Positions 1 through 32,387 of a DNA stretch of 32,387 bases are shown in pieces. Numbering within the stretch: position 1 is the stretch's first letter; each line of letters starts with the position of its first letter. The position numbers were made by a program, and so were the translations under genes. Source of the DNA: Aphanizomenon flos-aquae FACHB-1287. Lineage in GTDB: Bacteria > Cyanobacteriota > Cyanobacteriia > Cyanobacteriales > Nostocaceae. The notes below the pieces were generated by a model. The model was not told the DNA's origin. It ran no database searches and was given only the letters and a program-made list of their open reading frames with translations. The stretch covers positions 1-32,387 of the forward strand of contig NZ_JACJTO010000043.1 in the NCBI RefSeq assembly GCF_014698755.1. Direction: 5' to 3'.

Positions 1-159
<159 letters not shown>

Positions 160-210
160 AAATTAATCCCCGATTAATACTCATTCAGGATTTATTCTTT
201 TTTTACTTAG

Positions 211-237
211 CCTTCACTTATTAGTGGAGGTTTTTTT
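211..237 (+). terminator. Rho-independent terminator of psbD
   Basis: An 8-bp stem (ccttcact 211-218 with agtggagg 223-230, one G-T pair) with a 4-nt loop is followed by seven T at 231-237. It lies 52 bp after the psbD stop codon on the same strand. Confidence 0.85.
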
Positions 238-254
238 GTGGCAAAAATTGGGTA

Positions 255-282
255 TTGCAAATTTTTGTAATTGTGTTATAGT
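255..282 (+). promoter_or_regulatory. Predicted sigma70-type promoter for the short transcript at 288-585
   Basis: TTGCAA at 255-260 and TATAGT at 277-282 are separated by 16 bp, giving a good -35/-10 pair right after the psbD terminator. The expected transcription start is near 288-290. The promoter plus the downstream terminator define an independent short transcription unit. Inferred from consensus only. Confidence 0.55.
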
Positions 283-287
283 GATTA

Positions 288-585
288 CAGGTTAAAAACC
301 CAAAGCATTTTGCTTTGCCCCTTTTGAAACTAAGACCATTTAGGCAACAAGGAGGTGATGCCCATGATAGAAAGTAGTATACCCATGGGTCATCAAGTTG
401 CAGTTAGCCGGCTGTGTGCCGGGGCTGTTCTCTAAAAGTTAGCCTTAGTTCTCTTGAGATACTAAGTAAGCTCAACTAGCTAGGCTAAAGGTCGGAGTCC
501 CTTCCGGCAGTCTGGTTGCAACTTGAAGACCCGCTAGACCGCCCTGATTTGGATTATCTGATCTAAATCAGGGCGGATAGTTTTT
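288..585 (+). ncRNA. Candidate structured small RNA (or short leader-peptide mRNA), unrecognised
   Basis: This 300-nt unit runs from a promoter to a strong terminator and contains no normal-sized ORF. Bases 387-402 pair with 517-532 (15 of 16 positions), closing a long-range stem. Inside it are a second helix (TTAGCCT 439-445 with AGGCTAA 482-488) and a GC-rich hairpin around 405-426 (AGCCGGC with GCCGGGGCT). Such a multibranched fold suggests a functional RNA. A strong Shine-Dalgarno (AAGGAGGTGATG, 350-361) precedes ATG at 364, which opens a 23-codon frame ending in TAA at 433-435, so a short peptide or regulated leader is an alternative. A relic OMEGA/HEARO-type RNA of a lost transposon nuclease is also conceivable (ATGA occurs at 364-367), but I could not match it. 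Function unknown. Confidence 0.5.
539..585 (+). terminator. Strong rho-independent terminator of the short transcript
   Basis: A 16-bp stem (539-554 with 561-576, one G-T pair) and a 6-nt loop are followed by TAG and TTTTT at 581-585. It ends the 288-585 unit and faces the 3' end of the minus-strand peptidase gene at 603. It lacks a T-tract on the minus strand, so it appears to work in one direction only. Confidence 0.85.
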
Positions 586-602
586 AAAGTGGCTTTGTGC
601 TA

Positions 603-1211
603 TTATATCCTACACCTTATGGGGCTATTTGCTCTCATCCCAAAAGTTACTGCTGCCACTCTCTGCTTTGGTGTGCCATGATGCTCTGTCCATACATTAC
701 TAAAATCACCCAAAGCATAGGCAAAGCTCCTAACTTCTGCAATATCTCGATTATCAAAAACTAGGTTTTGGACTGCTGCCATATAGAAACCCGCAAGACA
801 ATCCGCTTGTAGTTCAGATATTGGACCGTTATTGCTATTAAATTTGTAGACGTTTTGCATCGCATGGGCGTATTCATGTCCAATGACGTATGCTAAGGCA
901 GCGTCGCCGTATTGATAAGCCCATCTGACCATGGGGATACTAATATAGATTGAATGATCTCGACGACAATAGAATGCGTTTAATTTAACCATGGGACCGC
1001 AACTAGTGTTAAAGCCCGGTGGAATTGGTCGGTAGACTTTAGGAACAGCTTGATAACCATGTATGTTAGCAACACCAGCATACATAGATTGAATTACTTG
1101 ATCAGGTGGTAATTCTTGAGCGTTTGATTTAGAAGTAATTGAAAGTGCTATTAGCGATATTGGGGTAATGGTAAAAGCTATAACTGATCTTTGCACGAGC
1201 TTTTTGATCAT
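603..1211 (-). CDS. Secreted neutral zinc metallopeptidase (YpfJ-like)
   Basis: A 202-aa protein. Residues 1-31 form a signal peptide (KK at 3-4, hydrophobic stretch 10-25, SNA before a likely cleavage at 31/32), so it should act in the periplasm or outside the cell. The zinc site is visible: HEYAH at 112-116 gives two histidine ligands and the catalytic Glu113, and ELQAD at 133-137 supplies the likely third ligand, in the ExxAD arrangement of putative neutral zinc metallopeptidases (COG2321/PF04228 type). Two cysteines (71, 82) before the active site could form a disulfide. It is divergent from the porin gene. No Shine-Dalgarno is evident before the ATG, but the start gives an intact signal peptide. 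Substrate unknown. Confidence 0.75.
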   Translation of the reverse strand: MIKKLVQRSVIAFTITPISLIALSITSKSNAQELPPDQVIQSMYAGVANIHGYQAVPKVYRPIPPGFNTSCGPMVKLNAFYCRRDHSIYISIPMVRWAYQYGDAALAYVIGHEYAHAMQNVYKFNSNNGPISELQADCLAGFYMAAVQNLVFDNRDIAEVRSFAYALGDFSNVWTEHHGTPKQRVAAVTFGMRANSPIRCRI

Positions 1212-1554
1212 TTTTTAAGAAGGATAGTATTTTGAATTACTAAAAAATACCCGAAACTCGTTTTAGCTTGAATATGAATTTATTCCATCAAGATAATACC
1301 AGAAGAATTGACACATACGTTATTTAAAAATCTTATATTAATCATTAGAAAAAATTATCATATAATTATCGGATATAGTTAAAAGCTTTTGTATAAGTTA
1401 ATTGCATGAAAGTTTAACAATTAGTTAATCAATTGTTAGCCTTACAAAAGCTATGATCGTGGTATTGGTGGCAGCCATGCCTATTACACAGGTTTCAACA
1501 AGACTTCTCATTTTTAAACATTTAGCTACATAAGGTGTGAGGATAAAAAGGAAA
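1212..1554. promoter_or_regulatory. Divergent intergenic region with nested inverted repeats before the porin
   Basis: This AT-rich 343-bp spacer lies between the divergent peptidase and porin genes. It holds a nested inverted repeat: an outer 10-bp perfect pair AGCTTTTGTA (1384-1393) with TACAAAAGCT (1443-1452), and an inner 8-bp pair TAACAATT (1415-1422) with AATTGTTA (1431-1438). It ends about 100 bp before the porin start, where a long 5' UTR or operators could lie. I saw no consensus promoter that I would defend. Confidence 0.5.
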
Positions 1555-3294
1555 ATGTCTAATATCTTGTGGAAATCCCTGGTGGTTAGTCCAGCAATTT
1601 TGGGAGCAGCTTTGCTAGTATCTTCAACAGCAATTGCCGCGACCAGAACTACCAAGGAAGTCTTATCAATCAAAACTTCCGCAGCCACAGAAGTTTCCCC
1701 ACAGCCGGCAATCTTGGGTACAGAAAGCGAAGAAACTCAAGTTTTAGCGCAAATTAACCGCTCTAGCCGCGAAAACAATACTTCTCCTCAAGTCACATCA
1801 GTTTCTCAACTCTCTGATGTTCAACCTACAGATTGGGCATTCCAGGCTTTACAGTCTTTAGTAGAAAGATATGGTTGTATTGCGGGTTATCCTAATGGAA
1901 CATATCGCGGTAATCGGGCTTTAAGCCGTTATGAATTTGCTGCTGGTTTAAATTCTTGTTTAGATCGTGTAAATGAGTTAATTGCCACAGCAACGGCTGA
2001 TATGGTGACAAAACAGGACTTAGCGAAATTACAGCGGTTACAAGAAGAATTTTCTGCTGAATTGGCCACTTTACGTGGTCGTGTAGATTCTTTAGAAGCG
2101 CGGACGGCAGAATTAGAAGCGAATCAATTCTCTACCACTACTAAACTCAAAGGTGAAGCTATTTTTGCCTTTACTGATACTTTTGGTAATGAGACGGGTA
2201 AAGCGAATCGAGCAGTTTTCCAAGATAGAGTTCGTTTAGGCTTAGAGACCAGCTTTACAGGTAGGGATATACTAACAACCCGTTTAGCTGCTGGTAATGC
2301 TACAGGCTTTGATTTGCGAGATACTGCTAATACTCCTATTAGCGGTTCTAAAAATGCTGTTACTAATCCCGGTTCTAATGGAATGGGTAGGCAAACATTT
2401 GAAGTGGGTAGTACCAATAATAACAGCGTAAAAATTGACAAGTTAACCTATGAAGCTCCTATAGGACCGGCAAGAGTTTATCTTGCAGCTAGTGGTGGAC
2501 AACATAGTGATTATGCGGCTGTTAACAATCCTTACTTTTTTGATAAAACAGATGGTGGTAAGGGGGCTTTAAGCACTTTTGCATCTGAAAGCCCAATTTA
2601 CCGGATTGGTGGCGGTTCTGGTATTGCATTAAATGTACCCTTTGGAAAAGCTGGTGATAGTTTCTTAAAACCAAGTTCTCTCACATTGGGTTATTTAGCT
2701 TCAAATGCTAATGATCCTAGCCCCAGTAATGGCTTATTTGACGGTAACTATGCGGCTTTGGGGCAGTTAAACTTTAATGTTGGTAATCGCCTGGCTTTAG
2801 CTGCGACCTATGTACATGGTTATCAAAAAGCAAATAGTAGCTTATTTGATTCTGGACTTGGTGGGTCTGCGGTAGTAGGTACTTCACAGGCTAATACTCC
2901 AACTGTGGTTGGTTCTAGCTCTAGTAACTCCTATGGTATTTCTGCTGCTATCAAGCCTAGCCAAAAATTGTCTTTGAGTGGTTTCGTTTCTTACCATGAT
3001 GTTATTCCTGAAGGTCCTGGTGTGAGTAGAGAAGCTTGGAGTTATGGTGCTGGTTTAGCTTTACCGGACTTTGGTAAAAAAGGTAATGTCTTGGGTATAT
3101 TTGGTGGTGCTCAACCTTACTCACTCAGTACGGGTGTTAGTCAGACACCATACCAAGTTGAAGGCTTTTATAAGTATCAGGTTTCAGAAAATGTTTCCGT
3201 TACTCCTGGTGTGATTTGGTTAACATCTGCTGGACAGGCTGCTAATAGTAATGATGCCTTTATTGGTACATTGAGAACAACTTTCAGTTTCTAG
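1555..3294 (+). CDS. SLH-domain outer-membrane porin (OprB/iron-uptake porin family)
   Basis: A 579-aa protein when started at ATG 1555; an in-frame GTG at 1537 is possible but has poor spacing to any Shine-Dalgarno. The N-terminus MSNILWKSLVVSP to AIAA is the usual signal peptide of cyanobacterial porins. An SLH domain follows at roughly 80-140 (LSDVQPTDWAFQALQSL, GYPNGTYRGNRALSRYEFAA), which attaches these porins to peptidoglycan-linked polymer. A coiled-coil segment lies at about 155-190. The remaining 380 residues are a beta-barrel of the OprB-like family ending in an aromatic residue (TTFSF), as outer-membrane barrel proteins do. It allows diffusion of small solutes or inorganic ions across the outer membrane; the exact substrate cannot be told. 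It appears monocistronic. Confidence 0.9.
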   Translation: MSNILWKSLVVSPAILGAALLVSSTAIAATRTTKEVLSIKTSAATEVSPQPAILGTESEETQVLAQINRSSRENNTSPQVTSVSQLSDVQPTDWAFQALQSLVERYGCIAGYPNGTYRGNRALSRYEFAAGLNSCLDRVNELIATATADMVTKQDLAKLQRLQEEFSAELATLRGRVDSLEARTAELEANQFSTTTKLKGEAIFAFTDTFGNETGKANRAVFQDRVRLGLETSFTGRDILTTRLAAGNATGFDLRDTANTPISGSKNAVTNPGSNGMGRQTFEVGSTNNNSVKIDKLTYEAPIGPARVYLAASGGQHSDYAAVNNPYFFDKTDGGKGALSTFASESPIYRIGGGSGIALNVPFGKAGDSFLKPSSLTLGYLASNANDPSPSNGLFDGNYAALGQLNFNVGNRLALAATYVHGYQKANSSLFDSGLGGSAVVGTSQANTPTVVGSSSSNSYGISAAIKPSQKLSLSGFVSYHDVIPEGPGVSREAWSYGAGLALPDFGKKGNVLGIFGGAQPYSLSTGVSQTPYQVEGFYKYQVSENVSVTPGVIWLTSAGQAANSNDAFIGTLRTTFSF

Positions 3295-3623
3295 GCTGTT
3301 AAAGGTCTGCTGATATAGCAAGTTCAAGTTGAGTGAGGTACAGTTTATGCGGGCAAGATGCCCGCACCACAGGAGTTTTATCCTGAATGTTTGTACTTAA
3401 TAATAATAAGAGCTACTGTAATTTAAAAAATTAGGTGCTGGTGAGCAAAAATATGAATTTGTTTCACACTAAGACGCTAAGGCGCAAAGATCAAGAGTTT
3501 GAGAAATAGCTCGGTATGGCTACGCCAAAATTATTTTACCCTGCCTGATGGCGGGGTTTTTTTTATGGGCAATAAAAACCCCAGTGGAGAATGGGAGTAT
3601 ACTGGAAAAGAGATAAACTTTGA
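3295..3623. other. Intergenic region with dispersed palindromes and a terminator
   Basis: No gene is seen between the porin stop and the IS remnant. The region contains the palindrome TGCGGGC-aagat-GCCCGCA (3348-3366), a direct-repeat-type motif (ctaagacgctaaggcgcaaag, about 3468-3489) of a kind common in Nostocales spacers, and a terminator at 3539-3564. It looks like accumulated repeat DNA. Confidence 0.5.
3539..3564 (+). terminator. Rho-independent terminator
   Basis: CCCTGCC (3539-3545) pairs with GGCGGGG (3550-3556) around the loop TGAT and is followed by eight T. It lies 245 bp after the porin stop on the same strand, so it may end a long porin 3' UTR or an unrecognised short transcript. 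Confidence 0.7.
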
Positions 3624-3785
3624 CATACTCACCGTCCTAAAGGAGCGGTGATTCTTGACACTTCACTGGAACACGCCACAAGTGGTCTTATCGTCCCTCT
3701 ATGTCCGTTTAAAGTCTCCCAATGCCCTATGGCGACTATACCCAAATTATAACATAAAGCCGTCCTAGAAGGACGGGGCTTGTAT
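3624..3785 (-). mobile_element. tnpB-less IS200/IS605-type remnant (MITE-like)
   Basis: About 160 bp carry both ends of a cyanobacterial IS200/IS605-type element but no transposase. On the minus strand the left end has a hairpin CCGTCC-ttcta-GGACGG (3760-3776) followed by a TATAAT-like box. The right end has a hairpin spanning 3630-3650 (CACCG with CGGTG, loop around taaa), the imperfect subterminal hairpin seen at TnpB-associated right ends. About 100 bp of unrelated DNA separates the ends. Boundaries are approximate. In intact elements the right-end hairpin belongs to the TnpB guide RNA, so a vestigial RNA could still be made. The element lies directly upstream of the Rrf2 gene and may have altered its promoter. 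Confidence 0.6.
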
Positions 3786-3848
3786 CCCAGATTTTTGGTC
3801 AGGTTTTGTTTATCTTCATGCTTCAACTTTCATTTTGGATTACTGCCT

Positions 3849-4286
3849 GTGGAACTATCGTGTAAATCTGAATACGCAATTTTGGCGTTATTAGAGATGG
3901 CTACTCATTATGAAAATGGTGAACCGATGCAAATTCGGCAAATCGCTACGCAACAAAATATACCTGATCGTTATCTAGAACAACTGTTAGCAACTTTGCG
4001 GCGTGGGGGTATAGTTAAAAGTCAACGGGGTTCAAAAGGCGGCTATTTATTGGCGCGAGAACCTCGGAAAATTAGTATCTTGGAAATTTTAGAATGTTTG
4101 GAAGGTTTAGATGTGCAGACTGGTGAACAAAATACTAACCTTAGCAGTTTAGATCATACTGTGGTGTTAGAAATTTGGCAAGAAGCACGTCAGGCGGCCA
4201 ATTCAGTGTTACACAATTATTCACTTCAGGATCTTTGTGAAAAACGAGATTCCCGAAAGCAGTTGGATATTATGTACTATATTTAA
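3849..4286 (+). CDS. Rrf2-family transcriptional regulator (CymR/IscR-like)
   Basis: A 145-aa protein from GTG 3849, chosen because [17 protein letters not shown] is the canonical Rrf2 N-terminus. The frame stays open further upstream, into the edge of the IS remnant, but that extension (MYPRFLVRFC...) is not Rrf2-like. The winged helix lies at about 28-72 ([19 protein letters not shown], then [20 protein letters not shown]). The three-cysteine cluster of FeS-binding IscR is absent in the region after residue 85, so it is more like CymR-type regulators that respond to cysteine supply. cysK starts 14 bp downstream, with its Shine-Dalgarno overlapping this stop codon, so the two are an operon and the product probably controls cysteine or sulfur metabolism. 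Regulation of this promoter itself is inferred. Confidence 0.85.
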
Positions 4287-4300
4287 GGAGAGAACAATTT

Positions 4301-5266
4301 ATGATGCGAATTGTTGAGAATATTACGGAATTGGTGGGACGGACACCTCTGGTACGCTTAAACCGGATTCCTCAAGAATTAGGTTGTGTGGCGAAAATTT
4401 TGGTAAAACTGGAAAGTATGAACCCCTCGTCATCGGTAAAAGATAGAATTGGGGTAAGTATGATTACTGCGGCTGAGAAAGAAGGATTAATTGCGCCCGG
4501 TAAGACAATTCTAGTAGAACCAACATCGGGAAATACGGGAATTGCTTTGGCAATGGCGGCGGCGGCCAAGGGGTATAAATTGATTCTAACAATGCCGGAA
4601 ACCATGAGTGCGGAACGGCGGGCGATGTTAAGGGCTTATGGGGCCGAATTGGAACTCACTCCGGGGATTGAGGGGATGGGTGGGGCGATTCGTCGGGCGC
4701 AGGAGCTTGTGGATAGAACACCGTATTCTTATATGTTACAGCAATTTCGTAACCCGGCTAATGCCCAAATTCACCGGGAAACTACGGCTGAGGAAATTTG
4801 GTCAGATACGGATGGCCAGGTAGATATGATTGTGGCAGGAGTGGGGACTGGAGGAACGATTACTGGGGTGGCCGAGGTGCTGAAGGCGCGGAAATCAAGT
4901 TTTCAAGCGATCGCTGTTGAACCAGCTAATAGCCCTATATTATCCGGTGGTAAACCGGGTGCTCATAAAATTCAGGGTATTGGGGCGGGGTTTATTCCCT
5001 CGGTATTAAAAGTTGAATTGATTGATGAGGTAATTACGGTTACTGATGAGGAGGCGATCGCTTTTAGTCGCAAATTAGCTAGGGAGGAGGGTCTACTATC
5101 GGGAATTTCTAGTGGTGCAGCCCTGTGTGCGGCGGTTCGGGTCGCCCAACGTCCTGAAAATCGAGATCGTTTAATTGTGATGATTCAGCCTAGTTTCGGT
5201 GAAAGATACTTAAGTACACCTTTATTCCAAGACCTAGAAGCAAATACAGCAACTAGTGTCAGTTAA
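4301..5266 (+). CDS. cysK: Cysteine synthase A (O-acetylserine sulfhydrylase)
   Basis: A 321-aa PLP enzyme that makes L-cysteine and acetate from O-acetylserine and sulfide in the cytoplasm. The PLP lysine is K47 in NPSSSVKDR. The substrate loop TSGNTG lies near 74-79, the PLP phosphate loop [10 protein letters not shown] near 181-190, and SGISSGAA near 266-273. The start ATG 4301 has AAGGAG at 4285-4290; a second ATG follows at once. It is the second gene of an rrf2-cysK-dnaJ cluster. In firmicutes, CymR works in complex with CysK; the adjacency here makes the same logic possible but is not proof. GCGATCGC octamers lie within the gene (4907, 5054). Confidence 0.95.
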
Positions 5267-5280
5267 CAATCTATGGGATT

Positions 5281-5970
5281 ATGTCCAATTTTAACCACTA
5301 CGAGACCCTAAAAGTTAGTAATCATGCCAGTCAAGCGGAGATTAAACAAGCTTATCGCCGCTTGGTGAAAATTTTTCATCCTGATAGTAATCAAGACATT
5401 ACAGATAATGAGCAAATTATTCGTGTTAATGCTGCCTATGAGGTTTTAAGTGATAGTAAAAGTCGTTTTGATTATGATGAAAAACTTCGTCACGGTCAGG
5501 AAAAATTCCATCATGTTCGCCAAAAACGCGCGGAATCTGCCCAACAAGATTACAAAGCAGCGAGGAAAACTAGAAAAGATATTGATGAAAATATTGAGGA
5601 ATGGTTACGTTTAGTTTATAAACCAGTAAATCGGATACTGTCGACAATTCTCAATTCTTTAGAAGCACAAATTGAGGAATTAGCAGCAGATCCTTTTGAT
5701 GATGATCTTTTAGACGAATTTCAAGATTATTTAGCATCTTGTCGAGAAGATTTGAAAGACGCACAAATTAAATTTCGTTCTTTACCAAATCCTGCTAGTT
5801 TTGCACCAGCAGCGGCGCATATTTACTATTGTATGAGTCAAGTGGGAGATGGAATTGAGGAATTAGCATACTTTCCATTAAGCTATGATCATCGCTATTT
5901 ACACACAGGACAAGAGTTATTTCGGATAGCTAAAAGATTGTATCGGGAAGCGCAAGAGTCGGTTAGTTGA
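5281..5970 (+). CDS. DnaJ-domain protein with helical C-terminus
   Basis: A 229-aa protein with an N-terminal J domain (residues 5-70: HYETLKVSNHASQAEIKQAYRRL, then the HPD motif at 33-35). The HPD loop is intact, so it should stimulate a DnaK ATPase. The G/F linker, zinc fingers and C-terminal substrate domain of true DnaJ are missing. The rest is a charged, probably helical domain (EEWLRLVYKPVNRILSTIL, acidic 135-160) found in cyanobacterial J proteins of unknown client. It starts 14 bp after cysK on the same strand, so it is probably co-transcribed. I cannot assign a client protein. Confidence 0.85.
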   Translation: MSNFNHYETLKVSNHASQAEIKQAYRRLVKIFHPDSNQDITDNEQIIRVNAAYEVLSDSKSRFDYDEKLRHGQEKFHHVRQKRAESAQQDYKAARKTRKDIDENIEEWLRLVYKPVNRILSTILNSLEAQIEELAADPFDDDLLDEFQDYLASCREDLKDAQIKFRSLPNPASFAPAAAHIYYCMSQVGDGIEELAYFPLSYDHRYLHTGQELFRIAKRLYREAQESVS

Positions 5971-6279
5971 TGAGATGATCGTAGGAGTCGTTTAATTACT
6001 AAGTAGGTTGGGGTTGAAAATTGTCTTTATGACAAGATAACAGGGAAGAGGTTTTGGGTAATTTGACTTTTTGTTATGGTTTTTTTCCGTTTACTTACTT
6101 ATCTATTAAACCGAAATATTGCTTATTTTTTTAACAATATAATAATTCCCATTCTATCGAAGCGGAAATAATTAAACGCAGATGGACGCAGATGGACGCA
6201 GATAATTTTGTAGTTAATTAGACTAGGAAATGCTATATGATTTATACTAATCTTTTTTCTTCTCTGTTGGTGTCTAGCC
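5971..6279. other. Intergenic region with a short decamer repeat
   Basis: This 309-bp AT-rich spacer carries 2.8 tandem copies of acgcagatgg at 6176-6203, a repeat type common between Nostocales genes. The ROCO gene promoter should lie here, but I see no clear Shine-Dalgarno or promoter consensus. Confidence 0.5.
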
Positions 6280-8748
6280 ATGACTGATCAAGAACTGCTG
6301 CAAATCATTGAAAAAGCTGCTAGAAACAATGAAATTACATTAGACCTCAGTAACAATCAACTGACAACATTGCCAGAAGCCATTGCCCAACTCTCCAATC
6401 TGAGGGAGCTTGACCTCAGTTACAATCAACTGACAACATTGCCAGAAGCCATTGCCCAACTCTCCAATCTGAGCGGGCTTGACCTCGGTGACAATCAACT
6501 GACAACATTGCCAGAAGCCATTGCCCAACTCTCCAATCTGAGGGGGCTTGACCTCAGTAACAATCAACTGACAACATTGCCAGAAGCCATTGCCCAACTC
6601 TCCAATCTGAGCGGGCTTGACCTCAGAAACAATCAACTGACAACATTGCCAGAAGCCATTGCCCAACTCTCCAATCTGAGCGGGCTTGACCTCAGTTACA
6701 ATCAACTGACAACATTGCCAGAAGCCATTGCCCAACTCTCCAATCTGAGGGGGCTTTACCTCAGTGACAATCAACTGACAACATTGCCAGAGGCCATTAA
6801 ACAATTATCTCAACTCGAAAAACTCGATTTACGTGGGAATCAGCTAAATATTCCCGCGGAAATTTTAGGGAGCAGTTGGGATAGCTTAGGTAAACCGTCA
6901 CAGATTCTCACCTACTATTTCTCTCTGGCAACCGAGGAGAAACAACCTCTCAATGAAGCTAAGGTATTGCTAGTTGGTCAAGGAACTGTGGGTAAAACTT
7001 CCCTAGTTAAACGACTGATTAATAACACATTTGATGCCAACGAAAGCAAAACCCAAGGCATCAATATTGAAAATTGGGATTTAGAAGTTAATGGGCAAAA
7101 CATTCGACTAAATATATGGGATTTTGGTGGACAGGAAATCATGCACGCTACCCACCAATTTTTTCTCACTAAACGAAGCCTTTATTTGCTGGTAATTAAT
7201 GCCCGTGAAAATGAACAACAAAATAGATTGGAATATTGGCTAAAAATTATTCAGAGTTTTGGCGGTGATTCTCCGATTATTTTAGTTGGCAATAAAATTG
7301 ATGATCATCCTTTGGATCTTGATCAAACAGGCTTACGCAGAAAATACGAAAATATTAAAGATATAGTTCCTATTTCTTGTAAAACTGGAGAAGGTATAGA
7401 AAATTTATTATCAATTATTAAACGCGAACTTACTAATTTAGAAGGCATTAACGAACCTTTACCTAACAGTTGGTTTCAGGTAAAAACCCATTTAGAAAAT
7501 ATGGAAAAGGACTATATTCTCTACCACGAATATGAGGGTATTTGCCAGAGTGAAAAAATTAATGAAAAACTTAAACAATCTACTTTAATTGAATTGCTGC
7601 ATCAACTGGGTATTGTTCTCAATTTTAGAGATGATTTCGGCTTAAAAGGTGTTCCGGTACTTAATTCGGAATGGGTAACAAGTGGTGTTTATAAAATTCT
7701 CAATGACAATTTATTAATGACTCAATTTCGGGGTATATTGACACTTAAAGAACTAAGAAGAATTTTAGATTCTGTTAAATATCCCGACGATAAGCCAGAA
7801 TTTATTATCAAAATGATGGAGAAGTTTGAACTCTGTTTTCCTTTGGATAATAAAAATCAATATCTCATTCCTGACTTGTTACCAAAGGAAGAACCTGCAA
7901 CTGGGGAATGGGAGAATGTTCTGGCTTTTGAATATCATTATAATATTTTACCTAGCAGCATTATTTCCCGTTTTATTGTGAGAATGCACCATCAAGCAGA
8001 TAAAAAAACTTGGTGGCGAAGTGGTATTGTATTAAAATCTGGCAACAATCGAGCATTATTAAAAAGTGATCAAGAAGACCGCAAAATCTTTATTTTTATT
8101 AGTGGTAATAGTTTCACCCGCAGAGAGTTACTCTCAATGATTCGTTCTCAGTTCGATAGTATTCATCAAACTATTAAAGGTTTAGAAGCGAAAGAAAAAG
8201 TACCAATTCCCGGATATTCTGGTATATTTGCAGATTATAAAAATTTACTGGTTTATGCAGAGAGAAATTCACCTTACATTCCCGAAGGACTAATAGAAAC
8301 ATTTAATGCGCTAGAACTGCTAAATGGGATTGAATCAGAAGCAGAAAGACGAAAACGCCAAAATCGTGAGAGAATAGAATCACAAAAACCACGCGAACCG
8401 ACTATGGAACCAAAACCTGAAAAACCAACTATTTCTTCTGCTGAACGGGGTATTGCTTTGGCTATGGCTTTACTAGTATTAATAGCTTTTATCGTCCTGA
8501 TTCTCAACCCTAGAAGTATGAATGGTAATGCTTTAGCTATTGTACGATTTTTAGCATCTGCATTTGCTGGTATTGCCGGTTATTTAGTTTCTGGTGATCT
8601 TGGTTTAGAATCTTCAATACCTTTTATGAGGACAAAAACCCAAGTTAAAGCCACGGGAGCATTTGCAGTATTTGTTTTAGTATTTCTACTTTTTTATATG
8701 GGTGTTCCTACTTCCGAAATAACACCACAACCAACCCCCACACCCTGA
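6280..8748 (+). CDS. LRR-Roc-COR (ROCO) GTPase with C-terminal membrane domain
   Basis: An 822-aa ROCO protein. Eight leucine-rich repeats of 23 residues (21-204; consensus LDLxxNQLTTLPEAIAQLSNL) form a ligand-sensing solenoid. The Roc GTPase spans about 226-385 with G1 GQGTVGKT (233-240), G3 DFGGQ (281-285) and G4 NKID (338-341), so it should bind GTP. The COR dimerisation domain covers about 395-610. A basic, proline-rich linker (about 680-720) leads to three predicted membrane helices (724-742, 750-770, 791-807). Bacterial ROCO GTPases cycle between monomer and dimer; the membrane tail suggests a bilayer-acting output or membrane anchoring. No kinase domain is present. The first six LRRs are nearly identical at the DNA level. 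The gene is convergent with 8763-9371. Confidence 0.9.
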   Translation: MTDQELLQIIEKAARNNEITLDLSNNQLTTLPEAIAQLSNLRELDLSYNQLTTLPEAIAQLSNLSGLDLGDNQLTTLPEAIAQLSNLRGLDLSNNQLTTLPEAIAQLSNLSGLDLRNNQLTTLPEAIAQLSNLSGLDLSYNQLTTLPEAIAQLSNLRGLYLSDNQLTTLPEAIKQLSQLEKLDLRGNQLNIPAEILGSSWDSLGKPSQILTYYFSLATEEKQPLNEAKVLLVGQGTVGKTSLVKRLINNTFDANESKTQGINIENWDLEVNGQNIRLNIWDFGGQEIMHATHQFFLTKRSLYLLVINARENEQQNRLEYWLKIIQSFGGDSPIILVGNKIDDHPLDLDQTGLRRKYENIKDIVPISCKTGEGIENLLSIIKRELTNLEGINEPLPNSWFQVKTHLENMEKDYILYHEYEGICQSEKINEKLKQSTLIELLHQLGIVLNFRDDFGLKGVPVLNSEWVTSGVYKILNDNLLMTQFRGILTLKELRRILDSVKYPDDKPEFIIKMMEKFELCFPLDNKNQYLIPDLLPKEEPATGEWENVLAFEYHYNILPSSIISRFIVRMHHQADKKTWWRSGIVLKSGNNRALLKSDQEDRKIFIFISGNSFTRRELLSMIRSQFDSIHQTIKGLEAKEKVPIPGYSGIFADYKNLLVYAERNSPYIPEGLIETFNALELLNGIESEAERRKRQNRERIESQKPREPTMEPKPEKPTISSAERGIALAMALLVLIAFIVLILNPRSMNGNALAIVRFLASAFAGIAGYLVSGDLGLESSIPFMRTKTQVKATGAFAVFVLVFLLFYMGVPTSEITPQPTPTP
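6340..6822 (+). repeat. Tandem 69-bp repeats encoding the LRRs
   Basis: Seven in-frame 69-bp units start at 6340. The first six are nearly identical, with differences confined to a few codons after the LDL motif and after SNL; the seventh diverges and an eighth at 6823 is degenerate. Identity at synonymous sites shows recent duplication or gene conversion rather than old protein-level constraint. The array also creates a long spurious repeated frame on the opposite strand. Confidence 0.95.
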
Positions 8749-8762
8749 TGAAAATCCTCATA

Positions 8763-9371
8763 TTAACCGATAGGATAACATCCCGGATTAACTGCGTGAA
8801 TAAATTCACTCCCCGCTAGTGGTCTTCCCCGTTTATAGGTGGCTTCTTGGGGTTGTCCCCAACCTAATTGTAAAATGAGTTCTAAAAAATTCGGGTTTTC
8901 CCATTTTAATAAAGCTGACCATTGTGTTCTTTGGGTAATTCTTTCTACATCTATTTTGGCAATTTTTTGATGTTGTTTACCATTACTAAAACTTAAATAT
9001 AAATCCATTTCTTCTGTCACTAAATACCAAAATTCTAAAATTGAATTTTTGGCAAGTTTCAATATTTGGAAATCAATTTCTAAAGCAATTAATTCGGGAT
9101 CAATTTCTGGATAATGGAGATTTTTATTCTTAATAGTGATATCTTTCCAGATAATTCCAGAAACTTGATTTTCTCGTTGATATTCATGAATAGAGGTTTT
9201 AAAATCTTGATAAGCAGTGAATTTTTGTAGCCCGTCGGTTCTGATAAACTGATCTATAATGGGATTACCAGAAACAGTTATATCTAATTTTAACCGTTCT
9301 CCTTTTAGACAAGCTTGGCGTTCAGTTGCCAAAATTTGAATTAACTCTTGGGTATTGTAAATATTTGACAT
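8763..9371 (-). CDS. Conserved-looking hypothetical protein
   Basis: A 202-aa soluble protein without signal peptide or membrane helix; I do not recognise the family. The first 60 residues are helical (TQELIQILATERQACLKGERLKLDI). The middle has alternating strands (FEILEFWYLV-like segments, DLYLSFSNG), and the end is GRPLAGSEFIHAVNPGCYPIG. Codon use and base composition resemble the neighbours, so it is probably a real gene. It is convergent with the ROCO gene, with 14 bp between the stop codons. Nothing in the context fixes a role. Confidence 0.65.
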   Translation of the reverse strand: MSNIYNTQELIQILATERQACLKGERLKLDITVSGNPIIDQFIRTDGLQKFTAYQDFKTSIHEYQRENQVSGIIWKDITIKNKNLHYPEIDPELIALEIDFQILKLAKNSILEFWYLVTEEMDLYLSFSNGKQHQKIAKIDVERITQRTQWSALLKWENPNFLELILQLGWGQPQEATYKRGRPLAGSEFIHAVNPGCYPIG

Positions 9372-10039
9372 TAGAACAAGACCTAATTAGTTATTAGTTA
9401 TTAGTTGTGAAACTAATTGTTAATTTTGGATTAGATAGTAATCAAGACTGATTGAATATCTAATTATTATCTCTTGATAGTTATATAAATGTCGTATCAT
9501 AACCAACGATTTATCTCATTATTTATTTCATAGTAAGAATATGCAGATAATTCTATTTTACCTTTAGGAGTAACATTAAAAAAGGGCTGAATAAGTAGAA
9601 CCCAAAGCTTAGGAGTATTGTGTATAAATCCTGACAATGTTTAAAAAACTAACCGCAAAAAACTCTAATTATGATAATCTTATGAATTTAACTAAATTTT
9701 TGAACTGCCGACTTATTCTCCTCATTTAAACTTACCCCTCTTCTGTTACTTTCCGAGTATAATAAATAAAAGAATCAAGAAAAAACTCTACAAGGCAGGT
9801 AGGGCAATGGTGTAGAATTACAAATCCTGAAACATTGCTTAATTGTTCAACCACTCTTATTATTTTGGTTGATTTATCCTTGGTTTGATATTTTTCCCAA
9901 TTCCTATTTACTGCTTAGATTTAATCAGCTTATTGATGCAATGAATGGATTTCTTCCCTTTTATTCTTCTGGATAATTTAGTTCATTTACTACTTGCTTA
10001 ATTCGGAAAGTGACAGAAGATAGATATACCGAAAATTAC
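9372..10039. other. Long AT-rich gap, decayed DNA
   Basis: About 670 bp without a convincing gene. It begins with ttagttattagttattagttg (9385-9406), a short repeat of a type scattered through such genomes. All frames are broken by frequent stops. Fragments near 9820-9970 translate into hydrophobic pieces that could be transposase or other gene debris, but I could not assign them. Together with the Uma2 pseudogene that follows, this looks like a graveyard segment. Confidence 0.4.
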
Positions 10040-10377
10040 CATCTCTAGAGAGGAAGTAGAACGCAGTTATACCCCTCACAAACAGGGTGAACTTCCTGTG
10101 GTGGTGATGGAATTTCTCCCTGATACAAGATGAAAATGACCGTTATTGGTTAGAGGAAATGGATTTATTTATTGGTGTGTGGTCAGGAAAGCGGGAAAAC
10201 CGTGATGGTTACTGGTTGCGCTGGTGGGATAAACAGGGTAATTTGTTATTGTGGGGGTTTGAGTCAGTTGAGCAGGAACGACGGGAAAAGGAACAAGAAC
10301 GACGAGAAAAGGAAGTTGCTTTACAACGTTTAGCAGATTTGGAGAAACGATTGCGAGATGCGGGAATTGAAGTTTAA
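10040..10377 (+). pseudogene. Uma2-family (DUF820) endonuclease-like pseudogene
   Basis: Two parts of a Uma2-type protein are joined out of frame. The first (SREEVERSYTPHKQGELPVVVMEFLPDT, about 10049-10130) matches the conserved PVVVxEFLSDT strand of Uma2 nuclease-fold proteins and runs into TGA. The second (DENDRYWLEEMDLFIGVW..., then LRWWDKQGNLLLWGFE and a C-terminal coiled coil, about 10132-10377) is the C-terminal third. The central part that should carry the nuclease core is missing, consistent with an internal deletion near 10130, and the N-terminus is also absent. The frame from ATG 10159 (72 aa) is only the surviving tail. Such genes are multi-copy in cyanobacteria. Confidence 0.75.
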
Positions 10378-10497
10378 ACTAGATTCTGTTTCCCAGGATA
10401 AGGCTCAAAAAAATTTTTAGATCGCTTCGTTTCACTACACTCTTAATGGTAAAGCAAAGAAGAGCAAAGGGCAAAAGCGCGAGAGTGCAAAAGGCTA

Positions 10498-12423
10498 TTA
10501 AGTCCTCCCAACAGCGCAGACAACACGAAAACCAATAGCGTGGGTTTTGTAGTCGGGTTTGTCGCCTTTGCGATGAGCAGAACGGCAAACTTCAGGCTTG
10601 CTGGCCCACGAACCACCCCGCTTCGCCTTGTCATTGTCGCTTTGACTTGTCCAAGCACTACCATCTTTAGGCGCATTTGCATAATTATTATGCCAATCAT
10701 CTTGACACCATTCCCAGACATTGCCGTGCATATTGTATAATCTAAAAGCATTAGGCTGAAACTTATCTACATTTGTTGTTTCATTATAACTATGCTTAAT
10801 ATTAGCGTAGTCAGTATAATTAGCTAAGTCAGTTGTAATCGTTTCCCCAAAATGAAAGGGTGTAGTCGTCCCCGCACGACAAGCATATTCCCATTCTGCT
10901 TCGCTGGGTAGACGATATTCCCGTCCTGTCTTTTTACTCAACTTTTGACAAAACTCCACAGCATTATTCCAAGATACTTGTTCTACAGGACGTTTTGCTC
11001 CTTTGAAACTAGAAGGATTGTTACCCATGATTTGTTGGTACTGCTCTTGAGTCACAACATATTTACCCATATAAAAACCAGGTACATTTACCTGATGTTG
11101 TGGACTTTCACTTCCATCTGTACTCCTACCTTTTTCTGATTCTGGTGAACCCATCATAAAAGAACCGCCAGGGATTTGTACCATTTCCAGGGTGATATTA
11201 TTACCCAAATCTTCTTTATCTTCTTTATCTTCTTTACAGTTTACTTTTGGCGGCGGTAGAAAATAATCTTTTAATGGTTTCGTCGCTATCCCTCCTAAAT
11301 AGGCTAAACTTAAATAGATTAAAAATTGTCTGCGACGTATCAAATATTTTTGTTTAATCTTATAAACTTCTACTTCTAGATTCTTATTTTCCCTTATTAG
11401 GTTGTTATTTTCCGTTATTAGATTGTCATTTAGATTCTTATTTTCCCTTATTAGGTTGTTATTTTCCGTTATTAGATTGTTATTTTCCGTTATTAGATTG
11501 TCATTTTCCCTTGTTAGATTGCTATTTTTTATAGCAATTTTTTCAAGAACCGATATTGCCTCTAAGTCAACACCAGGAACACCCAAAACCCTAATCCATA
11601 TTTGTTTTGCTAACTGAAAATTTCCCTCGTTTTCATATCTGTATGCCTCTAATTTCAATGGCTCAACATCTTTAAGAGTAGCAGCTTGCTCTAACAAAAT
11701 ATAATTCACTTTATGTGGCGGGTCTACCTTGAGATAAGGATTTTGTTCTTGCTTTTGATGTCTAATATTTAAGTCAGGAACAGCATACCTGAGATATCTA
11801 TCTAATCGTTCCACAGTGGCACAATTAGCTTCACCATGTAATCGTAAACCTTCTAATAAGGTATATGTAAATGAACCATGTTGTAATTCGGCAATTTCCC
11901 AAGATTTCTGGTTAGCAGTACAGGAATAAAAAGTAATTACTCCTTGGTGTTTTTCTAAACCTATTCCTAAACCACTACGACTACTTTCTTCTCGACAAGC
12001 ATCTAAAAATAAAACTACATTATCAGCGCCACAACGACGCAATCTTTCAGTAATGTATTCAACGGAAATAGCTGTACTTTTAATATCCCCAGGGTTACTA
12101 TCTGCAAGCATTAAATAATCTTTGTCTTCATGACGGATACCATGTCCAGCAAAAAAGAACCATAAATTATCCCCTGGTTTTAATAGAGGTTTTTCAAATT
12201 GTGCTTGTAAAAATCGCTGCAACTGTCCGTAAGTTGGTTGAGTGGGAATTGGTGGACTGGTGTTAATGGGTGGAGAGTCCTCTGTAAACAAAAACACCTC
12301 ATCAAATTTCGCTTCTTCCCGAAACCAAGCGGCCATTGCTTCCGCGTCCCGTTTAGCAAAGTTTAGGGCTTGCAGGTTGTTATATTGATTAATGCCGATA
12401 CTAATTGCCCAATTATTACCCAT
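10498..12423 (-). CDS. Caspase-like (C14) peptidase fused to FGE-sulfatase domain
   Basis: A 641-aa protein from ATG 12423; the frame extends 19 codons upstream, but MGNNWAISIGINQY is the standard start of these caspases and GGAG (12431-12434) sits 7 nt before it. The caspase domain (1-245) has the catalytic pair His94 (FAGHG) and Cys143 (LFLDACREE). A helical linker (250-300) leads to an asparagine/leucine coiled coil (307-349), a possible short membrane helix (367-384) and a KED-rich spacer. A formylglycine-generating-enzyme-like domain spans 407-641 (MVQIPGGSFMMGS, RLPSEAEWEYACRAGT, MHGNVWEWCQD, RGGSWASKP, GFRVV). In such fusions the FGE-like domain often serves as a binding module. The Pepco-like gene lies 94 bp upstream on the same strand. 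Confidence 0.9.
   Translation of the reverse strand: MGNNWAISIGINQYNNLQALNFAKRDAEAMAAWFREEAKFDEVFLFTEDSPPINTSPPIPTQPTYGQLQRFLQAQFEKPLLKPGDNLWFFFAGHGIRHEDKDYLMLADSNPGDIKSTAISVEYITERLRRCGADNVVLFLDACREESSRSGLGIGLEKHQGVITFYSCTANQKSWEIAELQHGSFTYTLLEGLRLHGEANCATVERLDRYLRYAVPDLNIRHQKQEQNPYLKVDPPHKVNYILLEQAATLKDVEPLKLEAYRYENEGNFQLAKQIWIRVLGVPGVDLEAISVLEKIAIKNSNLTRENDNLITENNNLITENNNLIRENKNLNDNLITENNNLIRENKNLEVEVYKIKQKYLIRRRQFLIYLSLAYLGGIATKPLKDYFLPPPKVNCKEDKEDKEDLGNNITLEMVQIPGGSFMMGSPESEKGRSTDGSESPQHQVNVPGFYMGKYVVTQEQYQQIMGNNPSSFKGAKRPVEQVSWNNAVEFCQKLSKKTGREYRLPSEAEWEYACRAGTTTPFHFGETITTDLANYTDYANIKHSYNETTNVDKFQPNAFRLYNMHGNVWEWCQDDWHNNYANAPKDGSAWTSQSDNDKAKRGGSWASKPEVCRSAHRKGDKPDYKTHAIGFRVVCAVGRT
11377..11505 (-). 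repeat. In-frame 21-bp repeats encoding an Asn/Leu coiled coil
   Basis: Heptad-length units (LITENNN, LIRENKN; residues 307-349 of the caspase protein) are near identical at the DNA level, showing as repeated tttccgttattagattg on the plus strand. Unit length equals one coiled-coil heptad, so copy-number change would lengthen the stalk between the peptidase and FGE domains without breaking the frame. Confidence 0.85.
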
Positions 12424-12466
12424 TAGAAAGCTCCGAAAATTAAATATGCGTGATCCACAACCTTTG

Positions 12467-12492
12467 TAGAGACGTTCCATGGAATGTCTCTA
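12467..12492. repeat. 26-bp palindrome (dispersed repeat)
   Basis: TAGAGACGTTCCA followed by TGGAATGTCTCTA forms a 13-bp inverted repeat with one G-T pair and no spacer. The type (tagagacgttccatgg...) is widespread in cyanobacterial spacers. It sits between the Pepco-like gene and the caspase gene and could form a hairpin in a joint transcript. Confidence 0.75.
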
Positions 12493-12517
12493 TACTTTAC
12501 CAGAGAGGCCTATTTTT

Positions 12518-12922
12518 CTATGATTGTCTCTTGAATTTAAAGGTCAGACTGCCTTTCCCGCCTACTTTCCCCCCTGTTCCGAATAAACTCAGTTGTCCTT
12601 CTCCATTGACTTCTACAGAAACTTCTACTTCATCTAAGCGAATTTTAGAATCATCTGTATCAGCTTCATCCAAGCATTCCCGCATAGCTTGTATAAATCC
12701 CCTCATTTCCTGCTTGAGTTTTGTAACCTCAACTTTATGTCTAGTAATTACTACTTTGTCTTTTTCTTTAGTGACTATTATTTGTTCCTCAGTAGTCTTA
12801 CTTTTCAGTGTTCCACCTATATCACCACTGCTTCTAGCACCGTCAATGGTTGTCATTGAGGTTTCCGCGACTTCTTCAGTAATAATCCATAGGCTGTCTG
12901 GGGTAAAAAATTCTGCTGACAT
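12518..12922 (-). CDS. Small Pepco/Trypco-like domain protein
   Basis: A 134-aa protein. The N-terminus (MSAEFFTPDSLWIITEE) and acidic middle lead to a glycine-rich beta segment, VEVSVEVNGEGQLSLFGTGG, ending in KGSLTFKFKR. This overall pattern resembles the small peptidase-co-occurring domains (Pepco, Trypco) described as partners of caspase and trypsin effectors in NTP-dependent conflict systems. It lies immediately upstream of, and co-directional with, the caspase gene, which fits. Assignment to the exact domain family is from memory of the pattern, not a search; an ordinary conserved hypothetical is the alternative. No Shine-Dalgarno is seen before the ATG. Confidence 0.6.
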   Translation of the reverse strand: MSAEFFTPDSLWIITEEVAETSMTTIDGARSSGDIGGTLKSKTTEEQIIVTKEKDKVVITRHKVEVTKLKQEMRGFIQAMRECLDEADTDDSKIRLDEVEVSVEVNGEGQLSLFGTGGKVGGKGSLTFKFKRQS

Positions 12923-12982
12923 AAAACTTACTACTTGTATGGTTATAAAAATAAATTACCATAAGTAGTTATATTTATCAAA

Positions 12983-13004
12983 GGGCGGGCAAGATGCCCA
13001 CCCC
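12983..13004. repeat. Palindromic dispersed repeat (GGGC-aagat-GCCC family)
   Basis: GGGCGGGC-aagat-GCCCACCC forms an 8-bp stem with one mismatch around the same AAGAT loop as the palindrome at 3348-3366, indicating one dispersed family. It lies after the proS stop codon and may also fold in that transcript's 3' end. Confidence 0.7.
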
Positions 13005-13018
13005 ACAATATTTGAGTC

Positions 13019-14827
13019 TTAACCTGCTATTGCCTCATTAATCCATTGTTGTAATGTATTAATGACTTCTTCAATGGCTATTTCTTGAGATTCACGAGTT
13101 GCGCGTTTGACTATTTCGACTTTACCATTTGTAATGGCGCGACCTGTGACAATTCTGAAGGGAATACCAATTAAATCCGCATCTTTGAATTTAACACCTG
13201 CTCGTTCATCTCTATCATCTAATAAGGTTTCTACTCCTACTTTATTAAGTTCTGTGTAAAGTTTTTCTGCGACTTCAATTTGTTGAACATCTTTAATGTT
13301 AGGAATTGTGATAATAGCGTGATATGGTGCGATCGCTATTGGCCAAATTATGCCATCTTTATCATAAGATTGTTCTACGGCTGATTGTGCTAATCTTGAC
13401 ACACCAACACCGTAACAACCCATAACTAGAGGCTTTTCTTCCCCTTGTTCATTGGTATAAGTTGCACCCATAGCTTGAGAGTATTTTGTACCAAGTTGGA
13501 AGATGTGACCGGCTTCAATGCCTCTAGCTGTTTGTAGGCTTTGGTTTGGGTTGTGAAGGGAGCGATCGCCTAATTTAGCCTTACGAATATCTACGGTTAT
13601 CGCAGGTAATGTAAACTGCTCACCCCAATTTGCGCCAACTACGTGAAAACCGCTGGTATTAGCACCAGTGACAAAGTTCTTTAACTCCACAGCAGTTTTA
13701 TCTACCAAGCGGACAAACTGAGAATTTACCTGTTTATTAACCGCAATATAATCATCACTAATATCTGGTGCAATATAACCTAAAGGTAAAGATTTTGCTT
13801 GCCATGTTGCTTGGGTTTCAACATTTGGTACAGTTAAAGTTAGGATAGTTTTAGCACCAAATTGAGGAGCTAATTTAGTTAATTCATTTTGTAATTTAAC
13901 TTCGTTAATTTCCTGATCTCCGCGAATATTTATTAACACCAAAACTGTAAAACCATTATCATAAACAGTTTGATATAAAACATTTTTGACAATTTGGGTA
14001 GGAGAACATTTCAAAAAATTACAAAGTTTTTCAATTGTATCAATTCCTGGAGTTTCCCGTTTTTCAAAAGTTGTAAAAGGTGAAATTTCTACTTCTGCTG
14101 GTAACGAAACTGCCTTTTCTACATTTGCTGCATATTTACCATCTTCAGTATAGAGAACTTCGTCTTCTCCCGCATCTGCTAACACCATAAATTCTGTAGA
14201 ACCAGAACCACCAATAGCACCAGAATCAGCTTCCACAGCCCGAAAAGCCAAACCAGAACGACGTAACATATTACTATAAGCAGTGTACATTTCCTGGTAA
14301 GTTTTTTTCAAACTTTCTTCATCAGCATGGAAAGAATAACCATCTTTCATAATAAATTCTCGTCCGCGCATTAAACCAAACCGGGGACGAATTTCATCAC
14401 GAAATTTAGTTTGGATTTGATATAAATGTACAGGTAATTGACGATATGAACGAATCATATCACGGGCAACAGTAGTAATTACTTCCTCATGAGTTGGACC
14501 TAATCCTAATTGTTGTTCTCTTCTATCAACTAAAGAAAACATAATTCCTTCAGCCTTAGTATAAGTATCCCATCTTCCCGACTCTTGCCATAATTCCGCA
14601 GGTTGTAATTGCGGTAATAAACATTCTTGTGCGCCAGTAGCATTCATTTCTTCCCGCACAATTTGAGAAACCTTTTGCAAAACTCGCCACATTAGGGGAA
14701 GATAAGCATAAATCCCACTACCAATACGACGAATATAACCAGCACGGAGTAGTAATTTATGACTAGGAATTTCCGCATCAGCCGGATCATCCCGTAGTGT
14801 AACAAATAACATTTGTGATAATCGCAT
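13019..14827 (-). CDS. proS: Prolyl-tRNA synthetase
   Basis: A 602-aa class II aminoacyl-tRNA synthetase of the bacterial type, charging tRNA-Pro in the cytoplasm. The N-terminal catalytic core has [19 protein letters not shown], the motif 1 region ([18 protein letters not shown]) and motif 2 ([24 protein letters not shown]). The insertion editing domain spans about 235-380 (YbaK-like, removes misacylated Ala). The catalytic core resumes with [15 protein letters not shown] and motif 3 ([11 protein letters not shown]), and the anticodon-binding domain is at 500-602. The length is normal. AAAGGA precedes the ATG by a suitable distance. It appears monocistronic, divergent from the acyltransferase. 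Confidence 0.96.
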
Positions 14828-14958
14828 TGTTTTTTCCTTTACTTACTAACTTTTCAAATCGCGTAGGTTTAAAATGTTTCCACGTCAGAAGAAAATAGGG
14901 AACAGGGTGCAGAAAATGTTTATCTATTACCTATTACCCATTATCTATTACCAATAAA

Positions 14959-16335
14959 ATGTATCAAGCACAACCACCTTTAGAATTTATTCCGCCAGCT
15001 TTCAACCCTTTATTGTTAAAATTGGTACATTTAGTTTTACCTAACTGGATTCAGTGGAAAACACCCATTGGTAACATTGAAGCAAACAACGTTGAAACTT
15101 TAGCGAATTGCTATCAACGATTTCAGGATGGTAAAATCCGGTTTATGTTAGCATTTCGTCATCCTCAAACAGCAGACCCGCTTTGTTTAACTTATTTACT
15201 GTCCCAAATCTTGCCTAAAGTAGCACGAATTGGGGGTATACAGCTACAATATCCGCTTCATGCTCATTTTATCTATGATCGGGGTATTCCGCTCTGGGCT
15301 GGCGCTCATGTGGGTTGGGTCATTTCCCATTTGGGGGGGACTCCCATTCAACGCGGTAAGGCTGACTGGACGGGGTTGCGTTCCGCGCGGGATTTGTATA
15401 TTAATGGTCGGTTTCCCATGGCTGCTGCCCCGGAAGGTGCTACAAATGGTTTATCGGAGATTATTAGTCCTTTAGAACCGGGTATCGCTCAAATGGGTTT
15501 TTGGTGTGCAGAGGATTTACAAAAAGCGGGAAGAGATGAAGAAGTTTTAATTTTACCAATTGGGATTAAATATAGTTATGAGAATGAGCCTTGGGATAAT
15601 ATAGCAAATTTATTAACTGAATTAGAAACAGCCAGTGGTTTATTTATAAATCAGGAAAAAACAGCAGCTAATTTTGCTGTACTTTATCCCCGATTATTAG
15701 GTTTAGCTGAACATTTATTAGGGATAATGGAGCAATTTTACACTAAATTTTATCATCAAACATTACCAGATGAAAAAATTACTAATGGGGAAATTATAGA
15801 TAGAAATGAGGCTTTAGCTTATCGGTTACAATCTGTGATGAATATTGCTTTATTTATTGCTGAACAATATTTTGATTTACCATCTAGAGGTAATTGGAAT
15901 GATAGATGTAGACGGGTAGAACAAGCCGGTTGGAATTACATATTTAGGGAAGATTTTAAAGATATTAAATTAATATCAACTATTGAGAAAAGTTTGGGAG
16001 ATAGAGTTGCTGAAGAAGCAAATTTTCGGATGTGGCACATGAGGTTAGTGGAAAGTTTTGTAGCTGTTTCTGGGATTTATATCCGCGAAAAACCCACAGT
16101 AGAAAGATTTGCAGAAACGACTTTACTTTTATGGGATATGGTTAATAAAATTAAGGGAAATATACCTTTAAATCGTCCACAATTGGGTAAGCAACAGGTG
16201 AAGATAACTGTAGGTGAACCAATTTCTGTTTCTGACCGTTATGCTGTTTATAAAAGTAGTCGGGTTGCTGCTAGACAATCTGTGGCTGAGTTGACGACTG
16301 ATTTACAACAGGTTTTGGAAGGTTTGCTTAATTAA
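14959..16335 (+). CDS. PlsC-type acyltransferase domain protein
   Basis: A 458-aa protein with glycerophospholipid acyltransferase motifs: block I H(X4)D is H68PQTAD73 (in FRHPQTADPLCL), and block III is PEG (158-160, AAAPEGATNG). Such enzymes move acyl groups to lysophosphatidate or related acceptors at the membrane. The segment between them (AGAHVGWVISHLGGTPIQRG) is also typical. The 250-residue C-terminal extension is cyanobacterial and of unknown role. Its upstream spacer ends in short repeats (ctattacc units, 14921-14952) right before the ATG, leaving no Shine-Dalgarno. The acceptor is not identifiable, so I give no gene symbol. Confidence 0.75.
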   Translation: MYQAQPPLEFIPPAFNPLLLKLVHLVLPNWIQWKTPIGNIEANNVETLANCYQRFQDGKIRFMLAFRHPQTADPLCLTYLLSQILPKVARIGGIQLQYPLHAHFIYDRGIPLWAGAHVGWVISHLGGTPIQRGKADWTGLRSARDLYINGRFPMAAAPEGATNGLSEIISPLEPGIAQMGFWCAEDLQKAGRDEEVLILPIGIKYSYENEPWDNIANLLTELETASGLFINQEKTAANFAVLYPRLLGLAEHLLGIMEQFYTKFYHQTLPDEKITNGEIIDRNEALAYRLQSVMNIALFIAEQYFDLPSRGNWNDRCRRVEQAGWNYIFREDFKDIKLISTIEKSLGDRVAEEANFRMWHMRLVESFVAVSGIYIREKPTVERFAETTLLLWDMVNKIKGNIPLNRPQLGKQQVKITVGEPISVSDRYAVYKSSRVAARQSVAELTTDLQQVLEGLLN

Positions 16336-16408
16336 AGATAATCTCAAGAACTTTTCCCCTAGAGTCTCAAATTCTTGATACAGTATTAATAATGCTGAAT
16401 GTCATATA

Positions 16409-17401
16409 ATGCAATTATTCCCCATGCAAACACAAAAACCATCTGTTAGTCTAATTCGGGCTAAATCCTACGAACAAGAAGCTTTAAAAGAATCCTTGGA
16501 AACACTGCTAGAACCTTTAGGAGGTATGGCTGCTTTTGTCAAACCAGGAAACCGGGTTTTACTCAAACCTAATCTCCTCACAGGTTCTCGTCCGACTAAA
16601 GAATGTACTACCCGTCCAGAATTAGTGCGTGCTGTTGCTGAAATGGTAATTGCTGTTGGTGGTAACCCATTTTTAGGAGATAGTCCCGCTTTTGGTAGTG
16701 CTAAAGGTGTGGCCATAGCCAATGGTTTATTGCCGATTTTAGAAGAATTAAAATTACCACTTGTTGAATTTCATGGTAAACGTTATCAAACAGTAAATGA
16801 TAATTTCAATCACTTGCTTTTATCTAAAGAAGCCATGGAAGCAGACGTGATTATTAATCTTCCCAAAGTTAAATCTCATCTGCAATTAACTCTAACTTTA
16901 GGAGTAAAAAATCTCTTTGGTTGTGTTCCTGGTAAAATGAAAGCTTGGTGGCATCTAGAAGCGGGAAAAGATGCTAATAAATTCGGAGAAATGTTAGTAG
17001 AAACTGCCAGAGCAATTAATCCAACTTTAACAATTTTAGATGGAATTATTGGTCATGAAGGTAATGGACCAAGTGGCGGAGAACCCCGGAATTTAGAAAT
17101 TTTAGCGGCCTCAACTAATGTATTTGCTTTAGATAGAGCAATGTTAGAAGTTCTCCAAGTTGCACCCGCACAAGTTCCCACAGTTGCAGCTTCCCAAAGA
17201 TTAGGAATATGTCCAGAATTAAGTGATATTCACTTTCCGAATTTATCACCAGATTTATTACAAATTACAGATTGGCAATTGCCTGAAAAATTAATGCCCA
17301 TAGATTTTGCTATGCCCCGTGTGATTAAATCTACTTTTAGGCATCTTTATATCCGATTTATCAAAGAACCCATGAGCGCCTATACTGGAAAAAGTTTATA
17401 A
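16409..17401 (+). CDS. DUF362-domain protein
   Basis: A 330-aa DUF362 (PF04015) protein: VLLKPNLLTGSRPTKECTT, EMVIAVGGNPFLGDSPAFGS, INLPKVKSHLQLTLTLGVKNLFG and ILDGIIGHEGNGPSGGEPRN are the conserved blocks. The C-terminal ferredoxin domain of longer members is absent. The biochemical function of the family is largely unknown. The next in-frame ATG is six codons in (MQTQKPSVSL), so the true start may be 16424. It lies 73 bp after the acyltransferase on the same strand, perhaps one transcription unit. A small hairpin AGGGC-gtaaat-GCCCT (17416-17431) follows the stop. Confidence 0.85.
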   Translation: MQLFPMQTQKPSVSLIRAKSYEQEALKESLETLLEPLGGMAAFVKPGNRVLLKPNLLTGSRPTKECTTRPELVRAVAEMVIAVGGNPFLGDSPAFGSAKGVAIANGLLPILEELKLPLVEFHGKRYQTVNDNFNHLLLSKEAMEADVIINLPKVKSHLQLTLTLGVKNLFGCVPGKMKAWWHLEAGKDANKFGEMLVETARAINPTLTILDGIIGHEGNGPSGGEPRNLEILAASTNVFALDRAMLEVLQVAPAQVPTVAASQRLGICPELSDIHFPNLSPDLLQITDWQLPEKLMPIDFAMPRVIKSTFRHLYIRFIKEPMSAYTGKSL

Positions 17402-17486
17402 GATCAAGTGTAAATAGGGCGTAAATGCCCTGTCTACCCTTGTTAATTCTACTAGCTAAGTGTGAGATCATAGACCTCTGGAAGGC

Positions 17487-18353
17487 TCAGGTGTAATTAC
17501 GCTGATAATTAATAGGAAATTTGGCTTGAAGTAAATTTCTGACGGCTACTTCTAAATCATTTTCTTTAAGTAAAGATTCTCCCATAATTACTGTTTGTAC
17601 ACCCACTCCTGCTAATAGAGCTAAATCATCAGGGGTTTCTATTCCTGATTCACTAATCACCACAATGCCTAATTTTTGAATTAGCGATCGCCTAGCTGTT
17701 AATAATTCCTGAGTAATGTTAATATTAATGCTAAAATCACTCAAACTCTGGTTATTAATGACAATTACTCTCACATCTTCTAATGCGAGAATTCTATCTA
17801 AATCATTTAAGTTATCAATTTGAATTACGGCATTCATGCCTAAGTAGTGAATTACTCGTAAAAAGTTCTGTAGTTGTTTATCTGTAAGAATGGCGGCAAT
17901 TAATAATATTGCATCTGCACCAGCCGAACGTGCTAAATAAATTTGGCAAGGGTCAATGATAAAATCTCTACAAAGTAAAGGTATTCCGACCCGATATCTA
18001 ATCGCACGTAGATGATCAAAACCACCATGAAAAAACTTTTGGTCAGTGACCACAGATACACAAGATGCTCCTCCTCGTTTATAGGCCTGAGCAATAGTAA
18101 CTGGATCAAAATCTGGTCTAATTACACTATGATAAAGCGATGCTTTTTTCACTTCTGCAATTAAACTAGGTTTATAGATACTCAACTGCAAAGCTGTCAA
18201 AAAATCCCGTACCGTCGGAGCAGCAGTTAACTGACGTTGCAAGGAAGCCCAAGACATATCCTGTTGTATTTGTGCAACTTCTAGTTTTTTATGCCACACA
18301 ATTTCTTTAATAATTGCTTGCATTTGATAATTATTTGTAGTTTGGTAGATCAT
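17487..18353 (-). CDS. TrpC-like (indole-3-glycerol phosphate synthase) paralogue with altered active site
   Basis: A 288-aa TIM-barrel protein clearly of the TrpC family (IVWHKKLEVAQIQ, SLIAEVKKAS, VVTDQKFFHGGFDHLR, DFIIDPCQIYLARSAGAD, ISESGIETPDDL). Compared with characterised synthases several key positions differ. The lysine in LCKDF is Arg129. The glutamate in LIEI/LTEV is Gln178. The arginine of INNRDL is Gln202. The SPSKG phosphate/substrate loop reads SLYHS (72-76). Glu67, Lys69, Asn200 and Glu235 remain. The classical reaction converts CdRP to indole-glycerol phosphate; loss of the general acid and catalytic glutamate suggests reduced or different activity. No other trp genes are nearby. 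Confidence 0.85.
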   Translation of the reverse strand: MIYQTTNNYQMQAIIKEIVWHKKLEVAQIQQDMSWASLQRQLTAAPTVRDFLTALQLSIYKPSLIAEVKKASLYHSVIRPDFDPVTIAQAYKRGGASCVSVVTDQKFFHGGFDHLRAIRYRVGIPLLCRDFIIDPCQIYLARSAGADAILLIAAILTDKQLQNFLRVIHYLGMNAVIQIDNLNDLDRILALEDVRVIVINNQSLSDFSININITQELLTARRSLIQKLGIVVISESGIETPDDLALLAGVGVQTVIMGESLLKENDLEVAVRNLLQAKFPINYQRNYT

Positions 18354-18490
18354 AGAACCTGTATAATGGTGAGCGATTTTTATTGATGAATCTTCACCTT
18401 CCCTTTTATTTTCTAGGAGAAATTTAAATGGATTTAAAAATGCAACTACTTTAATCGAAAATCGAATCTATTAACTTGTCTGATAGGTGG

Positions 18491-18712
18491 TTAATTTTCC
18501 TGGGAATTACCAAGTAAGCAGTTAGTTTTAAGTAATCTGATATAAGTACGGTAGGGTATGTAGTCCATAGGGTTATAACCAGCAAATTGTAAAACTAGAA
18601 CACAAGCCCAAGAATATTTACCCACAATAATCGCTTTGATTATTTGTTCTATTTGTTCAGTTTTGATTTTTTTGTTAACAGATAAATTATAACTGCTAAA
18701 ATTTTCACTCAT
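18491..18712 (-). CDS. HetP-family protein (heterocyst commitment)
   Basis: A 73-aa protein. The block [20 protein letters not shown] followed by [20 protein letters not shown] is the signature of HetP and its paralogues, which in Anabaena drive or restrain commitment of cells to heterocysts. The short length and abrupt end after the domain fit the small paralogues more than HetP itself, which has a longer tail. GGAG lies 8 nt before the ATG (plus-strand ctcc at 18721-18724), supporting this start. The 900-bp region upstream probably holds developmental control sites. It marks the organism as heterocyst-forming. Confidence 0.85.
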
Positions 18713-19621
18713 AATATATACTCCTGTCGCTCCTGTTGATAATAAGAATCATGGTTTTAAGAATCTTTCTAATATTGATTAGTAAAGACCTCTTTTTTAA
18801 GACTACCCAAAGTTACACTACCAATACATGAATTATTTTTTGATGAATTTGATAATTTTTTAGTTCTTATTTTTTACATTTAACCTAACTGTCAAAATCT
18901 TGGATTTTTAAGTTTAAATTTAGCACAACAGACTATATAGTATTTCTGTCTATTTTTAGGTTAATTTTTTGGTAAGATTCAGTTAAGATTTTTTAATTAA
19001 GTTTGTTGTTTGGTTTATATCATTTCCCCGTCTAGTTACGTACACAGTGAGAATAAGTAAAAATTACTGCATTCCTTGTCTGTTAACTGTTCTCTCTCAC
19101 AAATATATCAATTTAACCAGTCATTTCTCCTCCCTTGGGAGGATGTTAAATCACGAACATCTAATTTGAGACATAAAGATATTTCTATAGACAGATGACT
19201 TTGTATATTCTTTCGTAGTCCAATAGAAAAGAAAGTAAATTTAGTGAAATCAGGTAAATAAATGATAATTTAACTATAAAATCTCAAAAACCAAAAATCT
19301 AGACAAATATTAGTTGACAGAATCGAACTTGTATGGCAATGAAGATCAAATTTCAGGGTGACAAACAACAATTATGTTTTGATGCAACTAAATTGAAAGT
19401 ATTTACTTTTTATTGATAAAATCAAATTTGTTCACCCTTAAATATAAATTTGTCAAAGATTAACCCCTCATTGAGACAATAGCAATTATCAAGATTTCAT
19501 TAACTTTATTAACTATTTATTCTCATTTTCTATTCCCTATTGTCCAGATTATATCTAGATTTGTACATAAATCCATCCAGGGTTTAGTAATGAGTAAAAA
19601 AATTTAGTGATTGGCATAATT
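18713..19621. promoter_or_regulatory. Long divergent regulatory region between hetP-like gene and response regulator
   Basis: About 900 bp of AT-rich DNA without a gene separates two divergent regulators. A perfect inverted repeat TCCTCCC-tt-GGGAGGA lies at 19128-19143 and is the only strong palindrome I see. It resembles in size, but not in sequence, the HetR-type palindromes known upstream of hetP. I found no GTAN8TAC NtcA site. Long 5' UTRs or unseen small RNAs are possible. Confidence 0.5.
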
Positions 19622-20458
19622 ATGTACAAAACAAAAAAAATTATCGTCATTGATAATGACATTGTCAACCGGAATTTTGTTGTAAATTGTCTTCAGGTTG
19701 AAGGCTATGATACTATAGATGCAAAAAATGGTATTGTTGGACTGGAATTAATCAAAAAATATGTACCTGATTTGGTAATTTGTGATCTGGTAATGCCGGA
19801 CATGGACGGTTATACTGTATTAAGTAATCTGCGGGAAGATTCATTGATAAGCATTATTCCTTTTATTTTTCTGACGGCTATTAACACAAAAGCCTCTTTA
19901 CGAAAAGCCATGGAATTAGGAGCAGATGATTATTTAACTAAACCTATAACCACGGATGAATTATTGCGAGCGATTGATATTAAATTACAAAAACAAGCTC
20001 TTTTAAAATATTGGTATGGCATAAATTCCCATCAATTAGCATTAACAGAATTACCCAACAAATCAGTAAATTCTCAATCAATTTTTCCGAATATTCCTCA
20101 TCTAAAAAAGGTTTTTGATTTTATTGAAGCTAATTATCAAAAAGGAATTACTTCATCTGATGTTGCTGCATACGTTGGTTATTCTTCTGCATATTTAACT
20201 AACCAAGTTGCCAAACACACAGGAAAGGCAATAAATGTTTGGATTGTTGAACAACGCATGACCGCAGCCCTACCTTTACTAAAAAAAACCAATCAGACAA
20301 TTGAGGAAATTTCAGCTAATTTGGGTTATCAAAATGCTTGTCATTTCTCCCGACAGTTTCGCCAACATTATGGTTTGTCCCCCAGAAATTGGCGAAAAAC
20401 ATATCAGTTAACAGCAGATTCTGGAAATACTAAGTTGCAACTTATTAAAAATCCCTAA
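19622..20458 (+). CDS. Response regulator with AraC-type DNA-binding domain
   Basis: 278 aa from ATG 19622 (a GTG at 19607 in the same frame is less likely). The receiver domain (1-120) has the acidic pocket IDND (10-13), phospho-acceptor Asp55 (LVICDLVMPDMDGY), FLTA and the LTKP lysine near 106. After a 40-residue linker comes an AraC/XylS helix-turn-helix pair (about 175-265: SSDVAAYVGYSSAYLTNQVAKHTG, then IEEISANLGYQNACHFSRQFRQHYG). It should bind DNA when phosphorylated. No cognate histidine kinase lies next to it. Being divergent from the HetP-like gene, it is a possible regulator of that promoter (inference). Confidence 0.9.
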   Translation: MYKTKKIIVIDNDIVNRNFVVNCLQVEGYDTIDAKNGIVGLELIKKYVPDLVICDLVMPDMDGYTVLSNLREDSLISIIPFIFLTAINTKASLRKAMELGADDYLTKPITTDELLRAIDIKLQKQALLKYWYGINSHQLALTELPNKSVNSQSIFPNIPHLKKVFDFIEANYQKGITSSDVAAYVGYSSAYLTNQVAKHTGKAINVWIVEQRMTAALPLLKKTNQTIEEISANLGYQNACHFSRQFRQHYGLSPRNWRKTYQLTADSGNTKLQLIKNP

Positions 20459-20479
20459 TCATTAATCAATTGTTTCAGA

Positions 20480-20633
20480 GGGAACAGGAAACGGACAACT
20501 TTCTAACAGGAAAAAATCATGTTTAAAAACATGAGATTAAAATAATGACAATGTTTTTTTCGTGCTACGCATCTTTTAAAAACATCTTTTTTTTGGCAGA
20601 GCTTTATTGTCTGTTCCCTGTTCCCTTTTTTTT
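20480..20633. repeat. Long inverted repeat with T-tract between convergent genes
   Basis: GGGAACAGG... (20480-20498) is complementary to 20607-20625 at 17 of 19 positions and is followed by T8 on the plus strand. Inside lies a second palindrome CATGTTT-aa-AAACATG (20518-20533). The structure lies between the convergent response-regulator and DUF3082 genes and could end the former transcript, or be a miniature repeat element. Confidence 0.6.
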
Positions 20634-20685
20634 GTACCCGTTCAAGAGGCAGAAAAAAATACCCCTTATTTCTTATTAGATAAAA

Positions 20686-21009
20686 CTAACTACTTTTAGG
20701 ATTACTTAATTGCTGGATAAAAAGTTGTATTGATAAGGCAAATAAACCTAATGCTACTAACCCAAATATTCCCGCTCCCAAAGCTACTATACCCACAACT
20801 AGGGTACGCACAGCAGAAGCAATATTGATAACAGTTTGGTTATCTGAATGGGTAGGTTTATTAGCAAAAGTAGTGGCAATTGCTATCATTAAAGAATAGG
20901 TAGCAAATGCAAATCCTCCCGAAATTGTTGAACCAATTATACAGCGCAAAGGAGTTGCTTGTACTTGAGTAGAACTATCTGCTGACGGCGTTTTTTGTGG
21001 TTGATTCAT
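20686..21009 (-). CDS. DUF3082 membrane protein
   Basis: A 107-aa cyanobacterial protein of the DUF3082 type. There are two predicted membrane segments (about 27-48, GGFAFATYSLMIAIATTF, and 68-98, VRTLVVGIVALGAGIFGLVALGLF); the first 25 residues are polar. Its function is unknown. It follows ispE by 18 bp on the same strand, in the order rsmA-ispE-DUF3082, and is probably co-transcribed. Confidence 0.8.
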   Translation of the reverse strand: MNQPQKTPSADSSTQVQATPLRCIIGSTISGGFAFATYSLMIAIATTFANKPTHSDNQTVINIASAVRTLVVGIVALGAGIFGLVALGLFALSIQLFIQQLSNPKSS

Positions 21010-21027
21010 AACGATATTAGTAATAAA

Positions 21028-21972
21028 TTAGGCGATTTTAATTCCATGTTTAATTGTGTGAGTTACAAACAATTCTAAATCCTCATCAGGAATGGCTTTA
21101 CGTATCCGCTGCTTGACAATTTCTCCTTGATTTCTAGATTCAACAATGGCAAATACAGAAGGACCAGAACCTGACATCATTGTTCCTAAAACTTCTGGTT
21201 GACTGGCGAATAATTCCCGCAATTGCCATACTTGAGGATAAGCTGGTAGGACAACTTTTTCTAAATCATTATGTAGTTCTTGAACAATTTTTTCGGTATT
21301 TTTATTGACAATAGCTTTTACCATTTCTTCTGAATGAAAAGCACTAGCACGAGCCGCTAAACCTTCTGAACTTTGAATATAGTTAATGCCAAATTGTTGC
21401 CGATAGGTCTTATATGCCCAAGGTGTAGAAATTTCTAAACTGCGATATTTAGCCAATACTATATGCAAATTATCCAAACTTTGCAAAGGAGAAAGTTGTT
21501 CTCCTCTACCAGTAGCAATGGCCGTTCCTCCACCAATACAAAATGGTACATCTGAACCAAGACTAGCGCCTAATTCTTCTAATTCTGACTGAGTTAATCC
21601 CAAATTCCAAAGTAAATCTATACCTACTAACACCGCTGCGGCATTGCTAGAACCCCCCGCTAAACCAGCAGCAACAGGAATACACTTTTTAATAGTAATA
21701 TCCACACCACCAAAATTACTAAAAGCTTTAGGAAATTCCTGAGCCATTAATATCGCTGCTTTATAAACTAGATTAGTTTGATCTGTGGGTACTTGGGGAT
21801 GATTGCAATAAACACGAATATTTTCAGTGCTGGCAGAATGGATATCAATTTGGTCGGATAAGTCTATACTTTGGAGAATCATTGCTAATTCATGATACCC
21901 GTCAGAACGACTGCCGATAATTTCTAAATACAAATTGATTTTGGCAGGTGCAATTAAACTGTAAGAACGCAT
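21028..21972 (-). CDS. ispE: 4-diphosphocytidyl-2-C-methyl-D-erythritol kinase
   Basis: A 314-aa GHMP kinase of the MEP pathway, phosphorylating CDP-ME to CDP-ME2P on the way to isoprenoids (carotenoids, phytol, quinones). The start is set at ATG 21972 (MRSYSLIAPAKINLYLEI), since the 14 codons upstream are translated from a dispersed gggaatagggaat-type repeat. The ATP-binding GHMP motif PVAAGLAGGSSNAAA lies near 92-106, and MMSGSGPSVFAI near 275. APAKINL is the diagnostic N-terminal motif. It is the second gene of the rsmA-ispE-DUF3082 cluster. Confidence 0.95.
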   Translation of the reverse strand: MRSYSLIAPAKINLYLEIIGSRSDGYHELAMILQSIDLSDQIDIHSASTENIRVYCNHPQVPTDQTNLVYKAAILMAQEFPKAFSNFGGVDITIKKCIPVAAGLAGGSSNAAAVLVGIDLLWNLGLTQSELEELGASLGSDVPFCIGGGTAIATGRGEQLSPLQSLDNLHIVLAKYRSLEISTPWAYKTYRQQFGINYIQSSEGLAARASAFHSEEMVKAIVNKNTEKIVQELHNDLEKVVLPAYPQVWQLRELFASQPEVLGTMMSGSGPSVFAIVESRNQGEIVKQRIRKAIPDEDLELFVTHTIKHGIKIA

Positions 21973-22021
21973 AGGGAATTGGAAATAGGGAATAGGAAAT
22001 CTTTCCACTGACAACTAACCA

Positions 22022-22852
22022 CTAACTAGGAAATTCTTCACCATTTCCTATAATATTCACCAATGATACCCATTGGGCAATACCCAGGTCTTCAGCGCGG
22101 ACTTGGGGATTTATTTCTAATTGTTCCAGTAATTGGGTCAAGTTATCACGTGCAATTACCGATTGTAAATTATTTCTTAACATTTTTCGCTTTGAACCGA
22201 ATCCCAATTTTACCAGAGTTTCTAGCTTTTTCGGGTCATGAGCCGGAATTTCTATCTGTTTCGGAATCAACCGCACCACAGCGGAATCTACCTTTGGTGG
22301 AGGTACAAAGGCCGCAGCGGGAACTGTACAAATTAATTCACAATCTGCCAAATATTGTACTCGCACCGACAACGCCCCAAAAGTCCTAGAACCAGGTTTA
22401 GCATATAATCTTTCTGCTACTTCCTTCTGTACTAACAAAACAATAGCATCAAAAGGTTCTGGGTTGGGATGAGAAATTGTCCCCAGTAACTTTTCAATAA
22501 TTGGCCCAGTAATATTATAAGGAATATTTGCAACAACTTTATTTTGCTTTTGAAAATTAGCAAATGCCGTTAATTGGGATGGTAAATCAAGAGTGAGAAA
22601 ATCCCCTTGTAATAATAAGAAATTTTCTTTTTCACCCATTTGTTTAGCCAGTAACTTACACAAATCTCGATCAATTTCTACAGCTAATAAAGATTTCACT
22701 AGCGGTAATAAACGACGAGTAAGAATTCCCGTACCAGGTCCAATTTCCAGAACCTTATCAGTTTCTTGACAATTAGCCGCTTGCACAATTGCATTTAAAG
22801 CTTTATCGCTTTTTAACCAATGTTGAGCAAACTGTTTACGGGGTTGAATCAT
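22022..22852 (-). CDS. rsmA: 16S rRNA (adenine1518/1519-N6) dimethyltransferase
   Basis: A 276-aa KsgA/RsmA enzyme that dimethylates two adjacent adenines in helix 45 of 16S rRNA during 30S maturation. The N-terminus has RKQFAQHWLKSDKALNAIV. The SAM-binding motif is VLEIGPGTGILTRRLL (about 34-49), an acidic VEID follows, and the catalytic motif is NIPY (near 112). FVPPPKVDSAVVRL is the conserved target-handling block. The C-terminal helical domain is complete. The gene precedes ispE by about 50 bp, an order common in cyanobacteria. Confidence 0.95.
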   Translation of the reverse strand: MIQPRKQFAQHWLKSDKALNAIVQAANCQETDKVLEIGPGTGILTRRLLPLVKSLLAVEIDRDLCKLLAKQMGEKENFLLLQGDFLTLDLPSQLTAFANFQKQNKVVANIPYNITGPIIEKLLGTISHPNPEPFDAIVLLVQKEVAERLYAKPGSRTFGALSVRVQYLADCELICTVPAAAFVPPPKVDSAVVRLIPKQIEIPAHDPKKLETLVKLGFGSKRKMLRNNLQSVIARDNLTQLLEQLEINPQVRAEDLGIAQWVSLVNIIGNGEEFPS

Positions 22853-22935
22853 CTTGTTAATTTTTCCGAAAGTGAAGCCAGGGAATTAATTAATTGTAAC
22901 AGGTTGCTACCTTTGCCGCTAAGAGTCTGTTTCCA

Positions 22936-23220
22936 TTACCCTAAATCATTTCTTCTATTGTCCGGCTTAATATCCCTTGAGTTAGAGGATTTTTGAAAAG
23001 TTTTCAGAGGTAATTTTATGCTAATTACCTGACTATGATCAGAATCATAGCATCGCTCTGGCACATTGGCGGCGGCGATTAACACCCGCAGAATCAAACC
23101 TAATGTATCAACGGTCATAAACCGCTTCCGCTCTTTGATTTGTTTGTCCACATTATATCCTACTTCCTGACTCACCACGACGGCACTTTTTACACTTTGA
23201 CTATCGATTATGGCTTCTGA
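22936..23220 (-). pseudogene. IS5-family transposase fragment
   Basis: On the minus strand from about 23220 the translation EAIIDSQSVKSAVVVSQEVG, then DKQIKERKRFMTVDTLGLIL and RVLIAAANVPER, matches the central part of IS5-type DDE transposases (AIIDSQSVK, KGRKRHLLVDTLGL, VTAANVxER). Both the N-terminal half and the C-terminal catalytic part are missing. After PERCYD the frame degenerates into unrelated sequence to TAA at 22936. It sits immediately downstream of the dynamin operon's last stop (23245). The IS termini cannot be placed. Confidence 0.8.
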
Positions 23221-23244
23221 TAGGCTGGAAATGACACAATGCTT

Positions 23245-25542
23245 TTAGATATTCTTCTCCCTATTTTCTAGAATATTACTTTTTAAAGCAATAGATAATT
23301 GTCGTAATCTTTCACTAACTTCTAAATTAGATGCTTGCGATTTTAAATTATTGGGTATTTCCGCTAATAAAAGTGGATTTCCTTGTAACCATTCATTCAA
23401 AGCTACCCCTGTCCAAGTTCCTTCTTTTTCTCGAAAACTATCAACTAAACCTTTGAGTTCTTGAATACAATAGGATTCAAAACTAGCAGCGTTAAAAATT
23501 GCAAATTTTAAATATTCTTCAAAAGCATTAATATCATTTTCCACTTCAAAAATTACCGCTTGTTGTGGTATTTCGTTATTAATAGCTGCTGTTGCTATTC
23601 CTGTTACTATTCCCGTAATTCCTAATACTTGTTGACGAACTTCTAAGTTAAAAAGTAAATCTGCACCATATTTTACATATCTTTTCAAAAGACTATAAGC
23701 AGGTTCTTTACCACTATAATAATTGTCAACAATTTCAATATCTACCCCCAGACTTTTAATGATTTTATTGCGAGTGTCACTATTAATAGGACCTCTAATT
23801 AATGCTTCTGCGACAGGTCGCGCAAACCGCAAAAATAAGACACTGAGACTATTTTCTAATTTAGCTAAAAAATAATCTTCTGAATTTTCAATTAACCTAG
23901 CTTTTACTTGATCACTTCCCCATAATAAACTTGTCATATATGCAACTAAGTTTAAGGATTCATTTTGTAATTCTAAAGCCAATTGTCTAGCAATATTAGA
24001 TAAAAGTCTACTTATATCATTATACAAATCCTCTCTCCAAGCAAAATTAGCTTTCATTCTATCAAATTCAGGATTGGAATTAGCCAAAAAGATAGTATCT
24101 TTCTTTTTAAAAGTTTCCTCTCGGAGTTTCTGCATTTCTTGATCAACGATTTCTAGATATCCTTCTCGAAATTTCTCTATTTGAGTTAAGGAATTAGCGG
24201 TTAAATTGTCTAAAGCTTTATTGATAATATAAGCATCATAGTATTTTTGTAAATCAGCTTTAATGATTAACCATTTTTGATTCCACCATTCTGCAAATAA
24301 AACCCGTTGATTGTTTTCTGCAAATAGCTTTGCTTGTTCAGGATTTTCTGGATGATTTTTACTAACTAAACGATAAATTTCTTCAGATGTGCTAATAATT
24401 GTATTTAGAGAAGCTTCACACCGTTTCTTTAAAATAGCGACTCTTTCGGTATTAATATAATCAAAGATTTTCTCTTTAATTACAGGAATACCAGTAGCAT
24501 CTGTTTTGAGAATTTCCACATCATCAATACCTGTTAATCTCTGTAAATGAGATTGAATAATATGGGTATCTCCTATTTCTAATTTAGTTTGTTCTCCGGC
24601 TATATTATTTAATAGCAAATATGCACCAGCAGAACCAGAAACTATTCTATGATTTGGTAAATTTGCCCGTTTTAACCAATCTTGAGCAGCTTCTTGAATG
24701 TGGGTTTTCATTGCTTCTGCACTACCTAATGAATCAATGCGACTTAAAAATACAAATAATTTATCAGCAACAGTGACGTTTTTATCTCCCTGTTCTGTAA
24801 ATTTGATAATTTCTAATTCCTTTTCTCGCAGACTGGTAAAACGCTGTACTAATATCACAGCATCACAATCTGATAACATTTCTTGTGCTTCGTCAACGTG
24901 CTTTGCTAAACCTGAATCTAAACCGGGAACATCATAAAATACAATTCCTTCAGCTTGTGCAAGTTTGTTAGTATAAAGTCTCGCTTCTAACACAGCATGA
25001 GCATATTTTTCATCTGCTACATATTTTTTTAAAGGTTCTCGAATATCCTCTAATCTCGTAAATGGAAATGTTAGATTTCCTTCTTGTCTCACTTCTTGTA
25101 AAGTGATTTCATTGGTGCGAATAGTATTAATATCTTCTTGGGCTTGAGCTTTTTCTAATTCTTTGAGTAAGTTGATAAATTCAGCTTCTGTCTTTGCTTG
25201 TACTTCTAATCTTTGTTCTGATTCATGTTCAACCGAATAAATTTGTGTGGTAGTAAATGTACATCTTCCTCCCTTCGCTGGAAGTAAGTCACATTCTAAC
25301 CAAGCATTCACAAAAGTGCTTTTCCCAGCTTTTTCTAACCCGACTACTGCAATGCGAAATTCCCGTTTTTTGAGTCTTTCCAGTTGACGACGTGCGGGTT
25401 GTGCTTCTTGTAATAGGATTTGTTTTAATTTAGGGGGAACTTCTGCTTGAGGTAAGTTGGCTAAATTAACCGCGTGTCTTTGGATATTTAAAGCGTCGGT
25501 TAAACGGGTTTCATAGTAGGAAGATGCTGTTTTCCAATCCAT
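23245..25542 (-). CDS. Dynamin-like GTPase, second of a tandem pair
   Basis: A 765-aa dynamin-family GTPase: G1 GLEKAGKST (68-76), G2 region CTFTTTQ (94-100), G3 DVPGLDSG (204-211) and G4 SRID (267-270), inside a domain preceded by about 60 helical residues. The rest is a long helical stalk with a hydrophobic stretch near 645-665 (VLGITGIVTGIATAAI) that could insert in a membrane like the paddle of bacterial dynamins. Bacterial dynamin-like proteins bind and remodel membranes in a GTP-dependent way, often as pairs. It is the last gene of a four-gene operon, 12 bp after the 271-aa membrane protein. No Shine-Dalgarno stands out beyond GGAG in that gap (plus-strand ctcc at 25551-25554). Confidence 0.88.
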   Translation of the reverse strand: MDWKTASSYYETRLTDALNIQRHAVNLANLPQAEVPPKLKQILLQEAQPARRQLERLKKREFRIAVVGLEKAGKSTFVNAWLECDLLPAKGGRCTFTTTQIYSVEHESEQRLEVQAKTEAEFINLLKELEKAQAQEDINTIRTNEITLQEVRQEGNLTFPFTRLEDIREPLKKYVADEKYAHAVLEARLYTNKLAQAEGIVFYDVPGLDSGLAKHVDEAQEMLSDCDAVILVQRFTSLREKELEIIKFTEQGDKNVTVADKLFVFLSRIDSLGSAEAMKTHIQEAAQDWLKRANLPNHRIVSGSAGAYLLLNNIAGEQTKLEIGDTHIIQSHLQRLTGIDDVEILKTDATGIPVIKEKIFDYINTERVAILKKRCEASLNTIISTSEEIYRLVSKNHPENPEQAKLFAENNQRVLFAEWWNQKWLIIKADLQKYYDAYIINKALDNLTANSLTQIEKFREGYLEIVDQEMQKLREETFKKKDTIFLANSNPEFDRMKANFAWREDLYNDISRLLSNIARQLALELQNESLNLVAYMTSLLWGSDQVKARLIENSEDYFLAKLENSLSVLFLRFARPVAEALIRGPINSDTRNKIIKSLGVDIEIVDNYYSGKEPAYSLLKRYVKYGADLLFNLEVRQQVLGITGIVTGIATAAINNEIPQQAVIFEVENDINAFEEYLKFAIFNAASFESYCIQELKGLVDSFREKEGTWTGVALNEWLQGNPLLLAEIPNNLKSQASNLEVSERLRQLSIALKSNILENREKNI

Positions 25543-25554
25543 TGTAGATACTCC

Positions 25555-26370
25555 TTAAATACGGTTAAATTTTTTTAAACCAGATAAATTTCCAAGACAA
25601 GCTAATTTCTTAACTGTACAATCTGCTTGACTTGGTAGATTATTCTTTAAAGAAAAACGTACATCTTGATTAATCATATTACGACCATCATTAATATTGA
25701 TTCTGATATAAACTTCCCGTATGCTATCAGATGAAATATTATCATCGGTTATTTCTAAATTTTGCTCATTTGCGTCAGCAACTTTAACACTAGTACATAG
25801 GAAGTAAGAAGCATTATCTATGAGGTAGATTAGCTCATCAACCTTTAAATTTGAACGATTTATGAAATTACTAGCTATAGATGCTGGAACAACAAGACAT
25901 AAATCCGCAGGAATTGGACGCTGATAAATTGGTTGTTCTTGTGTTGCTGTTATAGTTGGTTTAATTTTTTCCTGATCTTTTTTATCACGAATTTGTTTAT
26001 AATAAAATAAGCCAACGAATGTAAAAGCTGCTGCTACAAAAATCCATTCCATATTTTCTCCTTTGAAAAACATATTGTCTCCTTTTAAAAAACCGCTTAT
26101 TGCCATTCTAGCCGGTTCTTTGGCTATTGATTTTTTTAAGATTTCATCCAACAAGTCATCAATAATTTTTCTATCGTCCTCTTTATCAGCACTAGGTCGT
26201 ATACCAAACAAATTACATATTTTGATTGTCTCTATTTGCAATTGTGATTGTTCTTCATTAACTATTATTTGAATAGTCTTATATAAAATACCTTTTTTAA
26301 TTCCGTTTATTTGAGGATATACGTTATTAAAAATTCGAGGATATAGATTCTTAGGATTCTGGTTTACCAC
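25555..26370 (-). CDS. Single-pass membrane protein of unknown family in dynamin operon
   Basis: A 271-aa protein I cannot assign. An N-terminal cytosolic-type domain (1-105), mixed helix and strand, contains an acidic helix KEDDRKIIDDLLDEILKK (63-80). One membrane helix follows at 108-124 (EWIFVAAAFTFVGLFYY) with basic residues after it. A C-terminal domain (135-271) has predicted strands and four cysteines (C157, C193, C248, C255 approximately). There is no signal peptide and no recognisable catalytic motif. It is placed between the two dynamin-like genes with 6-12 bp gaps, so it is surely co-expressed with them and may anchor or recruit them to a membrane (inference). Confidence 0.7.
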   Translation of the reverse strand: MVNQNPKNLYPRIFNNVYPQINGIKKGILYKTIQIIVNEEQSQLQIETIKICNLFGIRPSADKEDDRKIIDDLLDEILKKSIAKEPARMAISGFLKGDNMFFKGENMEWIFVAAAFTFVGLFYYKQIRDKKDQEKIKPTITATQEQPIYQRPIPADLCLVVPASIASNFINRSNLKVDELIYLIDNASYFLCTSVKVADANEQNLEITDDNISSDSIREVYIRININDGRNMINQDVRFSLKNNLPSQADCTVKKLACLGNLSGLKKFNRI

Positions 26371-26376
26371 TAGGTT

Positions 26377-26571
26377 TTAAGACTCCTTTTTTAAAACTAT
26401 CTCTAACCTACAAAATTCTTCTGCAAGGTTTTGAGCTTTTTCTTGCATAGGTTGCCAAATATTTCTTTGGTTTTCATAATCTAGAGTAATTTCTTGGTTA
26501 GCTTTATCAAGTCTAGCTTGATAACGGTCAATAATATCATTCTGAAGTTTATCTACATTTTTTTTAGACAA
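26377..26571 (-). CDS. Small coiled-coil protein in dynamin operon
   Basis: A 64-aa, charged, almost entirely helical protein (DIIDRYQARLDKANQEITLDYENQ in the middle) with one cysteine. Its first codons overlap the end of the upstream dynamin-like gene by 19 bp, implying translational coupling, and the next gene begins 6 bp after it. It is unrecognised. Size and helix content suggest an adaptor or assembly factor for the neighbouring GTPases. The overlap and operon position argue that it is real despite its length. Confidence 0.6.
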   Translation of the reverse strand: MSKKNVDKLQNDIIDRYQARLDKANQEITLDYENQRNIWQPMQEKAQNLAEEFCRLEIVLKKES

Positions 26572-28799
26572 TCAATTTGTTCTAGTAGCCAAGTTGCAAT
26601 TTTGTTGACTATTTTTCTTTCTTCCTTTTTAGACTGAATCAGCCAACCTCTCAGTAAATTGTTCACACTAGGTATTTCGGCATTATCACTAGAACGGGTT
26701 TCATATTGGGTTTCATAAAAAGTCTCTTCCCAAAGCCATAATGTGTACCAATCTCTTCGCTTTTTTTCAATCTTTATTTCTTCTTTCCATGTTCCTTGAT
26801 TAATAGGAAACCCTGCTTCAAAACGAAAGTTAAATGTAAGTTGACTATCAACTTTAATAAGTTGAGATTCTGGAAATTTAATTGCTATATTAGGTGAAAT
26901 ATCATTTGCTCCCTTTTCAATATGAGATAAATGACAATTAAAAAGTTCTACTACTGCTTGGTACATTCTATTTAATTCTTGGCTGGAAATCTGCTTTAAT
27001 ACATCCTCCATCACAATATTCAAATGAATAGCTAGTTCATTTAATTCTTCATTTATTTGTTTAAGTTGATTCTTTTCTAAATCTGTTCTTGCTTCCATTA
27101 TTTTCCCTTCTTTAGCTACGGAAGCAGTATAACCTAAATTTACAAGTCGGTTTAAGTTTCTTCCTAGCAAATTGACATTTAAAAGATTTGCTTTTTTAAA
27201 ATTTGTACTGTCTAAATCTACCTTTCCAGTTTCTAAAGACTGTGCTATTACTTCTAATACTTGGTTAATTCCTTGACCTAATTCCCGTCTCCATCCATAA
27301 AGGGGATATAATTTTTCTCCTAATAGATTATCTCCTAATAGATTATAAGGTTCTACATTTTTAAGTTCTAAAATTGTTGATTCAAGATATAGCACAGGAT
27401 CATCTTCTGACTGTTCTGCTATAACTTGTTTAATCTTGGTATCTATTCTTTCAAATGGCTCTCTTAAATTTGTATCGCTAATTTGTAAGAAACGCTCAAT
27501 TGATGATCTAATCTGTGATATCTTTTCACATTCTTCTTGATACCGTTCCTCCGAACTATTAAGCACAGCATTTGTTGTCTGTGTTGCCCATTCCGCGATC
27601 GCATTTCCAGCAGCTATATTAAAACGTTCTATAATTTGGGGAATTACTAACTGGGGAAAATGTTTATTAATATGTTCCCTGAGATTTTCCTGAAATTCCT
27701 CACCATAGGATTTCTCCCATAATGCTTCAGCAACTCTATTTTTATCGTGTCTATTCCATTTTTGTGTATTACGTGGCAAATCTTCTAAAATATCTTCAAT
27801 TAAGCCATTAAAATGATTATCGGCTTTTTTACAAGCATCTGCACTGTAAATATCATCTTGATTTTGAATTTGCAAAGACAACAAAGCAGGCCATGTACTC
27901 AGTTTAACTACTTTTAAATTTTCAATATCTTCTGTATATTCCTTTAATTGCTCAGTTAATTCATTTTTAATATCACGAATAGCTTTTTCAACAAACCGAT
28001 TTTCTGATTCTGGCCAGCTTCTATCGGCTCGAAAAACATCAATCCTATTCAGTGCAAAAAGCATCCGCGCCGGAGAACCACCTAAATCTTTTACCTGCTG
28101 TACTACCTCTTGCAATAAACTTTTTACCTTCTGAGAATCTGTCTCAGCACTATTATAAGTAACTATACACAAAGCCTCTCGACATTGTTTAATCACATTA
28201 GCATTACCCTGATCACCCACATAAGCTAAACCAGGTAAATCAAGTATTCTTACTCTTGTTGCTTTTGGTAATTGTAATTGAGATTCTTTTAACAGTCGAA
28301 AAGGATAAGTAATTGTAGATTGGGGACAGGCTAAATTAGGTTGGGTTTCTCTATTTTCGATATAACTTATCATTGCTTGATAAAGACGTTGATAAATTTT
28401 ATCGTCACTAATTCCTCTCCATTCTCCACACTCCCATAACGCCCCCGGTGTTTCCTTAATGATAAGAGATTTTTCTTTACTGTACTCAATTGTCACTGCA
28501 CCAGCGCTCATTTCACTAACTGCAACCGGGACAATTTCAGCACCACATAATAAATTAACTAAGGTGCTTTTACCACTACTTGTAGTCCCTGTGGTGGCTA
28601 AAGTAAGAGTAGGATTTTGTAGTTCGTAAATGAGTTGATTTAAGGCTTTTTCTAAGTTGTTGGATAGTTCTTGTATTTCCGACTGATAACTCTCTGGTAA
28701 GTGCTGAGATATTTCCGTCTGAAAGTTATCCCAATATTGAGCCAGTAGCTTGGCTTTAAACTCAATTTTTTCAAATACTTTGTATACTGAGTTGCTCAT
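26553..28799 (-). CDS. Dynamin-like GTPase, first of a tandem pair
   Basis: A 748-aa dynamin-family GTPase. G1 is GTTSSGKST (71-79), the G2 threonine lies near AGAVTIEY (99-106), G3 is DLPG (187-190) and G4 is NRID (251-254). Helical regions before and after form the expected bundle and stalk. The last 90 residues (RRDWYTLWLWEET, SSDNAEIPSVNNLL, IATWLLEQID) form a distinct C-terminal module not seen in the partner GTPase. Sequence differs strongly from the second dynamin, so the pair is not a recent duplication. It is the first gene of the operon and overlaps the 64-aa gene by 19 bp. Likely membrane remodelling; a defence role is inferred from family precedent. Confidence 0.88.
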   Translation of the reverse strand: MSNSVYKVFEKIEFKAKLLAQYWDNFQTEISQHLPESYQSEIQELSNNLEKALNQLIYELQNPTLTLATTGTTSSGKSTLVNLLCGAEIVPVAVSEMSAGAVTIEYSKEKSLIIKETPGALWECGEWRGISDDKIYQRLYQAMISYIENRETQPNLACPQSTITYPFRLLKESQLQLPKATRVRILDLPGLAYVGDQGNANVIKQCREALCIVTYNSAETDSQKVKSLLQEVVQQVKDLGGSPARMLFALNRIDVFRADRSWPESENRFVEKAIRDIKNELTEQLKEYTEDIENLKVVKLSTWPALLSLQIQNQDDIYSADACKKADNHFNGLIEDILEDLPRNTQKWNRHDKNRVAEALWEKSYGEEFQENLREHINKHFPQLVIPQIIERFNIAAGNAIAEWATQTTNAVLNSSEERYQEECEKISQIRSSIERFLQISDTNLREPFERIDTKIKQVIAEQSEDDPVLYLESTILELKNVEPYNLLGDNLLGEKLYPLYGWRRELGQGINQVLEVIAQSLETGKVDLDSTNFKKANLLNVNLLGRNLNRLVNLGYTASVAKEGKIMEARTDLEKNQLKQINEELNELAIHLNIVMEDVLKQISSQELNRMYQAVVELFNCHLSHIEKGANDISPNIAIKFPESQLIKVDSQLTFNFRFEAGFPINQGTWKEEIKIEKKRRDWYTLWLWEETFYETQYETRSSDNAEIPSVNNLLRGWLIQSKKEERKIVNKIATWLLEQIDCLKKM

Positions 28800-28971
28800 A
28801 TTGCCAAATCCATAGTTGGTTACTTTGGGTTTTGTCTAGTTGAAAATCCTATTACGTAGTATATACATAAAATATTTAATAAAGCAAGTCCAAACAAAAA
28901 ATAGGTTAATAACAATACCTTCACTGGAATTTGGTGACAAGTTTAGTCAAGGTTGCTGATTTATCTGGTTA

Positions 28972-29001
28972 TCTCATTCCCATACAGAGTATGGGGTGAG
29001 A
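28972..29001. repeat. Hairpin upstream of the dynamin operon
   Basis: TCTCATTCCCATAC (28972-28985) pairs with GTATGGGGTGAGA (28989-29001), 12 bp with a one-base bulge and a 3-nt loop. It has no T-tract. It lies between the 115-aa gene and the dynamin operon, so it may belong to the operon's 5' UTR or be an operator. Confidence 0.5.
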
Positions 29002-29068
29002 TATACGCACATTTAATTTTCACCAGATGTTTATTGGCAAAAATTCCCCTTTTTCCCTACTACCTAAT

Positions 29069-29416
29069 TTAAAACTGCTCTAAATACTGATTAAGATCCT
29101 CAATAACGCGGGTAAGTTCCGCTTCTGTTGTCAACCGAATACCTAAATTGCGAATTGTTAACAAAACTTTAGCCGCAAAGGGAGTAGGCCAGATATTAGG
29201 ATTACAAAATATCTCTACAAATACATCCCCAGTATAACGATACTCTAAGGAAGGTTGAGGACTAACTTTACCTGTACCGGGAGTTTTAGCAGCAACAGCT
29301 TTGAGGCTTTTCATTAATTCATTGATTTCTGCTTTTAATTCTTGCGCTGCTTGGTGTGAAAAACTGAAGGAAACAGAACCTTCTACTAGATTTAGTGTTA
29401 GAGGTACAGAAGACAT
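29069..29416 (-). CDS. Conserved-looking hypothetical cyanobacterial protein
   Basis: A 115-aa soluble protein of unknown function. A strand-rich N-terminus (SVPLTLNLVEGSVSFSFSHQ) is followed by a helix (AAQELKAEINELMKSLKAV), a basic Pro/Gly linker, then strands (EYRYTGDVFVEIFCNP) and helices to the end. No membrane helix or metal motif is seen. It lies 270 bp upstream of the dynamin operon on the same strand, with a hairpin between, so co-transcription is unlikely. It is divergent from the CDF transporter. Confidence 0.6.
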   Translation of the reverse strand: MSSVPLTLNLVEGSVSFSFSHQAAQELKAEINELMKSLKAVAAKTPGTGKVSPQPSLEYRYTGDVFVEIFCNPNIWPTPFAAKVLLTIRNLGIRLTTEAELTRVIEDLNQYLEQF

Positions 29417-29655
29417 AAGCTACTTATTAAAAATAATTCGTAATTATCCATATTACCTGAAGATGATCCCAAATACCCGACTTTTGACAGAAGTTGAATA
29501 TCTGTTTCTACAATAAAGAGATTAATTCTTAATTAGCAATTTTTGATCTATTTCTTATATATTTATTCCTAGAAATAAATACTTATTGTTGTACAGTAAG
29601 AGTTAAAGAAAACAAATTCTTCATTCTTTTTTCCGCAAATGACAATTATAAATAT

Positions 29656-30558
29656 ATGACTTACGATAACCGCACTGAAGTTAGAAAAGTTTTAATTATT
29701 ACTCTCCTGCTGAATGTATTCGTCATGGGTTTAAAAGCCCTTGTAGGTTATTGGACAGGTTCTTTAAGTTTAATGGCCGATGCCTTGCATAGTGTAACGG
29801 ATAGTGCTAACAATGTCTTAGGATTAGTTGCTATTAAGTTTTCTTCACCATTACCAGACCGAGAGCATCCTTATGGACATAATAAATTTGAAGCGGTGGG
29901 AGCTTTAGGTATTGCTGCATTTTTAGGTATAGCCTGTTTTGAAATTGTCCAAGGTGCAGTAGAAAGAATTATTAAAGGTGGTGAACCTGTGAGAGTATCA
30001 CCTCCAGAACTGTGGTTATTACTGATTGTGTTAGGAGTAAATATTTTTGTAGCCTTTTATGAACGTAATGTGGGGAGAAGAGTAGGTAGTTCCATTTTAG
30101 TCGCTGATGCTACCCATACTATGAGTGATGTTTGGGTGACAATCTCGGTTATTGGTGGTTTAATTGGGGTTTGGTTGGGTTATCAATTGTTGGATGTGCT
30201 ACTGGCTTTCCCAGTGGCTTTACTGGTATTTTGGAGTGGTTGGTCAGTGTTAACAGAAAATTTACCTTGGCTGGTAGACCAAATGGCGATCGCTCCAGAA
30301 ACTATTCATACAATTACAGTATCAGTACCCGGTGTCCTTAACTGTCATGATATTGCTTCCCGTGGTGTCATCGGTCGTCAAGTGTTTATAGAAATGCACT
30401 TAATTGTAGATGCACGCGATGTAGAAACGGCTCATAACATTACAGAAGAAGTAGAAAGACAACTAGAACAACGTTTCAGTCCAGTTAGAATCTTAATTCA
30501 TGTTGAGCCACCTGCATATCAGTCTGAGCGCGTAACCTTTGAGTCTGAACAAACATAA
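29656..30558 (+). CDS. Cation diffusion facilitator (CDF) family metal exporter
   Basis: A 300-aa inner-membrane transporter that exports divalent metals (Zn, Fe, Co, Mn classes) in exchange for protons. The family's six membrane helices are seen, with the transport site residues in helix 2 (D42, H45, D49 in ADALHSVTDS) and helix 5 (DATHTMSD). The HPYGH motif near 76 follows helix 2. The C-terminal cytosolic domain (about 210-290) ends with the expected H-VEP strand (ILIHVEPP). Site residues resemble Zn/Fe-type CDFs, but the metal cannot be fixed from sequence. No regulator is adjacent. Confidence 0.92.
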   Translation: MTYDNRTEVRKVLIITLLLNVFVMGLKALVGYWTGSLSLMADALHSVTDSANNVLGLVAIKFSSPLPDREHPYGHNKFEAVGALGIAAFLGIACFEIVQGAVERIIKGGEPVRVSPPELWLLLIVLGVNIFVAFYERNVGRRVGSSILVADATHTMSDVWVTISVIGGLIGVWLGYQLLDVLLAFPVALLVFWSGWSVLTENLPWLVDQMAIAPETIHTITVSVPGVLNCHDIASRGVIGRQVFIEMHLIVDARDVETAHNITEEVERQLEQRFSPVRILIHVEPPAYQSERVTFESEQT

Positions 30559-30570
30559 ACCAAAATAATT

Positions 30571-30831
30571 TTATTTTTCCAGCCTGACCGCATACCAGTG
30601 TAAATATTCTCCAGTCCCCACATCTAAATTACAACTTGTATCTAGCAAATATTGTGCTTGTTCACTGACGGACTGAAATTTTTGTACATCCAGTGGTAAA
30701 TCCTCCCGTAAAATTTGTGATAAGGTTGTTTCCAGTTTGATTAATAACTCAGCCGCAGTGAGAAATTGTTCTGGCTGATTTGTTTCTAAAACAACAAAAT
30801 CGTCCTGCTGATACATTAATTGATTTGGCAT
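30571..30831 (-). CDS. crr7: Crr7-family protein (chlororespiratory reduction 7, DUF3571)
   Basis: 86 aa from ATG 30831. The frame extends 18 codons upstream, but that part is poorly conserved and runs toward the repeat array. The conserved blocks are DDFVVLETNQPEQFLTAAEL, the LPLDVQKFQSVSEQAQYLLD region and YLHWYAVRLEK at the end. In plant chloroplasts Crr7 is needed for assembly or stability of the NDH complex that drives cyclic electron flow; the cyanobacterial homologue presumably serves NDH-1 at the thylakoid. It is convergent with the CDF gene with 12 bp between stops. Confidence 0.8.
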   Translation of the reverse strand: MPNQLMYQQDDFVVLETNQPEQFLTAAELLIKLETTLSQILREDLPLDVQKFQSVSEQAQYLLDTSCNLDVGTGEYLHWYAVRLEK

Positions 30832-30871
30832 TTTTGGTAATTGTAATAAGTAATTGATAATTGATTTACCA

Positions 30872-30994
30872 CTAACAACTGACAACTAACAACTGACAAC
30901 TGACAACTGACAACTAACAACTGACAACTAACAACTGACAACTAACAACTAACAACTGACAACTGACAACTGACAACTGACAACTAACAACTGA
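30872..30994. repeat. Tandem heptamer array (CTGACAA/CTAACAA, about 17.5 units)
   Basis: From 30872 to 30994 the sequence is an uninterrupted series of 7-bp units alternating irregularly between ctgacaa and ctaacaa. It belongs to the short tandemly repeated repetitive sequences of heterocystous cyanobacteria. The array reaches the TAG stop of sasA (30995-30997), so it forms the start of that gene's 3' UTR, and it separates it from crr7. A fragment-like echo (tgacaactaaccactaact) lies near 22008-22026. Confidence 0.95.
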
Positions 30995-32182
30995 CTAAGA
31001 TGGATACACTGGTAATGTAAAATGAAACCATGCACCACCGTGGGAAGATGAGTCTACCCAAATTTGACCGTAATGGGCGCGGATAATGCGTTGACATAAA
31101 CAAAGGCCAATTCCGTATCCATCTGTACCTTGATCCCGTTGTAGACGAACAAGATTCTCAAAAATACGATCGCGGTCTTCTTCGGGAATACCAGGACCCG
31201 TATCACCAACCGTAAATTGAACTTTTTGGCTAGTGCGATGTAGTCCTGCTACAGTAATTATACCACCAGCAGGTGTATATTTAATGGCATTGTCCAACAG
31301 ATTAACCAGAACTTGGCGAACTCGTTCAGGATCAGCATACACATAGGGTAAATCTTGGGGAATATCTACTTTCACCGTTTGGGATTTAGCAGTATAGCGA
31401 TCGCTCAATTCCGCCAAAACTTGTAAACACAGTTCTCCTAATTGTAACCTTTGTGGGATAATGGGTAATTCCGTATCCTCACCCCGCCCCAATTGTAACA
31501 AATCAGCAATCATCCGATCAATAATTCTAGTTTGGGTGCGAGCTTGTTTCAATAAATGTATAGCCAGACCCGGTTTTAGGCGTTGAAATTCCCCCGTATC
31601 TGGATTATAATTAGATTGAAGAGTTTCAATAGCGATCGCTGCAGCCGTCAGAGGATTGCGAAGATCATGAGCCAGAACCGCAATTACCCGGTCTTTAAAC
31701 TGTAGTTGTTCTTGCAGGTTATCATTTTCCTGCTTGAGACGAAAAATTTCATCCGAAAGTTGAATCACCTCCGCCGAATTCGCAACCGAATGAATAGTAG
31801 ACTTAGGTAATATTACTTGGCTCTCTTCATCCAGACATTCTTCTAAATCTTCCTGCAACTTCAAAAAAGTGTCAACAGCACCTTGCCAGCGTGGCCACCA
31901 GGTTTTTAATTGTGGAATAATATTAGTACCAGCAATAGTCTGTTGGGGTTCTGGATGAATCTTAACTAGAGCGGGGGTTGCTACTAACTTAAAATGTTCG
32001 GCTAGATAGGGTTGTTCGCCAACATCAATAATTTGTAGTTCAAAACTATACCCATCCTCTAATTCTTTCAAATAAGCGCGAATTTGCTGAACTTGTTGAC
32101 GGGACTGAGGCCGTCCATCAACAAACAGCAATAATTGGAGTGGAGCCTCAGAATAAATAGGCTGATCCTGGGAAGCTTGCAT
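30995..32182 (-). CDS. sasA: Adaptive-response sensory kinase SasA (circadian clock output)
   Basis: 395 aa from ATG 32182; TTG 32209 and GTG 32200 are possible upstream starts. The N-terminal KaiB-like thioredoxin fold (about 12-98: [48 protein letters not shown]) binds KaiC. A linker and coiled coil (140-165) lead to HisKA with phospho-His172 ([11 protein letters not shown]) and a HATPase_c domain (N box [11 protein letters not shown]1 GDTGPGIP, G2 GYGIGLCLC). On binding KaiC, SasA autophosphorylates and passes phosphate to RpaA to drive daily transcription rhythms. Neither kai genes nor rpaA are in the window. Two GCGATCGC octamers lie within it (31402, 31632). Confidence 0.93.
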
Positions 32183-32314
32183 GACATCTTGTTTCAGCAC
32201 TGGTAACAACCTGGGAACGCTTTACAGACGGTAAAATGGGCTGACCTTGGTTAATAAATGTTATTTTTCCAATTTACAGCAGTTTGATATCAAGTCCAGT
32301 ACAAGAATAGCTAT

Positions 32315-32386
32315 CTAAATAGGGTCAAAAAACAATCCACAATGATTAAACCAATTGAGAGCATTTTCATCAGTAATAGCATTAAC
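32315..32386 (-). CDS. Transposase C-terminal tail (IS630-like), cut by window edge
   Basis: The minus strand entering from the right edge reads VNAITDENALNWFNHCGLFF, then DPI and TAG (32315-32317). The ENAxNWFxHCG ending resembles the C-terminus of IS630-type DDE transposases in cyanobacteria. Only 23 codons are visible, so it could be an intact gene, a fragment or a different family. Its 3' end lies about 130 bp upstream of sasA. Confidence 0.5.
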   Translation of the reverse strand, partial: VNAITDENALNWFNHCGLFFDPI

Positions 32387-32387
32387 C

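Follow-up and report, generated by a model that had tools for sequence, protein, structure and literature searches.

Genes of the operon

The DNA analysed here (the window) is a stretch of 32,387 nucleotides forming contig NZ_JACJTO010000043.1 of Aphanizomenon flos-aquae FACHB-1287. It contains an operon in which the initial annotation had placed four genes, at 26553-28799, 26377-26571, 25555-26370 and 23245-25542, all on the minus strand, and all four frames are present in the list of open reading frames (ORFs). They nevertheless make up a system of three genes, not four, encoding two dynamin-like GTPases (DynA and DynB) and, between them, a middle protein (MP). The main features are the following.

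23062-23220, minus: probable DDE transposase remnant between DynB and rsmA (DDE_Tnp_1, E 0.005, below the gathering score)
23245-25542, minus: DynB, second dynamin-like GTPase, 765 amino acids, the constant component (Dynamin_N, 3.4e-16)
25555-26370, minus: MP, middle protein, 271 amino acids, GTG start
25558-27482, minus: candidate variable cassette, comprising MP and the part of DynA downstream of about codon 440 (step in synonymous divergence)
25966-26049, minus: predicted membrane helix of MP, residues 108-135 (helix in the MP model)
26377-26571, minus: C-terminal tail of DynA in the -1 frame (64-amino-acid ORF), TTG start, 19-bp overlap with the DynA ORF
26553-28799, minus: DynA, first dynamin-like GTPase, ORF of 748 amino acids as read in the window (Dynamin_N, 1.6e-11)
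26558-26565, minus: A-tract at the frame change, one base different in length from the in-frame tract of loci L046-L051
29069-29416, minus: conserved 115-amino-acid gene upstream of the operon, one edge of the Dolichospermum insertion site

The ORF at 22022-22852 is taken to be rsmA, and what had been described as transposon debris at the 3' end of the operon comes down to the probable remnant listed above, a weak trace.

Both GTPases exceed the gathering cut-off of the Pfam family Dynamin_N (27 bits), with 44.9 bits for DynA and 60.1 bits for DynB, and thus contain a dynamin-type GTPase domain. They had been described as unlike dynamins sharing little, and this holds: as judged from their sequences they are nearly unrelated, with a BLASTP E of 0.014 and a profile-profile probability of 8.7% for an alignment confined to the N-terminal GTPase region. 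An AlphaFold model of DynA from L046 (91% identical to the window copy; pLDDT 84.7) resembles the bacterial dynamin BDLP (2j68), IniA and mitofusins (Foldseek probability 1.00 to each, TM-scores 0.25-0.48). This model, made for DynA alone of the two, places the GTPase head on a long helical neck and trunk with a tip, that is, a predicted dynamin fold of ordinary architecture. DynB is 58-90% identical across the 16 relatives of alignment A2. GTP-dependent membrane remodelling is the predicted activity of both proteins.

The model of MP (pLDDT 87.1, with blocks of the C-terminal domain at 90-98) comprises an N-terminal helical domain (residues ~6-96), the predicted membrane helix (108-135) and a C-terminal alpha/beta domain (155-271). 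The initial annotation could not assign this protein, and the profile HMM search led to no known family either: no match was obtained in Pfam (none at E 1), NCBIfam, PADLOC or PDB sequences, nor any PDB fold match at E 0.001, the best one (E 0.099, probability 0.21) being taken as nothing. The mean hydropathy of the helix over 19 residues is 1.36 in the window and at least 1.6 in 32 of the 43 MPs scanned (window included), while some short forms have no membrane helix. MP would, thus, usually be anchored in the membrane by a single predicted helix.

The 64-amino-acid ORF, initially read as a dedicated coiled-coil peptide gene, is homologous to the C-terminus of intact DynA, whose last ~60 residues it represents in the -1 frame. 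DynA of relatives has about 800 amino acids, tail counted in, and among the 45 loci at which DynA is matched, 41 have the tail in the same frame as at least 50 preceding residues, with no stop in the aligned stretch. Of the four exceptions, L056 lies at a contig edge, L077 and L087 are distant partial matches, and in L089 the match stops before the tail. The correction removes a false fourth gene from the operon. In the window genome, the reading frame of DynA is interrupted shortly before its end, so that, barring a sequencing error, this copy would have lost its activity wholly or in part, or be rescued by slippage; the assembly consists of 85 contigs, and a draft-assembly error at the A-tract is possible.

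It is improbable that the short ORF yields a distinct product, whether from a gene of its own or because -1 frameshifting or slippage of the transcript occurs at the A-tract. Such A-tracts can slip, and the window tail has diverged little from that of L049 (dN 0.03 and dS 0.06 over 61 codons), both of which speak for this reading. The in-frame position of the tail elsewhere and the possible assembly error argue against it, as does the L046 model, in which the tail comprises the end of the last long helix (707-765) plus a helix at 770-796 and completes the last helix of the predicted stalk. Moreover, no second locus with DynA broken at the A-tract was seen among those compared, the breaks in L054, L067, L076 and L084 lying at other places.

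Comparison with known dynamin systems

Eleos is the defence name for the Leo-type system, the first candidate for comparison. LeoA, LeoB and LeoC of E. coli are a dynamin pair, one member of which is split into two ORFs, and are encoded by a single putative operon located on an island (PMC4159319). The operon shares with it the dynamin pair and, in the window genome, the splitting of one dynamin. DynA also has LeoBC as its best PADLOC match (34 bits, E 4.6e-9, against 24.6 bits for LeoA), and DynB weakly matches LeoBC only (19.5 bits, E 1.1e-4). Nevertheless, these scores are low and confined to the N-terminal part, LeoA is the best match for neither protein, and DynB of L046 has no PADLOC match at 0.001. 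The split, described as conserved in Leo, is seen here only in the window genome; it is absent from the 41 loci with an in-frame tail, and DynA breaks elsewhere are sporadic. In the available text, the middle part of Leo is the split dynamin, with no counterpart of MP (PMC4159319). An Eleos/Leo-type phage-defence pair with an additional gene is, therefore, a doubtful description of the operon.

Among cyanobacterial dynamins, NosDLP (the BDLP of Nostoc) and its tandem partner, named Tandem B and Tandem A by Jilly et al. 2018, are likewise two unlike dynamins side by side, but the available part of that paper describes no middle gene (PMC5827413). BDLP (2j68) is the best fold match of DynA (E 1.3e-11), at 12% identity. 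Against 2j68, the DynB profile scores no better than E 0.0013, over query positions 43-99 only, which argues against DynB being the NosDLP (Tandem B) orthologue. SynDLP (Slr0869) is a dynamin-like protein of Synechocystis (PMC10104851); DynA matches it by fold (7zw6, E 4.2e-9) with no sequence similarity at E 0.01, and the sequence similarity of DynB to 7zw6 is limited to the GTPase region (residues 190-282, E 2.4e-5). Close kinship to either protein was rejected, given the 2j68 profile result and the lack of full-length similarity to Slr0869.

The tandem dynamins DLP1 and DLP2 of Campylobacter are described as a hetero-oligomer that tethers membranes (PMC6104087), and DynA resembles this pair by fold only (5oxf, E 3.8e-8; 5owv). 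In Bacillus DynA, a single chain carries two fused dynamins; the protein postpones lysis by phage and apparently helps to keep the membrane intact (PMC8844932). The DynB of the operon matches the NCBIfam model of Bacillus DynA only partly (44.9 bits, cut-off 1600). DO-GTPase/GAP1 systems, proposed to act in biological conflict, are built from a GTPase pair, a third core protein and membrane components, but their GTPases are described as a separate TRAFAC family (PMC7159879), and the Pfam scan of five window proteins gave no GAP1 domain. Dynamins have also been named as phage-defence genes in bloom cyanobacteria of Lake Okeechobee, with no genes or operon named in the available text (PMC11265339). 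None of the known dynamin systems tested matches well, in agreement with the initial view of a system not obviously equal to any of them, and no report of the three-gene unit or of an exchange of dynamin segments was found among the matches listed from the open-licence literature.

Distribution and genomic context

The full set of DynA, MP and DynB is present at 44 of 53 loci, mostly cyanobacterial, which bears out the proposal of a recurrent unit of two unlike dynamins and a middle protein. Full-length DynB is present in 13 of 386 genomes of the phylum, all 13 of which have MP, and five more contain only DynB fragments, all without MP. As MP is found in 21 of 243 genomes of the order, the operon is far from a near-universal occupant of a fixed core locus in Nostocales, as had been anticipated; it is accessory, gained and lost, and patchy in cyanobacteria. 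Incomplete loci also occur, such as L067 (DynA pieces and DynB, without MP) and L027 (without DynB). The immediate upstream genes of the window adjoin the operon only in L046, L047, L048 and L050, from the Dolichospermum/Anabaena group. One of them, the 115-amino-acid gene, precedes the operon in these four loci and was found in 10 of 10 genomes searched of the genus group. Within the Dolichospermum group, the same site is empty or holds an intact operon, a relic or restriction genes.

Outside cyanobacteria, relatives of DynB were found in Methylococcales, Chromatium, Thiospirillum, Thiorhodovibrio and a Competibacteraceae genome. Three purple sulphur bacteria (L090, L091 and L095) have a DynB-like gene with no DynA or MP in the available DNA, and the MP matches obtained from Methylococcales and Competibacteraceae score weakly (16-46 bits). 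Pattern scans found no relatives of DynA or DynB in viral contigs, and no DynB relatives were found in plasmids.

This distribution bears on a housekeeping role, in which the operon, in the manner of SynDLP or IM30/Vipp1, would maintain internal membranes such as thylakoids, and its variation would reflect adaptation to membranes or lipids instead of invaders. Several of the non-cyanobacterial groups with DynB relatives (Methylococcales, Chromatium, Thiospirillum and Thiorhodovibrio) possess intracytoplasmic membranes, more distant DynB-like genes stand alone in Methylococcales, and psaA-psaB closely precede the operon in a Snowella MAG and two genomes of the Microcystis group (called by Pfam for L041 and L039, by similarity for L043). 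Against this stand the rarity of DynB in the phylum, the way the operon is lost and replaced at a single site among members of one genus group, the DynBs of Chromatium and Thiospirillum, which are broken into pieces, the presence of a DynB relative in a Competibacteraceae genome, and the allele-like exchange of distal DynA and MP described below. Overall, housekeeping is an unlikely explanation.

A defence neighbourhood is suggested in the Dolichospermum group, with restriction genes in or beside the operon site (in genome G154, as pieces only). For the loci at large, the flanks of 18 (148 of 151 genes), the two others of a set of 20 offering no flanking gene, were compared with 20 random regions from eight of the same genomes (148 of 222 genes, every third skipped). 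Two long flank genes were left out for their size (L026:1270-4647, an amylase/maltokinase, and another that, judged from its sequence, is presumably an efflux protein), as was one gene beyond the first 150. Matches fell in 145 PADLOC families in the flanks and 72 in the controls, but as families are listed without the number of matching proteins, this is read only as no clear excess beside the operon. Among the 25 commonest families, Cas12f models, whose matches we take to be transposon TnpB genes, rank first in both flanks and controls, and single restriction methylase genes also occur in both. A defence role is, thus, suggested by the Dolichospermum group and not backed by the 18-locus comparison.

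Mosaic divergence and proposed mechanism

Relatives of the operon have very different middle parts between close ends, the kind of pattern that would be expected of a recognition or defence system. The ends of the operon are 96-97% identical in Microcystis, and the Dolichospermum loci share the same upstream gene and almost the same DynB. For the 28 pairs of loci whose DynBs are close to each other (dS no higher than 0.35), dS was more than three times that of DynB in 18 pairs for MP and in 17 for DynA residues 450-745, against 7 for DynA 1-320. Synonymous divergence rises near codon 440 of DynA in Dolichospermum, Microcystis and Moorena pairs and drops again at DynB. Synonymous differences in the constant versus the variable part amount to 55/685 versus 192/341 (L046/L048), 66/688 versus 202/336 (L065/L066), 149/707 versus 181/295 (L055/L058) and 117/709 versus 160/348 (L040/L072).

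Distal DynA and MP broadly switch together. Partial Mantel correlations over 28 loci link the C-terminal domain of MP with distal DynA, given DynB and DynA 1-320 (r 0.56), and DynA 1-320 with DynB, given distal DynA (r 0.78); MP distances are still linked to DynB, more weakly, after distal DynA is accounted for (r 0.31). In trees, the six DynBs of the Dolichospermum group form one clade without others, whereas in distal DynA and MP this clade is not recovered and L048 falls with Anabaena L052. The edge of the cassette is not fixed, since the divergent segment of the Microcystis pair L041/L065 is the DynA GTPase region, not the distal part, and L047 has a DynA that diverges throughout.

This linked switching, which persists after the controls, would fit a cognate toxin-antidote or kin-discrimination pair equally well. 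The distal half of DynA, with DynB, would damage membranes and MP would be its cognate restraint, so that both must change together. The tandem MP copies of L048 and L052 and the absence of MP from the five genomes with DynB relics only also agree with such an arrangement. The DynA model, however, keeps ordinary dynamin architecture, and L067 has DynA pieces and DynB without MP; this explanation is judged rather improbable, somewhat more so than housekeeping.

The preferred reading, to which we give a probability of about 0.5, is that of an accessory three-component membrane-remodelling GTPase system, DynA-MP-DynB, with an exchangeable, matched cassette formed by the DynA stalk and tip and MP. 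DynA and DynB would most likely assemble into a hetero-dynamin by pairing of their conserved GTPase regions, and MP, usually held on the membrane by its single helix, would bind the DynA stalk and tip; these parts would, therefore, evolve as a matched set and be exchanged as one cassette. DynB and, mostly, the DynA GTPase region would stay constant while the cassette moves between genomes. The N-terminal domain of MP, its most variable part, is the probable sensor. Upon a trigger, such as phage entry or lysis proteins or membrane damage, MP may release or recruit the dynamin pair, which would then seal, fuse or cut the membrane, a mechanism extrapolated from Bacillus DynA. The role of such a hetero-dynamin, with its constant engine and exchangeable cassette, is most likely protective. 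A more specific version is held tentatively, at rather less than even odds: a dynamin immune system whose constant GTPase engine (DynA head and DynB) would be aimed by interchangeable DynA-stalk/MP alleles, with the MP N-terminal domain as receptor and allele classes kept across species and genera by frequency-dependent selection. Its genetic logic would resemble that of the specificity subunit in type I restriction.

A constant GTPase part combined with a swapped stalk, tip and partner would, if true, mark recognising and executing parts by natural variation and so bear on what bacterial dynamins sense, on the use they make of partners and on the reason for their frequent pairing, and the near-identical backgrounds found in Dolichospermum and Microcystis make a comparison of swapped alleles feasible.

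Gene content of the operon

The source genome is a 4.35-Mb draft of 85 contigs, one of which is the window. The initial annotation placed four open reading frames (ORFs) in the operon, and their coordinates were borne out. The features considered here, including a conserved gene upstream, are as follows:

29069-29416, minus strand: conserved 115-aa gene
28799-26553, minus strand: DynA, dynamin-like GTPase
26571-26377, minus strand: 64-aa ORF
26370-25555, minus strand: MP, the middle protein (271 aa)
25542-23245, minus strand: DynB, dynamin-like GTPase

The two large ORFs are dynamins, as proposed, with Dynamin_N domains above the gathering score in both, and they are indeed unlike: the BLASTP E-value between them is 0.014, so they are no close paralogues, and profile-profile comparison gives a probability of 8.7%, confined to the N-terminal GTPase region. 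The DynB of the window shares 97% identity with the copies of Dolichospermum sp. FACHB-1091, D. circinale AWQC310F, and D. planctonicum NIES-80.

The 64-aa ORF, previously described as a gene for a coiled-coil peptide, was rejected as such, as this peptide is the end of DynA in relatives, in frame with the rest. The change of frame falls in an A-tract whose length is off by one base relative to the in-frame tract in the related loci L046-L051; intact DynA copies, therefore, exist. Among the 45 genome-contig loci with a DynA match, 41 read the tail in a single frame together with 50 or more residues ahead of it, and in all 41 the aligned stretch is free of stops. Breaks elsewhere in DynA occur in L054, L067, L076, and L084, and the L089 copy has lost the tail; frame breaks are, thus, sporadic. 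In the structure predicted for the intact DynA of L046, this tail supplies the terminal part of the final stalk helix (707-765) together with a further helix (770-796). The break in the window may be genuine, may reflect a sequencing error, or may be bypassed through slippage.

MP has no match in Pfam, NCBIfam, the PADLOC defence-gene models, or PDB sequences. Its model (mean pLDDT 87.1) comprises a helical N-terminal domain, a long helix (108-135) that falls on a hydrophobic segment, and, beyond a linker, an alpha/beta domain (155-271) predicted with confidence; it matches no PDB fold at E 0.001. Ahead of the C-domain, 32 of 43 MPs have a hydrophobic 19-mer (mean of at least 1.6); that of the window protein is weaker (1.36), and a few short forms consist of the C-domain and little else. 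The earlier label of membrane protein, thus, suits most MPs, but not every one.

Distribution of the three-gene unit

Out of 80 loci returned, 53 with a DynB relative (L046-L098) were analyzed, L099-L125 being left out as distant matches (at most 31% identity). DynA, MP, and DynB occur together in 44 of the 53. The nine incomplete sets are found at contig edges (L063, L069, L073), in distant loci (L087, L092), in purple sulphur bacteria (L090, L091, L095; DynB pieces, with no DynA or MP in the DNA examined), and in L067, from which MP is missing. Counted among the 53 are L093 and L097, titled Bacteroidota MAGs, yet 73-85% identical to the window DynB, which we take for contaminating cyanobacterial contigs. 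Of 20 loci found via MP, several of which are the same places as in the DynB-found set, 19 have DynA and 19 have DynB.

Over 386 genomes of the phylum, DynB was found in 19 at E 1e-30 (full length in 13, truncated at a contig end in one, and as fragments only in five), and MP in 20 at E 0.001. MP is present in all 13 genomes with full-length DynB and in the one cut at the contig end, and was detected in none of the five with DynB fragments only; G153 has MP without DynB, and in five genomes the MP matches are weak. These counts indicate that the set is accessory and that its parts go together.

The set also extends beyond cyanobacteria: five Methylococcales loci encode DynB at 44-45% identity, and DynA, where long enough, at about 33-36%; in a Competibacteraceae locus, DynB converges on DynA-MP. 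The MP matches in all these loci are weak (16-46 bits). A DynB relative is present in 27 of the 151 genomes of the taxonomic order to which L078 belongs; five are of the operon type (at least 849 bits) and the rest weaker, and all seven of the weaker places that were read hold solitary DynB-like genes. Such solitary genes lie at a few recurring Methylococcales places (L185, L186, L188-L192), and may represent a core dynamin of methanotrophs.

G304, a 2.6-Mb genome of the same class as the window genome, has three DynA-MP units without adjoining DynB, two of them in tandem (L146, L147). A related but distinct unit occurs in G169, G378, and G017 (L148, L149, L150), where a more distant dynamin (820-888 aa) precedes an MP-like gene (284-313 aa) and a third ORF (418-462 aa); this third ORF has no Pfam match above the gathering score in L148 and L150.

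Mosaic divergence along the operon

Compared with L046-L049, the window proteins are 97% identical for DynB, 67-95% for DynA, and 34-66% for MP. This mosaic is not merely fast protein change, because synonymous sites are affected too: between L046 and L048, dS is 0.13, 0.25, and 0.88 along DynA, 1.4-1.9 in MP, and 0.03-0.13 in DynB. Across 31 loci with three usable genes, DynB dS is 0.35 or less in 28 pairs, which are not independent of each other; of these, dS exceeds three times that of DynB in 18 for MP, 17 for distal DynA (450-745), and 7 for the DynA head (1-320). In these pairs, distal DynA and MP tend to diverge together or to stay close together; a few pairs are intermediate, with dS for the two parts of 0.25 and 0.51 (window/L046) or 0.45 and 0.45 (L054/L055), respectively.

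The pairs come from Dolichospermum, Microcystis, Moorena, the Microcoleus/Oscillatoriales group, and one Nodularia/Anabaenopsis pair, and the switch is seen in the first four. It is a step at about codon 440 in three of them (windows starting at 401-441), and more gradual in the Oscillatoriales pair. Truncated extra DynA copies match the first 405-450 codons only (L037:5376-6800, codons 1-450; L042:12202-13611), their ends falling near this boundary of the variable cassette (DynA from about codon 440, plus MP). The window and L049 share distal DynA (dS 0.05) and the MP C-domain (dS 0.12), and differ in the MP N-domain (dN 0.38, dS 0.39).

In midpoint-rooted FastTree trees, the six Dolichospermum-group DynBs form one clade without other members, and the DynA heads group together with L051 as the only outsider, while the distal DynAs and MPs do not group: those of L048 fall with Anabaena FACHB-1237 (L052), and those of L047 far apart. 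Over 28 loci, MP C-domain and distal-DynA distances remain correlated given DynB and DynA head (partial r 0.56), as do DynA-head and DynB distances given distal DynA (partial r 0.78), with 1 of 2001 permutations in each case; MP is still linked to DynB, though less strongly (r 0.31). Mean amino-acid difference is 0.30 for both DynA head and DynB, 0.50 for distal DynA, 0.58 for the MP C-domain, and 0.72 for the MP N-domain (24 loci).

Some results sit less easily with this picture. In the Microcystis pair L041/L065, dS is 0.45 in the DynA head and 0.04 in the distal part, and in L047 the whole DynA is divergent; the cassette, therefore, has a shifting edge, and constancy of the head is no more than a tendency. 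The constancy of DynB in close pairs was observed in pairs themselves chosen by DynB closeness, but it is supported, where DNA is available, by flanks not used in that choice (115-aa gene, 97% in L046-L048; upstream flank plus DynA head, 96.7% in L065/L066). L048 and L052 are about 91% identical, over cassette and DynB alike, so the cassette they share may be an ancient allele and not one acquired recently.

Insertion site and possible role

The 115-aa gene is present in all 10 Dolichospermum genus-group genomes searched, and could not be placed confidently in a family, its WapI-like hit (E 0.016) falling below the cut-off. The interval beyond it, extending to a FIST-domain gene in several genomes, is an insertion hotspot of this group (L151-L154, L156-L160), with the dynamin operon, a type IIG-like restriction gene, a PLD-helicase, relics, or nothing as alternative contents.

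Table. Contents of the Dolichospermum-group site, by genome
G326: no ORF of 70 aa until the FIST-domain gene
G342: operon intact; FIST gene absent from the stretch examined
G000 (window genome): operon with broken DynA; FIST gene absent from the stretch examined
G235, G423: DynB remnants
G181: DynA remnant
G128: type IIG-like restriction gene (intact) and PLD-helicase, then a 24-residue DynB scrap
G154: pieces of type IIG-like restriction gene and PLD-helicase; 25-residue DynB scrap
G345: type IIG-like restriction gene intact, PLD-helicase in pieces
G347: operon, then directly a 91%-identical PLD-helicase truncated at the end of the contig, which lacks the 115-aa gene

This turnover looks like that of a defence hotspot. 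Outside the Dolichospermum group, the operon flanks differ from this site, and PADLOC families in the flanks of 18 loci show no clear excess over 20 random regions. In two Microcystis-group genomes and a Snowella MAG (L039, L041, L043), psaA-psaB (assigned by Pfam for L039 and L041, by similarity for L043) lie just upstream, possibly as an insertion site only.

The pattern says that the DynA head must match DynB, and that the DynA stalk/tip must match MP. In the simplest mechanism, DynA and DynB would form a hetero-dynamin with pairing heads, MP would hold or recruit the DynA stalk at the membrane, and its outer domain could be a sensor. Phage defence is the favoured candidate role, by analogy with Bacillus DynA, as outlined in PMC8844932, and Leo-type pairs. 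That stalk and MP are exchanged as allele classes found in more than one genus suggests selection favouring difference, of the kind known from defence or from telling self from non-self.
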